64,000 nucleotides of DNA from an uncultured Bradyrhizobium sp. (GTDB taxonomy: Bacteria > Pseudomonadota > Alphaproteobacteria > Rhizobiales > Xanthobacteraceae). The stretch covers positions 124,001 through 188,000 of the forward strand of contig NZ_CANSMR010000005.1 in assembly GCF_947648125.1 (NCBI RefSeq), given 5' to 3'. Position numbers and translations under genes: made by a program. This document shows positions 1 to 64,000 of this stretch, in pieces. How positions within the stretch are numbered: position 1 is the stretch's first letter; each line of letters opens with the position of its first letter. The notes beneath the pieces were generated by a model. That model was not told the origin of the DNA and did no database searches. It saw only the letters and a list, made by a program, of their open reading frames with translations.

Positions 1-1203
1 GTCGATGTCGACGGTGCCGAACAGATCCTGATCGATCGGCAGCGCCGTGCGGGTCAGCGTCGGCATCGCGAGCAGATCGCCACGCGCGAACAGCGACTGC
101 ACGCGGCGGAACAGCGCGGTGCGGTCGAACATCGCCTGCTGGTAGTCGACGCCGCTTACTTTCGCGGCAAGCGCGAGCTGCTTCAGGAAGGTCGGGCTGA
201 GGTCATCGGGATGATCGGCCGCGAGCTTCTCGAATCGGGTGCGCCAGACCGTGTGATTGATGGCGCGCCAGATCGGCTCGATGTCGAATCCCTCGCCGGA
301 GAATTCCTCGAGTTCCGCGCCGAGGCCGGCCAGCCGGTCGAGGCTCGCCTTGAAGTCAGCGGCGACGTCAGCGGTCACCGGGCGGCCCGGCGGCGACAGG
401 CAGAACAGCACCCGCCTGCCCTTGAGATCGCCACGCGGTGCCGCGCGATCGAGATAATCAGGCACCGGCACCCCGATCGACCACGGATCTGACGGGTCCT
501 CGCCGGCCATCGCCTGCATCATCAGCGCGGTATCGGCGACGGTGCGCGTGGTCGGCGTGACATAGGTCTGGTTGCCGAAGGCGTCCTGCACCTGGCTGTG
601 CGGGATCACGCCGTTGCTCTGCTTGATCCCGACCACGCCGTTGCAGGCGGCGGGAATCCGGGTCGAGCCGCCGCCGTCGGTCGCAACCGCCAACGGCGCG
701 ATGCCGCTTGCGACCGCCACCGCCGCGCCGCCGCTGGAGCCGCCGCTGGAGCGCTCGGCGCTCCAGGCATTGCGGGTGCGGCCGAACAGCGGCGAGTCGG
801 TTAGGCACTTGCTGCCGAACTCCGGCGTCGTGGTCTTGCCGAGCAATATTCCGCCCCGCGCACGGAGCCGGGCCACCGCCACAGCATCATGGTCGGGCAC
901 ATTGTTCCGGTACGGCACCGCGCCGAAGGTCGTGCGCACACCTTTGGTGCTGACGATGTCTTTCACCGTGAAGGGGATGCCGTGCAGCAGGCCGAGCGGC
1001 TCGCCGGCCATGACCTGCCGCTCCGCGGCCTTCGCCTGCGCCATCGCCTCGTCGCCGCACAGCGTGATGAAGCAGTTTAGCTCCGGCTGCAGCCGCTCGG
1101 CACGGGCGAGCACCGCGGCCGTGACCTCGACGGGAGAGACCTCCTTGCGGGCGATGCGCGCACGGAGCTCAACGGCGGGCAGCAGACAGAGATCATCGCT
1201 CAT
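1..1203 (-). CDS. Amidase (amidase signature family), C-terminus outside the window
   Basis: The frame reads without a stop from an ATG at 1203 to the window edge, giving 401 codons; the family usually has 450-500 residues, so only the C-terminal end is missing. The translation starts MSDDLCLLPA. It shows the amidase-signature features: a lysine in the segment FTVKDI near residue 81, a Gly/Ser-rich stretch GGSSGGAAVA near residue 150, and GGGSTRIPA about 20 residues later, fitting the Ser-cisSer-Lys triad. The family hydrolyses carboxamides; the substrate cannot be read. No clear Shine-Dalgarno precedes the start. It is the last visible gene of the polyol operon, 118 bp after the PfkB kinase, so it may be cotranscribed or simply downstream. 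GatA is less likely because no gatB or gatC neighbour is seen. Confidence 0.88.
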   Translation of the reverse strand, partial: MSDDLCLLPAVELRARIARKEVSPVEVTAAVLARAERLQPELNCFITLCGDEAMAQAKAAERQVMAGEPLGLLHGIPFTVKDIVSTKGVRTTFGAVPYRNNVPDHDAVAVARLRARGGILLGKTTTPEFGSKCLTDSPLFGRTRNAWSAERSSGGSSGGAAVAVASGIAPLAVATDGGGSTRIPAACNGVVGIKQSNGVIPHSQVQDAFGNQTYVTPTTRTVADTALMMQAMAGEDPSDPWSIGVPVPDYLDRAAPRGDLKGRRVLFCLSPPGRPVTADVAADFKASLDRLAGLGAELEEFSGEGFDIEPIWRAINHTVWRTRFEKLAADHPDDLSPTFLKQLALAAKVSGVDYQQAMFDRTALFRRVQSLFARGDLLAMPTLTRTALPIDQDLFGTVDID

Positions 1204-1321
1204 CAGGACAAATGCTCGCATCAGAGGTGGTCGACCGTCGCGCATCGTGCCGCGCGTCATCCGCCAAGTCCATCGCCTCGTGCGCATGGCGGCACGCGGC
1301 GCGACCGCGATGGCGCATGGC

Positions 1322-2260
1322 CTACCAGGTCTCCGCAGGCAACTCCCGGCTGCGCGGCGGATCGGCGCCGGCGCGCGTGCAGGTGAAGGCGGCGCACTTG
1401 CAGGCAAAGGACAGCGCGCGTGTGAGCTCGGCCGCGGAAATGTCGCGCAGCCGCTGCCGCGCGATCCGGTCCAGCCGATGCAATGCGGCGAGCAGCGCAG
1501 CCTGACAACTGTCGCCGGCGCCGATCGTATCGATGACGTTCACCACCGGCGACGCGGCCTCGATCGCTCCGGCCTTGCGATGCCAGGCCGAGGCACCATC
1601 ATTGCCGCGCGTGATGACGACGAGCGAAGTGCCGCCCGAGAGCAGCGCTTCGGCCCTCGCCGCATAGGCCTGATCGCCGAACAGATAGGCGAAGTCGACG
1701 TCGGACATTTTTACGATGTCGGCCTTGCCGCAGAACGCCAGCATGCGGGCGCGATAGGCATCCTTGTCCTTGACGAGATTCGGCCGGCAATTCGGATCGA
1801 GCGAGATCGTCACCTTCGCCCGCGCATGTTCGATGAAGGCCAGCGTCTCGGCCGCGCCCTTGTCATGGACCAGCGTGGTCGAGCCGGTGTGCAGGCATGT
1901 GACGCCGTCGAGCGCGATCGCGTCACGTCGATAGGTCCAGTTCCGCGATGCCGTGTCGGCGTCATAGAAGGCGTATTGCGTTTCGGTGCCGGTGACGCGC
2001 GCAAAGGCGAGCGTGGCCTGGCGGTCGCTGCGCGTCGCGCGGCTGAGATCGACGCCTGAGGCTGTGGCGTGATCGGCGATCATCCTGCCGAAGGTGTCGG
2101 TCGAGATGCCACCGACAAAGCCGGTGGGAACGTCGAGCCGAGCGCTGCCGATCGCGATGTTGAGACAGGAACCGCCGACCGCGGGCGTCAGCGCCTCGCG
2201 TCCGTCCGCCGTCCGCGACGGCAGGAAATCGATCAGCGCATCTCCGCAACTCAGCAGCAT
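1322..2260 (-). CDS. PfkB-family carbohydrate kinase (fructokinase-like)
   Basis: A 312-residue protein of ribokinase/PfkB size. The N-terminus MLLSCGDALIDFLP and the glycine pair in VGGSCLNIA (about residues 28-36) match the first PfkB signature, and DTIGAGDS at residues 244-251 is the second signature, with the catalytic Asp at 250. It should phosphorylate a sugar with ATP in the cytoplasm. In a polyol operon with a dehydrogenase upstream, the likely substrate is the ketose made by polyol oxidation, for example fructose from mannitol or sorbitol; this is inference from context. It lies 14 bp after the FGGY kinase gene, so the two are almost certainly cotranscribed. Confidence 0.88.
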   Translation of the reverse strand: MLLSCGDALIDFLPSRTADGREALTPAVGGSCLNIAIGSARLDVPTGFVGGISTDTFGRMIADHATASGVDLSRATRSDRQATLAFARVTGTETQYAFYDADTASRNWTYRRDAIALDGVTCLHTGSTTLVHDKGAAETLAFIEHARAKVTISLDPNCRPNLVKDKDAYRARMLAFCGKADIVKMSDVDFAYLFGDQAYAARAEALLSGGTSLVVITRGNDGASAWHRKAGAIEAASPVVNVIDTIGAGDSCQAALLAALHRLDRIARQRLRDISAAELTRALSFACKCAAFTCTRAGADPPRSRELPAETW

Positions 2261-2274
2261 GGCACAAGCAATCC

Positions 2275-3927
2275 CTAAGTCGGCGCCGCGCCGGGCGCCC
2301 GCTTCATCGCCTCGCGGCTGTCGCGATCAAGCTGGCGCAGCATCTTGTGCACGCCGCGCTTCTGGCGATGGAAATCGGCCAGCTCGGGCCTGGTCGGCTC
2401 GCTCAACCGCCCGAGCGCCGACATGCCGGCCATCGCGGCATTGATCGAGCTATGCGCACCGCTGGCGACCGCGCCCAGCATCGCGGCGCCGAGCAACACC
2501 GGCTCCTGGGTCTGCGGCAGCGCCACGGTGTAGCCGGTGGTGTCGGCCATGATCTGGCGCACCAGCGGGCTGCGGCTCGCGCCGCCGCCGATCACGATGG
2601 TCTTGCCGCTGACGCCATGGGCCTGCAGCGCCTCGATGACGTCGGCGAGGCCATAGGCCAGCCCGCACAGGCCGGCGATGAACAACCGCTCCAGCGCCGA
2701 CACATCGGTGTCGAGATCGAGCCCCGCGATCACGGCGCGCGAGCCCGGATCGGCATAGGGCGAACGGTTGCCGAGGAATTCCGGCAGAACGTGAACGTTG
2801 CGTGCGAGCAGCGCGGCCGCGCCGGCATTGCCGCTGCGCGCCAGGATGCGTTTTTCGAGGTACTCGATGACGTCGACGCCGTCATGCTTAGCGGCCAGCA
2901 AAACCTCGGCATGCGCCGGATGCGATTTGAGCAGATGATCGATCGCGGCACCCGCTGCCGATTGGCCGCCCTCGTTCAGCCAGAAGCCCGGCACCATCCC
3001 TTCGAAATACGGGCCCCAGACGCCGGGCACGAAACACGGATCGACCGTCGTCGCCATGATGCAGGCCGACGTTCCCATGATGTAGGCCAATCGCTGGCAG
3101 ACATCGACGTCGGCGCCTGAGCCATCACTGCCGCCGATCGCGCCGACGCCGCCGGCATGGGCATCGATCAGCGAGGCGCCGACCGCGGTTCCCGGCAGCA
3201 GGCCGAGATCGCGCGCGGCATCCTCCGACAAGCCGCGGCCGAGCGGCGAGCCCGGGGGCACGATCTCGTTGCCGATACGGGCAAAGCGATCCGCCGCGAG
3301 CGCCTCGAGCCCGACGCGCCTCAGGAAAGATTCGCTCCAGCCGCCCTCACCGGCCACATAGGTCCATTTGCAGGTGACCGTGCAGGTCGAGCGCGCCAGC
3401 GAGCCGGAGGCGCGGAACGAAAGATAATCGGCGAGATCGAAGAAATGCCCGGCGGCCTCGAAGGTCGCTGGCAGATGCCGCTTCAGCCAGAGGATCTTCG
3501 GGATCTCCATCTCCGGCGAGATGGCGCCGCCGACATAGCGCAGCACGCGGTCGCCGGTCGCGTTGACGAATTCGGTCTCATCCATCGCGCGGTGGTCCAT
3601 CCAGACCACGACGTTGCGCGCGGGATCGCCGGACGGGCTGACGGTGAGCGGCCGGCCTGCTTGGTCGAGCACGACCAGCGAGCAGGTCGCGTCAAAGCCG
3701 ATGCCCTTGACCTGCTCGGCCGCGACCGCGGCCTCGCGCATCGCGTTACGCGCGGACGTCACGCAGGCCGCCCAGATGTCATCGGACGATTGCTCGACGA
3801 TATCGCCGGGCTCGTGCCAGACCCGGATCGGATGCCGGGCCGAACCCAACAGCTTCCCGGTCTCGTCGAAAACCCCCGCGCGGGCGCTGGTGCTCCCGAC
3901 GTCCACCCCGATATAGGCTTGCCGCAT
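2275..3927 (-). CDS. FGGY-family carbohydrate kinase (pentulokinase-like)
   Basis: A 550-residue protein with the FGGY kinase plan: an N-terminal ATPase fold starting YIGVDVGSTSARAGVFD and a C-terminal one with IVIGGGASRSPLV near residue 455. Length and sequence style (CKWTYVAGEGGW, VVWMDHRA) resemble the ribulokinase/D-ribulokinase branch rather than glycerol kinase. The family phosphorylates ketoses such as D-ribulose, L-ribulose or D-xylulose using ATP. It sits 27 bp after the short-chain dehydrogenase gene, so a scheme of polyol oxidation to a ketopentose followed by phosphorylation is plausible (inference). Having both FGGY and PfkB kinases in one operon suggests that both pentitols and hexitols may be handled. 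Confidence 0.87.
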   Translation of the reverse strand: MRQAYIGVDVGSTSARAGVFDETGKLLGSARHPIRVWHEPGDIVEQSSDDIWAACVTSARNAMREAAVAAEQVKGIGFDATCSLVVLDQAGRPLTVSPSGDPARNVVVWMDHRAMDETEFVNATGDRVLRYVGGAISPEMEIPKILWLKRHLPATFEAAGHFFDLADYLSFRASGSLARSTCTVTCKWTYVAGEGGWSESFLRRVGLEALAADRFARIGNEIVPPGSPLGRGLSEDAARDLGLLPGTAVGASLIDAHAGGVGAIGGSDGSGADVDVCQRLAYIMGTSACIMATTVDPCFVPGVWGPYFEGMVPGFWLNEGGQSAAGAAIDHLLKSHPAHAEVLLAAKHDGVDVIEYLEKRILARSGNAGAAALLARNVHVLPEFLGNRSPYADPGSRAVIAGLDLDTDVSALERLFIAGLCGLAYGLADVIEALQAHGVSGKTIVIGGGASRSPLVRQIMADTTGYTVALPQTQEPVLLGAAMLGAVASGAHSSINAAMAGMSALGRLSEPTRPELADFHRQKRGVHKMLRQLDRDSREAMKRAPGAAPT

Positions 3928-3954
3928 GGCCGCTCCGTTATTTCCGGCGCGAGC

Positions 3955-4728
3955 TTACCAGCAAGTGTAGCCGCCATCGACCAGAACGATGCTTCCGGTC
4001 ATCAGGCTTGCCGCCTCGGAGGCCAGGAACAGCACCACGGAGGCGATCTCGTCGACCTGGCCCATCCGCGCCATCGGGGTTCCACCGATCCAGGCGTCAT
4101 ACATCCGCGGGCTGTTCTTCACGAACGCGTTCAGCGGGGTCTCGATATAGGTCGGCGCCACGGCGTTGACGCGGACCCCGCGCGCGCCCCATTCGGCCGC
4201 CAGCGACTTGGTGAGGTGATGCACCGCGGCCTTGGAGGCGTTGTAGAAGCACTGCTCCTGCGGCTTGTTGACAATGAAGCCGGACATCGAGCCGACATTG
4301 ACGATGGTGCCGGACTTCGCCTTCAGCATGTGATTGCCGAACGCGCGGCAGCACCAGAACGTGCCGTTCAGATTGACGTCGATGACGTTGAGCCAGTGCT
4401 CGTCGGTCACGGTCTCGGCCGGCGTCTCGCTGCGCGCGATGCCGGCATTGTTGACGAGAATGTCGACCTTGCCGTACTTGCGGACCAGTTCGTCGGCGAC
4501 CGCCGAGACGCGCCCGGAATCCGTCACGTCCATCAGCGCGATATCGGCGTCGAAGCCCTTGGCCTTCAGCGCCGCCTGCGCGTCATGGGCCGCCTTGGCG
4601 TCACGGTCGCCGATGACGACCTTGGCGCCGGCTTCCGCCAGCGCCTCGGCACACGCCAGTCCGATGCCCTGGCCGGCGCCGGTGATGATGGCGGTCTTGC
4701 CGCCGAGCCTGAATTTCTCGAGATACAT
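3955..4728 (-). CDS. Short-chain dehydrogenase, polyol dehydrogenase-like
   Basis: I start it at the ATG at 4728 (MYLEKFRLGG), 257 residues, because AGGAAG lies about 8 bases upstream; an upstream in-frame ATG at 4794 has no such site. A classical SDR: TGAGQGIG at residues 16-23 for NAD(P), NNAG near 93-96, Ser147, and Tyr162/Lys166 of YxxxK. The opening MYLEKFRL and ending VDGGYTCW resemble galactitol, sorbitol or arabitol dehydrogenases. It should oxidise a sugar alcohol to a ketose in the cytoplasm, feeding the two kinases downstream. Substrate preference is not readable from sequence. Confidence 0.88.
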   Translation of the reverse strand: MYLEKFRLGGKTAIITGAGQGIGLACAEALAEAGAKVVIGDRDAKAAHDAQAALKAKGFDADIALMDVTDSGRVSAVADELVRKYGKVDILVNNAGIARSETPAETVTDEHWLNVIDVNLNGTFWCCRAFGNHMLKAKSGTIVNVGSMSGFIVNKPQEQCFYNASKAAVHHLTKSLAAEWGARGVRVNAVAPTYIETPLNAFVKNSPRMYDAWIGGTPMARMGQVDEIASVVLFLASEAASLMTGSIVLVDGGYTCW

Positions 4729-4812
4729 TTTCTTCTTCCTTTGCCTAGAGCCCGCATTTTCGCGGGCGTGCCGCCCCGGCCAGAGCGAGATCAACTGCGG
4801 CCACCGATCGCC

Positions 4813-5820
<1,008 letters not shown>

Positions 5821-5836
5821 GGGACAAGCCTTTCTG

Positions 5837-6667
5837 CTACTTGACCGCGCCGAAGGTCAGGCCGCGGACGAGTTGCCGCTGACTGAACCAGCCGAGCACG
5901 AGAATGGGCGCGATCGCGAGCGTCGACGCCGCCGACAATTTCGCCCAGAACAATCCTTCCGGGCTGGAATAGGACGCGATGAACACGGTGAGCGGCGCGG
6001 CTTCCAGCGTCGACAAATTGAGGGTCCAGAACGCCTCGTTCCACGCCAGGATCAGATTGAGCAGCAGGGTCGAGGCGAGCCCCGGCACCGCCATCGGTGT
6101 CAGCACATAGATCAGCTCACGGCCGATCGTGGCGCCGTCCATCCGCGCCGCCTCGAGAATGTCCTTCGGGATCTCCTTGAAATAGGTGAACAGCATCCAG
6201 ATCACGATCGGCAGATTGCCGAGGCACAGGATGAAGATCAGACCACTTCTTGTGTCGAGCAGGCCGAAATTCCGGAAGATCAGGTAGATCGGCACCAGCA
6301 CGCCGACCGGCGGCATCATCTTGGTGGAGAGCATCCAGAGCAGCACATCCTTGGTCCGCTTGGTCGGCGAGAACGCCATCGACCATGCCGCCGGAATTGC
6401 GATCAGCATCGCGATCAATGTCGACCCGCCGGCGATGATGATCGAGTTGAGCGCGTGGTGGAGGTAGTCGCTGCGCTCCTGCACCGTGACGTAGTTCTCC
6501 GTCGTCCAATGGAAGAACAGGAACGATGGCGGGATCGCGAAAGCCTCAAGCTCGGTCTTGAAGCTCGCCAGCACCATCCAGAGGATCGGGAAGAAGATCA
6601 GGAAGCCGATCAGCCAGGCCGCCGCCGTCGAGATCACCTTATTCCGTGTCGTGACCATCCGCGCCAT
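5837..6667 (-). CDS. ABC sugar/polyol permease (MalG type)
   Basis: I start it at the ATG at 6667 ([10 protein letters not shown]), 276 residues. GGAGG lies 9 bases upstream, inside the end of the previous permease gene; a longer in-frame start at 6718 would overlap that gene by 47 bp without such support. Six membrane segments are expected, with the inner-membrane permease EAA loop near [15 protein letters not shown]. It resembles SmoG/MalG-type permeases and pairs with the permease gene that ends 4 bp before this start. Confidence 0.92.
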
Positions 6668-6671
6668 GACG

Positions 6672-7544
6672 CTACGCCTCCAGATTCCGGCCGACGATAC
6701 GAACGAGGAAGAACGCAACGATGTTGGCGAGCACCACCGCGACCAGGCCGCCCGCCGAGGCGCTGCCGACGTCGTACTGGATCAGCGCCTGCGAATAGAT
6801 CAGGAAGGCGATGTTGGTGGTCTGCAGGCCGGGGCCGCCGCCGGTGGTGACGAAAATCTCCGCGAACACCGTGAGCAGGAAGATGGTCTCGATCAGGATC
6901 ACCACCGTGATCGGGCGCGCCAGATGCGGCAGCGTGATGTAGATGAAGGTCGAGATCGCGCTCGCGCCGTCCATCTCGGCCGCTTCCTTCTGCTCCTCGT
7001 CGAGCGATTGCAGCGCGGTGAGCAGGATTAACGTCGCGAACGGCAGCCACTGCCAGGAGATGATCAGGATCACCGAGAACAGCGGCGCATCGTTGAACCA
7101 GTCGATCGCCGGCAGTCCGAACAGATGGGCGATCCAGGCGAACAGGCCCGACACCGGATGCATCAACAGGTTCTTCCAGACCAGCGCACTCACCGTCGGC
7201 ATTACAAAGAACGGCGCGATCACCATCAGCCGGACGATCGAGAGCCCGACCACCTGCTGATCAAGCAACAGCGCCAGCGGGACGCCAAGGATGATCGTGA
7301 TCGCCAGCACCGAGCCGACCAGCACCAGCGTGTTCTGCAGCGAGGCGAGGAAGGCCGGATCGGTCAGGAAGTAGCGGAAGTTCTCCAGCCCGACGAAGGA
7401 TTCGGAGCCGGGATCCAGCAGATTGTAGTGCAGGGTCGCGAAGTAGATCGTGAGCGCGAGCGGCACGATCATCCAGATGAACAGCAGCGCCACGGCGGGC
7501 GTGAGCAGCGTGCGTGCGAGCAGTTGGGTCTGCTGGGTCGCCAT
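6672..7544 (-). CDS. ABC sugar/polyol permease (MalF type)
   Basis: A 290-residue inner-membrane protein with several hydrophobic segments (for example LLTPAVALLFIWMIVPLAL near the N-terminus) and the EAA loop EEQKEAAEMDGAS, which docks to the ATPase. The sequence style fits SmoF/MalF-type permeases for polyols. It is the first permease after the binding-protein gene. The 136-bp gap between them carries hairpins that may reduce its expression relative to the binding protein. Confidence 0.92.
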   Translation of the reverse strand: MATQQTQLLARTLLTPAVALLFIWMIVPLALTIYFATLHYNLLDPGSESFVGLENFRYFLTDPAFLASLQNTLVLVGSVLAITIILGVPLALLLDQQVVGLSIVRLMVIAPFFVMPTVSALVWKNLLMHPVSGLFAWIAHLFGLPAIDWFNDAPLFSVILIISWQWLPFATLILLTALQSLDEEQKEAAEMDGASAISTFIYITLPHLARPITVVILIETIFLLTVFAEIFVTTGGGPGLQTTNIAFLIYSQALIQYDVGSASAGGLVAVVLANIVAFFLVRIVGRNLEA

Positions 7545-7568
7545 CCCCGCCTCCTTCTGTCGAAAGGA

Positions 7569-7662
7569 GCGACCATCCCGCTGCGGGACAGGATGGTCGC
7601 AAGTAGCCCAGCTCGGGAGGTCTAAGCTGGTCGGGCGGCCAAGGCGCTCGTCACGCCTTGGC
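7569..7662 (-). terminator. Two hairpins between binding-protein and permease genes, possible attenuator
   Basis: There are two perfect inverted repeats in the intergenic gap: GCGACCATCC (7569-7578) with GGATGGTCGC (7591-7600), and GCCAAGGCG (7638-7646) with CGCCTTGGC (7654-7662). A third, weaker pairing of GCCCAGCT with AGCTGG-N2-GGGC lies between them. No clear U-run follows. Such structures downstream of periplasmic binding-protein genes often stabilise the upstream mRNA or cause partial termination. That role is inferred here. Confidence 0.6.
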
Positions 7663-7680
7663 TATCGGGTCGTGTGTGGT

Positions 7681-8994
7681 TTATTTGATGTAGCCCGCGC
7701 GCTTCATCTCGCGCTCGGTCGCGGACTGCGCGGCGGCGAGCGCCGCGTCGACGGTGGTCGAACCGGACAACGCCGCCGAGAACTGCTGGCCCACCTGGGT
7801 GCCGATGCCCTGGAATTCAGGGATCGCCGCATACTGCACGCCGACGTACGGCACCGGCTTGACCGTCGGCTTGTTCGGATCGGCCGCATCGATCGAGGCC
7901 AGCGTCAGCTTGGCGAAGGGCGCGACCTTCAGATAGTCGGGGTTCTTGTACAGCGAGGTGCGCGTGCCGGGCGGCACGTTGGACCAGCCTTCCTTCGACG
8001 CGACGAGCTTGGTGTAATCCTTGCTGGTGGCCCAGGCGATGAACTTCTCGGCCGCATCGACCTTCTTCGAGCCGGCGGGGATCGCGAGGCTCCATGCCCA
8101 CAGCCAGTTGGCGTTCTTGCCGAGCCCGGTGTTCGGGGCCAGCGCGAAGCCGACCTTGTCGGCAACCTTGGAGTCCTTCGGGTTGGTCACCATGGACGCC
8201 GCCACCGTGGCGTCGATCCACATCGCGCATTTGCCGGCGCTGAACAGCGCGAGGTTCTCGTTAAAGCCGTTGGAAGAGGCGCCGGGAGGTCCGGCCTGCC
8301 TCATCAGGTCGACATAGGTCGTCAGCGTCTTCTTCCATTCCGGCGAATTGAACTGCGGCTCCCACTTCTCGTCGAACCAACGCGCGCCGAACGAGTTGGA
8401 CATCGCGGTCAGGAACGCCATGTTCTCGCCCCAGCCGGCCTTGCCGCGCAGGCAGATGCCGTAGACGCCGCCCGACTTGTCGGTCAGCTTCTTGGCCGCG
8501 TCGACCACGAAATCCCAGGTCGGGCTTTCCGGCATCTTCAGGCCGGCCTTGTCGAACAGGTCGGTGCGGTACATCACCATCGAGCTCTCGCCGTAGAACG
8601 GCGCGGCGTAGAGCTTGCCGTCGACCGAGACCGCATCCTTGATCTTCGGCAGCAGGTCGTTGACGTCGTAGTCAGCGCCGAGCTTGTCGAGCGGCACCAG
8701 CCAGCTCTTCTTGGCCCAAATCGGCACCTCGTAGGTGCCGATGGTGAGCACGTCGAACTGGCCGCCCTTGGTGGCGATGTCGGTGGTCACGCGCTGGCGC
8801 AGCACGTTCTCCTCGAGCGTCACCCATTTGACTGTGATGTCGGGGTTCTTCGCGGTGAATTCGCTGGTGAGCCCCTGCATGCGGATCATATCGCTGTTGT
8901 TGACGGTCGCCACCGTCAACGTGGTCTGGGCGATCGAGGGGGCAGAGATCAAAAGAGCAGCCGCGCCCGCAACGGCGCAAAGGACGTTTTTCAA
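7681..8994 (-). CDS. ABC transporter substrate-binding protein, polyol/sugar (SmoE-like)
   Basis: A 437-residue periplasmic protein. The start is a TTG at 8994, preceded by GGGAGG with 5 bases of spacing. The first 22 residues form a Sec signal peptide ending in SIAQ-TT. The mature part is a type-1 sugar-binding fold; the segment EVPIWAKKSWLVPLD near residue 90 is typical of mannitol/sorbitol-binding proteins of rhizobia. It delivers substrate to the two permeases and ATPase encoded downstream. A palindrome at 9017-9049 lies just upstream of the gene and probably controls it. Confidence 0.9.
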   Translation of the reverse strand: MKNVLCAVAGAAALLISAPSIAQTTLTVATVNNSDMIRMQGLTSEFTAKNPDITVKWVTLEENVLRQRVTTDIATKGGQFDVLTIGTYEVPIWAKKSWLVPLDKLGADYDVNDLLPKIKDAVSVDGKLYAAPFYGESSMVMYRTDLFDKAGLKMPESPTWDFVVDAAKKLTDKSGGVYGICLRGKAGWGENMAFLTAMSNSFGARWFDEKWEPQFNSPEWKKTLTTYVDLMRQAGPPGASSNGFNENLALFSAGKCAMWIDATVAASMVTNPKDSKVADKVGFALAPNTGLGKNANWLWAWSLAIPAGSKKVDAAEKFIAWATSKDYTKLVASKEGWSNVPPGTRTSLYKNPDYLKVAPFAKLTLASIDAADPNKPTVKPVPYVGVQYAAIPEFQGIGTQVGQQFSAALSGSTTVDAALAAAQSATEREMKRAGYIK

Positions 8995-9016
8995 GGTGAC
9001 CTCCCTTATGTCACGT

Positions 9017-9049
9017 TGAGCATATGCCCACGTGTTGGGCGTATGTTCA
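9017..9049 (-). promoter_or_regulatory. Palindromic operator candidate upstream of the binding-protein gene
   Basis: Arms of 14 bp at 9017-9030 and 9036-9049 match as inverted repeats at 12 of 14 positions, around a 5-bp centre; the core is CATATGCCCA-N5-TGGGCGTATG. A TTGACA box lies just upstream on the minus strand (9066-9071), so the palindrome would cover the expected -10 region. A related palindrome lies upstream of the HAD gene at 10,789. The SorC-type regulator encoded next to it is the obvious candidate ligand (inference). Confidence 0.6.
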
Positions 9050-9152
9050 TCCCGTCGTTAAAATTTGTCAAGCACGCGGGTGCGCCGTCCCGCGCGATTG
9101 CGGGTTCCATCACAGCCTGGAATGGAGGTTTTTGCGGAAGCGAAGAGCGCGC

Positions 9153-10106
9153 CTAGCGATCCAAAACGGCGCGTGCGGTGGCCTCATCCGTAATGAGGCC
9201 GTTGATCACCCGGCCCGCCAGCGCGGCCTTGATCGACGGCACCTTGGCGGCGCCGACCGCCGCCGCGATCGTGGTCGACGCCGCAGGGATCTGCGGCGGA
9301 ATGCTGGTCAGCCGCTTGTTGGTGCCGCCCTTGATCAGGCGGCCTTTGGCGTCATAGGCCCAGCCCGTCACCTCGCCGACCGCCCCGAGCCGCATCATCT
9401 CCAACAGCTCTTCGCGGGTGACGAAGCCGTCGACATGGACCTGGGCCTTCTGGTCCATCTGGCCGATGCCGATCAGGCGCAGATCGGCCCTGGCGGCGAC
9501 CGCCCTCACCCGCGCGATCGGGTCGATGCGGATCATGCGGTTGCGCTCGTCCTCGCTCGACATCAGGAACGGCAACGGCATCGGGTAATGCCGCGCACCG
9601 GTGCGGTCGGCGAGCCGTCCGACCGTGTCGTAGAAGCTCGCCGAGCCGTCGGCGGAGATGTTGCCGACCAGCGAGACGATCTGATGATCCGGCCGCTCGA
9701 TCGGCGAGACCCGCTCGACCGCGGCGCGCACCGCGCGACCGGTGCCGAGCGCCACGATGACCGGCGTCTCCGAGCGCAGCGTCAGCTCCAGCAGATTGGC
9801 GCTGCGTTCGGCGATCCCGGCATTCGACAGCGGCGCCGCCGGATCTGATGGCACGACGTCGCAATGCACCAGATCGAACCGCTCCTTCAGCCGGGACGCG
9901 AGCTCCATGCAGGCCGCAATGGGGTGCTCGAGACGAAACGTGATCAGCCGCTCCGCAAGACACAGCGACACCAGGCGCTGCGCCGAGGCACGCGACACCT
10001 GCAGCATTTTCGCAATTTCGTCCTGGGTGTGGCCCGCGATGAAGTACAGCCAGCCGGCGCGCGCCGCATCGTCGAGGCGAGACTTTTCGTTGTCGGGCGC
10101 AGCCAT
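9153..10106 (-). CDS. SorC/DeoR-type sugar-binding transcriptional regulator
   Basis: A 317-residue protein with an N-terminal helix-turn-helix of the SorC type (AGHTQDEIAKMLQVSRASAQRLV, about residues 24-46, overlapping helices) and a C-terminal sugar-phosphate-binding domain (about residues 60-315) containing GTGRAVRAAVE. SorC-family regulators bind a phosphorylated sugar and switch a polyol or sugar operon on or off. It lies 10 bp after the HAD gene and upstream of the transporter genes, so it probably regulates its own operon through the palindromes at 9017-9049 and 10,789-10,825. The effector is unknown. Confidence 0.9.
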   Translation of the reverse strand: MAAPDNEKSRLDDAARAGWLYFIAGHTQDEIAKMLQVSRASAQRLVSLCLAERLITFRLEHPIAACMELASRLKERFDLVHCDVVPSDPAAPLSNAGIAERSANLLELTLRSETPVIVALGTGRAVRAAVERVSPIERPDHQIVSLVGNISADGSASFYDTVGRLADRTGARHYPMPLPFLMSSEDERNRMIRIDPIARVRAVAARADLRLIGIGQMDQKAQVHVDGFVTREELLEMMRLGAVGEVTGWAYDAKGRLIKGGTNKRLTSIPPQIPAASTTIAAAVGAAKVPSIKAALAGRVINGLITDEATARAVLDR

Positions 10107-10115
10107 GATCTTGCG

Positions 10116-10781
10116 TCAGCCTTCGTTCCAGAAATCCGTCATCGCGGCGAAGATTCGATCCGCCCCGACCTGCTTCAGCAGAGCACTGCCATCCGTCAAC
10201 CGATAGTGGGCGCCGCCGACAAATCCCCACACTTTCATCCCCGCGGCCTTCGCCGCCATCACCCCGCTGACGCTGTCCTCGATGACCAGCGTGCGGCGCG
10301 GCTCGGCTCCCATTTTGCCGGCGGCAAACAGAAATAGATCCGGCGCCGGCTTGCCATGCTCGACCATCTGCGCGGTGAAGAGCCGCTGTCCGAAGCTCGC
10401 CGCAAGACCGGTCAGCTCCAGCGAAAACTTCACCCGCTCGAGATCGCTTGACGAAGCAACACAATACGGCAGCTGCAATTCCGCGAGCACGGCGGCGATG
10501 CCGGCAATCGGCTTGAGCTGCGAGCGGAAGGTCTCGCGCACCTGATGCGCCAATTCGGGCAGGAACGTCGCCGGCAACGGCTTGCCCACACTCCGGCAAT
10601 ACTCCACCAGGGCCGTGGTGCTACGCCCGAGGAAGAGTTCGAGCGCCCGCTCGGTGCTCATCTCGATGCCGGTCTTCGCCATCGCCTCGGCGAGGCACCG
10701 GCAGCTCAATTCCTCGCTGTCGACGAGCACGCCGTCACAGTCGAAGATGACCAGATCGGTCTTGGGCAGCCGCGGATCCAT
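10116..10781 (-). CDS. HAD-superfamily hydrolase, beta-phosphoglucomutase-like
   Basis: A 221-residue subfamily IA HAD protein. Motif I is FDCDGVLVDSEE (nucleophile Asp in DxD, residues 14-16). Motif II is the Ser in CVASSS, motif III the Lys in HGKPAPD, and motif IV the Asp pair near VIEDSVSG. It probably dephosphorylates a sugar or polyol phosphate. As first gene of the operon it might prevent build-up of a toxic phosphorylated intermediate or of the regulator's effector; this is inference. A palindrome lies 8 bp upstream of the ATG. Confidence 0.87.
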   Translation of the reverse strand: MDPRLPKTDLVIFDCDGVLVDSEELSCRCLAEAMAKTGIEMSTERALELFLGRSTTALVEYCRSVGKPLPATFLPELAHQVRETFRSQLKPIAGIAAVLAELQLPYCVASSSDLERVKFSLELTGLAASFGQRLFTAQMVEHGKPAPDLFLFAAGKMGAEPRRTLVIEDSVSGVMAAKAAGMKVWGFVGGAHYRLTDGSALLKQVGADRIFAAMTDFWNEG

Positions 10782-10788
10782 CCCGGCA

Positions 10789-10825
10789 TGAGATCATATG
10801 CTCACGCCATGAGCAATAGATCACA
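10789..10825 (-). promoter_or_regulatory. Second palindromic operator candidate, upstream of the HAD gene
   Basis: Arms 10,789-10,804 and 10,810-10,825 match as inverted repeats at 12 of 16 positions; the core is TGCTCA-N5-TGAGCA and GATC is kept in each arm. The core has the same layout as the palindrome at 9017-9049 (CATATGCYCA, 5-bp centre). It lies just before the HAD gene start, so a repressor bound here would control the first transcript of the operon. Confidence 0.55.
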
Positions 10826-10896
10826 GTTCCGCGCGCGGAATGCCGCGCCTCAAATGGTCGCGGTGCACCGCCAACCATGCTGTGCGACAAGGCGAA

Positions 10897-12630
10897 ATGC
10901 CGCATGACACACCTCTGATCGCGACCGTCGTCGCGGGCCTTGGACTCGCCTTCGTCTTCGGAACCATCGCCCAGCGCTTTCGGGTTCCGCCACTGGTCGG
11001 TTATCTGCTCGCGGGCGTCGCCGTGGGTCCGTTCACGCCAGGCTTCGTCGCCGATCAGGCGCTGGCCACCGAGCTCGCGGAGCTCGGTATCATTCTGCTG
11101 ATGTTCGGCGTCGGCCTGCATTTCTCGCTGAACGACCTGCTGTCGGTGCGCGCGATCGCGGTGCCCGGCGCCATCGCGCAGATTGCCGTCGCCACACTGC
11201 TCGGCCTCGGCCTCGCGCTGTTGATGGGCTGGACCGTCGGCGCCGGCCTGGTGTTCGGGCTCGCGCTGTCGGTCGCAAGTACCGTGGTGCTGTTGCGCGC
11301 GCTGCAGGAGCGCCGCCTGATGGACACCGAACGCGGCAAGATCGCCGTCGGCTGGCTGATCGTCGAGGACCTCGCCATGGTGCTCGCGCTGGTGCTGTTC
11401 CCCGCGGTGGCGAGCTTCCAGGGCGGCGATGGCGCGGCAATCACCTCCGATCCGCTCGCCACCCGCTTCGGGCTCGGGCTGACCGGCGTGCTGGTGCTGA
11501 CGCTGGTCAAGATCGCCGTGTTCATCGCGCTGATGCTGGTGGTCGGACGCCGGCTGATCCCATGGGCCCTGCACTACATCGCGCATACCGGGTCGCGCGA
11601 GCTGTTCCGGCTGGCCGTGCTCGCGATCGCGCTCTGCATCGCGTTCGGCGCGACCAAGCTGTTCGGGGTTTCGCTGGCGCTCGGCGCCTTCTTCGCCGGG
11701 ATGATGCTGCGGGAATCGCCGCTCAGCCAGCGCGCCGCCCAGGAGACCCTGCCGCTGCGCGACGCATTCGCGGTGCTGTTCTTCGTCTCGGTCGGCATGC
11801 TGTTCGATCCGCTCAGCGTGGTGCGCGAGCCCTGGCCGTTCGCAGCGACCTTGTTCGTCATCGTGGTCGGCAAGTCGCTCGCCGCGCTTTTGATCGTCGT
11901 GCTGTTCCGTCACCCGATGGCGACCGCCCTGATGATCTCGGCGAGCCTTGCCCAGATCGGCGAATTCTCCTTTATCCTGGCCGAACTCGGCGTTGCGCTC
12001 AATCTGCTGCCGAAGGCCGGCCGCGACCTGATCCTGGCCGGCGCGATCTTCTCGATCATGCTCAACCCGCTGGTGTTCGCGGTGGTCGACTGGCTGACCT
12101 CGCGGCTCGGGAAACCGCAGACTTCCTCGCCAACTGTTGCAACCGCCGAGGCGATCCCGGTCACCGACTTGCGGGATCACACCATCCTCGTCGGCTACGG
12201 CCGGGTCGGCAGCATCGTGGGTGATGCCCTGCATCAGCGCAACGCGGCGTTCCTCGCGGTCGAGGCGTCCGACGACATGGTCGCAAAGCTCAGGCAGCGC
12301 GGCATCGAAGCCCTGATGGGCAATGCCGCGCGTGCCAGCGTTCTGCGCGCGACCAATCCGGCCGGCGCGCGATCGCTGGTCATCGCCATTCCCGAAGCCT
12401 TCGAGGCCGGACAGATCGTCGAGCAGGCGCGCGCGGCCAATGCCGGCATCCAGATCATCGCGCGCGCGCATTCCGACGCCGAGGTCGATCATCTGAAGGG
12501 CCTCGGGGCCGACATCGTGATCATGGGCGAGCGCGAGATTGCCCGTGGCATGATCGAAGAGCTCGACCGCAGACACTCAGGTGCCGCCACGCAGGATGCG
12601 GCAACCGCGAGGGAAGATTCCGCGGCGTGA
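10897..12630 (+). CDS. ybaL: Monovalent cation:proton antiporter-2 family protein, YbaL type
   Basis: I start it at 10,897 (MPHDTPLIAT), 577 residues, because the sequence from there is colinear with E. coli YbaL; an earlier in-frame ATG at 10,840 adds 19 unlike residues. The first 390 or so residues are a CPA2 exchanger domain with about 12 membrane segments (VGYLLAGVAVGPFTPGF, LMFGVGLHFSL). A C-terminal RCK_N/TrkA-N domain begins at ILVGYGRVGSIVG, a GxGxxG dinucleotide site. The family exchanges K+ or Na+ for H+ under electrophile or osmotic stress. It is transcribed away from the polyol operon. Confidence 0.93.
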   Translation: MPHDTPLIATVVAGLGLAFVFGTIAQRFRVPPLVGYLLAGVAVGPFTPGFVADQALATELAELGIILLMFGVGLHFSLNDLLSVRAIAVPGAIAQIAVATLLGLGLALLMGWTVGAGLVFGLALSVASTVVLLRALQERRLMDTERGKIAVGWLIVEDLAMVLALVLFPAVASFQGGDGAAITSDPLATRFGLGLTGVLVLTLVKIAVFIALMLVVGRRLIPWALHYIAHTGSRELFRLAVLAIALCIAFGATKLFGVSLALGAFFAGMMLRESPLSQRAAQETLPLRDAFAVLFFVSVGMLFDPLSVVREPWPFAATLFVIVVGKSLAALLIVVLFRHPMATALMISASLAQIGEFSFILAELGVALNLLPKAGRDLILAGAIFSIMLNPLVFAVVDWLTSRLGKPQTSSPTVATAEAIPVTDLRDHTILVGYGRVGSIVGDALHQRNAAFLAVEASDDMVAKLRQRGIEALMGNAARASVLRATNPAGARSLVIAIPEAFEAGQIVEQARAANAGIQIIARAHSDAEVDHLKGLGADIVIMGEREIARGMIEELDRRHSGAATQDAATAREDSAA

Positions 12631-12669
12631 GGTAACGGCGCCCACTATGCGACGAAAGGAGATCAAGAC

Positions 12670-12903
12670 ATGGCATTCAAGAGCCCGCACGTTTCACTGG
12701 TGTCGTTCTCGATCGAGATCGACGCCGATGCCGCGACCAATGTGATGCAGATCGAGACCGACCTGCATCTGAACCCGCGTCATCCAAGCTACGATGCGGC
12801 CGCGGTGGAGCGGCTGGTGCGCGATGCGCGATCCTATCTTGCCGGCAGTGCCGACCAGATCACGCAAATCCGGCTGGTCTCCAACCGCAGCGGCCAGACC
12901 TGA
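12670..12903 (+). CDS. Small hypothetical protein, 77 residues
   Basis: The ATG is preceded by AAGGAG with 8 bases of spacing. The protein starts MAFKSPHVSL and is soluble, without a signal peptide, membrane segment or cysteine. I do not recognise the family. It lies 39 bp after ybaL on the same strand and may be cotranscribed with it, and it ends 4 bp before the convergent small gene at 12,908. Codon usage is like its neighbours, which supports a real gene. Confidence 0.6.
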   Translation: MAFKSPHVSLVSFSIEIDADAATNVMQIETDLHLNPRHPSYDAAAVERLVRDARSYLAGSADQITQIRLVSNRSGQT

Positions 12904-12907
12904 GAAA

Positions 12908-13132
12908 TCAGCCGCCGAGGAATGCCGGCGCCAGGTCTTCCTGCACGATGATGTTGGCGGCTTCCGTCGTCAGCTCGCTGCCGACAAGGTCAAGATTTTT
13001 CGCGGCCTCGAACAGCATCGAACGGACGTCGTCCGGCGTCAGTACGCCCTTTGCGATCAGCTTGCGCACCAGCGCCTGCAGAATCAGAACGTCGATCTCT
13101 CCATGGGCCAGCGGCGTCGGCTTGTCCGTCAT
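12908..13132 (-). CDS. Small hypothetical protein, 74 residues, beside the CbpM/CbpA genes
   Basis: I start it at 13,132 (MTDKPTPLAH) because GGGAG lies 6 bases upstream; the frame is open further but would cross into cbpM. It is acidic and probably helical (EIDVLILQALVRKLIAKGVL), with no cysteines, signal or membrane segment. It follows cbpM by 28 bp on the same strand, so it is probably the third gene of a cbpA-cbpM-small protein operon. Function unknown; a role with the DnaJ-like co-chaperone is suggested by position only. Confidence 0.6.
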   Translation of the reverse strand: MTDKPTPLAHGEIDVLILQALVRKLIAKGVLTPDDVRSMLFEAAKNLDLVGSELTTEAANIIVQEDLAPAFLGG

Positions 13133-13160
13133 GATCGTCTCCCGGGACTGAGGTTCGCAG

Positions 13161-13436
13161 CTAGCGCGGCGATGACGCGATATCCTTGTGCAACTCCTCG
13201 AACGCACGGCGCAGGCCGTGCAGCTGGTCGACCAGATGCAGGATGACGTCGATCCCCTCGTCATTGACGCCGAAATCGCCCTTCAGATCCCGGATCAGAT
13301 GCGCGCGCGCCACGTCGGTGTCGGAAAAGCTGATCTCGTGCGTGGTCTCGTCCGGAACGAGCCATTGCTGCTCGATCCAGAACTCCAGGGTCTGCACCTC
13401 GAGACCCGCATCGATGAGGAACTGCTGCTTGTTCAT
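13161..13436 (-). CDS. cbpM: Chaperone modulator CbpM
   Basis: A 91-residue MerR-like helical protein: [26 protein letters not shown] followed by [28 protein letters not shown] (both split here from one continuous region). In E. coli CbpM binds the J domain of CbpA and inhibits its activity. Its start overlaps the stop of the cbpA gene by 4 bp, the conserved arrangement of this pair, which suggests translational coupling. Confidence 0.88.
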
Positions 13437-14335
13437 GATGCACCATCATCGCGTGGATTGAATGCTTTGCGATCCCAGTTCGACACGAACGCCTCGAGCG
13501 CGGGATCGGGTCCCTTGGGCAGGACCACCTTGAGCTTGACGAACTCATCACCGTGACCGCCGCCGACCTTGGGCGCACCCTTGCCGCGCAGGCGCATCGT
13601 CGTGCCGGTGTTCGCGCCCTTCGGAACCGTCATGGTGACCGCGCCGGTCGGCGTCGGAACGTTGACCTTGCCGCCGAGCACAGCCTCTGACAGCGAGATC
13701 GGCAATTCCAGCGTGATGTCGTCGCCCTCTCGGGTGAAGCGCGGATCGGGGCGAACCTCGACCTCGATCAGCGCGTCGCCGGGACCGCCCTTGCCGCTGC
13801 CCGGCATGCCCTTGCCGCGCAAACGAATGACCTGGCCGTCGATGAGTCCCGGCGGGATCGTCACGTCGAGCGTGCCGCCGTCGGGAAGCGTCAGCCGCTT
13901 GCTGCCGCCGGTGATCGATTCCGCGAAATCGATCGCAAGGCTGTAGTGCAAATCGCGGCCGCGCCGGTTGGCGCGTGCCTGCTCGCTGCGCCGGAGCAAT
14001 TCGGCGAACGCGTCGTCCTGGTCCATGTAGTCGGCGTAGCCGGAACTGTCGGCGTAGGGATGTCCCCCGTCCGCGGTGGCGAAATCCCGGTAGTAGCGAT
14101 GCTGTGGCCGCTCGGCGCCATCAGCGTCGATCTCGCCGGCGTCGAAGCGCTTGCGCTTGTCGGCATCCGAGAGCAGGTCGTTCGCCGCGGCGACTTCCTT
14201 GAACTTTTCTTCGGCCGCCTTGTCGCCCGGATTGAGATCCGGATGCAGCTTCTTCGCCAGCTTTCGATAGGCCTTCTGGATATCGGCCGAGGACGCCGTC
14301 GGGGCAACGCCAAGAACCTCGTACGGATTTCTCAC
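13433..14335 (-). CDS. cbpA: DnaJ-like co-chaperone CbpA (curved-DNA-binding type)
   Basis: I start it at a GTG at 14,335 ([10 protein letters not shown], 300 residues), with GGAG 6 bases upstream; the longer frame to 14,425 adds 30 residues that do not match the family. The J domain (about residues 1-70) carries HPD in [11 protein letters not shown] Gly-poor linker leads to the two C-terminal substrate-binding domains ([13 protein letters not shown] to the end). There is no zinc-finger CxxCxGxG repeat, so it is the CbpA class rather than DnaJ. It stimulates DnaK and is checked by CbpM, encoded just downstream with a 4-bp overlap. Confidence 0.9.
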
Positions 14336-14459
14336 AACCTGCTCCGCAACACCGTGAGTGCACCTGCAATCATGAGGGCGCAAAAGCAGGCGATTTGCAA
14401 GTGCGCTCGCCCATCGTCCGGCCATGGGCGACGCAGCATGTGCTCACGCCATAGTCGAG

Positions 14460-14642
14460 TTAGGACGTATGCCCGGGGTCCAGATATTTCGGCATGTTCT
14501 TTTCCTGCTGCGGCGTCATCTTGGCGGTGTCCGGCTTGCCCGGCACACCCCTCGGACCGAGCAGGGCCCGCTGCATGTCGTCCTCGCTCAGGCGCGGCTT
14601 GCCGTCGTCAAGCTGTCCGCTGCCACCGTGACTCTGTGCCAT
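14460..14642 (-). CDS. Small hydrophilic hypothetical protein, 60 residues
   Basis: The ATG at 14,642 is preceded by GGAG with 7 bases of spacing. The sequence begins MAQSHGGSGQ, is rich in Gly, Pro, Lys and Asp, and has no hydrophobic core, so it is probably disordered. I do not recognise the family. It lies between the YXWGXW gene and cbpA, all on the minus strand, but hairpins separate it from the upstream gene. Confidence 0.55.
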   Translation of the reverse strand: MAQSHGGSGQLDDGKPRLSEDDMQRALLGPRGVPGKPDTAKMTPQQEKNMPKYLDPGHTS

Positions 14643-14690
14643 GACCGATCTCCAGTGATGATCGCTTGCGCGCGGGAAGATAGAGAGTGC

Positions 14691-14720
14691 GCGCTCCGCC
14701 GGAACGAGCCGGCGGAGCGC
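14691..14720 (-). terminator. Hairpin after the YXWGXW gene
   Basis: A perfect 12-bp inverted repeat, GCGCTCCGCCGG at 14,691-14,702 and CCGGCGGAGCGC at 14,709-14,720, with a 6-base loop. It begins 10 bp past the stop codon of the YXWGXW gene. There is no U-run, so it could be an imperfect intrinsic terminator or an mRNA-stabilising 3' end. Confidence 0.65.
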
Positions 14721-14729
14721 GATCTTACC

Positions 14730-16121
14730 TCAGCGTTGCTCCTGCCGCTTCTCCTCTGCGGGGTGACCTGCGGCCGGCGCAGCATGCGGCGGCGCCTGAA
14801 CGTGGGGCGCGGCCTGAACGTGCGGCTCCGGCCGTGCCGCCGGCTGCGGATGCGCCTCAGGGCGAGCCATCGTCTCCGGTCGTGCTTCGGGCCGTGCTAC
14901 CTGCTCCGGCCGCGCGACGGGCTTTGCGGCAGGCTCCGGCCGCGGCTCCTCTTTGCGTACCTCCTCAGGCCGCCTCTCCGGTGCGGCAGGCCGCGCCGCT
15001 TCCGTTGCAGGCCGCGGCTCAACCTTGGGCTCGGCGGCAGGCGCAGCGCGCTTCTCCTCGACCGCAGGCCTGTTCACCTCGGCGGGCGGATGCGCCGCAA
15101 TTCCCTTCTCGGGGACCGGAAGCGCATGCGACCCGGCAGCCGCCGGCGCAGCAGGGTGCGGCTCAACCTTGGTCTCGGGAGCGGGAGCTGCGCGCTTCTC
15201 CTCGGCTGCGGGCTTGGTCTCTTGGGCGGCAGGACGCGCCGCCGGAAGCTCCTTGCCCGGCACCGGGAGCGCGTGGGACTCGGCAGGTGCTGTTGCGGGC
15301 GCAGCCGCAGTCCCCGGCCGCGCCGGCTCCCCGGCCGGCGGCTTTGCGGCGGTGGCAGGCACCGCCTCGCCGGCTGGCCGCGCGCGGACCACGCCCGGTC
15401 CCTTCAACTCGCCGGGGCGCGCCGTTGCGGCGACAGCGGGCACGCCATTGTTGGCGCGCTTGAACAGGCTCGGATCCTGGCTTGCGGTCTCGACCTGCTT
15501 GCGCTGCAACGGCGTCGCCGCGAAGTGCTGCTCCTTGGCGATCGTACGTTCGGCGGGTGTCGGCCGCACCTCGATGCCGCCGCGGCCGCCATTGTAGCTG
15601 ACGTTGTTGATGGTGGTCTGATTGATCGTGACGTTCTTCTCGTAGACGTTGGTGATCCGCGCGCCTTCCAGATTGTTCACGGTGCGATTGTAGAAGAAGT
15701 TGCCGCGATCCCAGCGGCCGCCTTCATAGCCTGAACCGCCGTAGCCGAAGCCGTAATTGATGCCGCCGTAGAAGCCGACGCGATCACCCCAATAGCCCTG
15801 ATGGAAAATGAAGCCGCCGCCGAATGCGCCCCAGTATCCGGGAGTCCACAGCAGACCGACCCGCGGCGGCTGCACCCAGGTGCCCGGCACCCAATAGTAA
15901 TCGCCGCGATCCTCATCCCACGACCAATTGCCCGGTGACCACATGTAACCGGGCCCAGGCACCGGCGGCTGATCGTAGGTCGGCAGCGGCGGCGGCGCGG
16001 TATCGACGGCAGAGACCGGCGCGCATGCCGCATCCTGCGCGATTGCCGGCACGGCCGTCGCAGAGAACAGCGCCGCAGCCAGCGCGGCACACGACGCGGT
16101 CGAAAGGAAACGAGTGATCAT
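14730..16121 (-). CDS. YXWGXW repeat secreted protein with long Pro/Ala/Glu/Arg-rich tail
   Basis: A 463-residue protein. The first 28 residues form a Sec signal peptide ending PAIAQ. Residues about 50-130 hold the tryptophan-rich YXWGXW repeats (WSPGNWSW, WVPGTWVQPP, WTPGYWGAF). From about residue 200 to the end it is low-complexity, with many ARPEA, EEKRAAPA and PHVQA segments, and is probably disordered or spans the cell wall/periplasm. Function unknown; related proteins are predicted envelope proteins of rhizobia. A promoter with the EcfG consensus ends 27 bp upstream of the ATG, suggesting control by the general stress response. Confidence 0.78.
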   Translation of the reverse strand: MITRFLSTASCAALAAALFSATAVPAIAQDAACAPVSAVDTAPPPLPTYDQPPVPGPGYMWSPGNWSWDEDRGDYYWVPGTWVQPPRVGLLWTPGYWGAFGGGFIFHQGYWGDRVGFYGGINYGFGYGGSGYEGGRWDRGNFFYNRTVNNLEGARITNVYEKNVTINQTTINNVSYNGGRGGIEVRPTPAERTIAKEQHFAATPLQRKQVETASQDPSLFKRANNGVPAVAATARPGELKGPGVVRARPAGEAVPATAAKPPAGEPARPGTAAAPATAPAESHALPVPGKELPAARPAAQETKPAAEEKRAAPAPETKVEPHPAAPAAAGSHALPVPEKGIAAHPPAEVNRPAVEEKRAAPAAEPKVEPRPATEAARPAAPERRPEEVRKEEPRPEPAAKPVARPEQVARPEARPETMARPEAHPQPAARPEPHVQAAPHVQAPPHAAPAAGHPAEEKRQEQR

Positions 16122-16147
16122 TGGGAGCCTCTTCGATGAACACGTTC

Positions 16148-16173
16148 AACGTGAGAACCGGAGCAAAAGTTCC
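16148..16173 (-). promoter_or_regulatory. EcfG (general stress response) promoter
   Basis: On the minus strand GGAAC (16,173-16,169) and CGTT (16,151-16,148) are separated by exactly 17 bases, a full match to the alphaproteobacterial EcfG/SigT consensus. The predicted transcript starts about 20 bases before the ATG of the YXWGXW gene at 16,121. Confidence 0.75.
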
Positions 16174-16684
16174 GTGCGTCGGCAATGCGCCGACACACTT
16201 CATCGCTAGCGCCTCGACCTTACATCAACCTGAAACAGGCGGAAACGCATCACGCAGCTATTCATCGACGGTTCAGAGTGTACAGTGAACTCATCATCGC
16301 GCGATTCAGTGGAACATTGCGCAACGCACGTCTGCATCATCGCGTGCACTGCGCGAGGCGCGAGATCATCGTATTGAAATCGCGAACATGACTTCGGCTC
16401 TCGCACGATTGCAACGATCCGGGTTCGTAGTGCCGCTCGCTTCGCAAGCACCACGATCAGCCGAGCCACCATCGGCGTGATGCGGACCCGGATTTGTCGG
16501 CGGCGTCCGTGGCAGTGCCTCCGGATGAGTGCCAGCAGCGAACACCGGCAGTCGAGACACCTCAAAAGCGGTATCCCGGCGGCCGCGCTCCGCGATTGAC
16601 ACACCCCTGAAACGACCACACGATACGACCTGTGGCAGCGCCAGGCCCGCGGTTTTCCGCCGGCGCGATTGCACTGGGCTGTCG
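16174..16684 (+). other. Noncoding gap between the YXWGXW gene and the clpB promoter
   Basis: About 510 bp without a convincing gene; open frames here have no ribosome-binding site and an unlike composition. It holds a small hairpin (GTCGGC-N5-GCCGAC near 16,178-16,194) and is somewhat lower in GC than the flanking genes. A GGAAC at 16,309 is not followed by CGTT. Confidence 0.5.
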
Positions 16685-16712
16685 CTTGATGGATGTCATC
16701 GTTCCGCCATCT
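16685..16712 (+). promoter_or_regulatory. Sigma-32 (RpoH) promoter of clpB
   Basis: CTTGATG at 16,685-16,691, 13 bases, then CGCCATCT at 16,705-16,712. This agrees with the heat-shock consensus CTTGAAA-N13/14-CCCCATNT at 12 of 14 defined positions. The clpB ATG is 66 bp downstream. Confidence 0.7.
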
Positions 16713-16777
16713 GTCGCCGGCGGCAATGCATGGCATGACTTGATCTCGACGAGCCTGTGCTGCCTTGAGGTGCCACC

Positions 16778-19390
<2,613 letters not shown>

Positions 19391-19408
19391 GACAAGCCGC
19401 GATTGCCA

Positions 19409-19434
19409 ACGACGCGCCGTCATCGCCGCGTCGT
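19409..19434 (+). terminator. Hairpin after clpB
   Basis: Perfect 8-bp inverted repeat ACGACGCG (19,409-19,416) and CGCGTCGT (19,427-19,434), 18 bp after the clpB stop. No U-run follows, so termination strength is uncertain. Confidence 0.5.
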
Positions 19435-19492
19435 CCAAGCGCATCATATGCAAGCCGAATATGCAGGCCGACCTTCAACCAGGGAGAGCGCC

Positions 19493-19759
19493 ATGACGCA
19501 GAACATCAAGGACAACATGGAGGTCATCGGCGCCGATGGCGTGCATGTCGGCACCGTCGATCGCGTGGAAGGCAACCGCATCAAGCTCAAGAAAAGTGAG
19601 AGCGACGGCTTCCACAAGGGCCATCACCACTATATCGAGCTCGGCTTCGTTGCCGGTGTCGAAGGCTCCAAGGTGCGGCTCTCCGCCAACGCCGCCATTG
19701 CCGTGACCCTCGAGGAGGAAAAGTCCGGCAAGCCGGTTGGTCCGTCCGCGGAAGCCTAG
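19493..19759 (+). CDS. DUF2171 domain protein
   Basis: An 88-residue protein starting MTQNIKDNMEVIGADGV at 19,493, with AGGGAG 6 bases upstream. It has the DUF2171 (PRC-barrel-like) pattern: VHVGTVDRVEGNRIKLKK followed by HHHYIELGFV. Such small cytoplasmic beta-barrel proteins are common in rhizobia, often in stress regions; the function is unknown. It lies between clpB and the peroxidase/encapsulin operon. Confidence 0.8.
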   Translation: MTQNIKDNMEVIGADGVHVGTVDRVEGNRIKLKKSESDGFHKGHHHYIELGFVAGVEGSKVRLSANAAIAVTLEEEKSGKPVGPSAEA

Positions 19760-19879
19760 CAATCCGGGCTCTTGTAAAGGCTCCGGTGGCATGCTCCTCT
19801 CCCCGGTATCTGGACGTCAATCCGGCGTCCGGCCCGTCTTCTTGTCGTCGTGGAAGTGCCGTTAGTTAAGGAGAGATGC

Positions 19880-20941
19880 GTGCCATCAGCCGTTCCGCAA
19901 CCGGTCGCTGCGAAGCTGACGCGCGCGGCCATCTTCCTTGCGGTCACGATCAAGCCCAATCCGGAATATGATACAGTGGTGCGGTCGCTGTGCGCCGATC
20001 TGGCCGCGCTGGTGCGCGCGGTCGGCTTCCGCGATCTCGAAGGCCGGCTGTCCTGCGTCATGGGCATCGGCTCGGATGCGTGGGACCGGCTGTTCGGTGC
20101 GCCGAAGCCGCAAGGCTTGCATCCGTTCCGCGAGATCAACGGCGTCCACCACGCCGTCGCTACACCGGGCGACCTGCTGTTTCACATCCGCGCCGTGCCG
20201 ATGGACCTGTGCTTCGAGCTTGCGACGCAGATCATGTCACGGCTCGGCGATGCGGTCGCCACCTCGGATGAGGTGCACGGCTTCAAATATTTCGATGAGC
20301 GCGACCTGCTCGGCTTCGTCGACGGAACGGAAAATCCGGAGGATCAGGCGGCGACTGAGGCCACCATCATCGGCGACGAGGACGCAGCCTTCGCCGGCGG
20401 CAGCTATGTGATCGTGCAAAAATACCTGCACGATCTGAAGAAGTGGAACGAGCTGCCGGTCGAGATGCAGGAGAAGATCATCGGCCGCACCAAGCTGTCC
20501 GACATCGAGCTCGACGATGCGGTGAAGCCGAGCTACGCGCACAATGCCCTGACGACGATCGTCGAGAACGGCGAGGAGCTCGATATCGTCCGCGACAACA
20601 TGCCGTTCGGCAACATCAGCAAAGGCGAGTTCGGCACCTATTTCATCGGCTATGCCAAGTCCCCGCACCGAATCGAGCAGATGCTGGAGAACATGTTCGT
20701 CGGCAAGCCGCCGGGCAATTACGACCGCCTGCTCGACTTCAGCCGCGCCGTGACCGGCACACTGTTCTTCATCCCGTCGGCGACCTTCCTGGAGGATGTC
20801 GCCAGCGAGGCGCCCGTAGCCGCGCCGGCTGAGCCGTCGCTGGATGACGCCGGGGCTGACGAGGCACCTGCACAACGAATACCGCCGTCCGACGGCTCGC
20901 TCGGGATCGGCTCACTCAAAGGAGAGGCTGGACATGAATAA
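19880..20941 (+). CDS. DyP-type heme peroxidase, encapsulin cargo
   Basis: I start it at a GTG at 19,880, preceded by AAGGAG with 6-7 bases; the residues from there (PSAVPQPV) match the family, while the ATG at 19,850 adds 10 unlike residues. The protein has 353 residues. It shows the DyP signature GFVDG with the catalytic Asp148, proximal heme His221 in SYAHN, and distal Arg238. After residue 305 a Pro/Ala-rich linker leads to the cargo-loading peptide DGSLGIGSLK (338-347), then GEAGHE. This C-terminal peptide docks the enzyme inside the encapsulin shell, whose gene overlaps the end of this one by 8 bp. It uses H2O2 to oxidise dyes, phenols or other donors. Confidence 0.94.
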   Translation: MPSAVPQPVAAKLTRAAIFLAVTIKPNPEYDTVVRSLCADLAALVRAVGFRDLEGRLSCVMGIGSDAWDRLFGAPKPQGLHPFREINGVHHAVATPGDLLFHIRAVPMDLCFELATQIMSRLGDAVATSDEVHGFKYFDERDLLGFVDGTENPEDQAATEATIIGDEDAAFAGGSYVIVQKYLHDLKKWNELPVEMQEKIIGRTKLSDIELDDAVKPSYAHNALTTIVENGEELDIVRDNMPFGNISKGEFGTYFIGYAKSPHRIEQMLENMFVGKPPGNYDRLLDFSRAVTGTLFFIPSATFLEDVASEAPVAAPAEPSLDDAGADEAPAQRIPPSDGSLGIGSLKGEAGHE

Positions 20942-21749
20942 CCTTCATCGGGGACTAGCCCCCATCTCGGACGCGGCATGGGCCCAGATCGAAGAGGAAG
21001 CCTCGCGTACGTTGAAGCGCCATCTGGCGGCGCGCCGTGTCGTCGACGTCGATGGCCCCAAGGGAATCGATTTCTCCGCCGTCGGCACCGGCCATCTCAA
21101 GAAAATTGCGACGCCCGGCGATGGGGTCGAGGCGACGCAGCGCGATGTCCGCGCGCTGGTCGAGCTGCGCGTGCCGTTCGAGCTGTCGCGCCAGGCGATC
21201 GACGATGTCGAACGCGGCTCCAATGATTCCGACTGGGATCCGCTCAAGGAAGCCGCGCGCAAGATCGCCTTCGCCGAGGATCGCGCGGTGTTCGATGGCT
21301 ACAACGCCGCCGGGATTCAAGGCATCCGTCAGGGCACCAGCAACCCGGTGCTGACGCTGCCGTCGAGCATCAAGAATTACCCTGGTGTGGTCGCGCAAGC
21401 GGTCAGCCAGTTGCGGCTCGCCGGCGTCAACGGTCCTTATACGCTCCTGCTCGGCACCGAGCCCTACACCGCGATCGGCGGCGCGACCGACGACGGCTAT
21501 CCTGTGCTGCAGCACATCCAGCGCCTGATCGACGGCAAGATCATCTGGGCGCCTGCGATCGAGGGCGGCGTCCTGCTCACCACCCGCGGCGGCGACTTCC
21601 AGCTCTCGATCGGCCAGGACCTTTCGATCGGCTATCTCAGCCACTCCGCGACCTCGGTCCAGCTCTACTTCCAGGAGACCATCACCTTCTTGATGCTCAC
21701 GAGCGAAGCGTCGGTGGTGCTTGCGCCGGTGGCGAAGAAGCCGGCCTAG
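20934..21749 (+). CDS. Encapsulin shell protein (family 1, HK97 fold)
   Basis: A 271-residue protein starting MNNLHRGLAPISDAAW at 20,934. The sequence matches the family 1 encapsulin plan: N-terminal helix that binds cargo peptides, RRVVDVDGPKG, LVELRVPFELSRQAIDDVERG, and the C-terminal GYLSHSATSVQLYFQET. It should self-assemble into an icosahedral protein shell loaded with the DyP peroxidase. The start lies inside the last codons of the DyP gene, and its ribosome-binding site AAAGGAGAGG lies within the codons of the cargo peptide, so translation of the two is coupled. Confidence 0.95.
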   Translation: MNNLHRGLAPISDAAWAQIEEEASRTLKRHLAARRVVDVDGPKGIDFSAVGTGHLKKIATPGDGVEATQRDVRALVELRVPFELSRQAIDDVERGSNDSDWDPLKEAARKIAFAEDRAVFDGYNAAGIQGIRQGTSNPVLTLPSSIKNYPGVVAQAVSQLRLAGVNGPYTLLLGTEPYTAIGGATDDGYPVLQHIQRLIDGKIIWAPAIEGGVLLTTRGGDFQLSIGQDLSIGYLSHSATSVQLYFQETITFLMLTSEASVVLAPVAKKPA

Positions 21750-21772
21750 CCCCATCGGCGTTCACTCTTCCA

Positions 21773-21821
21773 GGAAGCCTGCGGCCGAACTGTGCCGGAG
21801 GCTTCCGTTGAATTTCAACGG
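21773..21821 (+). promoter_or_regulatory. Hairpin and overlapping palindrome between encapsulin and the 64-residue gene
   Basis: GGAAGCCT (21,773-21,780) pairs with AGGCTTCC (21,799-21,806). Overlapping its end, CCGTTGAA-T-TTCAACGG (21,805-21,821) is a perfect 17-bp palindrome directly before the ribosome-binding site of the next gene. It could be an mRNA processing structure or an operator. Confidence 0.5.
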
Positions 21822-21835
21822 AGAGGAGGCGCGCA

Positions 21836-22030
21836 ATGCCGGACTACGATCTCTACATCAACCCGAAGAAGGCATCGGTCGGACTCTACGTCCGCAAGGG
21901 CGCCGGCCTCCCCGATCTCGGCGACGCAAAGGACTGGGTGTTCGACGGCACCTCGGCGCAAGCCAACCTGCCGCCGCAGCTCGTGAAAGAGATCGAGGCC
22001 AACGGCCACGCCTTTCGCGACATGGACTGA
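21836..22030 (+). CDS. Small hypothetical protein downstream of encapsulin, 64 residues
   Basis: The ATG at 21,836 has a strong ribosome-binding site (GAGGAGG, 6 bases). The protein starts MPDYDLYINPKKASVGLYVR and is mixed-charge, soluble, without signal peptide, cysteine or cargo peptide. I do not recognise the family. It is on the same strand 86 bp after encapsulin, so it could be a third gene of the nanocompartment operon. It converges with the MFS gene, whose stop is 9 bp away. Confidence 0.68.
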   Translation: MPDYDLYINPKKASVGLYVRKGAGLPDLGDAKDWVFDGTSAQANLPPQLVKEIEANGHAFRDMD

Positions 22031-22039
22031 GCTCTGCGG

Positions 22040-23329
22040 TTACTTCTCGCCGACCTTCACCGGGGCCGTCTCGGGCATCAGGCTCATGGCCACGATGCCG
22101 ACCGCCGCCGCGAGCAGCAGATACCAGGACGGCGCCAGCGGATCTCCCGTCACGTGCAGCAGCCATGTGACCACGAGTTGCGCGGTGCCGCCGAACGTCG
22201 CGATCGCGACCGCGTAGATCGTCGCGAACACGCCGCCGCGGATGTTCTGCGGCAGCGCTTCGGTGAAGGCGGCGTAGAACGCGGTAAACGGCAGCGATCC
22301 GATGAACGACAGGATGCCGAAGCCGAACAGCAGCGACCACGCGCCGGGGTCCCGGACGATCCACAAGAACGCCGGATAGGTCAGCACCAGCACGACCAGC
22401 TGCGGCCAGATCATGATCGGCTTGCGTCCGAGCCGGTCGGCAAGCCAGCCGCCCAGCACCGCGCCGATGATCTGAAGTCCGTTGCTCACCAGCGATACGG
22501 TGAACGCGAGCGACGGCGACACATGCAGCGTATTCTTGGCGTAGGTCGTCATGTATTGCGTCACGTAGGTCGAGATCGTGCCGCTGGCCAGGATCATCAC
22601 GGCCAGCAGGATCACCCGAAGATGCCGGCGCGCCAGCGTGACATGGTTCGAACGCTCAACGCCCGCCGCAGCGCGTTCGCCGCGAGGCACCGTTTCCGGC
22701 AACGTCCGGCGCATCCATATGCCGAACGGCAGGCAGACGGCCCCGAGCAGGAATGCGACCCGCCATCCGTAAGCCTGCAGCATGTCGGGCGCCATCGTGC
22801 TGCTCAGGATGACGCCGACCAGAGCACCGACGGTCGCCGCGATCTCCTGGCTGGCCGGCTGCCATGCCACCACCAGGCCGCGATTCCTGGGTGCCGCGAT
22901 CTCGATGAGATAGGCCGTGGTCGGTCCCACTTCGCCGCCAAGCGCAAATCCCTGCACCATCCGCGCCAGGATCACGATGATCGGAGCCACGATTCCGATC
23001 GTGGCATAGGACGGCGTCAGCGCGATGGTCAGGATCGCGCCGCCCATCAGCGCGAAGCTCAGCAACATCGCCGGCCGCCGGCCGACCCGGTCGGAGAAGA
23101 TACCGAGCACGATGCCGCCGATCGGCCGCGTCAGGAAGCCGGCGCCGAAGGTCGCAAGCGACAGCATGAGGCTGCCGTATTCGCTGTGCGCGGGGAAGAA
23201 GGTGCGCCCGATCTCGGTTGCAAAGAAGCTGTAGGTGATGAAGTCGTAGAACTCCAGCATGTTGCCGATGGTCGCGGCAAAGGCTGCGCGCTTGACATCG
23301 AACTCTTCCCTGCTCGCAATGTCCGGCAA
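22040..23329 (-). CDS. MFS metabolite:H+ symporter (MHS family, citrate/dicarboxylate type)
   Basis: A 429-residue membrane protein starting at a TTG (23,329) with AAGGA about 10 bases upstream. It has the MHS-family pattern: NMLEFYDFITYSFFA near residue 23, the loop FSDRVGRRPAM, and a second GWLADRLGRKP in the C-half, with 12 membrane segments. Relatives import citrate, alpha-ketoglutarate, proline or shikimate with protons. It has no metabolic neighbour to fix the substrate, lying between the encapsulin operon and the polysaccharide cluster. Confidence 0.87.
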   Translation of the reverse strand: MPDIASREEFDVKRAAFAATIGNMLEFYDFITYSFFATEIGRTFFPAHSEYGSLMLSLATFGAGFLTRPIGGIVLGIFSDRVGRRPAMLLSFALMGGAILTIALTPSYATIGIVAPIIVILARMVQGFALGGEVGPTTAYLIEIAAPRNRGLVVAWQPASQEIAATVGALVGVILSSTMAPDMLQAYGWRVAFLLGAVCLPFGIWMRRTLPETVPRGERAAAGVERSNHVTLARRHLRVILLAVMILASGTISTYVTQYMTTYAKNTLHVSPSLAFTVSLVSNGLQIIGAVLGGWLADRLGRKPIMIWPQLVVLVLTYPAFLWIVRDPGAWSLLFGFGILSFIGSLPFTAFYAAFTEALPQNIRGGVFATIYAVAIATFGGTAQLVVTWLLHVTGDPLAPSWYLLLAAAVGIVAMSLMPETAPVKVGEK

Positions 23330-23446
23330 CGCTTTCGATTCCTTAAGCTTGGCTGTCCGGAGCGAGTATTATTCCTCAGGCCATGCAAGGCAAGGCATGG
23401 CGTACCGCGCGATCCTGGATCAGCGCCGCGCACAGGCCGCAAGGGT

Positions 23447-24472
23447 TCATCGAACCGGAGGAATGATCGCGCGGAGAATATCCCTGTTCCAGCGTTGCCG
23501 GGCGCCGTCGAATGCCGCGAAGTCGTGATCGAATTGCCAATAGGCCCACGCCCAGCCGAAGCTTTCAGCGCGCCTTGCCACGAACGACAGGTACTTCGCC
23601 CGGCTCTCCGCCGGCGCGCGTTCGTAGACGCCGAACTCACCGAGATAGATCGGGCGCTGCTCCCTCTCCGACCAGGACCTGACCTTGTCGAAATCGGCGG
23701 CGGCCCTGGCTTCGTCGTCCGCGGAGCCCCAACTCAACGGGCCGATCTTCGAGAAGGTCGCCGACCACGGCGCGCCTTGATGGGTGAATTGCAGCGGCAA
23801 ATAATAGTGGAACGTGACGATGAGATTCCTGTCGGCGGCCGGCAGCGTCAAATCCTCAACCGGCAGCGCCTCGGTGTTCAGGACGGCGGCAACCACATTT
23901 CGCTTCGGATTGGTGTCCCTGACGATGGCGAGGCACTCGCCGAGCAGCCCGTTCCACTCGGCCGACGTCATGTTCCCGCCGGGCTCGTTCAGGATCTCGA
24001 ACACCAGCGCCGGATATTTGCCGGCGTAGCGCGACGCGATCTGGCGCCAGAACGCCTTGAGCTTCGCCGTGCATTCCGGCACGTCGCGTTGGCAGAGATC
24101 GGTGTCGTGCTCATCGAGGATCGGGATCAGTCTGCTCGCCAGCACCCGCTCGATCACGGCGTCGAGGCGCCGCAAGACGGCTTCATCCAGGATGTTGCCG
24201 GAATCCATGTGCTTGAAGCCGAAGAAGTTGATCCGGACGTGTGAAAAGCCCGCCTTGCGGATGGCGGTGAGGTTTTCCAGCCGAAAGGGCGCGTTCTGGT
24301 AACCCTCCCAGATGCCGTCATAGCCAAGAATGTTGATGCCGCGCCCTAACGCCGCGACGTCCGGGGACGGCCCCTGCCCGACCGCACGCGCGGGCGAGAG
24401 CAACACGGCGGAAAGCACTGCCGCCAGCAGCGCGCTCAACACTCTTTGCGGAAGACATCGGAACCCGGTCAT
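23447..24472 (-). CDS. Glycoside hydrolase family 5 (cellulase-like), secreted
   Basis: I start it at 24,472 (MTGFRCLPQR), 341 residues, where ATGA overlaps the stop of the upstream gene. The first 30 or so residues form a signal peptide (VLSALLAAVLSAVLLSPARA). The GH5 catalytic glutamates are seen in FEILNEPGG (acid/base) and YLGEFGVYE (nucleophile). In this cluster it most likely trims the nascent or exported exopolysaccharide rather than plant cellulose; that is inferred from the coupling to the Wzy-like gene. Confidence 0.88.
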   Translation of the reverse strand: MTGFRCLPQRVLSALLAAVLSAVLLSPARAVGQGPSPDVAALGRGINILGYDGIWEGYQNAPFRLENLTAIRKAGFSHVRINFFGFKHMDSGNILDEAVLRRLDAVIERVLASRLIPILDEHDTDLCQRDVPECTAKLKAFWRQIASRYAGKYPALVFEILNEPGGNMTSAEWNGLLGECLAIVRDTNPKRNVVAAVLNTEALPVEDLTLPAADRNLIVTFHYYLPLQFTHQGAPWSATFSKIGPLSWGSADDEARAAADFDKVRSWSEREQRPIYLGEFGVYERAPAESRAKYLSFVARRAESFGWAWAYWQFDHDFAAFDGARQRWNRDILRAIIPPVR

Positions 24473-25758
24473 GTTTGCTCCAGCTCGCGCAGCTGCAGGC
24501 GCGACGACGGCAACGACCGGCAAGCGGCGAGGAAAAAGGCGATCAGCAGCACCGATGTGAACATCGTCGAACGCAGGAAGACCGTTTCGGTAAAATTGGT
24601 CTGGCAGTTGAGGAAAACGAACCCGACGATCAGCGCACAATGCAAACGGTCGATCGCCCGCTCAGCGATCAAGCAGAGCATCTTGTAGGAAAACAGAAAG
24701 ACGCTCGCCATGAACAGGACATAGCCCAGAAATCCGGTTTCGACGAGAATGGCGATGTAGCCGTTGTGGTAGTTGTCGAGCACCCAGCCATGGTTCTGGT
24801 TGAAATAGTCGTAGATCTCGGGTCTGGTCCAGAACCCGTTGATGCCAAATCCGAACAGCGGCGCATCATCGAAATGGCTGATGGCGTACTGCCAGATGAA
24901 GGTTCTCTCGGTGAAATTGATCGTCGTGTCGAACACGTGGATCGAGTCGTACCCGGTCGTGTAGAAGTACAGCATCAGCAACGCGGCCGCGACGCACATG
25001 GCACATGGCAGCACCGCGTAGACTTGCATGCACCTGACTGACCACAGGGAGGTCAGCAGCAGCGCACAGGCGACCAGCGACAAGGCGCCGGCGCCGCGCG
25101 ACTCCGAAAAGACGACGCAAGTCGAGGCGAGCGCGAACGTCACGAGGAACGGCAGCCATCCCTGTCCGGTTACCTTTCGATAACAGGCAAAGAACATGAG
25201 ATAGGCGCCAGCGAAGCCCAGCGTCTGTTTCGACTCGAAGACGCCCTGCCATTGCCCATTGTGCATCCAGGTCTGGTCCACGCCGATGTCCGGGAGCGCG
25301 ACCGCACAAAACGCCGAGCCCGCGATCAGGACGAAGAGGCCGCGGGTGGTCGATTTCACGATGTCGTCGATGTCGACGCGACTGACCATGCAGAACGCGC
25401 CCAGCGTCGTGACCGCGAGCGCCGCGGCCTTCATCAGGGCCGCCACGTCCAAATTTGTCCAGAGCACCGAAATCGCGGCGAACGCATAGAATCCGACGAT
25501 CACGAGCGTGTCGAGATTGAAGGCCAGCCGCAGGCAGGGACGTATGAACAGGCTCGCATAGATCAGCACGCCCCACATCAGCAGGGCGACGGCCTGCTGA
25601 ACCAGCGTCACCTCGGTCGGAAGCAGCGCGGGGTGGAACGTCCCCATCGACATGATCACGTTGACGGTGATCGACCAATTGACGACGGTCCGAGCGAAAT
25701 TTTCCGCATCAACGCCCGGCGCCTGCCAGACCGAGCTATCGACTGCTCGACCGTCCAT
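24469..25758 (-). CDS. O-antigen ligase / polysaccharide polymerase (Wzy_C-like) membrane protein
   Basis: I start it at the ATG at 25,758 (MDGRAVDSSV), 429 residues; a GTG at 25,821 is in frame but lacks a ribosome-binding site. About 10-12 membrane segments are visible. A large periplasmic loop contains the Wzy_C-like pattern TERTFIWQYAISHFDDAPLFG and NQNHGWVLDNYHNGYIAIL (with HN and NG conserved). It probably polymerises exopolysaccharide repeat units at the periplasmic face. Its stop overlaps the GH5 start by 4 bp. Confidence 0.84.
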   Translation of the reverse strand: MDGRAVDSSVWQAPGVDAENFARTVVNWSITVNVIMSMGTFHPALLPTEVTLVQQAVALLMWGVLIYASLFIRPCLRLAFNLDTLVIVGFYAFAAISVLWTNLDVAALMKAAALAVTTLGAFCMVSRVDIDDIVKSTTRGLFVLIAGSAFCAVALPDIGVDQTWMHNGQWQGVFESKQTLGFAGAYLMFFACYRKVTGQGWLPFLVTFALASTCVVFSESRGAGALSLVACALLLTSLWSVRCMQVYAVLPCAMCVAAALLMLYFYTTGYDSIHVFDTTINFTERTFIWQYAISHFDDAPLFGFGINGFWTRPEIYDYFNQNHGWVLDNYHNGYIAILVETGFLGYVLFMASVFLFSYKMLCLIAERAIDRLHCALIVGFVFLNCQTNFTETVFLRSTMFTSVLLIAFFLAACRSLPSSRLQLRELEQT

Positions 25759-25832
25759 ATCAGTTGTACTCCGCTCATTGAAGAGCTCGCCGCTCCGGTG
25801 GATCGGAGCGGCACATTGCACTCAGTACGGAT

Positions 25833-26831
25833 TCAGTCCTTGGTCGCCGAGGACCGGGTCCGGTTGAACAGCAGATAGAGGGCGTGTGGATTGGTCGTCA
25901 GGTAGCGCCAGAACAGCCGGCGCGGCTCGAGCCAAAGACGCCAGGCCCATTCGAGCCCGACGATCTGCATCCATCTCGGCGCGCGCGGCCGCGATCCGGA
26001 CAGGAAGTTGAACAATCCGCCCGACGTCTTGATGACGCCGACATTACCAAGCCGCGACATGAATTCGTCGACGAAGGCCTGCTCGTAGGGCACGCCAAGC
26101 GCGACCCAGAGAAAGTCCGGCGCCAGAGCGTTGATCTCATCCACCTTGGCCCGAAGCGCGGCGCCGCGCAGATAGCCGTGCGAATAACCGACGATCTTGA
26201 GAGCCGGATAGGCCCGGCGGACGTTGGCGATTGCTGCCTTGTTCTCGGCCTCGTTGGCGCCAAACAGGTAGAAGGTCAGCCCGAGCTCTTCCGCCTTGCG
26301 CGCGACGTCGTGGAACAAATCCGTGGTCGCGACGCGCTCGGGAAGCGGGTTCGGCGACCGCAGCTTCGACACCATGACCAGCGGCTGCCCGTCGGCATTG
26401 ATCAGGTCGGCGGCACGGAACAGCCGGTCGGTCATCGGCTCGGTGGAGCAGCGCGACAACACCTCGCCATTGGCTGACGTCAGATACAGCGGCCGATTGA
26501 TGCGCCGGTTCGGATACACCGCCTCGACCATGAAGTCCGCGGTCTGCTCGCGATCGAGCACGGCGAGCCGCAGCCCGCCGATGGTCGCCCGGGCAACGCT
26601 GGCGGTCGCAGCCCTGCCGACAGGATTGATCCGACGCTCCAGTACGCCGTTCGGCATCGATGATCCGGCTGGCATATCCGCGGAGGAAACCGGTTGCCCA
26701 GCGCTCAAACTGTTGCAACTCCGGACAGATGGAGCAGCCGTATCCGAATTGAGACGCCGAGGCCGTTCGCGATCGGCCTGCGCAGGCGAAATTGCGTCGG
26801 AAACGCGGGCTTTTTGGCTGTTCGTCAACAT
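25833..26831 (-). CDS. WecG/TagA/CpsF-family glycosyltransferase (GT26)
   Basis: I start it at 26,831 (MLTNSQKARV), 332 residues; the frame stays open to 26,975 and the exact start is unsure. The core runs from TIGGLRLAVLDREQ through LYLTSANGEVL, INADGQPLVMVSK, YLFGANEAE and WVALGVPYEQAFV, ending WRYLTTNPHALY, all typical of GT26. These enzymes transfer a sugar such as ManNAcA or glucose to a lipid-linked acceptor on the inner membrane. It lies 74 bp before the Wzy-like gene. Confidence 0.9.
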   Translation of the reverse strand: MLTNSQKARVSDAISPAQADRERPRRLNSDTAAPSVRSCNSLSAGQPVSSADMPAGSSMPNGVLERRINPVGRAATASVARATIGGLRLAVLDREQTADFMVEAVYPNRRINRPLYLTSANGEVLSRCSTEPMTDRLFRAADLINADGQPLVMVSKLRSPNPLPERVATTDLFHDVARKAEELGLTFYLFGANEAENKAAIANVRRAYPALKIVGYSHGYLRGAALRAKVDEINALAPDFLWVALGVPYEQAFVDEFMSRLGNVGVIKTSGGLFNFLSGSRPRAPRWMQIVGLEWAWRLWLEPRRLFWRYLTTNPHALYLLFNRTRSSATKD

Positions 26832-27143
26832 TTCAGCAGAACTCCAGGACTTACGTGCCCATAACTGCAATATCCGGTCCAGACCACATGCGATATCGCC
26901 GCAGCAGTCCGATTCGACATAGGCCGTAAAGGAATTGTTAACGATGCCGGCCGCCGGGCACGGCGACAGCATCACGCTGGATTCCGCGAGGCCGGCGACG
27001 TTCGCGCAGCAACACTGCGCAAAGGTCCACGCTCTACATTAATACAAATCGTATTCTACCAGTGCCCGAGGTCATCAGCCTTGCTATAACGGCGACGCGC
27101 TGGCTTGACCGGCGCTTTTTAAACGCAGTTTGTTTGGTTTCAC
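26832..27143 (+). other. Divergent promoter region between the WecG-type and GNAT genes
   Basis: About 310 bp upstream of both genes. The stretch near 27,030-27,060 is AT-rich (ATTAATACAAATCG) and is the best place for a promoter, but no complete sigma-70 or EcfG box is convincing. The left part could encode an N-terminal extension of the WecG-type protein. Confidence 0.4.
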
Positions 27144-28274
27144 ATGAATAAGAATGATGACACGTTCGATGTCTGCATCGACGACGCATTCGACTTCCTG
27201 TCTGAAGAATACGCGACATTGTTTGAAGGCTCGGACGCGACCGCCTTCCAACATCCGTTATGGCTGGACACGCTCTATCGCAAGCTCGCTCCCGCCGCGG
27301 CAGCGAAGCCGTTGGTCGTCGTCGTCCGTCATCGCACGAACAGCGCGCTTGCGGCCGTGCTGCCGCTGCTGCGCGTGCGGCGCGGCCCGATGCGCACGGT
27401 CGAATTCGCGGACCTTCGCGTGTCCGACTATTTGTCGCCGGTCTGCACGGCGGAGACATTCGCCGACCTGCTGCAGGACCGACAGGCCTGCGAGAAGCTT
27501 CGCAAACTGGTCCGGCCGTTCGACCTGCTGCGCATTCCCAAGCTGCTCGATGCGAAGATGCCGATCGAGAATTTGCTCGGGGCGCCTCACCGCAGCCTGA
27601 TGGACACCAATGCCTATGCGACGGTCCTGGTCGCGCCGTTCGAGCAATGGCAGATCAACGCGCTGGGAAAATCCTATCAAAAGGAACTGGCAAAGAAATG
27701 GCGCCAGATCCACAAGAAGGGCACGCTTACCTTCTCATGCTGCAACGACGGCGCTTCCATCGGCGAGGCCATGGACGTGATGAGGAAGTTTCGCGGTCCG
27801 CGTTTCCAGGCACACGGCGACGGTGACCTGCTGCAGCGTCCGGAATATTTCGATTTCTACTCGAGCGTGGCGCTTCGCGGCATGGGCTGCTTTACCCGGC
27901 TCTATGCCATGAAGATGGATGGCGAGGTCATCGCCACTGCCCTTGGGCTGGCTCACCGCGGCAGCCTGCTCGTCGTCATGACGGCTTTCGACATCGAAGG
28001 ATACAAGAGCCAGTCGATCGGCGCGCTGACCTTCGAAAGTGTTGCCAAGGACTGCATCGCGCGCGGCGACCGGGTGCTGGATTTCACCATCGGTGACGAG
28101 CCCTACAAGATGCAGTTCGGAGGCCAGCCCACGCCGATGTCGGGCGTGACGCAGGCCGGCAGCGCGGCCGGATCGCTTGCACTGTTTGCGCTGAAGCAGG
28201 CGCCCTGGATCAAGCAGGCCGCCAAGCGGGTGACCGACCTCAGGCCGATCCGCACCTCGACCGGCACGCGGTAA
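27144..28274 (+). CDS. GNAT-family acyltransferase (FemAB/CelD-like)
   Basis: A 376-residue protein starting MNKNDDTFDV. No clear ribosome-binding site. The middle and C-terminal parts (GKSYQKELAKKWRQIHKKG, LYAMKMDGEVIATALGL, VLDFTIGDEPYKMQFGG) match the duplicated-GNAT/FemAB fold often annotated BcsL or CelD-like in polysaccharide clusters. It probably acylates a sugar of the exopolysaccharide in the cytoplasm. It converges with the FAD monooxygenase gene. Confidence 0.82.
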   Translation: MNKNDDTFDVCIDDAFDFLSEEYATLFEGSDATAFQHPLWLDTLYRKLAPAAAAKPLVVVVRHRTNSALAAVLPLLRVRRGPMRTVEFADLRVSDYLSPVCTAETFADLLQDRQACEKLRKLVRPFDLLRIPKLLDAKMPIENLLGAPHRSLMDTNAYATVLVAPFEQWQINALGKSYQKELAKKWRQIHKKGTLTFSCCNDGASIGEAMDVMRKFRGPRFQAHGDGDLLQRPEYFDFYSSVALRGMGCFTRLYAMKMDGEVIATALGLAHRGSLLVVMTAFDIEGYKSQSIGALTFESVAKDCIARGDRVLDFTIGDEPYKMQFGGQPTPMSGVTQAGSAAGSLALFALKQAPWIKQAAKRVTDLRPIRTSTGTR

Positions 28275-28302
28275 GGCTGCCGGGAAGAGCCGTACCGTCG
28301 CT

Positions 28303-29523
28303 TTACCGAAGCGCGCTGCGGACGCGCATGACCCATCCCGGATGAATCCGGTCCACCTGATGCGTGATCATGCGACGCAGGAAGTGCAGCTTCCGCTGCA
28401 TGGTCCAGCGCACATCGGTGTTGGAGGTCAAAGCCTCGCGGAAGCGCGCCAGTTGCAGCGAATGCCGATCGGCGGCGAGTTTGTCGCGATCGGAATAGAA
28501 CTGCGCAATCTTCTCCGTGCCCATGCCGTCGGTCTCGAGCCAGCGCGGCACATATTCGGTGCAGAGACGCTCGACATCCACTAGCAGGCGGCTCACGCCG
28601 GTTCCGGCCGCAGGACAGTTGGTCTGGTAGGCATCGCCGATCAGCACGACGCCCGGCTGCAGATGGCCCTCGGTCACCGACAAATCCATGACCCAGTTGT
28701 GCACCTGGCCGACGATCTCGAAATCACCGAGGTAGGTCTGCAGTCCCGGCATCAGACGGAGCAGCGTTCGTCTTGTGTCGCGGCGCAGCTCGCGCATGAT
28801 CGGATCAGTCGGATCGCGGAACATGAACAGGTTCGCGCGCATGCCGCCCGACATCGGGAACAGGCTGAGATAGTCGACGCCGTCAGCCGCCTGCTTGCCG
28901 TAGCAGGTCAGCGCGTCGAAGCCGAATGGCGCGTGATCCGGCCGCGCGATCGTGAAGCCGAATGTCACCGAATGGCGCGCGGCGATCGTGTTCCGGCGCA
29001 TTCCGAGATTGTAGCCGAGCGCGCCCGCCATGCCGGTCGCCAGAACGACCAGGCGCGAGACGACGCGTTTTCCGGAGGCCAGCGTCAGTTGCTGACGATC
29101 CTCGCTGCAGCTGACATTGGTCACCTGGTCGAGCAGGAAGCTCGACGTATCAGGCGTCAGGCCGCGGGCCATGTCGACGAGGTTGGCATAGGAAACTCCA
29201 TAGGATCGTCCGACGCCGATATCGACCAGCTTGCCGTTCCTGATGTTGAGCACCCGGTCATAGGACGAGGCGACGGCCTCGACGTCGTCGATGAAGCCCA
29301 GGCGGCGGAAGATATCGATCTGCCGCCCGGCGATCTTTTCGACGCGGAATTCATCCGGCGGGATCAAGCGCTTGTCGATCAGGACGACGCGATAGCCGGC
29401 ACGCGTGAGGACGGCCCGCGCGAGCGAGCCCGCCAAGCCGGCGCCAACAATGGCGACGTCCGCTTCGATCGTCTCAGCCTCGCAGGTTGCGATCGGCTGG
29501 GTCATGCTTTCCTCGGCAATCAT
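28303..29523 (-). CDS. FAD-dependent monooxygenase (PHBH-like)
   Basis: A 406-residue flavoprotein. DVAIVGAGLAGS near residue 24 is the FAD Rossmann motif, and VVLIGDAYQTNCPAAGTG near residue 290 is the second FAD motif (GD). ATG 29,523 is used; a second ATG at 29,505 has a better GAGG site, so the first six residues are uncertain. It may hydroxylate or desaturate a lipid or polyprenol; related proteins are also annotated geranylgeranyl reductase-like. Such an enzyme is unusual inside an exopolysaccharide cluster and its substrate is unknown. Confidence 0.8.
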   Translation of the reverse strand: MIAEESMTQPIATCEAETIEADVAIVGAGLAGSLARAVLTRAGYRVVLIDKRLIPPDEFRVEKIAGRQIDIFRRLGFIDDVEAVASSYDRVLNIRNGKLVDIGVGRSYGVSYANLVDMARGLTPDTSSFLLDQVTNVSCSEDRQQLTLASGKRVVSRLVVLATGMAGALGYNLGMRRNTIAARHSVTFGFTIARPDHAPFGFDALTCYGKQAADGVDYLSLFPMSGGMRANLFMFRDPTDPIMRELRRDTRRTLLRLMPGLQTYLGDFEIVGQVHNWVMDLSVTEGHLQPGVVLIGDAYQTNCPAAGTGVSRLLVDVERLCTEYVPRWLETDGMGTEKIAQFYSDRDKLAADRHSLQLARFREALTSNTDVRWTMQRKLHFLRRMITHQVDRIHPGWVMRVRSALR

Positions 29524-30022
29524 CTTGGTCCGCTCCGACGGCTAATTGGCCACGGAACTGCAATTTCCCTGCCTGCCCCTGCCGCCGCGCAGAACGAACA
29601 CGACCAGCTCCATTATTGAGGTTAACGACAACGCCCCCGTCGCGATCAGCCCCTTCCCGGCACATGACTTGCAGCCGCAGCAGTCATGAAACTGGTGTTT
29701 TGGGCGCTCCACAGCAGGCTGGCGGGGCAATTGCGTGGCCGTGGAGCTTCGACAGGTGTCGTTGACGCGCTAACGCGGTTTCAACCAGCAGGGTCCACGC
29801 TGTCGAACCGGGCGGCGGGGAAAAATCCGATCTGCGCCGTTTGGACACAGCGAGGACGGCAGCGTTCCAGAATGGAGCAGCGCGACATATTGGCCAGGTT
29901 CACGACTACGTGGCGCGTGGAGGCCGGTTGGAAGGAACGGAATTTTAGCAAGAGAACATTAACACTCCTGACCTCACCGATTGCTAGGGTCAGCAGTCTG
30001 ACAGGATATTGAGACGTCGCTT
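29524..30022 (+). other. Noncoding gap upstream of the flippase gene
   Basis: About 500 bp with no gene I can support. It holds an inverted repeat CATGACT (29,663-29,669) with AGTCATG (29,682-29,688). The last 80 bp before the flippase start are AT-rich (GAACATTAACACTCC) and probably hold its promoter. The divergent monooxygenase gene must also have its promoter here. Confidence 0.45.
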
Positions 30023-31369
30023 GTGATTGCCTCTGTTCTTCAAATGCTACGGCGCGATGTCACGCGCGGCGTTGCCGGGACCATCCTCCTCAAGGTTGGC
30101 AGCGGCGGGCTCGCGTTCGCCCTGTTCTCGCTGGCGGCGCGGACGATGACGCCTGACGCGTTCGGAGACTTCGCAACCTTGCTCTCCGTCGCCCAGATCG
30201 CCGCAGTCGTGGGCCTGGTCGGCCAGGAGCTGTTGCTGGTTCGCTTCCTCAATGAGTACGAGGTGCGCGGTCAGACCGAGCTCACCAAGGGCGTGCTGCT
30301 GTCGAGCCTGAAGTACTCGGTGATCGGGATGCTGATCTCGATCGCCGCGATCGCCGCCGCGGCAGCCATTCGCGGCGAATGGTGGCTCTTGATCCTCTCC
30401 GTCTCCGCGTTCACCGCCGTCAATGCCGGGCTGATGCTCGGCAGCCAGATCGCGCGATCACTGGTCAGCATCCTGATGGGCGAAGGCAATCGCGAATTCT
30501 TCTGGCGGGTTGCCGTCGTCCTGCTCCTGATCGCGGCGCTGTTCGGCCACCGCCAGCTCACCCCCGCCGAATTGTTCGCCGCGATGACGGTCGTGATGGC
30601 GTTGGGGCTGGTCGTGCAGATCGTGTCGATCATGCGCGTGCTGCCGAACCTGCGCACGGTCACGGCGCGCTTCGAGACGTCGCGCTGGAATCGCAGTGCG
30701 TTCCGCTTCTGGCTCGCCTCGATTCTCGAAGCGGCGAACCAGTACTTCGACGTCATCCTGGTCTACTGGATGCTGGATCCGGCCACTGCGGGCATCTATT
30801 TCGCCGCCTCGCGTCTGGCGAACATCTTCGCGATGCTTTCCGCTGCGCTCTACACGTTCGGCGCGCGCCGGCTGCCGTCGCTGTATTTCAGCAAAAATCA
30901 CCGCGAGCTCGAACATACGCTTAAGCTGATGGCCGAGGTGACCGCGCTCTGTGTGCTCAGTGGGCTCGTCATCGTCTGGGTTGGCGCTCCCTACCTGCTC
31001 GGCCTGTTCGGACCGCATTTCGCCGCGCAGCAGTGGGTGTTGATCGTGCTCGCGATCGGAACGGCCTTCCAGGCGGCCGGCGGCCCGTCGGCCGCGGTCC
31101 TGCAACTGACGGGGCATGAGCGCGATTATGTGCCTGTCGTCGCCGCCAACGTGGCGTTGCGACTGGCCGGATTTGTCGTGTTGATCCCCTGGCTCGGCGT
31201 GCTCGGGGCGGCGATCTCGGCGACGGTTTCCCTCGTGCTCGCCACCATCGCGCTCAATGTGCTGTGCCGCCGGCGGACCGGCGTCGACCCGTCAATTCTG
31301 GTGCTGTCGCATCTCTCGTCGTCGAAGGCTGGCGCTTACGCAGTCCGTGTTGCGGATAGCAAGGACTAG
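30023..31369 (+). CDS. Polysaccharide flippase (Wzx/MATE-like)
   Basis: A 448-residue membrane protein with about 12-14 segments, starting at a GTG (30,023); an in-frame ATG at 30,044 is possible. LLKVGSGGLAFALFSLAARTMTP at the N-terminus is typical of the polysaccharide transporter/MurJ-MATE group. It would flip lipid-linked repeat units to the periplasm for the Wzy-like polymerase. Its TAG stop is provided by the CTAG end of an extragenic palindrome. Confidence 0.88.
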   Translation: MIASVLQMLRRDVTRGVAGTILLKVGSGGLAFALFSLAARTMTPDAFGDFATLLSVAQIAAVVGLVGQELLLVRFLNEYEVRGQTELTKGVLLSSLKYSVIGMLISIAAIAAAAAIRGEWWLLILSVSAFTAVNAGLMLGSQIARSLVSILMGEGNREFFWRVAVVLLLIAALFGHRQLTPAELFAAMTVVMALGLVVQIVSIMRVLPNLRTVTARFETSRWNRSAFRFWLASILEAANQYFDVILVYWMLDPATAGIYFAASRLANIFAMLSAALYTFGARRLPSLYFSKNHRELEHTLKLMAEVTALCVLSGLVIVWVGAPYLLGLFGPHFAAQQWVLIVLAIGTAFQAAGGPSAAVLQLTGHERDYVPVVAANVALRLAGFVVLIPWLGVLGAAISATVSLVLATIALNVLCRRRTGVDPSILVLSHLSSSKAGAYAVRVADSKD

Positions 31370-31455
31370 AGCGCTTTCAAGCGAAAGCCTGTCCCGCACT
31401 TGATGCGGGGTGGACGCCGGCTCGCGTGAAGAAAGCGCGTCAAACACGAATCTAG
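31366..31455 (+). repeat. CTAG-bounded extragenic palindrome, copy 1
   Basis: It starts CTAGAGCGCTTTC and ends with CTAGAGC, with inner inverted repeats such as GCTTTC-N4-GAAAGC. It lies between the convergent flippase and Wzc-like genes and supplies the flippase TAG stop. Related elements occur at 36,620 and 44,954. Confidence 0.7.
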
Positions 31456-31459
31456 AGCT

Positions 31460-33583
31460 TCAGCTCGCCAATCCCAGGGCTTCGCGCTGAGGGTTGCTCA
31501 CCGCGGCATTGGCCGCCACGCGATTGACAACGAGCGCAATCGGGACCGAACCGAACCTGGACAGATCGGCCCGCGCCTTGCCGATCGCAGCCGTGTTGGC
31601 GGTGCCCTCGCGAACCACCAGGATCACCAGGTCGGCATGGGCGGCCAGCGCGACCGCGGCCGGCTGCATGGCAAGCGACGATGCATCGACGATGATCAGG
31701 CCGAAATCGGCGCGAATGTCGTCCTGCGGATAGGGCGGCGCCTTGCTGCTGGCGCCGAGCAGTTCGACGACTGACGGCAAATCGGCCTTGATGATCCCTG
31801 AGCCTTGCGGTGGCGCAGCTTCCGTGCGCCTGGTTTCCATCTCGATCAGGACGCTGAGCATCCCGTTCTTGACAGCGGACCGGTTGAGCGACCGCGCGAC
31901 GGTGCTGCCGCCCGCACCGGTCTCGACCGACAGCAGCAGCGCCACCTTACCGTGCTCACCCGGAAGCTGCTCGATGTTCTCGATCAGCAACTGAAGATGC
32001 GGACTGAGATCGGGCTCGGCCGCCGTCGAAATCGGGGTCTGCCAGACACTCCTGACGGCATCCGGCGACGCCATGTTGGGAATGCGGGCCAGCACCGGCA
32101 AGCCCGGCGGCAATGCAGATTGCGGCGCGGCCGGGGTCGGTGCCGGTGCCGGTGCCGGTGCGGGCGCCTCGGCGCGGCGAAGTGGCGGAATGCTTTTGAT
32201 CGGGAGCTGCTTCAGATCCAGGCCGGGAACGGCGACGATCGCCGTCGACGTCAGCAGCGAGACGATCGCGAGCGCGACGAGCAGCAGTGGCAGTGGCGGA
32301 AGCGTCGAACGAATCGGCGGCGTCGCCGGAGATGCGACCTTGGTCTGCGAGTTCTGAAGACCGCGCTGCTCGTCGGTCGTCCTGTAGCGCGACAGGAACT
32401 GCTCGTAGATATTCTTGTTGGCGTCGGCGTCGCGCTGCAATTCCTGCAACTTAACGAACGCCTGACCATCGACCAGGATCTGCTGCTCGGCCGCCTTCAG
32501 CTGGTCTTCGAGCGCCTTCTGCTGGTCTCGCTGCGCCTCGTATTCCGACTTCGCGGTGTCGATGTTCTTCTTGCGCTCGATCTCGATTTGCCGGTTGAGG
32601 TCGCTCAACTGGCTGAGCGCCATCACAAGGTCGGGATGACGATCGCCGAGCACCCCGCGCTTCTGCGCAATCTGGTCGTTGAGCGCGGAGCGCTGGGCCC
32701 GCAGCGCGCTCAGCAGGTCCTGCTTGACCGGCCCGTCGACATTGGCCTTCAGGTCGCGTTGCAACTGCTCATAGCGCGCCTTGGCTTCTTCAGTGCGGGC
32801 GCGCGCCGCGGCAACCTGCTGCGTCAGGTCGGTGACGCGCAGTTGCTGTGTGGTGGATTCCTTGCCGGCGTTGACGATCCGGTGCTCGAGCTTGAACTTG
32901 GCAACAGCATCTTCCGACGACCGAAGTCGGTCGTTCAAGGTCTTGAGCCGGCTCTTCAGCCAGTCGGCGGCCTCGTCGGTTGCCACGCTGCGCGTCCCGC
33001 GCTGGCTGGCGACGAACGCCTCGGCCACCGCATTGGCGTAGTACGCGGCGCGCTGCGGATTGTTGGACGTGAACTTGATGGCGATAACATAGGTTAACCC
33101 GCGCCTCGAGATATCGAGCCGGTTGCGAAACCGGTCGAGCAGGCGCGTGGCGTCGGTCCTGCCGCCGGCGATGTCGCTGTCCTCGGCGACCTTGAGCTGA
33201 TCGATCAGCGGCCCGAGAAATCCATCAGATTTGGCGATCTCGACGTAGCTCTGCAGGGCTGCGGCATCTTGACCGATCCCGGGCAGGACGTCCTGGTCGG
33301 CGGTCACGCGCTGCTCGCGCGGGTCGACGACGACGAGCGCCGTCGCGGCGTAGCGCGCCGGGATCAACATCAACAAAATGATACCGACCGCGAAGATGAC
33401 CGCGGCGAGCATCAGGATGCGTTGACCCTTCTCGCGAAAAAAGGCCAACACACCTGGAATGCTAAGCACGCCCTTGGTGGTTTCCGCGGAGGATTGGCCA
33501 GCCGGCACGCCGGCAGTTTCCCACGACGCTGCGGGTTCCGTGACTTCGGAACGTCTCGGGCCTATCCGGCTACCGAACTTCAT
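31460..33583 (-). CDS. Wzc/GumC-like exopolysaccharide chain-length protein with degenerate BY-kinase domain
   Basis: I start it at 33,583 (MKFGSRIGPR), 707 residues. TM1 is at about 57-75, followed by a Wzz-type periplasmic part, a coiled coil at about 204-404 and the GNVR region (QELQRDADANKNIYEQFLSRY), then TM2 at about 428-453. A Pro/Ala repeat follows (APAPAPAPTP, near 474-485). The C-terminal cytoplasmic domain is like a BY-kinase, but its Walker A is replaced by ETGAGGST (554-561) and no Tyr-rich tail is present. It should control exopolysaccharide chain length and export without normal tyrosine-kinase activity. Confidence 0.88.
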   Translation of the reverse strand: MKFGSRIGPRRSEVTEPAASWETAGVPAGQSSAETTKGVLSIPGVLAFFREKGQRILMLAAVIFAVGIILLMLIPARYAATALVVVDPREQRVTADQDVLPGIGQDAAALQSYVEIAKSDGFLGPLIDQLKVAEDSDIAGGRTDATRLLDRFRNRLDISRRGLTYVIAIKFTSNNPQRAAYYANAVAEAFVASQRGTRSVATDEAADWLKSRLKTLNDRLRSSEDAVAKFKLEHRIVNAGKESTTQQLRVTDLTQQVAAARARTEEAKARYEQLQRDLKANVDGPVKQDLLSALRAQRSALNDQIAQKRGVLGDRHPDLVMALSQLSDLNRQIEIERKKNIDTAKSEYEAQRDQQKALEDQLKAAEQQILVDGQAFVKLQELQRDADANKNIYEQFLSRYRTTDEQRGLQNSQTKVASPATPPIRSTLPPLPLLLVALAIVSLLTSTAIVAVPGLDLKQLPIKSIPPLRRAEAPAPAPAPAPTPAAPQSALPPGLPVLARIPNMASPDAVRSVWQTPISTAAEPDLSPHLQLLIENIEQLPGEHGKVALLLSVETGAGGSTVARSLNRSAVKNGMLSVLIEMETRRTEAAPPQGSGIIKADLPSVVELLGASSKAPPYPQDDIRADFGLIIVDASSLAMQPAAVALAAHADLVILVVREGTANTAAIGKARADLSRFGSVPIALVVNRVAANAAVSNPQREALGLAS

Positions 33584-33749
33584 GGGCTCTGACTCGAATT
33601 CAACTGACAGTACTGCTCCAACGTAAATATCTATGGTTAATCGCCGGTTACCCCCTCTCCGTGTTGCCGTAACCAATTAGTTAACGAGCCGGCTGTACCC
33701 TGTCTGTGAGATAATAGCTCTCGATTGCTGACACATGTCTGATTGCTAA

Positions 33750-35051
33750 ATGAGCAGTAACCTCAACACGCGCTACTCGATGCACGAGCGCGCTTCGCGT
33801 GATAGCTACGCGCGCAAAAATGAAGGAGACGAATCCACTCCTTCGACGGGTGAGGAATCCGTGCTCCAACACACGCCAAGCACCGAATTGCGCGAGGCAT
33901 CGACCGCATCACGCGATCGACCGAACGAGAGCAAGCGAAAGCTGCGCGTTATCCTGGTGCAGACCCAGGCCGAGAACGCCGGCGCGCAGGAGATCTCGCG
34001 GCTGCTCGGCGCCGGCCTCACCGCGCGCGGTTATGACGTCGCCAACCTGTTCTTCTTCCGCAAATCGGATTCCTTCGACGAGCCACCCAATACGTTCTAT
34101 TGCGCGCAGACCCGCCCCGGAAACCCGGTGGCGCTGCTGCGCATGCTGTGGACGCTCGCCGGCCATCTCAGGACCATCAAGCCCGACGTCGTCCTGACCT
34201 TCCAGCACTTCGGCAATGTGATCGGCGCAGGCGTGTCGCGCCTCGTCAGCCGCGCTCCTGTGATCGCCAACCAGGTATCCTCGGCGCTGTCGATGAGCAT
34301 GCCGGTGCGCGCTGCCGACATCATCATGGGCTCGACCGGTTTCTTCCAGTGCATCACGCTGAATTCGCGGGACATGGAGCGCGAATATGCGCGCTATCCC
34401 GCTCCGTATCGATCGCGCATGAAGCATGTCCCGCACGGCTTCGACGACAAGTCGCACAGCCTGCCGAAGGACGTGGCGCGGCAGCAGTTCAAGCTGCCGC
34501 CGGACTGTACCCTGCTCGGCTGCGCGGCACGGCTGCACCCGCACAAGCGGCTCGATGCGGCCATTCGCCTGCTGGCTGCCGATCCGTCCTGGCACCTTGC
34601 GCTCGCCGGCCAGGGCGCGGATGAGGGACGGCTGAGAGCCCTGGCGGACGAGCTGAAGGTATCGGACCGGCTGCACTTCATCGGCGAGATTCCACCGCGC
34701 CAGATGGCCGATTTTCTGGCCTGCCTCGACGTCTTCGTGTTCCCCACGCAGGCCGAAACTTTCGGCCTTGCCGCGGTCGAAGCCGCGAGCGCCGGCATTC
34801 CATGCGTCGTCAACGATCTCCCCGTGCTGCGCGAGGTGCTGTCCTACCAGGGACAGCCTGCGGCGGTCTTCGTTGACGCGGCGAACGAGGCCGAATTCTC
34901 GGGCGCCGTGTCGAGGGTCCTGACCGATCGTGTGTTGAGCGACGGGCTGCGGCAAAGCGCCGTGGGCCTGAAGTCGCGTTATTCGTTGGATGCCATGATA
35001 GAAGAATACGTCCGCATACTCGGCGACGCTGTGGGGGCGGACACGCACTAG
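33750..35051 (+). CDS. Glycosyltransferase family 4
   Basis: A 433-residue protein. After a hydrophilic N-terminal 65 residues comes the GT-B fold: LRVILVQTQAENAGAQEISRLLG at the start, VPHGFDDK and GCAARLHPHKRLDAAI in the middle, and the E-x7-E motif ETFGLAAVEAA near residue 340. It adds a sugar to the lipid-linked repeat unit. The start at 33,750 has no ribosome-binding site; a GTG at 33,861 with GAGG upstream is an alternative that would drop 37 residues. It is divergent from the Wzc-like gene. Confidence 0.9.
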   Translation: MSSNLNTRYSMHERASRDSYARKNEGDESTPSTGEESVLQHTPSTELREASTASRDRPNESKRKLRVILVQTQAENAGAQEISRLLGAGLTARGYDVANLFFFRKSDSFDEPPNTFYCAQTRPGNPVALLRMLWTLAGHLRTIKPDVVLTFQHFGNVIGAGVSRLVSRAPVIANQVSSALSMSMPVRAADIIMGSTGFFQCITLNSRDMEREYARYPAPYRSRMKHVPHGFDDKSHSLPKDVARQQFKLPPDCTLLGCAARLHPHKRLDAAIRLLAADPSWHLALAGQGADEGRLRALADELKVSDRLHFIGEIPPRQMADFLACLDVFVFPTQAETFGLAAVEAASAGIPCVVNDLPVLREVLSYQGQPAAVFVDAANEAEFSGAVSRVLTDRVLSDGLRQSAVGLKSRYSLDAMIEEYVRILGDAVGADTH

Positions 35052-35066
35052 GAAGTTGGGCTGGCC

Positions 35067-36623
35067 ATGATTATCGAGTTTCGCTGCGATCGCGAGCAGC
35101 CGCGGCTCTGGATGTGCCGCGAGTCGCTGCGCATCAACGATCAGGATATTCCCGTTCAAATCACCTGGACCACGACGCCGGAGCCGCGACCTGCCGGCCT
35201 CGACATGCTGTTCGAGCTCGAACGCATCGTCCTGCGCAAGGGCAAGACCGGCGGCGCCGACCGCTTGACGACGTTCCCGGAGCGTCCGCGCGCAGGCGCC
35301 CCTGACGTGGTGGTGGACTTCACCAGCGCCACGCGGGATCCGAACTGCTCCGCCAGGCTCTATCTCCGTCCGCGGTTCAACGGGCACGCGGGAGAAAGCG
35401 CCGCATTGGCGGCGATTCTCGCCGGCGATCTGCCGGTGATCGAAATCGTCAACGAGCTCGACGGCTCGGTGATGGACCGCGGCCATCCCTCCGCGGAAAT
35501 CGCGGCCGGCCTCAGCGGCGGGCTCGACACCGTGATGGCACGCACGCTGTCGATGCTGGCTGCGATTCTGTCAGGCGCTCCGCGGCTGGTGCCGCAATTG
35601 GCTGCTCCGATGAGCGGCGGTATAGCGCCAAATCCCGCGCCCTTTGTCGTGCGTGGCGTGGCGACGTCGATCGCGAAGGAAATCTATCGCCTGTGCTGCT
35701 ATGCGCCGCATTGGCATGTCGGTTGGCGCTTCGCCGGGAACACGGATATCTGGCGTACCGGCGACCTGTCGGGACCTACCTGGAACGTGCTCGGCGATCC
35801 CGGCAACCGCTTCTATGCCGATCCGTTTCCGGTGAAATGGCAGGGCCGGACGTTCGTCTTCTTCGAAGACCTCGACCACCGGACCGGCAAGGGCATCATT
35901 TCGGCGATCGAGTTCGACGGCAGCGGGCCGATCGGCACGGTGATGCCCGTGCTCGAAGAACCCTGGCATCTGTCCTACCCGTTCCTGATCGAGGATAACG
36001 GCGAGCTCTGGATGATCCCGGAAAGCACTGCGCACCGGGACGTTCCCATCTACAAATGCATCCGCTTTCCGGACAAGTGGGAGCGGCACTCAACGCTGCT
36101 GTCCGGCCTCGAACTTGCCGACGTGACAATCACGCAGCATAACGGCCTTCACTACATGTTCGGGGCCTGGCGCGACGGCACCGGCGGCTATTCCGACACG
36201 CTGGCGATCTATTACGCCGGGCAGTTGCTCGGCCCCTGGCAACCGCATACGGCCAATCCGATCCTGATGGATCGTGCGACCACGCGGCCAGCCGGAAACT
36301 TCGTGACCGTCAATGGAAGACTGTGGCGGCCGGTGCAGGACTGCACCAACGGATACGGCGCGGCACTCGGACTTGCGGAAGTGCTCGAACTGTCGCCGAC
36401 GACGTACAAGCAGGCCGTTCGACATCTGCTCAAGCCCGGGCCGCTATGGACCGGGCGCAAGCTCCACACGCTCAACCGGTGCGGCCAGCTCGAGGTGATC
36501 GACGGCTCGCGGGTACAGCCCAAGACCACGGCGCTTCTGGCGAGCCTGCGGTCAGGCGACCGATCGTCGCAATGGGACTGGCACAGCGCGCTGGCGAAGC
36601 CGATCGCACGGCGGCTCCACTAG
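35067..36623 (+). CDS. GINT1-like protein with formyltransferase-like N-terminus, polysaccharide cluster
   Basis: A 518-residue protein 15 bp after the GT4 gene. The C-terminal half, from FAGNTDIWRTGDLSGPTWNVLG with RFYADPFPVKWQGRTFVFFED, is the five-bladed-propeller-like domain found in glucosamine inositolphosphorylceramide transferase N-terminal regions and many bacterial polysaccharide clusters. The N-terminal 190 residues look like a diverged formyltransferase-type fold. The biochemical role is not established; it may act on an amino-sugar of the polymer. Its TAG stop lies in the CTAG end of a repeat. Confidence 0.72.
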   Translation: MIIEFRCDREQPRLWMCRESLRINDQDIPVQITWTTTPEPRPAGLDMLFELERIVLRKGKTGGADRLTTFPERPRAGAPDVVVDFTSATRDPNCSARLYLRPRFNGHAGESAALAAILAGDLPVIEIVNELDGSVMDRGHPSAEIAAGLSGGLDTVMARTLSMLAAILSGAPRLVPQLAAPMSGGIAPNPAPFVVRGVATSIAKEIYRLCCYAPHWHVGWRFAGNTDIWRTGDLSGPTWNVLGDPGNRFYADPFPVKWQGRTFVFFEDLDHRTGKGIISAIEFDGSGPIGTVMPVLEEPWHLSYPFLIEDNGELWMIPESTAHRDVPIYKCIRFPDKWERHSTLLSGLELADVTITQHNGLHYMFGAWRDGTGGYSDTLAIYYAGQLLGPWQPHTANPILMDRATTRPAGNFVTVNGRLWRPVQDCTNGYGAALGLAEVLELSPTTYKQAVRHLLKPGPLWTGRKLHTLNRCGQLEVIDGSRVQPKTTALLASLRSGDRSSQWDWHSALAKPIARRLH

Positions 36624-36722
36624 AGCGGGATGACGCTTCTTCGAATCATCACCCGCTCTATCTCTTTTTCGAGCATGATCTTTTTGGAAAACCGCTGCAC
36701 ACTTCTCCGGATCATGCTCTAG
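36620..36722 (+). repeat. CTAG-bounded extragenic palindrome, copy 2
   Basis: It begins and ends with CTAG. It contains AGAGCGGGATGA pairing with a sequence near 36,646-36,659 and a perfect 10-bp pair GAGCATGATC (36,671-36,680) with GATCATGCTC (36,710-36,719). It lies between the convergent GINT1-like and binding-protein genes and supplies the TAG stop of the former. Confidence 0.75.
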
Positions 36723-36746
36723 CACTTGAGCAATCGATACGACGGC

Positions 36747-37949
36747 TCAGTTCGGCTCGGCGCTCAGCACGCCGCCGAACTGCTCCCAGGAGCTCCCTGT
36801 CCAGCGCTGCAGCTGAAGCTGCGTATAGGCCATGCTGTTGGCGGGGCCGGTGTTGATCGTGATGCCCGGCATCAGCGTCGGCAGCACAAGTCCCTTGATG
36901 TTGCGCGCCTGCTTGACGATGTTCTCGCGCGACAGGTCGTCGCCGCACTGCTTCAGCACCTGCTCCAGGATCTGGCCCTGCTGGGTCCCGAACAGATAGT
37001 TGCTGTCACCGATATCGGCACCCGGAAGATACTTCTCGAAGTGGGCGCGATACCATTTGACGCCGGGATCGTCGGCCCATCTCTTGTCGTTCGGATCCTT
37101 CGCGATGGTCGCCACGACGACGCCGACCGCCTTGTCCGCGCCGGCCGGCACGATGGTCGAGGACACCGAGCTCGACACGTAGTTCACGATGGTGAGCGGC
37201 GTCCAGCCGATTTCGCTTGCCTTCTTGATCGCTTGCGCGGCGAATTTCGGCGTGCCGGCGATCAGGAATGCCTGGGCGCCCGACGCCTTCAGCGTCACCA
37301 CGCGGGATTCGATGGTGGGCTCGGTGACCTCATAGGGAGATGTAACCACCTTCCTGTCGAACTCGCCCTTCAGGGTTTCCTTGAACGCGGCCACGAAGTC
37401 ACGGCCGAGATCGTCGTTCTGGTAGAGGATCGCGATCTTCGCGTCCGGCGCCGTCTGGGCAATGTATTTGGCGTAGACCTTTCCTTCGGTGTTGTAGCTC
37501 GGCAGCCCGGTGGTCGTCAGCGGAAACTCGGCGAAGTTTGCAAACTTGGTCACGCCGCTGACGACGAAGAGGTGCGGCACCTTCTTCGCGGTCACGTATT
37601 TGATGGTCGCACCGATGCCGGGCGTGCCCAGCGGGCTGAACAGGAACGCCACCTCGTCGCTCTCGATCAGCTTGCGGGTCTGCTCCACCGCCTTGGGCGG
37701 CGAATAGGCATCGTCATAGGTGATGAGGTTGATCTTGCGGCCGTTGATGCCGCCGCGATCATTGATGGAATGGACGTAGGCGATGAGGCCCTTGCCGGTA
37801 TTACTGAGCGGGGATGCCGGACCGCTGAACGGGAATGTCGCCCCGATCCTGATTTCAGACTCCGAGACGCCGGGCGTTTCCGCGCGGACCGCAGTGGCGG
37901 CAACGGCCGCGAGCATCGCAATGGACACAGCAAACGTCTTCACCAACAT
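36747..37949 (-). CDS. ABC transporter substrate-binding protein (LivK/type 1 periplasmic binding family)
   Basis: A 400-residue protein with a signal peptide cleaved near VRA-ET (about residue 23). The ATG has GGGGGAG three bases upstream. IRIGATFPFSGPASPLSNTGKG near residue 34 is the type 1 periplasmic binding fold of branched-chain amino acid transporters. In rhizobia such proteins often bind aromatic or dicarboxylic acids. It is the last gene of the acyl-CoA catabolic set, and no permease or ATPase gene is next to it. Confidence 0.88.
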   Translation of the reverse strand: MLVKTFAVSIAMLAAVAATAVRAETPGVSESEIRIGATFPFSGPASPLSNTGKGLIAYVHSINDRGGINGRKINLITYDDAYSPPKAVEQTRKLIESDEVAFLFSPLGTPGIGATIKYVTAKKVPHLFVVSGVTKFANFAEFPLTTTGLPSYNTEGKVYAKYIAQTAPDAKIAILYQNDDLGRDFVAAFKETLKGEFDRKVVTSPYEVTEPTIESRVVTLKASGAQAFLIAGTPKFAAQAIKKASEIGWTPLTIVNYVSSSVSSTIVPAGADKAVGVVVATIAKDPNDKRWADDPGVKWYRAHFEKYLPGADIGDSNYLFGTQQGQILEQVLKQCGDDLSRENIVKQARNIKGLVLPTLMPGITINTGPANSMAYTQLQLQRWTGSSWEQFGGVLSAEPN

Positions 37950-38004
37950 GAACTCCCCCTGAACTCTTATGAACTGACCGGCTGTTCCGACCGCCGCGCC
38001 ACGC

Positions 38005-38706
38005 CTACCAGGCTTCGCCGAACGGCCTGATCTCGACGTTGAACGACCACGCGCTGCGGTCCTGATGGGCGACGTGCCAGACCTCGTCGGCGATCGCTTT
38101 CGGCTTGATGAAGAAGTCGTCCGGCCGCTCCGGCCAGCGCTTGCGCGTCCATTCCAGATCGATCACCGCATCGATCACGAGATAGGCGACGTGGACGCCT
38201 TGCGGCCCGAGGTCGCGCGCCATCGCCTCGGCCAGAATGCGCTGCGCCGCCTTGGTCGGCGCGAACCCTGCGAAACCGGCCTTGCCGCGCAATGCCGAGG
38301 TGTTGCCGGTCGCAACGATGGCGCCCTTGCCGGCGCTGATCATCGCCGGAGCAAACCGCCGCGCCAGGTACAGCAGGCCCATCGTGTTGACCTGGAAGTT
38401 GCGGTTGAGAATCTGCGGATCGATCTCGCGGAAGGTGCCGAACGCCCCGCCGACGGCGTTGTGGATCACGACACTGGGATGGCCGAGATCGCGCTCCACG
38501 GTCGACGCCACCGTCTCGACCTGCACGGGGTCGGACACATCGCATCGATAGGCCTTTGCGCCCGGCAGCTGCTGCTCCAGCGCGGCGAGGCGCTCCTCGT
38601 TCCGGGCAAGAAGTGCGACCCGATAGCCGCCTTCAGCGAACCTCCGGGCAAGCGCCGAACCGGTGCCGGGCCCAACGCCGGATATCAGACAGACGGGTGC
38701 GGTCAT
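38005..38706 (-). CDS. SDR-family protein lacking the catalytic tyrosine
   Basis: A 233-residue protein. SGVGPGTGSALARRF near residue 9 is a Rossmann NAD(P) motif. The usual YxxxK is FAPTK (Phe148, Lys152), so the catalytic Tyr is missing. The ending VEIRPFGEAW is shared with the SDR encoded at 46,196. It may bind a CoA ester or act as a non-canonical reductase. The ribosome-binding site is GGAGG, 9 bases. It is 39 bp after the GST gene in the same operon. Confidence 0.82.
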   Translation of the reverse strand: MTAPVCLISGVGPGTGSALARRFAEGGYRVALLARNEERLAALEQQLPGAKAYRCDVSDPVQVETVASTVERDLGHPSVVIHNAVGGAFGTFREIDPQILNRNFQVNTMGLLYLARRFAPAMISAGKGAIVATGNTSALRGKAGFAGFAPTKAAQRILAEAMARDLGPQGVHVAYLVIDAVIDLEWTRKRWPERPDDFFIKPKAIADEVWHVAHQDRSAWSFNVEIRPFGEAW

Positions 38707-38745
38707 GCAGTCAATCCTCCGCGTTGCGGCCAGTAGTTATCGAGA

Positions 38746-39552
38746 TCAGGCGGCCGCCTTCGACCGCAGCTTCTCGACGTAGGGCTTGAGGTCCGGCCTG
38801 ATGTGCTCGTGCTCGACCAGCCGGGCAAAATGAGCGAACATCAGCGGATACGCATCCTGCACCCCTGGATGCAGGATCTTGTCCAACCCCTGCTTCTGCA
38901 GTTGCTCGGTCCGCGCGTGCTCGTTCATGAACAGCGCAAGCTCGGCGGCAAGGCAGATGTCGGCAATCGAGATGCCGTTCCCGACCAGCGCCTCGCGCCG
39001 GGGCGACAGTGCTTGCTCAATGCCCGAGGCATAGATCGCGAACGCATCCTTGGCGCGGGCATGAATGGCCGCGTCGACCGTGCCGCCCGATAGCGCGAGC
39101 AGGTAGATTTGCGTGTCCCGCGCAAAGACCAGGCTGACGTCGAGGAAGCTGTCGATCCTCGACGCCTCGTAGGCGTCGCGTCCATAGAGAGGGAAGTTCG
39201 CCTCACCGAGCCGCGCCACCGCGCGCATGATGCTGTTCGATTCGAAAATCCCGACCTTGCCGTCGGCGCCGAACGCGGCCGGCACGTTGCCGAATGGCTG
39301 CGCTGCCATGAACGCATCGGTCTTGAAGAGCTGCGCGCCGGTCAGTCCGACCCGGCCGGTCCGTGCCAGCGACGACAGCGAGGCGCGTTCCTGCTCGGTG
39401 AGCGGATGAGCGTCGTAATCCCACAGCCAGTCGCGCAACTCCTTGCCGGAGGCGCCTCGCACCTCGACGTCGACGCCGCAGAACCGCGCTGCAATGGTTG
39501 CCTTCCAGACCCGCGGGTTCGGCAGATAGGAGAAGATGCGCAAGGCGGCCAT
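38746..39552 (-). CDS. Glutathione S-transferase family protein
   Basis: A 268-residue protein with an N-terminal thioredoxin-like domain (LRIFSYLPNPRVWKATIAARFCGVDVE) and a helical C-terminal domain (from about residue 125). FESNSIMRAVARL holds the ES glutathione-binding motif. It has an insertion in the thioredoxin domain, like eEF1B-gamma-type GSTs. In a catabolic operon it may conjugate an electrophilic intermediate. Confidence 0.82.
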   Translation of the reverse strand: MAALRIFSYLPNPRVWKATIAARFCGVDVEVRGASGKELRDWLWDYDAHPLTEQERASLSSLARTGRVGLTGAQLFKTDAFMAAQPFGNVPAAFGADGKVGIFESNSIMRAVARLGEANFPLYGRDAYEASRIDSFLDVSLVFARDTQIYLLALSGGTVDAAIHARAKDAFAIYASGIEQALSPRREALVGNGISIADICLAAELALFMNEHARTEQLQKQGLDKILHPGVQDAYPLMFAHFARLVEHEHIRPDLKPYVEKLRSKAAA

Positions 39553-39576
39553 GATGGCTCTCCGGGTACTCTTGCT

Positions 39577-40737
39577 TCAGGCGGCCAGCTTCAGGATCTT
39601 GACGACGTCGCCGGGCTCGCGGATCGGCTGCGGGTTCGCACGCGTGAAGATCGACAGCATGGCGTTCTTGCCGATCAGCTCGAAGCGGTCTTCGCCGACA
39701 CCGACATCGGCCAGCCGCCGCGGCAGGCCGAGCTCCGCGATGAAGCCAGCGAAGGCTTCGCTGGCGTCACGGCCGGGCGCACCGAGCGCGGCGGCGATCG
39801 CTTGCTGGGCAGCTTCCGTCGCGGGGCGGTTGTAGCGAAGCACGCTCGGCATCATCACCGCCGTGCAGAAATAGTGCGGGACGTCGCAGGTGCCGCCGAG
39901 CACATGGCCGATGGCGTGGCTCGCGCCCATCGGCACCCGCGACTGCAATCCGAAGGCCGACAGCCATGAACCCAATTGGCAACTCAGCCGCGCCGCCTCG
40001 TCGTCGGGATTGGCCTTGGTACGCAGCAGGCCGTCATGCAGGTAGCGCAGCCCCTGCTGGCACACCGCATCGACCAGCACGTTGGGGCGACTGGAGCAGA
40101 TCGCCTCGATGCCGTGGTCCATCGCGCGCGTGCCGGAGCCGAGCCAGAGTTTTTCCGGCGTGTATTTGGTGATGGCCGGATCGAGGATGATGCTGCGCGG
40201 CATCATCATCGGGTGATTGAAAATCTGCTTCAGCTTGCGGCTGGTGTCGGTGACCAGCGCCCCGGAATTGTACTCGCCGCCCGAAAGCGTGCTGGGGATC
40301 GCGATCATCCGGACTTTTGGGTTCCGGAACGGCCCGAACCGGCGGTCCGGCGTGGTCTCGAAGCCGTCGAGGCCATCAGGTTCGAAGATCTCGTGCTCCA
40401 TGCACATCAGAACGATCTTCGCCGCATCGACCACCGAGCCGCCGCCGATGGCGACCACGAGGTCCGCCTTGGCTTCGCTGGCTTGCCGCGCGATCTGCGT
40501 CACCACATCCCGCGTCGTGTGCTGCGGTACGCCGTCGAAGGTCGCGGCATGGCGATCGCCGAGCGCCTTGCGGATCTTCTCGATCTCGTTGGTCGTGGTG
40601 TTCAACGTCCGGCTGACGATCAGATAGACGCGCTTGGCGCCCAGCCGTTCGGCCTCCTCGCGCAGCGCTTCGGCCGCCGGCTTGCCGTAGATCACGGATT
40701 CCATGCTGGGATATTGATGGCTGCCGACGACGCCCAT
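39577..40737 (-). CDS. Iron-containing alcohol dehydrogenase / maleylacetate reductase-like
   Basis: A 386-residue protein with GGGSVVDAAK near residue 98 (NAD-binding) and metal-ligand histidines in MDHGIEAI and GASHAIGHVLGG, the Fe-ADH pattern. The family reduces aldehydes or maleylacetate with NAD(P)H. The enoyl-CoA hydratase gene ends 41 bp before its start and the GST gene follows 24 bp after its stop. In this context a ring-cleavage product or an alcohol could be the substrate. The ribosome-binding site is GGGAG, 9 bases. Confidence 0.87.
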   Translation of the reverse strand: MGVVGSHQYPSMESVIYGKPAAEALREEAERLGAKRVYLIVSRTLNTTTNEIEKIRKALGDRHAATFDGVPQHTTRDVVTQIARQASEAKADLVVAIGGGSVVDAAKIVLMCMEHEIFEPDGLDGFETTPDRRFGPFRNPKVRMIAIPSTLSGGEYNSGALVTDTSRKLKQIFNHPMMMPRSIILDPAITKYTPEKLWLGSGTRAMDHGIEAICSSRPNVLVDAVCQQGLRYLHDGLLRTKANPDDEAARLSCQLGSWLSAFGLQSRVPMGASHAIGHVLGGTCDVPHYFCTAVMMPSVLRYNRPATEAAQQAIAAALGAPGRDASEAFAGFIAELGLPRRLADVGVGEDRFELIGKNAMLSIFTRANPQPIREPGDVVKILKLAA

Positions 40738-40778
40738 GCTGTTTACTCCCTCGATGAATCCGTGAATTGCGCTGCCGG

Positions 40779-41552
40779 TCAGGCCGACAGCTTGGTGAAA
40801 TCAGGCTGACGCCGTTCGGCGAAGGCAGCGAAGGCCTCGCGCGCTTCCGGTGTCGTCAGCCGCTCCTTGAACAACACGCCTTCCTCGGCGATCTGCGCCG
40901 CGATCCGTTGCTGCTCGCGCATCAGCTTTTTGGTCATGCTGAGCGAACCGGCCGGCCGCTTGGTCAGCGCGACCGCCGCGTCATGCGCCTTCTTGCGCAG
41001 ATCGGCCTGCGGCACGACGGCATTGGCGAGGCCGGATGCCACCGCGCCCGCCGCATCCATCGGCTCGCCGAGCGCAAACATCGCATAGGCGCGTGCGTGC
41101 CCGATCCTTAAGGGAAGCAGCCAGCTGGATGCTGCCTCCGGAACCAGAGCCAAATTGACGAAGGGCGTGATCAGCCGCGCGTTCTCGGCGAGGTAGACCA
41201 GATCGCAATGCAGCAGCATGGTGGTGCCAACGCCGACCGCATTGCCCTGCACGGCCGCGACCAGCGGCTTGCCGACCTTGCTGATGGTCTCGATGAAGCG
41301 ATGCGCGGGGCTGTCGACCGTGCTCTCGCCGCGCGCCTGGCTCGCGAAATCGGCGAGGTCGTTGCCTGCGGTGAAGCTGTCGCCGTCGCCCTGGAACAGG
41401 ATCACGCGGACGGACGGATCCGTCTCGGCCTGCTTCAGCGCGTTCGACATCGCGTCATACATGGCGCCGGTCAGGGCATTCTTCTTCTCGGGCCGTTGCA
41501 AGGTCAGCGTCATGACGCCGGCGCTGACCTCCACTTTGACATGCTCGGTCAT
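40779..41552 (-). CDS. Enoyl-CoA hydratase/isomerase family protein
   Basis: A 257-residue crotonase. The oxyanion-hole segments are SFTAGNDLADF near 59-69 and AVQGNAVGVGTTMLLHCDL near 98-116. The acidic residues of classical hydratases are replaced (VPEAASSWLL), so it could be an isomerase or hydrolase. It is 12 bp after the NMO-like gene, in the same operon. Confidence 0.9.
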   Translation of the reverse strand: MTEHVKVEVSAGVMTLTLQRPEKKNALTGAMYDAMSNALKQAETDPSVRVILFQGDGDSFTAGNDLADFASQARGESTVDSPAHRFIETISKVGKPLVAAVQGNAVGVGTTMLLHCDLVYLAENARLITPFVNLALVPEAASSWLLPLRIGHARAYAMFALGEPMDAAGAVASGLANAVVPQADLRKKAHDAAVALTKRPAGSLSMTKKLMREQQRIAAQIAEEGVLFKERLTTPEAREAFAAFAERRQPDFTKLSA

Positions 41553-41564
41553 GGCACTCTCCCG

Positions 41565-42575
41565 TCAGGCGACCGCGCGGGCCGCCGTGGTTTCGAACTT
41601 GCCGTCGAGGAAGCCGGTCAGCCGCTGCCGGATGATCGCTTCGGCCTCGGTCATGATGCGGTCGATCAGCTCCTTCACCGTCGGAATGTCGTGGATCAGG
41701 CCGACCACCATGCCGCAGCTCCAGGCACCGGCATCCATCTCGCCGTCGATCATCACCTTCGGGTAGACGCCGGCGACCTGCTCGTGGATGTCCTCGATCT
41801 TCAGCCTGGCGCCCCTCTCGCGCTCGATCTCGAGCAGCTCATCGACGCCCTTGTTCTTCAGCACGCGCTCGGTGTTGCGCAGCGCGCGCATCACAAGGCG
41901 GGTATCGAGCTCGTCGGCATCGAGCAGCGCCTGCTTCACATTGGCATGGACCGGCGCTTCCTTGGTCGCGATGAAACGGGTGCCCATGTTCATGCCGGCG
42001 GCGCCCATCGACAGCGCAGCAACGAGGCTGCGTGCGTCCGCCATGCCGCCCGAGGCCACGAACGGGATCGTCAGCTCGTCCGCCGCGCGCGGCAGCAGGA
42101 TCATGTTGGGGATGTCATCCTCGCCGGGATGGCCGCCGCACTCGAAGCCGTCGACGCTGACCGCGTCGCAGCCGATCTTCTCGGCCTTCAGCGAATGCCG
42201 CACCGAGGTGCATTTGTGGATCACCTTGATGCCGGCGGCCTTGAGCGCCGGCATATACTGCTCAGGGCTGCGGCCCGCGGTTTCCACCGCCTTAACCCCG
42301 CCCTCGCGGATCGCTGCGATATATTCGGGATAAGGCGGCGCGGTGAAGCTCGGCAGGAAGGTGAGGTTCACGCCGATCGGTTTGTCCGTCATGTCACGGC
42401 AGCGCGCGATCTCCTTCGCCAGCAGCTCCGGCGTCCGCTGGGTCAGGCCGGTGATGATGCCGAGGCCGCCGGCATTGGACACCGCAGCTGCCATCTCGGC
42501 GAAGCCGACATAATGCATGCCGCCCTGGATGATCGGATGCTGGATACCGAACAGTTCAGTGATTGCTGTCTTCAC
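41565..42575 (-). CDS. Nitronate monooxygenase-like flavoprotein (NPD/2-nitropropane dioxygenase family)
   Basis: A 336-residue protein starting with a GTG (42,575) and GGGAG 7 bases upstream. HPIIQGGMHYVGFAEMAAAVSNAGGLG at the N-terminus and VASGGMADARSLVAALSMGAAGMNMGTRF in the C-half (each split here) are the FMN-binding TIM-barrel features. Relatives in acyl-CoA pathways act as enoyl reductases or as true nitronate monooxygenases; the sequence does not decide. Confidence 0.85.
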   Translation of the reverse strand: MKTAITELFGIQHPIIQGGMHYVGFAEMAAAVSNAGGLGIITGLTQRTPELLAKEIARCRDMTDKPIGVNLTFLPSFTAPPYPEYIAAIREGGVKAVETAGRSPEQYMPALKAAGIKVIHKCTSVRHSLKAEKIGCDAVSVDGFECGGHPGEDDIPNMILLPRAADELTIPFVASGGMADARSLVAALSMGAAGMNMGTRFIATKEAPVHANVKQALLDADELDTRLVMRALRNTERVLKNKGVDELLEIERERGARLKIEDIHEQVAGVYPKVMIDGEMDAGAWSCGMVVGLIHDIPTVKELIDRIMTEAEAIIRQRLTGFLDGKFETTAARAVA

Positions 42576-42596
42576 AAGTCTCTCCCGCGTTTCCGA

Positions 42597-43784
42597 TCAG
42601 TGGACGATTTCGAACAGACCGGCCGCGCCCATGCCACCGCCGATGCACATGGTCACCACACCGTATTTCGCCTTGCGCCGCCGGCCCTCGATCAGGAGGT
42701 GGCCGGTGAGCCGCGCCCCGGTCATGCCATAGGGATGGCCGATCGCGATCGAGCCGCCGTTGACATTGAGCTTGTCCGGATCGATGCCGAGCTTGTCGCG
42801 GCAATAGATCACCTGTACCGCATAAGCTTCGTTGAGCTCCCAGAGATCGATGTCGTCGATCTTGAGGTTATGCCGCTTCAACAGCCGCGGGATCGCGGCG
42901 ACCGGGCCGACCCCCATCTCGTCCGGCTCGACGCCGGCGGCGACAAAGCCGCGGAAGATACCGAGCGGCTTCAAGCCCTTCTGCGCGGCAATCCGATCGC
43001 TCATGATCACGCAGGCCGAGGCGCCATCCGAGAGCTGGCTGGCGTTGCCGGCGCTGATGGTCTTGCCCTCGAACACCGGCTTGATTTTTGCCAGGCCGTC
43101 CGCGGTGGTGTCGGGACGTGGACCTTCATCCTTGGACAGCGTCACCTGCTGGAAGCTGACCTCCTTGGTGTCCTTGTTGACCACGGCCATTTTGGTCGTG
43201 AATGGCACGATCTCGTCGTTGAAGCGGCCGCCCTGCAGCGCGGCGCCGACGCGGCGCTGGCATTCGAGGCTGTATTCATCCTGCCTGTCACGGCCGATCC
43301 CGTAGCGCTCGGCGACGACTTCGGCCGTCGCCAGCATCGACATGTACATTTCGGGCTTCATCGCCATCAGCTCGTCGTCGACGGCATGGAACCTGTTCAT
43401 GTGCTCGTTCTGCACCAGGCTGATCGACTCGATGCCGCCACCGATCGCGATCTCCACACCGTCGAGCATGACCGAACGCGCGGCGACCGCGATCGCCTGG
43501 AGCCCGGAAGCGCACTGCCGGTCGATGGTGGTGCCGGCCACCGTGACCGGAAGTCCGGCGCGGATCGCGCCTTTGCGCGCGACATTCATCACCATGGTGC
43601 CCTGCTGCATGGCGCAGCCCATCACCACGTCCTCGACCTCGCCGGGCGCGATACCGGCGCGCTTGACGGCTTCGGCCATGACGTGGCCGGCCAAGGTCGG
43701 GCCGTCGGTGTTGTTGAGCGCGCCGCGATAGGCCTTGCCGACGCCGGTGCGCGCGGTGGAAACGATGACTGCATCCTGTGACAT
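42597..43784 (-). CDS. Acetyl-CoA acyltransferase (thiolase)
   Basis: A 395-residue thiolase. The acylated Cys is in [10 protein letters not shown] (Cys91), the His is in [10 protein letters not shown] near residue 352, and the second Cys is in [11 protein letters not shown] near residue 382. It cleaves a beta-ketoacyl-CoA with CoA. The start follows GAGAGG with 5 bases. It is 15 bp after the acyl-CoA dehydrogenase gene. Confidence 0.95.
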
Positions 43785-43799
43785 GCTTGCCTCTCTGGC

Positions 43800-44930
43800 T
43801 TAGGCGACCGCGTCGAGCTGCGCGAAGCGCAGCACGTGATAGGCGGGATCGCCGAACTGGATGTTGATGGAGGAAATCCGCTTGAAGTAGTGGCCGACAT
43901 TGAGCTCGTCGGTCATGCCCATGCCGCCGTGCAGCTGCACCGCCTGGTCCGCCACGAACTTGCCGGCATAGCCGATCTTGGACTTGGCGCCCGATGCGAG
44001 CCGGGAGACGCCGGCCTCGTCGTCGCTGAGACTGAGGCTGAGATGCTGCATCAGGGACAACGCTTCCTGATGCGCGATGAACATGTCGACCATCCGGTGC
44101 TGCAGCACCTGGAAGCTGCCGATCGTGACGCCGAACTGCTTGCGCGTCTTGGAGTAGTCGAGTGTGGCGTCGTTGAGCTCGCCGATCGCGCCGACCGCCT
44201 CGGCACAGAGCGCGCCGATGGCGCGGTTGCGGCAGGCCTCCAGCGCGGCGACGCCCTCGCCTTCCCGGCCGAGCAGTTCGCCGCGTACGCCGCGCAGGCT
44301 GATCTCGGCCGCCCGGCGGCCATCGATGGTCTTGAAGCTCTGCAGATCGAGATTGGCGGCGCGGCGATCGACTACGAACAGGCTGACGCCGCCGCGATCG
44401 TGACGATGACCCGAGGTCCGGGCGGAGACGATCAGATAATCCGCCCAGGGCGCGGCCAGCACCGCCGTCTTCTCGCCGGTGAGGACATAGCCGTCGCCCT
44501 CCCGGCGCGCCGTGGTGGTGACGGTTGCAAGATCGAAGCGCGAGCCTCTCTCGGTCCAGGCCAATGCCCAAAGCTTCGATCCCGCGATAATATCTGCGAT
44601 GAAGGCCTGCTTCTGCACGTCAGACCCGAGCTGCTCGATCAGGCCGCCGGCAACGACAACGGTCTCGACGAACGGCTCCACGACAAGATGGCGGCCGAAC
44701 TCCTGCATGATGATCATGGTCGACAGCGGCCCGCCGCCGAGCCCGCCGACGGCTTCCGAGAATGGCGCGCCGAGCAGGCCGAGCTCGGCGAACTCGGCCC
44801 AATGCTTGCGGCTAAAGCCGTCCTCGCTTGCGACGATCTTGCGGCGCGCGTCGAAGTCATACCGGTCGCGCAGCAGCCGCTGCACGCTGGACCGCAACAA
44901 TTCCTGCTCTTCCGTGAACTGGATATCCAT
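43800..44930 (-). CDS. Acyl-CoA dehydrogenase, small-subunit type
   Basis: I start it at 44,930 (MDIQFTEEQE), 376 residues, because GAGAGG lies 5 bases upstream; an ATG at 44,951 is less likely. The FAD-binding and helical domains are recognisable (GLGGGPLSTMIIMQEFGRH, QLHGGMGMTDELNVGHYFKR). Length and sequence style resemble PimD, the smaller of two dehydrogenase subunits that work together on dicarboxylic or cyclic acyl-CoAs. The larger partner is encoded 71 bp upstream. Confidence 0.9.
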   Translation of the reverse strand: MDIQFTEEQELLRSSVQRLLRDRYDFDARRKIVASEDGFSRKHWAEFAELGLLGAPFSEAVGGLGGGPLSTMIIMQEFGRHLVVEPFVETVVVAGGLIEQLGSDVQKQAFIADIIAGSKLWALAWTERGSRFDLATVTTTARREGDGYVLTGEKTAVLAAPWADYLIVSARTSGHRHDRGGVSLFVVDRRAANLDLQSFKTIDGRRAAEISLRGVRGELLGREGEGVAALEACRNRAIGALCAEAVGAIGELNDATLDYSKTRKQFGVTIGSFQVLQHRMVDMFIAHQEALSLMQHLSLSLSDDEAGVSRLASGAKSKIGYAGKFVADQAVQLHGGMGMTDELNVGHYFKRISSINIQFGDPAYHVLRFAQLDAVA

Positions 44931-44953
44931 CCGATCCTCTCGTGCCGCCACTG

Positions 44954-45005
44954 CTAGAGCGCGATGAGATGCGCTCTGGGTCCGTGTTTGAGCATCATGC
45001 TCTAG
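44954..45005 (-). repeat. CTAG-bounded extragenic palindrome, copy 3
   Basis: A 52-bp element bounded by CTAG at both ends. It contains AGAGC-N8-GCGCTCT and the palindrome GAGCAT-C-ATGCTC. It lies between the two acyl-CoA dehydrogenase genes and supplies the TAG stop of the upstream one on the minus strand. It could affect mRNA stability inside the operon. Confidence 0.7.
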
Positions 45006-46183
45006 AGACCAAGCACCGCCTTCGCGATGATGTTGCGCTGGATCTCGTTCGATCCGCCGTAGATCGAGAGCTTGCGCGAGTTGAGATACTTCTCCGACGC
45101 CGTGTGGCCGTAGTCCGGGCCCGGCATGAAATGGTTGGCGCTGACCGGATGCTCGCGGATCGCAAGGCCATCATTGCCGATCGCCCGATGGGTCAGCTCG
45201 GTGATATCCTGGAAGATCTCGGTGCCGCGGATCTTGAACAGCGAGGCCGCCGGCCCCGGATCGATGCCGCGCGCCATCTGGGCGACGACCCGAAGCTCGG
45301 TCGCCTCCAGCGCCAGCACGTCGAGCTCGACGCGGGCGATATCCCTGATGAATTCGAGATGCGCCGGATCGTCTTCCGGGATCTCGGCTTTCACGATCTT
45401 CTTCAGTCGTGCGATGTAGCGCGTCGAGCGGCCGATGCCGGCCATGCTGGTGCGCTCATTGCCGAGCAGGAATTTGGCGTAGGTCCAGCCCTTGTTTTCC
45501 TCGCCGATCAGGTTCTCGGCGGGGACGCGGACGTTCTCCAGGAAGACGTCGTTGACCTCGTGCGAGCCGTCGATGGTGATGATCGGGCGCACCGTCACCC
45601 CTGGCGACTTCATGTCGATCAAGAGAAACGAGATGCCGGATTGCGGCTTGGCGGCCGGATCGGTGCGGACCAGACAGAAGATCCAGTCGGCATGCTGCGC
45701 CAGCGTGGTCCAGGTCTTGTGGCCGTTGACGATGTAGTGGTCGCCGTCGCGCACCGCCTTGGTGCGAACGGTCGCAAGGTCGGAGCCGGAGCCCGGCTCC
45801 GAATAGCCCTGGCACCACCAGTCTTCGCCGGACAGGATGCGCGGCAAGAACTTCGCCTTCTGTGCCGCGTTGCCGAAAGTGTAGATGACGGGACCGACCA
45901 TGGTGACGCTGAACGCCAGTGGCGGCATGGTGCCGGCGCGCGTCGTCTCCTGCTCGAAGATGAAGCGGCGGGTGATCGACCAGCCGGGCCCGCCATATTC
46001 CTTGGGCCAGAGCGGCGCGATCCAGCCCTTCTTGTGCAGGATGCGATGCCACAGCAGCATCTGCTCCTTGGAGAGATCGGTCTCCGGATTGGGGACGCGC
46101 ATCTCCGCCGGATAATTGTCCTTGATGAAGGCGCGGACGTCGTCGCGAAACGCCGCGTCTTCAGGGGATAGCGCCAACTCCAT
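45002..46183 (-). CDS. Acyl-CoA dehydrogenase, large-subunit (PimC-like) type
   Basis: A 393-residue dehydrogenase starting MELALSPEDAAFRDDVRAFI, with GGGAG 8 bases before the ATG. FAD-binding segments are CQGYSEPGSGSDLA and GGSNEIQRNIIAKAVLG. The N-terminal style WHRILHKKGWIAPLWPKEYGG is like pimeloyl-CoA dehydrogenase large subunits. Together with the small-type gene next to it, it should introduce a double bond into an acyl-CoA, passing electrons to ETF. Confidence 0.92.
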   Translation of the reverse strand: MELALSPEDAAFRDDVRAFIKDNYPAEMRVPNPETDLSKEQMLLWHRILHKKGWIAPLWPKEYGGPGWSITRRFIFEQETTRAGTMPPLAFSVTMVGPVIYTFGNAAQKAKFLPRILSGEDWWCQGYSEPGSGSDLATVRTKAVRDGDHYIVNGHKTWTTLAQHADWIFCLVRTDPAAKPQSGISFLLIDMKSPGVTVRPIITIDGSHEVNDVFLENVRVPAENLIGEENKGWTYAKFLLGNERTSMAGIGRSTRYIARLKKIVKAEIPEDDPAHLEFIRDIARVELDVLALEATELRVVAQMARGIDPGPAASLFKIRGTEIFQDITELTHRAIGNDGLAIREHPVSANHFMPGPDYGHTASEKYLNSRKLSIYGGSNEIQRNIIAKAVLGL

Positions 46184-46195
46184 CTGCGATGCTCC

Positions 46196-46933
46196 CTACC
46201 ACTTCTCGCCGAAGGGCCGAATTTCCAGCTCGAAGGTCCAGGCACTCTTCGGCTGCTGGTAGAGCTGCCAGTAGGACGTCGCGACCGAAGCGGGCGGCAT
46301 CAACAGATCGGGATTGTCGAGCGCGTTCGGGCCGAGCGCCTCGATGCGGCGCTGCCGCACCCATTCGGTGTCGACGCCGGAATCGATGATCAGATGCGCG
46401 ACGTGGATGTTCTTCGGTCCGAGCTCGCGGGCCATCGCTTGCGCCACTGCGCGCAGGCCGAACTTGGCACTGGCAAAGGCGGCATAACCGCTGCCGCCGC
46501 GCAACGATGCTGTTGCGCCGGTGAAGAAGATGTTGCCTTCGCCGCGCGCCGTCATCAACCGCGCCGCCTCGCGTCCGGCCAGAAAGCCGGAGTAGCAGGC
46601 CATTTCCCAGACCTTGCGGAACACGCGCTCGGTGGTCTCCAGGATCGGGAAGTTGACGTTGGCGCCGATGTTGAAGATGCAGACCTCCAGCGGCGCATGC
46701 TTGTCGGCGTCATTGAGGAATGCGGTGATCTCCTCCTCCTTGCGCGCGTCGAGCGAGCGCGCATGGATCTCGCCGCCGGCGGCCTCGATCTCCTTGACCA
46801 GCGGCGCGAGCCTGTCGCCGTTGCGGCGGCCGGCGAAGACCGTAAAGCCCTCGGACGCGAACTTCTTGGCGATCTCGCCGCCGATGAAATCACCGGCACC
46901 AATGACGGCCACCGTCTTGTTTCTCTTCTGCAT
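46196..46933 (-). CDS. SDR-family protein lacking the catalytic tyrosine (second copy)
   Basis: A 245-residue protein. VAVIGAGDFIGGEIAKKF near residue 8 is the NAD(P) motif. The expected YxxxK reads FASAK (Phe153, Lys157); a Tyr lies three residues earlier (Tyr150). The end ELEIRPFGEKW matches the SDR at 38,005, so the two are paralogs. The ribosome-binding site is GGAG, 6 bases. Confidence 0.83.
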   Translation of the reverse strand: MQKRNKTVAVIGAGDFIGGEIAKKFASEGFTVFAGRRNGDRLAPLVKEIEAAGGEIHARSLDARKEEEITAFLNDADKHAPLEVCIFNIGANVNFPILETTERVFRKVWEMACYSGFLAGREAARLMTARGEGNIFFTGATASLRGGSGYAAFASAKFGLRAVAQAMARELGPKNIHVAHLIIDSGVDTEWVRQRRIEALGPNALDNPDLLMPPASVATSYWQLYQQPKSAWTFELEIRPFGEKW

Positions 46934-46984
46934 GGTGTACTCCGGTCTTGTTTGAGTGAACTGGCTTGTGGCGTCGGCTCAGCC

Positions 46985-48532
46985 TCAGCTGCGCAGCGAC
47001 TCCGCCAGCTTGTGCTTCAGGAGCTTGCCCGTCGATGTCGCGGGCAGCGCGTCCATCAGGATAATCTCCGACGGGCGCTTGTACGAGGTGAGTTGCGGGG
47101 CAATATGGGCCATCAGGTCCTGCACGGTGGCGGTCGAACCCTTGATCAGCTGCACAAAGGCAATGACCTCCTCATTGCCCTCGACCGGCCGGCCGACCAC
47201 GGCGCACTGCACAACGGCGTCGTGCGTGCTCAGCACCGCCTCGATCTCGGCCGGATAGACGTTGAACCCGGAGCGGATGATCATCTCCTTGGTGCGCCCG
47301 ACGATGTAGAGGACGTCATTCTCGAAGCGGGCGAGATCGCCCGTATTGAACCAGCCGTCGGGATCGATCGCCTTGGCGGTCAGATCAGGCGCGCGGTAAT
47401 AGCCGCGCATCACATTGGGGCCGCGGACATGCAGCTCGCCGACGTCGCCTGATGCAACCGGCTTGAGATCGCGGCCGACCAGTTTTGCTTCGAGGCCCGG
47501 CATCACGGCGCCGACCGCGTGGTCGGCCCGCGGGTTGTCGGGCCGAACACCGGAGATGCCGGGCGAGCATTCGGTGATGCCGTAGCCGTTGAGCAGCGGC
47601 AGCCCGAGCTCCTGCTCGACCCGGGATTTGAGATCGAGATCGAGTGGCGCACCGGCCACCGAGATCACCCGCAGCCGGCCGCGATCGAGCTGCGGCAGGC
47701 CGGCGTTGCGCCGGTATTCGAGCAGGCGCTGATAGGTGGCGGGCACGCCGTTCAGGATCGTGATGCCCTCCTCGGCCATCGCCTTGACCAGCGCGGCCGG
47801 ATCGTACTTGGCGACCAGGCGCACGGTGGCGCCGACCATCAGGGTCATTGTCAGCAGCGAGATGCCGACGATATGCGAGATCGGCAGCACGCAATATTGC
47901 ACGTCGTCGGCCGCCATCTTGCGGAAACCCGCGGTGCCCCGGGCGCTAAAGAGGAGATTGCGATGGGTCAGCATCACGCCCTTCGGCGCGCCCGTGGTGC
48001 CGGACGTGTAGATCAGGACCGCGACCTGGTTGGCGCCATCGGCTTCGACCGGCTCGGCCGTGGTCGCCAGATTCAGGCCGGTGACGGCAACGCCGCGGAG
48101 CGGGCCGACATCCTGCACAACAGCCTCATAGCGCGCAGCATGCGCGGCCGCCTCTTGGGATACATCGGCGGTCAGCAACACACGGCGGGCGCCGCTGTGA
48201 TCCCTGATCTGATCCAGCTCACGCGGCGACAGCCGCGGATTGACAACGATTGACCAGACATCGAGCCGGCTCGCCGCCAGCAGCAGGCAGGCCAGCGAAA
48301 TCGAATTCTCGCTCACGATCATCATGCGGTCGCCAGCGCGGATGCCCAGCGCCTGCAATGCCTCGGCGACACGGCCGACCGTTCGATCGAGCTCGCGATA
48401 GGTCAGCCGCCCCTTGTCGTCGATCAGCGCCGGATGATCCGGTGTCGCCGCGACGTGGTGATCGATCACCTCGTGGATGCGATTCGGCAAGCCTTCCACA
48501 CTTCCTTCGATAATCCGGATCGGCGCCTGCAC
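46985..48532 (-). CDS. Acyl-CoA synthetase (AMP-forming)
   Basis: A 515-residue ligase starting with a GTG (48,532) behind AGGGAGG with 5 bases. The AMP-binding signature is LIYTSGTTGAPKGVML near 173-188, followed by GYGITECSPG and GWFNTGDLAR, and the catalytic Lys is in PATSTGKLLKHKL near the C-terminus. It activates a free carboxylic acid to its CoA thioester and so is probably the entry step of the pathway. Confidence 0.94.
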   Translation of the reverse strand: MQAPIRIIEGSVEGLPNRIHEVIDHHVAATPDHPALIDDKGRLTYRELDRTVGRVAEALQALGIRAGDRMMIVSENSISLACLLLAASRLDVWSIVVNPRLSPRELDQIRDHSGARRVLLTADVSQEAAAHAARYEAVVQDVGPLRGVAVTGLNLATTAEPVEADGANQVAVLIYTSGTTGAPKGVMLTHRNLLFSARGTAGFRKMAADDVQYCVLPISHIVGISLLTMTLMVGATVRLVAKYDPAALVKAMAEEGITILNGVPATYQRLLEYRRNAGLPQLDRGRLRVISVAGAPLDLDLKSRVEQELGLPLLNGYGITECSPGISGVRPDNPRADHAVGAVMPGLEAKLVGRDLKPVASGDVGELHVRGPNVMRGYYRAPDLTAKAIDPDGWFNTGDLARFENDVLYIVGRTKEMIIRSGFNVYPAEIEAVLSTHDAVVQCAVVGRPVEGNEEVIAFVQLIKGSTATVQDLMAHIAPQLTSYKRPSEIILMDALPATSTGKLLKHKLAESLRS

Positions 48533-48586
48533 TGAAACCTCCCTGTCGCTACCCTTTGGGCTTGTTGTGTTAAGGAATTTTTCCGC

Positions 48587-49225
48587 TCAGGCGGTCTTGC
48601 GCTGCCCGGCAGCTAGCTGTGCGACGATCTCTTCCTCGACTTCGCGCACCTTGTCCTTGCCGAAGAAGATCTCGTTGCCGACATAGAAAGTCGGCGAGCC
48701 GAACGAGCCGCGCGCGACCGCGTCGCTGGTGTTTTCGATCAGCTTCTTTTTGACGTCATCCTGCTGGGCACGGGCGATCAGACGATCGATGTCGATGCCC
48801 GAAGACAGGAACGCCTCGCGGAAGACCTGCGGGTCGTCCATCTTCTTCGGCTCAACCCACATGTGCTTGTAGGCCGCGCGGAAGTAGGGCTCGAACACAC
48901 CTTCGAACTGTGCGGCCACCGCGCCGCGCATCAGCGCCAGCGTGTTCACCGGAAAGAACGGGTTCATCGCGAACTTCGTGACGTTGTGGCGGCGCAGGAA
49001 ACGTTCGGTCTCGAGCGCGTTGTATTCGGGCTTGTTCTTGATCCCGCGCAGCGATTCGCCGGGCGACATGTTGCCGGTTGCCTTGTAGACGCCGCCGAGC
49101 AGCACCGGGATGTAGTCGAACTTGACGCCGGTGCGCTTCTCGATCCCGGGCAGCGCGAGCTCGGCGAGATAGGCGTTGGGGCTTCCGAAATCGAAATGGA
49201 ATTCGACCTTGAGCGGAGCAGCCAT
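48587..49225 (-). CDS. 2-hydroxychromene-2-carboxylate isomerase / DsbA-family (kappa GST-like)
   Basis: I start it at 49,225 (MAAPLKVEFH), 212 residues; the frame extends to 49,333 but the extra part overlaps the promoter. The family pattern is seen: FHFDFGSPNAYLAELALPGI with the active-site Ser, FFPVNTLALMRGA, and GSFGSPTFYVGNEIFFGKD. Members isomerise naphthalene-type intermediates using glutathione, or act as kappa GSTs. It is the first gene of the HxlR-controlled operon, which hints at an aromatic substrate. Confidence 0.88.
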   Translation of the reverse strand: MAAPLKVEFHFDFGSPNAYLAELALPGIEKRTGVKFDYIPVLLGGVYKATGNMSPGESLRGIKNKPEYNALETERFLRRHNVTKFAMNPFFPVNTLALMRGAVAAQFEGVFEPYFRAAYKHMWVEPKKMDDPQVFREAFLSSGIDIDRLIARAQQDDVKKKLIENTSDAVARGSFGSPTFYVGNEIFFGKDKVREVEEEIVAQLAAGQRKTA

Positions 49226-49286
49226 GGAACGCCCTTCCCTTCGATGGGCGGCAATCACCTGTCGCCGCCGGTTGATCGTGGCTCGG

Positions 49287-49314
49287 ACCATAAGTTCTAT
49301 TTTAGAACTGTCAA
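49287..49314 (-). promoter_or_regulatory. Sigma-70 promoter of the catabolic operon with HxlR operator as spacer
   Basis: On the minus strand TTGACA (49,314-49,309), 16 bases, then TATGGT (49,292-49,287). The palindrome AGTTCTA-TTT-TAGAACT at 49,293-49,309 fills the spacer and touches the -35 box. A bound repressor would block RNA polymerase. Confidence 0.78.
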
Positions 49315-49366
49315 TATGATATTTGTCATCCAATGATCGTGCGACGGGCCCTGCGTAGGCATCCTA

Positions 49367-49396
49367 TTGAAATGACGTAAGTTCTGTTTTAGAATT
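49367..49396 (+). promoter_or_regulatory. Sigma-70 promoter of the HxlR gene with second operator
   Basis: TTGAAA (49,367-49,372), 17 bases, TAGAAT (49,390-49,395). The operator-like palindrome AGTTCTG-TTT-TAGAATT (49,380-49,396; 5 of 7 arm positions pair) covers the spacer end and the -10 box, suggesting autoregulation. Confidence 0.75.
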
Positions 49397-49433
49397 TTAT
49401 GTGCGATACCGCCGCAGATCGCAGGAGACGCCG

Positions 49434-49946
49434 ATGAAATGGGATACCCTCGAGGAGGAGCCGTGCTCGCTGGCCCGCACGGTCGCTGTGATCGGCGACC
49501 GCTGGAGCCTATTGATCCTGCGCGAATGTTTCCTGCGCATCCGCCGGTTCGATGACTTCCAGGCATCGCTCGGGATCACGCGGCATCTGCTCGCCGACCG
49601 GCTGAAGAAGCTGGTGCGCTTCGGCGTGCTGCGCAAGATTCCCTATCAGGAGGCGCCGAAGCGCTACGAATACATCCTGACGCAGAAGGGCCTCGACCTC
49701 TATCCGATCATCATGTCGATCGTGCACTGGGGTAACGTCCACATGGTCGATGCGCGCGGCCGGCCGTTGCTGCACGAACACAAGACCTGCGGGAAGATGT
49801 TCGATCCGGTCATGGTCTGCTCGGAATGCGGCGAGCCGCTGAGCGCGAAGGCGGTCCATGTGCATCCGGGCCCCGGTGCTCGGAAATCGTCGCCGGTGCA
49901 CGCCAGCGCGCGGGAGCGCGCCAAGCGCGCCGCTGAATCGAGCTAG
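49434..49946 (+). CDS. HxlR-family transcriptional regulator
   Basis: I start it at 49,434 (MKWDTLEEEP), 170 residues, with AGGAG 6 bases upstream. The winged-helix HxlR domain (about 10-100) reads GDRWSLLILRECFLRIRRFDDFQ, then LGITRHLLADRLKKLVRFGVL (each a subsegment). A C-terminal part has CSECGEPL, possibly metal-binding with Cys117. It is divergent from the catabolic operon and its own promoter contains the same palindrome, so it very likely represses both. It overlaps the convergent PhzF-like gene by 4 bp. Confidence 0.92.
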   Translation: MKWDTLEEEPCSLARTVAVIGDRWSLLILRECFLRIRRFDDFQASLGITRHLLADRLKKLVRFGVLRKIPYQEAPKRYEYILTQKGLDLYPIIMSIVHWGNVHMVDARGRPLLHEHKTCGKMFDPVMVCSECGEPLSAKAVHVHPGPGARKSSPVHASARERAKRAAESS

Positions 49947-50827
49947 CTCATTCGGGGTGACGGCGCGGCCATCAGCGCGACGTTGCCGCCGAGCAGGCAC
50001 CCGACAGCACGGCCGCCGGCGAAGCCGATGCGGACGCGGATTTCCGATAGACGCCCCATCGCCCTGCCCTGCAGGATTCGGATCTCCTGGTCGTTCGCAG
50101 CGACAAGGCCGGCATCGAGCAACCCGAATGCCAGCGCCGCGGCCGCGATGCCGGTTGCGGCATCCTCGCGATAGCCGGACGAGCGCGGGAATTGCCGCGC
50201 CTCGAACAGGCGCGCCTCGCGGTCGATCACCGCGAACGGATAGAGCCCGGTCGATCCGATCCGGCCGCACACCGCTTCGACGGCCTCGGCCGCGGGATCA
50301 AGCGCATTCAGCGCCTCGGGAGAGCGCATCGGAATCAGGGTCTTGATCCGCGACGTGACCGCATTGCAGGGCGTAGCCCCGCCGATCGCATCCGGCCCGA
50401 CCGCGAGCGCCCGCAGCACGTCAGCGCGTTGCGCATCGGTGAGCGGAACGGTCTTCCCGGCCGGCTGGGTGATTTCGACACGGGGCTCGCCGCTATCATC
50501 CCGGTTGATGAAGCCGGTGACGGGACCGCTGCGCGTCGAGATCCGGATCTTATCTCCGGGCAGCTTGCCATGGCGCGCCAGCAGCCAGAGCGCGCCGATG
50601 GTGGCGTGGCCGCACATCTCCATTTCGTGGTTCGGAACGAAGAAGCGGAACGTGGCGTCGAAATCGTCGCTCTGCGCCGGCAACACGAAGCCGGACTCGT
50701 GACCATGGCGGCGGGCGACGTCCTGCATGTCGGACGCGCTCATGCCGCTTGCATCGACCACGATCGGACAGGGATTGCCGCCCTGCCCATCCACCGTGAA
50801 CACGCTGACCATCTCGGCTGTCGTCAT
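49943..50827 (-). CDS. PhzF-family isomerase/epimerase-like protein
   Basis: A 294-residue protein with the PhzF twofold diaminopimelate-epimerase-like fold. Visible are FTVDGQGGNPCPIVVDA at the N-terminus (Gly-Asn-Pro conserved), MCGHATIGALWLL near 71, and YREDAATGIAAAALAFGLL in the C-half. The catalytic Glu of PhzF is expected near residue 44 (HESGFVLP). Function of most homologs is unknown. It ends 4 bp inside the HxlR gene, tail to tail. Confidence 0.88.
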   Translation of the reverse strand: MTTAEMVSVFTVDGQGGNPCPIVVDASGMSASDMQDVARRHGHESGFVLPAQSDDFDATFRFFVPNHEMEMCGHATIGALWLLARHGKLPGDKIRISTRSGPVTGFINRDDSGEPRVEITQPAGKTVPLTDAQRADVLRALAVGPDAIGGATPCNAVTSRIKTLIPMRSPEALNALDPAAEAVEAVCGRIGSTGLYPFAVIDREARLFEARQFPRSSGYREDAATGIAAAALAFGLLDAGLVAANDQEIRILQGRAMGRLSEIRVRIGFAGGRAVGCLLGGNVALMAAPSPRMS

Positions 50828-50852
50828 GATGTTGCCCGCTCGTCTCGCGTTG

Positions 50853-51896
50853 CTACTTGACCAGCATCGCGCCGGTTTCCGGATGCTGCAACCAGCCGAG
50901 CAGCGCCGCGTGGAAGCGCGCCGGCGCCTGGATCTGCGGCGAATGGCCGAGGTCGGGGAATTCGATCAGCTGCGCATGCGGGATCCGCTTCGCCGCCTCC
51001 TTGCCCAGCACCGGATAATTGCCGAGCGTCTTGCGGATCTCCGGCGGCGCGGTGTCCTTGCCGATCGCGGTGGTGTCCTTGTCGCCGACAAACAGCAGCG
51101 TCGGCGGCTTGATCTGCTCGAATTCGTAGAACACCGGCTGGGTCGCGATCATGTCGTAGAGCCGCGCCGAGCTCGACGCCACGGCGGCGCGGCCCTCCCC
51201 GCGATACATGCCGGCCAGCATCTGCACCCAGGTCTCGTAGGACGAATCCCAGGTGTCGGCATAGTAAGTCGCGCGTTCATAGGCGCGGATGCTGTCCGCG
51301 GTGACGCGCGTCTCGCGCTGCATCCAGCCGTCGAGGCTGAGCCACGGCACGCCCTTGGCCTTCCAGTCCTCCAGCCCGATCGGATCGACCAGCACCAGGT
51401 GGTCGGTGGCCTCCGGATACATCAGCGCGTAGCGCATCGCCAGCATGCCGCCGGTCGAATGGCCGACCATGATCGCATGCGCGATCCCGAGCGAGGCGAG
51501 CAGCGCGCGGCTGTTGCCGGCGAGCTGCTGGAAGGTGAATTGATAGCGTTCCGGCTTGCTGGATTTGCAGAAGCCGATCTGATCCATCGCGATCACGCGA
51601 TAGCCGGCGCCGCTGAGCGCCTTGATGGTGCCGTCCCAGGTCGCGGCACAGAAATTCTTGCCGTGCAGCAGCACCGCGGTCTGCCCGTTCGGCGTCGCCG
51701 GCTTAACGTCGAGATAGGCCATGTCGAGCTGCTGCCCCTGCGAGCTGAAGCGGTAGTGCTTGACCGGATAGGGATAGTCGAAACCCTGCAGTTCCGCCCC
51801 GTAAGCCGGCTCGGCGGCCGATTGCGCCCATGCGCTGGACGAACCGAGCGCAACGGTCGCAGCGACGGCGAGATGAAACAGGGTTTTCAGGTGCAT
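50853..51896 (-). CDS. Alpha/beta hydrolase, secreted
   Basis: I start it at 51,896 (MHLKTLFHLA), 347 residues, because a signal peptide (LFHLAVAATVALGSSSAWA-QS) begins there; the frame is open to 51,968. The nucleophile elbow is GHSTGG (Ser in VGHSTGGML) and the catalytic His is in FPDLGHSPQ near the end. The oxyanion-hole segment is LLHGKNFCAATW. Probably a periplasmic esterase or haloperoxidase-like hydrolase; substrate unknown. Confidence 0.86.
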   Translation of the reverse strand: MHLKTLFHLAVAATVALGSSSAWAQSAAEPAYGAELQGFDYPYPVKHYRFSSQGQQLDMAYLDVKPATPNGQTAVLLHGKNFCAATWDGTIKALSGAGYRVIAMDQIGFCKSSKPERYQFTFQQLAGNSRALLASLGIAHAIMVGHSTGGMLAMRYALMYPEATDHLVLVDPIGLEDWKAKGVPWLSLDGWMQRETRVTADSIRAYERATYYADTWDSSYETWVQMLAGMYRGEGRAAVASSSARLYDMIATQPVFYEFEQIKPPTLLFVGDKDTTAIGKDTAPPEIRKTLGNYPVLGKEAAKRIPHAQLIEFPDLGHSPQIQAPARFHAALLGWLQHPETGAMLVK

Positions 51897-51999
51897 CTTG
51901 GCAAATCCGGAACTCGGGGGCGACGTCGTGATGCCGTAGCCGAACGGCTGGGCGCCATCCAGCGCCAACAGATGATTTGTTCGTGATCCGGCGGTGAAA

Positions 52000-54321
52000 T
52001 TACGCCGGATCGAACGCCCGGATCGGCGGCAGATTGCCGTTGAAGCGCTCCACCTCGACGGTGGTGAGCTGGCCGGTGCAGCCCTGCGCGAAGGATGACG
52101 TGCCGACGTCGCGGGTCAGCACGTTCGGATTGCCGTGCACGCAGAGCGGCGCCTCCTCCTCGGGGTCCATCGGATCGTACCAGGCGCCGGTCGGCAGCTG
52201 CACCACGCCGGGCGCGATGCTGTCGGTGACATGCACCGCGGCAAGGCAGGCGCCGCGCGCATTGAAGATGCGGATGATGTCGCCATCGGCGATGCCGCGC
52301 GCCTTGGCATCGTGCGGGTTCATGCGCGCGACCTCGCGGCCGCGATGCTTGGCCTCCAGCGAGTGCCCGCCGAAGTCGAGCTGGCTGTGCAGCCGCGTCA
52401 CCGGCTGGTTGGCGACGAGGAAGCACGGCGAGCCAGATGTCGGCGTATCGGTCTTCGCGAGCCAGACCGGATGGCCCGGACAATCCGCATCGCCATGGTC
52501 AGCGATCTTCTGCGAGAAGATCTCGATGCGCCCGCTCGGCGTCGGCAGCGGCCGCGCGACCGGGTCCTCGCGGAAACGGCGCAGCGAGCCGCCGTCGTCG
52601 AGATGTTGCGGCACGACCAGGCTGCCGCGCGCCCAGAATTCATCGAAGTGAGGGGCCTCGAGCCCGCGCGCGGCGAGCGCCTTGCGGGTCGGCTCAAAGA
52701 GATGTTCCAGCCATTGCCGCGAGGAGCGCCCTTCGGTGAAGGGCTCGCGGGCCCCTAACCGCTCGGCGAGATCGGCGAAGATCTCGTAGTCGTCGCGGGC
52801 GAGGCCGAACGGCTCGGCGATGCGGTGCATGGCGACCATCAGCGGATCGTTGCTGGAATAGCCGATGTCCTCGCGCTCCAGCGTCATCGTCGAAGGCAGC
52901 ACGATGTCGGCGTGGCGCGCCGTCGCGGTCCAGGCGAGCTCATGCACCACCAGCGTGTCGAGCCGCGCAAACGCCTTGCGCAGGCGGTTGAGGTCCTGGT
53001 GATGGTGGAACGGATTGCCGCCCGCCCAATAGACCAGCCGGATATCCGGATAGGTGCGCGTCTCACCATTGTAGCGATAGGCGGTGCCGGGATTGAGCAG
53101 CATGTCGGCGATGCGCGCCACCGGAATGAAGTCGGCGACGCCGTTGCGCCCCTGGCCGAGCGTCGGTCCGGGCACCGCATTGACGCGACGCCCGTAATAA
53201 CCGATCGCGCCGAGCGAATAGGCATAGCCGCCGCCGGGCAGGCCGATCTGGCCGAGCGCTGCCGCCAGCACCATGCCCATCCACACCGGCTGCTCGCCAT
53301 GCTCGGCGCGCTGCAGCGAGTGAGACACGGTGATCAGCGCGCGCCGCCCGGCAAGCCGTCGCGCCAGCGTGCTGATCGCATCAGCGTCGATGCCGCAGAT
53401 CGCCGCGGCCCATGCGGCGCTCTTGGGCTCACCATCCGACTCGCCGGTCAGATAGCGCAAAAACACCGGCCAGCCCTCGGTGTAGCGATCGAGGAACGCC
53501 TGATCGTGCAGGCCCTCGCTGACCAGGGTGTGGACGATGCCGAGCATCAGCGCGGTGTCGGTGCCGGGTGTCGCCGTCAGCCATTCGGCGCCGGCCTCGA
53601 CAGGCAGATCGTCGCGCAGCGGACTGACCAGGATGAACCGGCAGCCGCGCCGCTGCGCCGCTTCCATCGCGCCGCGCTCGACATGCTTGCTGATCGAGCC
53701 GCCGGCCACCATGGAGTTCTTCAGCGCCATGCCGCCGAACGCCAGCACGATGTCGGTCTCGGCCGCGATCTGCTCCCAGGTGACGTTGCGCTTGGTGATG
53801 TCCTCGTAGCCGGTCAGGATCTGCGGCAGCAGCACCGAGGACGCGCCCGAGGAATAGGAGTTCACCGAACGGACATAGCCGCCGAGTGCGACGTTGAGGA
53901 AGCGATGCACCTGGCTCTGCGCGTGATGGAAGCGGCCCGCGCTCGACCAGCCATAGGAGCCGCCGAACACCGCGCCCGGGCCGATCGTGTCGCGAACCCG
54001 CGCGAGCTCGCCGCCGAGCAGATCGAGCGCCTGCTCCCAGCTGACGGAGACGAAGTCATCGCGGCCACGACGATCGTCCGGACCGGGACCGCGCTCGAGC
54101 CAGCCGCGGCGGATCGCAGGCTGGGCGATGCGCGCCTGGTGGCGCAGCGCGCCGGGGAAGTTGTTGATGATGCCGTTCGGATCGGGATCGCCGCCATAGG
54201 GCCGGACCTCGAGGCCCGCCTTGCCGAGCCGCGCCGAGAACACGCCCCAATGCGAAGTATGCGGCTTGAAACCATCGGACAGATCGAGGCCGGGATCAGG
54301 GTAGCCAATGGTTTCGCTCAT
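52000..54321 (-). CDS. Molybdopterin oxidoreductase, biotin/TMAO/methionine sulfoxide reductase type (BisC/TorZ)
   Basis: I start it at 54,321 (MSETIGYPDP), 773 residues, with AAGGAA 5 bases upstream. It belongs to the DMSO reductase family without an N-terminal iron-sulfur motif. The Mo-ligand serine is expected in GSYGWSSAGRFH, and RSVNSYSSGA and GAWYDPMD bind the bis-MGD cofactor. There is no twin-arginine signal, so it is likely cytoplasmic like BisC. It would reduce S- or N-oxides. Confidence 0.9.
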   Translation of the reverse strand: MSETIGYPDPGLDLSDGFKPHTSHWGVFSARLGKAGLEVRPYGGDPDPNGIINNFPGALRHQARIAQPAIRRGWLERGPGPDDRRGRDDFVSVSWEQALDLLGGELARVRDTIGPGAVFGGSYGWSSAGRFHHAQSQVHRFLNVALGGYVRSVNSYSSGASSVLLPQILTGYEDITKRNVTWEQIAAETDIVLAFGGMALKNSMVAGGSISKHVERGAMEAAQRRGCRFILVSPLRDDLPVEAGAEWLTATPGTDTALMLGIVHTLVSEGLHDQAFLDRYTEGWPVFLRYLTGESDGEPKSAAWAAAICGIDADAISTLARRLAGRRALITVSHSLQRAEHGEQPVWMGMVLAAALGQIGLPGGGYAYSLGAIGYYGRRVNAVPGPTLGQGRNGVADFIPVARIADMLLNPGTAYRYNGETRTYPDIRLVYWAGGNPFHHHQDLNRLRKAFARLDTLVVHELAWTATARHADIVLPSTMTLEREDIGYSSNDPLMVAMHRIAEPFGLARDDYEIFADLAERLGAREPFTEGRSSRQWLEHLFEPTRKALAARGLEAPHFDEFWARGSLVVPQHLDDGGSLRRFREDPVARPLPTPSGRIEIFSQKIADHGDADCPGHPVWLAKTDTPTSGSPCFLVANQPVTRLHSQLDFGGHSLEAKHRGREVARMNPHDAKARGIADGDIIRIFNARGACLAAVHVTDSIAPGVVQLPTGAWYDPMDPEEEAPLCVHGNPNVLTRDVGTSSFAQGCTGQLTTVEVERFNGNLPPIRAFDPA

Positions 54322-54741
54322 CGAGTTTCCTTCATCCGCGGGCCGGCGGTCAGGCCACGCCGGTCGCAACGCGTCGGCCAGTATAGTGATCCAATCGGCG
54401 CGCGGTACCCGCTGACCGGATATCGCCCCGTGCCTTGCCGGCATAACTGCGGCGACGGTGGCGGAGCACCCCGCCGCAGGGGCGCGCAGCCAAAATATCG
54501 AAAACAACCCCATGCACAGTAGCGGGCGGGCCGCCGGCGTTCGACAGGTCAACTTGACACGTCGGGCAACTCAGGGGTATTTTTCCAATATTCCGAAATC
54601 GTGCAAGCGCCCCCTCGCCCCCAACAACGGGGCGACGATTGCGCTTGCGACCGAAACCCCTCCCCACAATTCAAATCGCACCGGCACCCGCAGCGAGTGA
54701 TCGCCTGCGCGCGTGCCGCGCGCGCTCCGGAGACCATCGAC
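54322..54741 (+). promoter_or_regulatory. Intergenic region with a sigma-70-like promoter for the next gene
   Basis: About 420 bp between divergent genes. TTGACA at 54,554-54,559, 18 bases, then TATTTT at 54,578-54,583 is the best promoter for the gene at 54,742. An AT-rich patch near 54,585-54,597 follows. No other feature recognised. Confidence 0.55.
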
Positions 54742-55401
54742 ATGACCATTGCACCTGACATCACCGTGCCGACGATGCCCGCCGCCAACGGCCAGTGCCA
54801 AGCCGCCGCGACACCGCGCATAAAACTCTCGCGGCGCGGATTCGCCATCGACCACCCCGACCGGAAGCTCGGCGAAGCGCTGATGGCGAACGCGCTGGGC
54901 GCCGCCGATCGCGAGGCGATGGACGGCATCCTGCGGCAATTGGTCAAGGCCAGCGTGAGCGGCGGCAAGGCCTGCGAGGTCAACCTCGCCTTCATGATCT
55001 CGATGGTGAAGAGCATTGGCCCGCGGGATTCCGTCGAGGCCATGCTGGTGGCGCAGATGGTGTCGGTGCATGTGATGGCGATGCGCTGCGCCCATCACCT
55101 CGCGCATGCCAACGACCTCGCCCAGCACGACAGCGCCGCGCGGGCGCTCGGCCGGCTCACCCGCACCTTTCCCGCCCAGATCGACGCGCTGAATCGTTAT
55201 CGCAGCCAGCGCGAGCCCGCCATCACCGTGCAGAATGTGAAGGTGGAGGACGGCGGCAACGCCATCGTCGGCACCGTCACCCAGCATGCGAGCGTGATCG
55301 TCTCCGACCAGACCCCGGCCTCCGCGGCGCGGGCACCGAGGCCCGCGGACGCCAGGCAACGGCAGGACGCTGCCGATGCCAGGCAGGACGCGCAGGCATG
55401 A
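54742..55401 (+). CDS. Hypothetical protein, 219 residues, coupled to an HGGxG protein
   Basis: I start it at 54,742 (MTIAPDITVP) with GGAG 9 bases upstream. The middle is helical (EALMANALGAADREAMDGIL, MISMVKSIGPRDSVEAMLVA), then ITVQNVKVEDGGNAIVGTV, then an Ala/Arg/Gln-rich tail. No signal peptide or membrane segment. I do not recognise a function; similar protein pairs are seen in Bradyrhizobium genomes. Its stop overlaps the next start by 4 bp (ATGA). Confidence 0.7.
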   Translation: MTIAPDITVPTMPAANGQCQAAATPRIKLSRRGFAIDHPDRKLGEALMANALGAADREAMDGILRQLVKASVSGGKACEVNLAFMISMVKSIGPRDSVEAMLVAQMVSVHVMAMRCAHHLAHANDLAQHDSAARALGRLTRTFPAQIDALNRYRSQREPAITVQNVKVEDGGNAIVGTVTQHASVIVSDQTPASAARAPRPADARQRQDAADARQDAQA

Positions 55402-55664
55402 GCGGTCACGTCAGAACCACCAGCCCGATGCGGGCGAGCCCGCGCTGCGGCGCCAAGACCCGCAGCAGTGGCGCGTGCCGCGCGCCGGCGGTGCACGGCA
55501 AGACGCGCTGCCGCATGCACGGCGGCGCCAAGGGATCCGGTGCGCCAAGGGCAAACCGGAACGCGCGCAAGCACGGCCTGTTCACCAGGGATGCGATCGA
55601 AGAGCGAAGGCGGATACGGGAGGTGTTGGGGGAGGTGCGGAAGGTGCTGGAGGGGATGAAGTGA
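55398..55664 (+). CDS. HGGxG-motif small basic protein
   Basis: An 88-residue basic protein starting MSGHVRTTSP at 55,398. It contains CGAKTRSSGACRAPAVHGK with cysteines, then CRMHGGAKGSGAPRANRNARKHG, which is the HGGxG motif seen in many alphaproteobacterial and phage-related small proteins (quoted as two subsegments). The role is unknown; the Cys/His pattern suggests metal binding and nucleic-acid contact. It is translationally coupled to the gene before it. Confidence 0.72.
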   Translation: MSGHVRTTSPMRASPRCGAKTRSSGACRAPAVHGKTRCRMHGGAKGSGAPRANRNARKHGLFTRDAIEERRRIREVLGEVRKVLEGMK

Positions 55665-55784
55665 TTAGTTGCGGTGCGTGCGCTAACTATATGCGCGATT
55701 CAGAGATCGTCCGAGCGTGATCCGCCCGGCCCGGGTTGAACCGAAGCCGAGATTGAGATAGATCGCAGCGACGACAGATATTTG

Positions 55785-55805
55785 AGTGCACTGTCACCGC
55801 AGTTG
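55785..55805. repeat. Half copy of the GTGACAGTGCACT palindromic repeat
   Basis: AGTGCACTGTCACCG at 55,785-55,799 matches the right arm of the full copies at 56,954 and 59,613. It overlaps the end of the 155-residue gene: its TGA stop (55,796-55,794 on the minus strand) lies in the repeat's GGTGACAG. Confidence 0.7.
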
Positions 55806-56261
55806 CGGCAGATAATTGATCGCGCGAGCAATCGACGCCAACGTGTCATCGGTCCGGCCGTATGTGAATTCGTCAGAGAATACTTCGACGGTCCCGGAGT
55901 TCTTTGGATAACGAAACTGATGTTGCAGATGATATTCACTCAGGCTGTCGATCACCTTTATCGAATTCGGCGAGAGAATAAGGCCTGCGTCGACAGCGAG
56001 TTCAAGCAATTGATTTAGATTGTGCGCCAAGGGTGGACGATCGATCTTTTTCGTCTTATCGACGCCAGCGTATTGCAGGTATGCCTTGAGCCCGTTCTCT
56101 AGCGCGAATCCAATCAGCAAAAAGAAAGGAAGTATGTGTGGTCTGCGCGTGCTCCTGTGATGAGCAGCCGCGATCGCGGCTGCCCCCTCCATTAGGGATA
56201 CGGCGTAGGCCAGACGATCTTCCGGATCTTGGGGCAACGGCTCCGCTGGCACTGTGATCAA
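55794..56261 (-). CDS. Hypothetical protein, 155 residues (HEPN-like?)
   Basis: It starts at a TTG (56,261) inside the stop of the upstream gene (TTGA overlap), with GAGGG 4 bases before. The protein starts MITVPAEPLP and is mostly helical; FFLLIGFALENGLKAYLQYAGV followed by LAHNLNQLLELAVDAG (both subsegments) resembles HEPN-type nucleotide-binding helices, but the Rx4-6H motif is not clearly seen. Lower GC than the surroundings. Its stop codon is provided by the palindromic repeat. Function unknown. Confidence 0.6.
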   Translation of the reverse strand: MITVPAEPLPQDPEDRLAYAVSLMEGAAAIAAAHHRSTRRPHILPFFLLIGFALENGLKAYLQYAGVDKTKKIDRPPLAHNLNQLLELAVDAGLILSPNSIKVIDSLSEYHLQHQFRYPKNSGTVEVFSDEFTYGRTDDTLASIARAINYLPQLR

Positions 56262-56779
56262 TTTCCCTCACCATCCGCTGCGATCACGTGAAACCACAGC
56301 CCTAAAGATTTCTGCAGCAGAAACTTCCGTTCATCAGTTTGAACACTGATCTCGTTGCCAACATCAAGTCCGCTCATCAACGTCGAGACGATCTTGCCGC
56401 GTGCAGACTCATTGAGCTCTGGCGTGGTTGCCGCAATCAGCGCGCTGTAACCGAGCAGGCATTTCGCGACATCCGCTGCACCTTGCGCGCCGCTGCAAAT
56501 CATTGTGATCGCGACCACATTCTTCTCGCCCTTCTTGGATTCGACCATCATGCCAAGCACGCTGCCGATCTTGAAGTTGCAGACGGTTCGCTTGTCCTGA
56601 CCTCCGTCTAAACAGCCAGCCGGAACGACGTCATCCTTGATAGCCATCTTTGCGAGTGACTTTTTAATGTCAGCTCGCACCGAGACAAAGGTGATTGGTT
56701 GGAGGCTGTCCGTGTCCGCCCTGGCTGAGGCGGTGAAAAACGCGACGCAGACGGCCGCAAAGATGATCCTGAAAACCAT
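56258..56779 (-). CDS. Secreted hypothetical protein, 173 residues
   Basis: It starts MVFRIIFAAVCVAFFTASARA, a clear Sec signal peptide cleaved about residue 21 (quoted to the cleavage site). The mature part has four cysteines (CLDGG, VCNF, ICSG, KCLLG), perhaps forming disulfides. I do not recognise the family. Its gene is coupled to the 155-residue protein by an overlapping TTGA, so the two likely act together. GC is lower than in the core genes. Confidence 0.68.
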   Translation of the reverse strand: MVFRIIFAAVCVAFFTASARADTDSLQPITFVSVRADIKKSLAKMAIKDDVVPAGCLDGGQDKRTVCNFKIGSVLGMMVESKKGEKNVVAITMICSGAQGAADVAKCLLGYSALIAATTPELNESARGKIVSTLMSGLDVGNEISVQTDERKFLLQKSLGLWFHVIAADGEGN

Positions 56780-56953
56780 CGTGGTCCAAAAAATTGCGAA
56801 CTGAATTACGATCTACTATAGCGAGCGCGCTTTTTTCGGCCAGTACTTTCGATTGCTCATCGCGACAAATGCACCAGATTTAGCGTTTCTAAATCACGGT
56901 AACAGTGCTGGACTGCACCCCGTAAGTGAAACACGCTAATCTCTGTGACAGGC

Positions 56954-57014
56954 AATTGCGGTCACAGTGTACTGAATCGCCAACGAGGAGTTTAAGTGCA
57001 CTGTCACCGTAATT
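56954..57014. repeat. GTGACAGTGCACT palindromic repeat, full copy
   Basis: Left arm AATTGCGGTCACAGTGTACT (56,954-56,973) and right arm AGTGCACTGTCACCGTAATT (56,995-57,014) pair at 17 of 20 positions, with a 21-bp middle. It lies 35 bp past the stop of the PIN-like gene. A degenerate arm also occurs at about 56,892-56,915. Confidence 0.75.
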
Positions 57015-57048
57015 CGGGCCGGGTAAAACAGGCACAAATCGACAATCC

Positions 57049-59217
57049 TCAGTCCGCCTTGATCGCAGCAGGGGGCACACTGATCCGCCCATTCGAGAAC
57101 TTCACTGCCTCGAGATTTACCGCTTCGGCAAGACCTGCCCTTTCCAACCTCCGCCTTAGAAAGATTCGGGCCAACCCGTCTAGAAGCGAGGCCAGACCAA
57201 TCTTGGGCCGCTCCAACGCATTCATAACCCCGTGATAGATACCGAACAGACCAAGCAGGACGCCGAACACAATCGACAATGGCGAGGACTTAGTTAGCCA
57301 GCCGGAAAAATAGTTCAGCACCGCTCCTCCAGCGAATAGCAGAATGGTGACAGTTCCGATGAGGTCGAATATGCGCACTGTTCTAGTCGTCCATTTTGCG
57401 ATAGCGTGCACACTAGCCTCTCGCGACGTTCGGAGCGACATAGCCGCATTGAGCGCCGAATCTCGCTGTAAAGCAATTATCTCGGCGCTCGCGCGCAGAC
57501 TCTCTGCCTCAGCGGCACGTTCTTCCTCAACTCTGAGATGCTCTGCTCTTTGAGCAGCATCAAGTCTGAGATGCTCGGCTTCTTGGGCGGCCAGCTGTGC
57601 GTCAAAAGCTTTCTTCTCCTCAGCTATGGTAGCTTGCCGCATCGCCTCTAAAAGCTCTGCCGCATTGTCAGCCGTGACGACCTTCTCATTGTTGAGCGTT
57701 TGATCGGCCAAGCGGCGAAGACTACGGTGATCACTGATAAGGAGCTCAAATTCCTCCATCTTCTCAGGCGTAAACTCCTTCAAGCGCTCAGCAACCGCGT
57801 CCCGCACCTCGCCCCGAACCCGCAGCACGCGCTCGCATGCGGCCAGCAATTGTCCGCGAGGTATGCGTTCGGCGACACCGAGCCCCGTTCTTAGCCACGC
57901 AACTGTTGCCAGTTCACGCTGATGTATGACCGGATTTTCTTGAGTTTCGTACAGAAGTCGGCTTGCAAGACAATATTGGCGCGAGTGCTGCACGAAGCGC
58001 GGATTGCGCGTGACGAAAATGTAGCCACACTGAAAAATGTCACCGCTGTGCCTGCCTGTTCTTAGGCGCATAGTGAGAGCAAGGCTTGCCGCATCGTGCT
58101 CCCTCGGTGCAACGTCATGAACCCAATTGATTGAAGAAAAGTAATCTTCGTAGAGCGCGTCGGTGAAGTATCGGTGCGTGTCCGGTCGTTGCTTTAGGTC
58201 AATTGGCAGAACTGTGATACCCGCGCGGTCCAGCGCACGCTGCGGATCATTCGCTACAGCCTGGACGTATTCGGGCATGACCTCGCGCTTAAGAATCGCC
58301 TCGTGCGTATAGCCATGACGCCGCACATCAGGAAGCGAAAGCATGCTGGTGAGATTTCTGCGAATTTCATCACACGTTACTGGGAACACAACGAGGTTGC
58401 AGCCTATGCCCTTGAGAGCGTCGAAGATCATTCGCACGTCTTCTTTTAGAACTGTTCCTGAACACCCCAAAAAGTCGAGCGCTAATGGCGCGTCAACCGC
58501 TACTGTCAAATTAACGCGACCTTCAATTCCAACCGGTCTAACGAAATCCTCGACGACCTCGGTTAGCAGCCCAATGGACGCGAGCTGAGCCAAATTTGGC
58601 ACCGCGTCTGCGCGCTTCTCGCAGATGTGCTGAACGAACCTTGCCGCCATATATCGGTCATCGCTCGGAAGGGGCTCGCCTCCCTCCTCAAGCTCGGCGA
58701 GTATTCGCGTATCGTCATTGTCGAGTTTGAGCCGTGCAAGCTCGTTGCTGAATGACGCCGGATTGTAGGCATCGAGCGAGACCAAGAATCGTATCAGAAT
58801 ATCAGTAAGGTCTTGCCGGGTTCGCTTGTAGTTCAGCAGCTCACTTAGATGTGGCGAGAACGTCTCAAACTCGTCGATGATTTCCTTTAGGACACGATCG
58901 ATTCCAACCTCATCTGTCGCTTTGCTCTCGTACGTGACGATGTATGCGGCTTGCTGCCCCTTTCGAGCCGCCTCCTTCAAGTAGCCAGCTTTGAGCAATC
59001 GAGGCGTTAAGGTATTGGCAATGTCAGTGGTAAAGCGCCATCGATACACCTTTCGAACACCGAGAGCCAAAAGACGCGGGTCAAAAAAACGACCATTCAT
59101 CTTCTCTAAGATGGGCTCAAAGAATGGAAGGATTGCATCAAGGACATCCTGCTGCCCCGGCTGCAATTCGCTGAGCGCAGCGTAAACGCGCAGTGCGCGC
59201 CTTGTTACTCCTGACAT
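57049..59217 (-). CDS. Membrane-anchored PIN-like domain protein of unknown function
   Basis: I start it at 59,217 (MSGVTRRALR), 722 residues, with GGGGA before it; a GTG at 59,250 is possible. N-terminal 90 residues look like a winged helix. Residues about 236-410 resemble a PIN nuclease: Asp242 in LTVAVDAPLAL, Glu284 in TCDEIRRNL, Asp375 in EHDAASLAL, and FVTRNPRFV with Asn405. A Glu/Ala/Arg coiled coil (about 529-589) leads to two membrane segments (about 618-637 and 648-667) and a short C-terminal tail. Lower GC than the core. A membrane-tethered RNase or defence effector is possible, but this rests on motif reading only. Confidence 0.72.
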   Translation of the reverse strand: MSGVTRRALRVYAALSELQPGQQDVLDAILPFFEPILEKMNGRFFDPRLLALGVRKVYRWRFTTDIANTLTPRLLKAGYLKEAARKGQQAAYIVTYESKATDEVGIDRVLKEIIDEFETFSPHLSELLNYKRTRQDLTDILIRFLVSLDAYNPASFSNELARLKLDNDDTRILAELEEGGEPLPSDDRYMAARFVQHICEKRADAVPNLAQLASIGLLTEVVEDFVRPVGIEGRVNLTVAVDAPLALDFLGCSGTVLKEDVRMIFDALKGIGCNLVVFPVTCDEIRRNLTSMLSLPDVRRHGYTHEAILKREVMPEYVQAVANDPQRALDRAGITVLPIDLKQRPDTHRYFTDALYEDYFSSINWVHDVAPREHDAASLALTMRLRTGRHSGDIFQCGYIFVTRNPRFVQHSRQYCLASRLLYETQENPVIHQRELATVAWLRTGLGVAERIPRGQLLAACERVLRVRGEVRDAVAERLKEFTPEKMEEFELLISDHRSLRRLADQTLNNEKVVTADNAAELLEAMRQATIAEEKKAFDAQLAAQEAEHLRLDAAQRAEHLRVEEERAAEAESLRASAEIIALQRDSALNAAMSLRTSREASVHAIAKWTTRTVRIFDLIGTVTILLFAGGAVLNYFSGWLTKSSPLSIVFGVLLGLFGIYHGVMNALERPKIGLASLLDGLARIFLRRRLERAGLAEAVNLEAVKFSNGRISVPPAAIKAD

Positions 59218-59546
59218 GCTTCCCCCAAGCCGCCGCGAGCGCCACGCCACCTCTACCTGACCGAGAGACGCCCACAGGTTGTCGAAATGATTGATTCGAC
59301 CAGACGATAGCCACAGGCATGCAGACTTAACAGCTATGCGAAAGTGGAATCCCTAGGAATCCAAAAGCACGTTGCATGCAATCTAAAGGGTGATTTGCAG
59401 GATGTTCTTGGATTATCAGCGCTTTTGGAACCGCTGACGCACCACCCAGAATGAAGCTGCGACCTCATATATCATTGAAATCGTGATATAAAACTCGAAC
59501 GGACCTGCCCATCGGCTCTGCCGCTCGCTGCTAGGCCCTCCACCCA

Positions 59547-59612
59547 CCTCACCCCTTCGCCAGGCTCGCATCGATCAGCAGCTTGGCCACCGTCAGCGCC
59601 GACTGCGCCGGC
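59547..59612 (-). pseudogene. Remnant of a TetR gene 3' end
   Basis: 66 bp match the 3' end of the TetR gene at 62,573-62,638 with 4 mismatches (62/66) and the same orientation. The frame reads PAQSALTVAKLLIDASLAKG and a stop; two of the changes are silent. The match ends exactly where the palindromic repeat at 59,613 begins. No 5' part of a gene is present. Confidence 0.8.
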
Positions 59613-59672
59613 AATTACGGTGACAGTGCACTAAATTGCCCGCGAGGGGTTAAAAGCAGTGTCACTAAAATT
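59613..59672. repeat. GTGACAGTGCACT palindromic repeat, second full copy
   Basis: Left arm AATTACGGTGACAGTGCACT (59,613-59,632); the right arm at 59,653-59,672 is weaker (14 of 20). The middle CGAGGGGTT is like CGAGGAGTT of the copy at 56,954. It sits 11 bp past the stop of the CarD-like gene and abuts the TetR remnant. Confidence 0.72.
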
Positions 59673-59683
59673 GAATATGTGGC

Positions 59684-60649
59684 TCAATCCTCGCTTGAGC
59701 TGCTGAGATATCGTTCAAGTTCGTTCTTGGCTTCGTCGTATGTGAGATGTCGCGCCACGGAAACCTCACTAACAAGTCGTCCGAACGCCGCCCTATACAT
59801 CTCGTCGCGGCCACGCGACGGTCGCAACTCGCGGACGACATGGGAGAGTTCGACGATATCACCAGATTCGATGCGGCTTAGGCGCTGTGTCATTTGCTGC
59901 CGATGGTCACCATCGCAACCGGTCAAGACCGAAAGAGCAGCTTCAATCTGAGCTGAACTGGAAATCTTACGCATACCAACGTTTGCCACCTTGGCCGTTG
60001 GCACACGCAAGGTCATGCCTCCTTCCACGAAGCTGATGACGAACAATTCTAGCTCCGCCCCTGCTATGTTTTGGCTCTCGATTGCAACAATCTGGCCTAC
60101 GCCATGGGCGGGGTAGACGATGAACTCATTGACGGCGAATCCGTTGCGCTCACGTATGGGTAAGCTCGGCACTTCTTTCGGTGCCGCAGTGGCAACAGCA
60201 GGCTTGCTGCTCGCTTTGAGGAGTTCCTGAGCATGCGCCTGTTCGCATAGACCTCGGAGTGTGTGCACGAGATTGGCGACATGCTCCTTTGGTAGGGAGG
60301 CAGTCAGACGTTGCGTGTAGGCCTGCAGTTCCAAGCCGTCATGGTGACACGCCGGGGCCACGATAGATACGGTAGTTTTCAGCTCCTCGTTCTTGCGCGC
60401 CACCAAGACGGCGTTCGCGGCGTAACTTCGCGCAGTGCTCGCCCATTGCGCCTTCGCAAGATAGCCGCCCAAGCACATTCCCGGAGAGAGTTCGACCAGA
60501 AATGGCGCAAGGAAATCGCTTCCACGTGCGTGCGTAAGCGCTTCAATCTCGTCGTTCCAGATCGGTTCACCCCACTCATCAAAAGGTTCACTCTCCAATC
60601 GGACCATATCCGCCGGAATCTCAGGTCTTTTGCGCGTCCAGCTAAACAC
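59684..60649 (-). CDS. CarD/CdnL-like transcription factor with an unknown N-terminal domain
   Basis: I start it at a GTG (60,649), 321 residues, with AAGGAG 8 bases upstream; the frame is open to 60,853. Residues about 171-318 form a CarD domain: FIVYPAHGVGQIVAIESQ, LELFVISFVEGGMTLRVPT, KVANVGMRKIS and a helical C-half with SGDIVELSHVVREL. CarD binds the RNA polymerase beta lobe and stabilises open complexes at rRNA and other promoters. The N-terminal 165 residues (VFSWTRKRPEIPADMVRL onward) are unlike ordinary CarD and are not recognised. Together with lower GC this suggests an acquired paralog. Confidence 0.85.
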   Translation of the reverse strand: MFSWTRKRPEIPADMVRLESEPFDEWGEPIWNDEIEALTHARGSDFLAPFLVELSPGMCLGGYLAKAQWASTARSYAANAVLVARKNEELKTTVSIVAPACHHDGLELQAYTQRLTASLPKEHVANLVHTLRGLCEQAHAQELLKASSKPAVATAAPKEVPSLPIRERNGFAVNEFIVYPAHGVGQIVAIESQNIAGAELELFVISFVEGGMTLRVPTAKVANVGMRKISSSAQIEAALSVLTGCDGDHRQQMTQRLSRIESGDIVELSHVVRELRPSRGRDEMYRAAFGRLVSEVSVARHLTYDEAKNELERYLSSSSED

Positions 60650-61086
60650 GGTGCAGTCTCCTTCGTCGCCGCCGCAACCACCAGGCACAAGTATGCAAAA
60701 CGGAATCACAGAGATTCCGAAACAAGCGCCTCGCGCCGGATGTTGATTTGATCTAAGTTGATCAGGCCCGTCGGCGCGCGCATCAAAACTACCGCCAAGG
60801 GCTCCTACTTGACGGCAAAGCGATAACTTGCGTGAAGTTTTTTGATTTATCAATGCTTCTAGAGGTCGGCTCTGGCGCTCCCTAGCGGAATCGCCCTCCC
60901 TACTTCAACCTTCAGAGAGCCGCGTTCTAACCGCCAGGCGAAGGGAGCGTTGAGAGAGAAGTCAGCACCTTGACGTCCAGCCTCTTGAGTCAATACATGA
61001 CAATCGTCATATAAAATGGACCCGACGCCCGGGCAGTCTCGCGTCCCGGCCACGCCGGTTCACACGAAGGGCGCGACAGGAGCACC
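60650..61086 (+). other. Noncoding gap between the CarD-like and FabF-type genes
   Basis: About 437 bp. Near 61,000 an ATGAC-N4-GTCAT palindrome is followed by TATAAA, a likely promoter/operator region for the FabF-type gene. The sequence AATCGTCATATAAAA resembles AATCGTGATATAAAA near 59,480. Small open frames here lack support. Confidence 0.5.
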
Positions 61087-62349
61087 ATGCGTCGAATTGT
61101 TGTGACGGGCCTGGGGACGGTGTCGCCGCTGGGCTGTGGCACCGAACTGGTGTGGTCGCGGCTGCTGGCGGGGCGGTCCGGGCTTGGCGCATTGCCCGAG
61201 TGGGCGGCGGCGCTGCCGGGGCGGGTCGCGGGACAGGTTCCTGACAAGGCCGCCGACGCCGAGGGCGGGTTCGATCCGGATTGCGCGGCGCCGCGCAAGG
61301 ATCAGAAGAAGATGGACCGGTTCATCCTGTTCGCGCTGCTCGCGGCAAGCGAGGCCGTGGCGCAGGCCGGCTGGATGCCGGCCGAGGCGGATGCGCAGGC
61401 GCGCACCGCGACCGTGATCGCATCCGGGATCGGCGGGTTTCCCGCGATCGCGGACGCCGTGCGCACCGCGGAGAGGAGCGGCCTGCGCCGGCTGTCGCCG
61501 TTCACCGTTCCCTCCTTCCTGGCCAATCTCGCGGCCGGGCACATCACGATTCGATACGGCTTCAAGGGGCCGATCGGCGCGCCGGCGACCGCCTGTGCGG
61601 CGAGCGTGCAGGCGATCGGCGACGGCGCGCGGCTGATCAGGTCGGGCGAAGCGGACGTTGCGATCTGCGGCGGCGCGGAGGCCTGCATCGATCCGGTGAG
61701 CCTTGGCGGCTTTGCCGCGGCGCGGGCGCTGTCGACGTCGTTCAACGACACGCCGGCCCGGGCGTCGCGGCCGTTCGACCGCGACCGCGACGGTTTTGTG
61801 ATGGGCGAAGGCGCAGGCGTGCTCGTGATCGAGGAGCTCGACCATGCGCTGCGGCGCGGCGCCAGGCCAATCGCCGAGCTCACCGGCTACGGCACGACGG
61901 CGGACGCCTATCACATCACCGCAGGTCCCGAAGACGGCGACGGCGCACGGCGGGCGATGGAGGCGGCGCTGCGGCAGGCCGGCTTGCAGCCCGACCAGAT
62001 CCAGCATCTCAACGCGCATTCGACCTCGACGCCGGTCGGCGATCTCAGCGAATTAGAGGCCATCAAGCGCGTGTTCGGGCGCGAGGGAAGCGTTGCCGTC
62101 AGCGCGACCAAGTCGGCGACGGGACATCTGCTTGGAGCTGCCGGCGGCGTCGAGGCGATCTTCACGATCCTGGCGCTGCGCGATCAGGTCGCGCCGCCCA
62201 CGCTCAATCTGGAAAACGCCGATCCGGCTGCCGAGGGCATCGACCTCGTCGCCAACGTCGCGCGGCCGATGGACATCGAACACGCGATCTCGAACGGTTT
62301 TGGATTTGGCGGCGTCAACGCCAGTCTGGTGTTTCGACGCTGGACGTGA
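61087..62349 (+). CDS. Beta-ketoacyl-ACP synthase II (FabF type)
   Basis: A 420-residue condensing enzyme of normal length. The active-site Cys is in PATACAASVQ near residue 169, and the two His residues are in NAHSTSTPVGD near 309 and SATGHLLGAAGG near 345, with the Lys of SATKSAT. It extends acyl-ACP by two carbons. It lies away from other fatty-acid genes, so it may serve a special lipid. It is divergent from the CarD-like gene and converges with the TetR gene. Confidence 0.93.
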   Translation: MRRIVVTGLGTVSPLGCGTELVWSRLLAGRSGLGALPEWAAALPGRVAGQVPDKAADAEGGFDPDCAAPRKDQKKMDRFILFALLAASEAVAQAGWMPAEADAQARTATVIASGIGGFPAIADAVRTAERSGLRRLSPFTVPSFLANLAAGHITIRYGFKGPIGAPATACAASVQAIGDGARLIRSGEADVAICGGAEACIDPVSLGGFAAARALSTSFNDTPARASRPFDRDRDGFVMGEGAGVLVIEELDHALRRGARPIAELTGYGTTADAYHITAGPEDGDGARRAMEAALRQAGLQPDQIQHLNAHSTSTPVGDLSELEAIKRVFGREGSVAVSATKSATGHLLGAAGGVEAIFTILALRDQVAPPTLNLENADPAAEGIDLVANVARPMDIEHAISNGFGFGGVNASLVFRRWT

Positions 62350-62369
62350 GGCGGCCGGCGGCTCACCTC

Positions 62370-62543
62370 TCCCCGGCGGGGTCGAGACGAGCGAAGCTCG
62401 CTCTGCCGAGACGAGCAAAGCTCGCTCTGTCGAGACGAGCGAAGCTCGCTCTGAGGTCGATTTGCCGAGCAAATCGGGTGAGGGGCCGCAGGTCTCACGA
62501 GAGACCGTAACCCCTCACCCTGCGCTCCCAAGGGAGAGGTGAA
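62370..62543. repeat. Composite extragenic palindrome with three 24-bp tandem units
   Basis: Three 24-bp units at 62,382-62,405, 62,406-62,429 and 62,430-62,453 (TCGAGACGAGCGAAGCTCGC type) each hold CGAGC-GAA-GCTCG. Outer arms CACCTCTCCCC and GGGAGAGGTG and inner GTGAGGGG with CCCCTCAC make a nested palindrome. It lies between convergent genes and may terminate both. Confidence 0.72.
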
Positions 62544-62574
62544 CCTTCGACGCAGCTCCAACGTCGCATCCCCC

Positions 62575-63171
62575 TCACGCCTTCGCCACGCTCGCATCGA
62601 TCAAGAGCTTGGCCACCGTCAGCGCCGACTGCGCCGGCCCCTCTTCGGACTGCTGGCCGGTGACGTAGATGCCTTCGATGAGCAGCAGCAGGCCATCGCC
62701 GAGCACGGCGGGGTGACGCGCGCCCATGGCGGCTGCGAGCTCGCGCAGGCGCTTGCGAAACACCTTCTTGTGGGCTTCGGCGACCTGCCGCGCGGGATTG
62801 TCTCGCGCCGGATATTCCACGGTGGCGTTGCTGAGGCCACAGCCGCGATAGCCCTTGCGCACCGCGCGCGTCGACAGCACACGAATATAGGCGAGCACGT
62901 GCTCGCGCGCGTCGTGATAGGATTTTCCGCCGGGACTCTCGAACTTCTCCCAGAAATCCAGGTCGTAATCGCGCATATAGGCGGCGGCGAGATCGTCCTT
63001 GGACGCGAAGCTGCGATAGAGGCTCGGCTTGGTGACGCCGGCCCGCTCGACCACCTCATCGACGCCGACGGCGCGGATGCCCTCGCGATAGAACAGCTCG
63101 CTCGCGGAGGCGCGGATCCGGTCGGCGGCCCGGACCGGACGTTCCGCAGCGGGCTCTGTGGCTTTCTTCAT
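62575..63171 (-). CDS. TetR-family transcriptional regulator
   Basis: A 198-residue protein. The HTH is RIRASASELFYREGIRAVGVDEVVERAGVTKPSLYRSFASKDDL (residues about 18-61; continuous there). The ligand domain is of the TetR_C type. It is divergent from the MFS gene across a region with a perfect 19-bp inverted repeat, so it very likely represses that exporter. Its 3' end overlaps the end of the direct repeat described at 59,547. Confidence 0.92.
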   Translation of the reverse strand: MKKATEPAAERPVRAADRIRASASELFYREGIRAVGVDEVVERAGVTKPSLYRSFASKDDLAAAYMRDYDLDFWEKFESPGGKSYHDAREHVLAYIRVLSTRAVRKGYRGCGLSNATVEYPARDNPARQVAEAHKKVFRKRLRELAAAMGARHPAVLGDGLLLLIEGIYVTGQQSEEGPAQSALTVAKLLIDASVAKA

Positions 63172-63204
63172 GACGGCTCCTTACGGATTTTACACACGGC
63201 ACGC

Positions 63205-63265
63205 TTGACAATGTTACTTACCGGTACGTATACATGCCGCATCGCAATACGTACCGGTAAGTAAC
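63205..63265 (+). promoter_or_regulatory. MFS promoter with perfect 19-bp inverted-repeat operator
   Basis: GTTACTTACCGGTACGTAT (63,213-63,231) and its exact inverse (63,247-63,265) flank a 15-bp spacer. A TTGACA (63,205-63,210), 18 bases, TATACA (63,229-63,234) promoter overlaps the left arm, and the right arm ends one base before the MFS ATG. Each arm also has its own TACCGGTA palindrome, suggesting two TetR dimers. Confidence 0.85.
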
Positions 63266-64000
63266 ATGCCAGACACCTCCATTCAAGCCGCCCCCACCTC
63301 GCGGCGGCCGTTCGGCCAGAACTTCGCGTTCGTCGTCGTCGCCGTGATCTTCCTGGCGCTGCTCGCGTCCGCCGGCCTGCGCGCGACGCCGGGCGTGCTG
63401 ATGCTGCCGCTGCAAAAGGCCTTCGGCTGGGACGTCGGTGTGATCTCCTCATCCGCCGCGGTTGGCATCTTCCTCTACGGCCTGGCGGGCCCGTTCGCCG
63501 CGGCCGTGATGCAGCGCTTCGGCATCCGCCGCACGGTGCTGGGCGCGCTGGTGCTGACGTCGGCTTCGACCGGCGCCAGCTATTTCATGACCGCCCCGTG
63601 GCAGCTGTTCATGAGCTGGGGATTGCTCTCCGGCATCGGCTCGGGCGCGGTCGCCAACGTGCTCGGCGCTACCATCGTCAATCGCTGGTTCACCACCAAT
63701 CGCGGCCTCGTCATGGGGCTGCTGACGGCGTCGACCGCGACCGGCACGCTGATCTTCATGCCGGGCCTCGCGGCGCTGGTGGAATGGGGCGGCTGGCAGC
63801 CGGTGGTGCTGACGGTGGCCGCGTGCTGCGCGGCGCTGATTCCGCTGGTGTATTTTCTCGTGCCGGAGCGGCCGGCGTCGGTGGGCCTGCGCTCGTTCGG
63901 CAGCCAGCACGACGATCATGCGGCGCCACCGGCGGAGGGCAATCCGTTCATCGCCGCGTTCTTAAACCTGGCGCGCGCCGCGAAGACGCGGGCGTTCTGG
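63266..64000 (+). CDS. MFS transporter, C-terminus outside the window
   Basis: Open from the ATG at 63,266 to the window end (245 codons). It starts MPDTSIQAAPTSRRP and then shows MFS membrane segments (FAFVVVAVIFLALLASAG, RFGIRRTVLGALVLTSAS) with the signature loop between segments 2 and 3. It resembles oxalate/formate or monocarboxylate-type MFS proteins. Control by the divergent TetR protein suggests an exporter or importer induced by its substrate. Confidence 0.87.
   Translation, partial: MPDTSIQAAPTSRRPFGQNFAFVVVAVIFLALLASAGLRATPGVLMLPLQKAFGWDVGVISSSAAVGIFLYGLAGPFAAAVMQRFGIRRTVLGALVLTSASTGASYFMTAPWQLFMSWGLLSGIGSGAVANVLGATIVNRWFTTNRGLVMGLLTASTATGTLIFMPGLAALVEWGGWQPVVLTVAACCAALIPLVYFLVPERPASVGLRSFGSQHDDHAAPPAEGNPFIAAFLNLARAAKTRAFW

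Follow-up and report, generated by a model that had tools for sequence, protein, structure and literature searches.

Organization of the locus

The window (the whole stretch of 64,000 nucleotides that was analysed) belongs to a genome of 8.57 Mb, presumably a Bradyrhizobium, the genus of its nearest named relatives in the GTDB scan described below. Five genes follow one another on its forward strand, in the order clpB, DUF2171, dyp, enc and a 64-codon open reading frame. The features of the locus are as follows.

16778..19390, + strand: ClpB disaggregase (Pfam AAA_2, ClpB_D2-small, Clp_N), upstream of the DyP operon and on the same strand
19493..19759, + strand: DUF2171 protein, 88 aa (Pfam DUF2171, E 2.8e-25)
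19880..20941, + strand: DyP-type peroxidase cargo, GTG start (Pfam and NCBIfam DyP)
20891..20920, + strand: targeting peptide DGSLGIGSLK, read from the sequence (consensus GSLxIGSLK, available text of PMC10960027)
20918..20927, + strand: AAAGGAGAGG, Shine-Dalgarno-like sequence for encapsulin, within the last DyP codons
20934..20941, + strand: 8-bp overlap ATGAATAA between encapsulin start and DyP stop, read from the sequence
20934..21749, + strand: Family 1 encapsulin shell protein, 271 aa, ATG start (Linocin_M18, encap_f1)
21773..21806, + strand: inverted repeat GGAAGCCT...AGGCTTCC, in the spacer that separates encapsulin from the small gene
21836..22030, + strand: conserved 64-residue gene that has no family assignment; GGAGAGGAGG lies before it at 21820-21829

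The longest DyP reading frame starts mechanically at 19850, and GGAGAG (19870-19875) precedes the GTG at 19880; the stop codon ends at 20941. The peroxidase matched Dyp_perox_N (E 2.2e-31) and Dyp_perox_C (E 5.3e-62), and its best PDB match was the encapsulin-associated DyP 8u4z (E 2.1e-148). Its C-terminus, ...PPSDGSLGIGSLKGEAGHE, reads DGSLGIGSLK-GEA-GHE-stop. The protein therefore combines a DyP domain with a C-terminal GSLxIGSLK, the pair of features that marks a DyP encapsulin cargo. The shell protein scored 335 bits with Linocin_M18 (E 3.2e-100, cut-off 24.3) and 358.5 bits with NCBIfam encap_f1 (E 2e-107, cut-off 100), the closest PDB chain being the Klebsiella encapsulin 8u50 (E 1e-118). 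Residues R34, D38, T217 and D229 of the targeting-peptide site of KpEnc, as given in the available text of PMC10960027, are present when assigned by position; residue 230 is Leu here and Ile in KpEnc. With these motifs and binding residues, the DyP would be loaded into the shell via its C-terminal GSLGIGSLK, by the mechanism known from homologues.

The operon and the targeting peptide of the preliminary description thus held in coordinates, motifs and family matches, and the DyP-loaded Family 1 core operon is of a known kind. Indeed, the KpDyP/KpEnc system of Klebsiella pneumoniae consists of the same two core genes and carries the GSLxIGSLK peptide (PMC10960027, available text), and the Klebsiella plasmid copy has the same 8-bp overlap as the window. 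The Family 1 DyP operons in the available text of PMC8346489 likewise pair a DyP cargo with a Linocin_M18 shell.

Downstream of the shell gene, the inverted repeat was kept in most of 24 aligned spacers from close Bradyrhizobium (37 distinct spacers). Double changes occurred in 2 of its 19 predicted pairs, which amounts to almost no covariation.

The junction between the DyP and encapsulin genes

The encapsulin start lies 8 bp before the end of the DyP stop codon, the two genes sharing 20934-20941. The shell ribosome-binding site AAAGGAGAGG spans the codons AAA-GGA-GAG (K-G-E) and the first base of GCT (A), so that it is encoded by the end of the cargo peptide, as had been proposed. The generality of this arrangement was investigated in 86 distinct DyP-encapsulin junctions, taken from the window and from fetched loci after removal of identical sequences; many came from close relatives. 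The overlap measured 8 bp in 68 junctions and 4 bp in 5. A gap of 1-7 bp was found in 11, and the motif could not be located in 2. Counted from the first base of the Lys codon, the shell start lay 16 nt away in 75 of the 86, the others showing 17 nt (six), 18 nt (two), 15 nt (one) and 20 nt (one), with one unmeasured. On plasmids, the 8-bp overlap was seen in 7 of 10 operons (Sphingomonas, Sphingobium, Klebsiella, Burkholderia, Roseateles, Methylorubrum and Caballeronia); those of Rhodococcus and Streptomyces overlap by 4 bp and that of Paracoccus has a 1-bp gap. Overall, the junction first presented as a feature of the window locus recurs in most proteobacterial DyP operons examined; as far as these sequences go, the observation is true but general. 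On the same grounds the recurrence of overlap and spacing exceeds chance, despite the kinship of many junctions.

The preliminary description had also remarked on GEAGHE as an unusual peptide tail. In four junctions the DyP stop directly follows GEA or GDA (L011, L012, L089, L108) and in three it follows KK (L111, L160, L161), with the 16-nt spacing kept in all seven, which may represent only two to four events. Thus, where the tail is lost by an early stop (7/86), the nucleotides are conserved and the peptide is not. GEAGHE is therefore best read as the ribosome-binding site plus the start overlap, the HE (or YE, NE) before the stop being forced by ATGAATAA in the other frame. This reading agrees with published mutants, in which Lys346, the last Lys of the motif, was needed and Lys347, the next residue, had little effect (PMC10960027, available text). 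The tail would then have no targeting role and would simply be what the ribosome-binding site and ATGAATAA encode in the DyP frame.

The codons for the tail and for the final residue of the targeting peptide contain both the ribosome-binding site and the start of the shell gene. Translation of the shell is therefore probably coupled to completion of the cargo, as the overlap and the spacing indicate. The pairing predicted with the anti-Shine-Dalgarno tail amounts to -8.9 kcal/mol. The junction uses codons that are infrequent in 43 long open reading frames of the window: AAA makes up 13% of Lys codons, GGA (used twice at the junction) 7.5% of Gly, GCT 5% of Ala and TCA 4% of Ser, in a set picked for GC3 >= 0.75, a bias that makes A/T-ending codons look rarer. 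When the junction was recoded synonymously, 12% of 20,000 recodings were predicted to pair as strongly, which is not significant; this test therefore gives no sign of selection on Shine-Dalgarno strength.

That null result fits with ordinary close gene packing, in which overlap and ribosome-binding site would have no part in setting the cargo-to-shell ratio. Operons often contain short overlaps, and the 4-bp overlaps of Rhodococcus and Streptomyces and the 1-bp gap of Paracoccus are what mere packing might leave. We give this explanation a substantial minority chance. What speaks against it is the spacing, maintained at 16 nt in 75/86 junctions although the stop moves; a fixed spacing could, however, reflect shared ancestry without indels.

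Conservation of the 64-residue gene

The preliminary description had further pointed to a small gene after encapsulin. Its median dN/dS was 0.175 over 78 distinct coding sequences (1643 of 3003 pairs, the rest being left out because dS fell outside 0.05-1.5 or an estimate was lacking). Judged by this ratio, the open reading frame is a real gene under purifying selection. Thirteen positions were invariant in 53 aligned proteins (D5, Y7, N9, G16, V19, G22, D27, W34, G38, G57, H58, A59 and F60). The small protein gave no match with Pfam or NCBIfam up to E 10, or with PHROGs up to E 1. The fold predicted with a pLDDT of 90.3 is that of a small alpha/beta protein, perhaps YcgL-like. As for YcgL itself (DUF709, PF05166; PDB 2h7a), its Pfam model matched none of three small proteins up to E 10; hhalign controls were run in both directions with 100 shuffles each. 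The targeting motif, searched as GSL or [GSA]Lx[IVL]G[SA]L, was found in 0 of 79 collected small proteins.

Linkage of the small gene to encapsulin

The association was measured in a genus sample of 195 genomes, 33 of which carry the small gene, at 36 places. PF04454 scored over its cut-off in 41 genomes; three of these (G001, G120, G178), with weak two-piece matches (best E 2e-10), were set aside as unlikely Family 1 shells, leaving 38. Both genes were present in 31 genomes, the small gene only in 2, encapsulin only in 7 and neither in 155; with the three genomes kept, the counts become 31, 2, 10 and 152. Encapsulin thus accompanies the small gene in 31/33 genomes and adjoins it in 29, and 31 of the 36 places adjoin encapsulin. 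The unlinked places are single copies in G015, G037, G073 and G081 (the first and last of these genomes carry encapsulin at another site) and a copy in G004 beside a DyP without targeting peptide. One encapsulin-linked copy (G137) contains a stop. In an order sample of 297 genomes, sharing two (G000, G138) with the genus sample, the small gene occurred in 4, all with encapsulin, which was over cut-off in 9. Fisher tests of co-occurrence, in which kinship is ignored, gave 6e-27 (genus) and 4e-7 (order).

A scan of GTDB species genomes with query A1 yielded 71 small-gene loci. DyP and encapsulin lay within 6 kb, as contigs allow, in 55 of them, the small gene being downstream in 25 and upstream in 30; such loci occur in alpha- and gammaproteobacteria. 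The 55 include shells that are partial or truncated at a contig end (L123, L128) and frame-changed ones (L094, L098), and 55/71 is no rate, because A1 was derived mostly from linked copies, several loci come from genomes of the genus sample and many are closely related. Far from lying mostly away from encapsulin, the small gene is linked to it in both surveys, as the preliminary description had it.

Gene order was then mapped on a quick encapsulin tree, made without bootstrap from 79 distinct encapsulins of our choosing. The small gene lay upstream in 29, downstream in 26, on the opposite strand in 1 and nowhere near in 23, some of the latter labels resting on 1.5-kb flanks plus a genome search; one of the loci (L154) has a broken copy. 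These labels require 11 changes on the tree, and a minimum of 5 for the upstream state follows from the well supported branches. Both orders are seen in Rhodanobacteraceae (Gammaproteobacteria; Dyella, Frateuria and Luteibacter), upstream in L142 and downstream in L146, L147 and L155. Possible decayed small genes were detected in Methylorubrum extorquens (E 2e-5), in Mesorhizobium (L149, frame change) and, weakly, in G173 (E 0.58).

As a separate observation, the encapsulin genes of two Bradyrhizobium species (G174, L094:5104-5915; G077, L098:5103-5914) change frame at the same place, after residue ~32. The two species may share a disabling change, or the cause may be odder than that.

Neighbours of the small gene

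Among the neighbours of the 71 loci, DyP was found in 58, encapsulin in 55, DUF2171 in 45, ClpB in 36, CbpA in 19, CbpM in 16, an FAD oxidoreductase in 16, DUF2945 in 15 and GrpE in 4. The ClpB count is one of N-terminal matches, that of L145 being only a 24-residue piece. The FAD oxidoreductase and DUF2945 genes may be part of the same cassette. The stretch after encapsulin in Shinella (L081:8052-9541) contains an FAD oxidoreductase gene, resembling NDH-2 by eye, and one for DUF2945.

In 3/71 loci (L117, L122, L137) the small gene accompanies a DyP without a shell. In these, and in L065 from the genus set, the DyP ends just before the targeting-peptide position while the small gene is retained. 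The four stretches contain no shell gene and look as if shell and targeting peptide had been lost together. Neither DyP nor encapsulin lay within 6 kb in a further 13/71 loci. DnaJ-like CbpA and CbpM are near in 8 of these, 4 of the 8 also having GrpE; 2 have only DUF2945 among the neighbours tested; and 3, all Bradyrhizobium, have no tested neighbour, and the genes next to them encode, by eye, a transporter and an amidohydrolase-type protein. A copy in Rhizobium rhizogenes (L141) is near CbpA-, CbpM- and GrpE-like genes and, by eye, DnaK- and HdeD-like ones. On Shinella and Bosea plasmids a DUF2171-small gene-DyP series stands behind CbpA/CbpM; the accompanying encapsulin is intact in Shinella and fragmented in Bosea.

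Three further arrangements were seen. The Bosea plasmid encapsulin (L082:7420-8231) is in four frame pieces, and the preceding DyP retains its targeting peptide. On a Paraburkholderia caribensis plasmid (L083:8539-9666), a DyP with a targeting-like GGSLNIGALK has no encapsulin in its 12-kb stretch; a Lon-like gene (by eye) comes right after it on the opposite strand. Finally, the Bradyrhizobium genomes G139, G049 and G004 contain a second, diverged clpB-DUF2171-DUF2171-small gene-DyP locus (L063, L064, L065) in addition to one of the window type.

Role of the small protein

The reading that we favour, and hold to be somewhat probable, is that of a Family 1 encapsulin operon with DyP as cargo, next to stress genes, with coupled translation of cargo and shell, a non-targeting tail and a small protein serving as a cytosolic accessory. 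The small gene has stayed beside DyP and, in certain genomes, beside genes for chaperones. Its product would be neither part of the shell nor targeted cargo, and would work as a cytosolic accessory factor, for instance as an adaptor for chaperones or in the maturation of DyP. It is most likely an accessory protein of a stress-gene cassette. The link to chaperones is one of neighbourhood, CbpA being near only 19 of the 71 copies.

The small gene had been suggested to encode a third component of the nanocompartment. A dedicated component might bind the shell or the encapsulated DyP and alter loading, heme supply or substrate access. Most copies adjoin a shell gene, which leaves some probability to a shell partner: DyP and encapsulin lie beside the small gene in 55/71 loci and in two gene orders, and in the genus sample encapsulin is present in 31/33 genomes with the small gene and adjoins it in 29. 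Nevertheless, the targeting motif is absent from all 79 copies, and the gene is kept with shell-less DyPs (3/71) or with neither partner (13/71), so that a third shell component is not the best reading. In addition, 23 of the 79 encapsulins in the chosen tree set have no intact copy nearby, and the two-gene core operon of Klebsiella gave loaded shells (PMC10960027, available text). We therefore consider this role unlikely. A bolder joint proposal, in which the small protein is an undescribed dedicated partner of DyP encapsulins (for example a YcgL-like protein that prepares DyP for loading or tethers the shell to chaperones) and the ribosome-binding site within the targeting codons is a device selected to tie shell output to complete, loadable cargo, appears rather improbable as a whole. 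The small gene is still less probably a passenger among stress genes that cluster by moving together, unconnected in function with DyP or encapsulin: the same neighbours do recur, on plasmids too (DUF2171 45, ClpB 36, CbpA 19 of 71), but the gene is under purifying selection, its association survives gene-order changes and DyP (58/71) and encapsulin (55/71) are the commonest partners among the twelve genes tested.

Relation to described systems and implications

The surroundings of the operon differ between systems. The Klebsiella operon neighbours a formate dehydrogenase and an RpoH-like gene (PMC10960027, available text), unlike the window, and the Klebsiella plasmid copy has no small gene within 4 kb. 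Accessory genes are common in the DyP operons of PMC8346489; its available text lists oxidoreductases, cupins, DUF1345, DUF5709 and others, and leaves the small gene, ClpB and DUF2171 unnamed. The chaperone-rich surroundings of some small-gene copies, plasmids included, also recall the tLST, or locus of heat resistance (PMC8290217, available text), a likeness in single neighbours only and to be taken as a lead. The literature searched, including the available text of PMC8346489 and PMC10960027, contains no description of the small gene or of a ribosome-binding site for the shell within the targeting codons, though either may have been published elsewhere. Within this scope, what is new is the breadth of the fixed junction across DyP-encapsulin operons, together with an unnamed conserved gene that follows DyP-encapsulin, and sometimes chaperone genes, through gene-order changes.

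Among the Family 1 cargo classes catalogued in PMC8346489, DyP encapsulins are the most abundant, and the available text calls their general biological role speculative. An accessory gene found on either side of the operon, and near chaperones in some genomes, offers a concrete way to ask under which conditions cells need the shell. To judge from the junction, the last part of the targeting region would do double duty, so that, when DyP operons are recoded or truncated, changes to the tail may alter shell translation.
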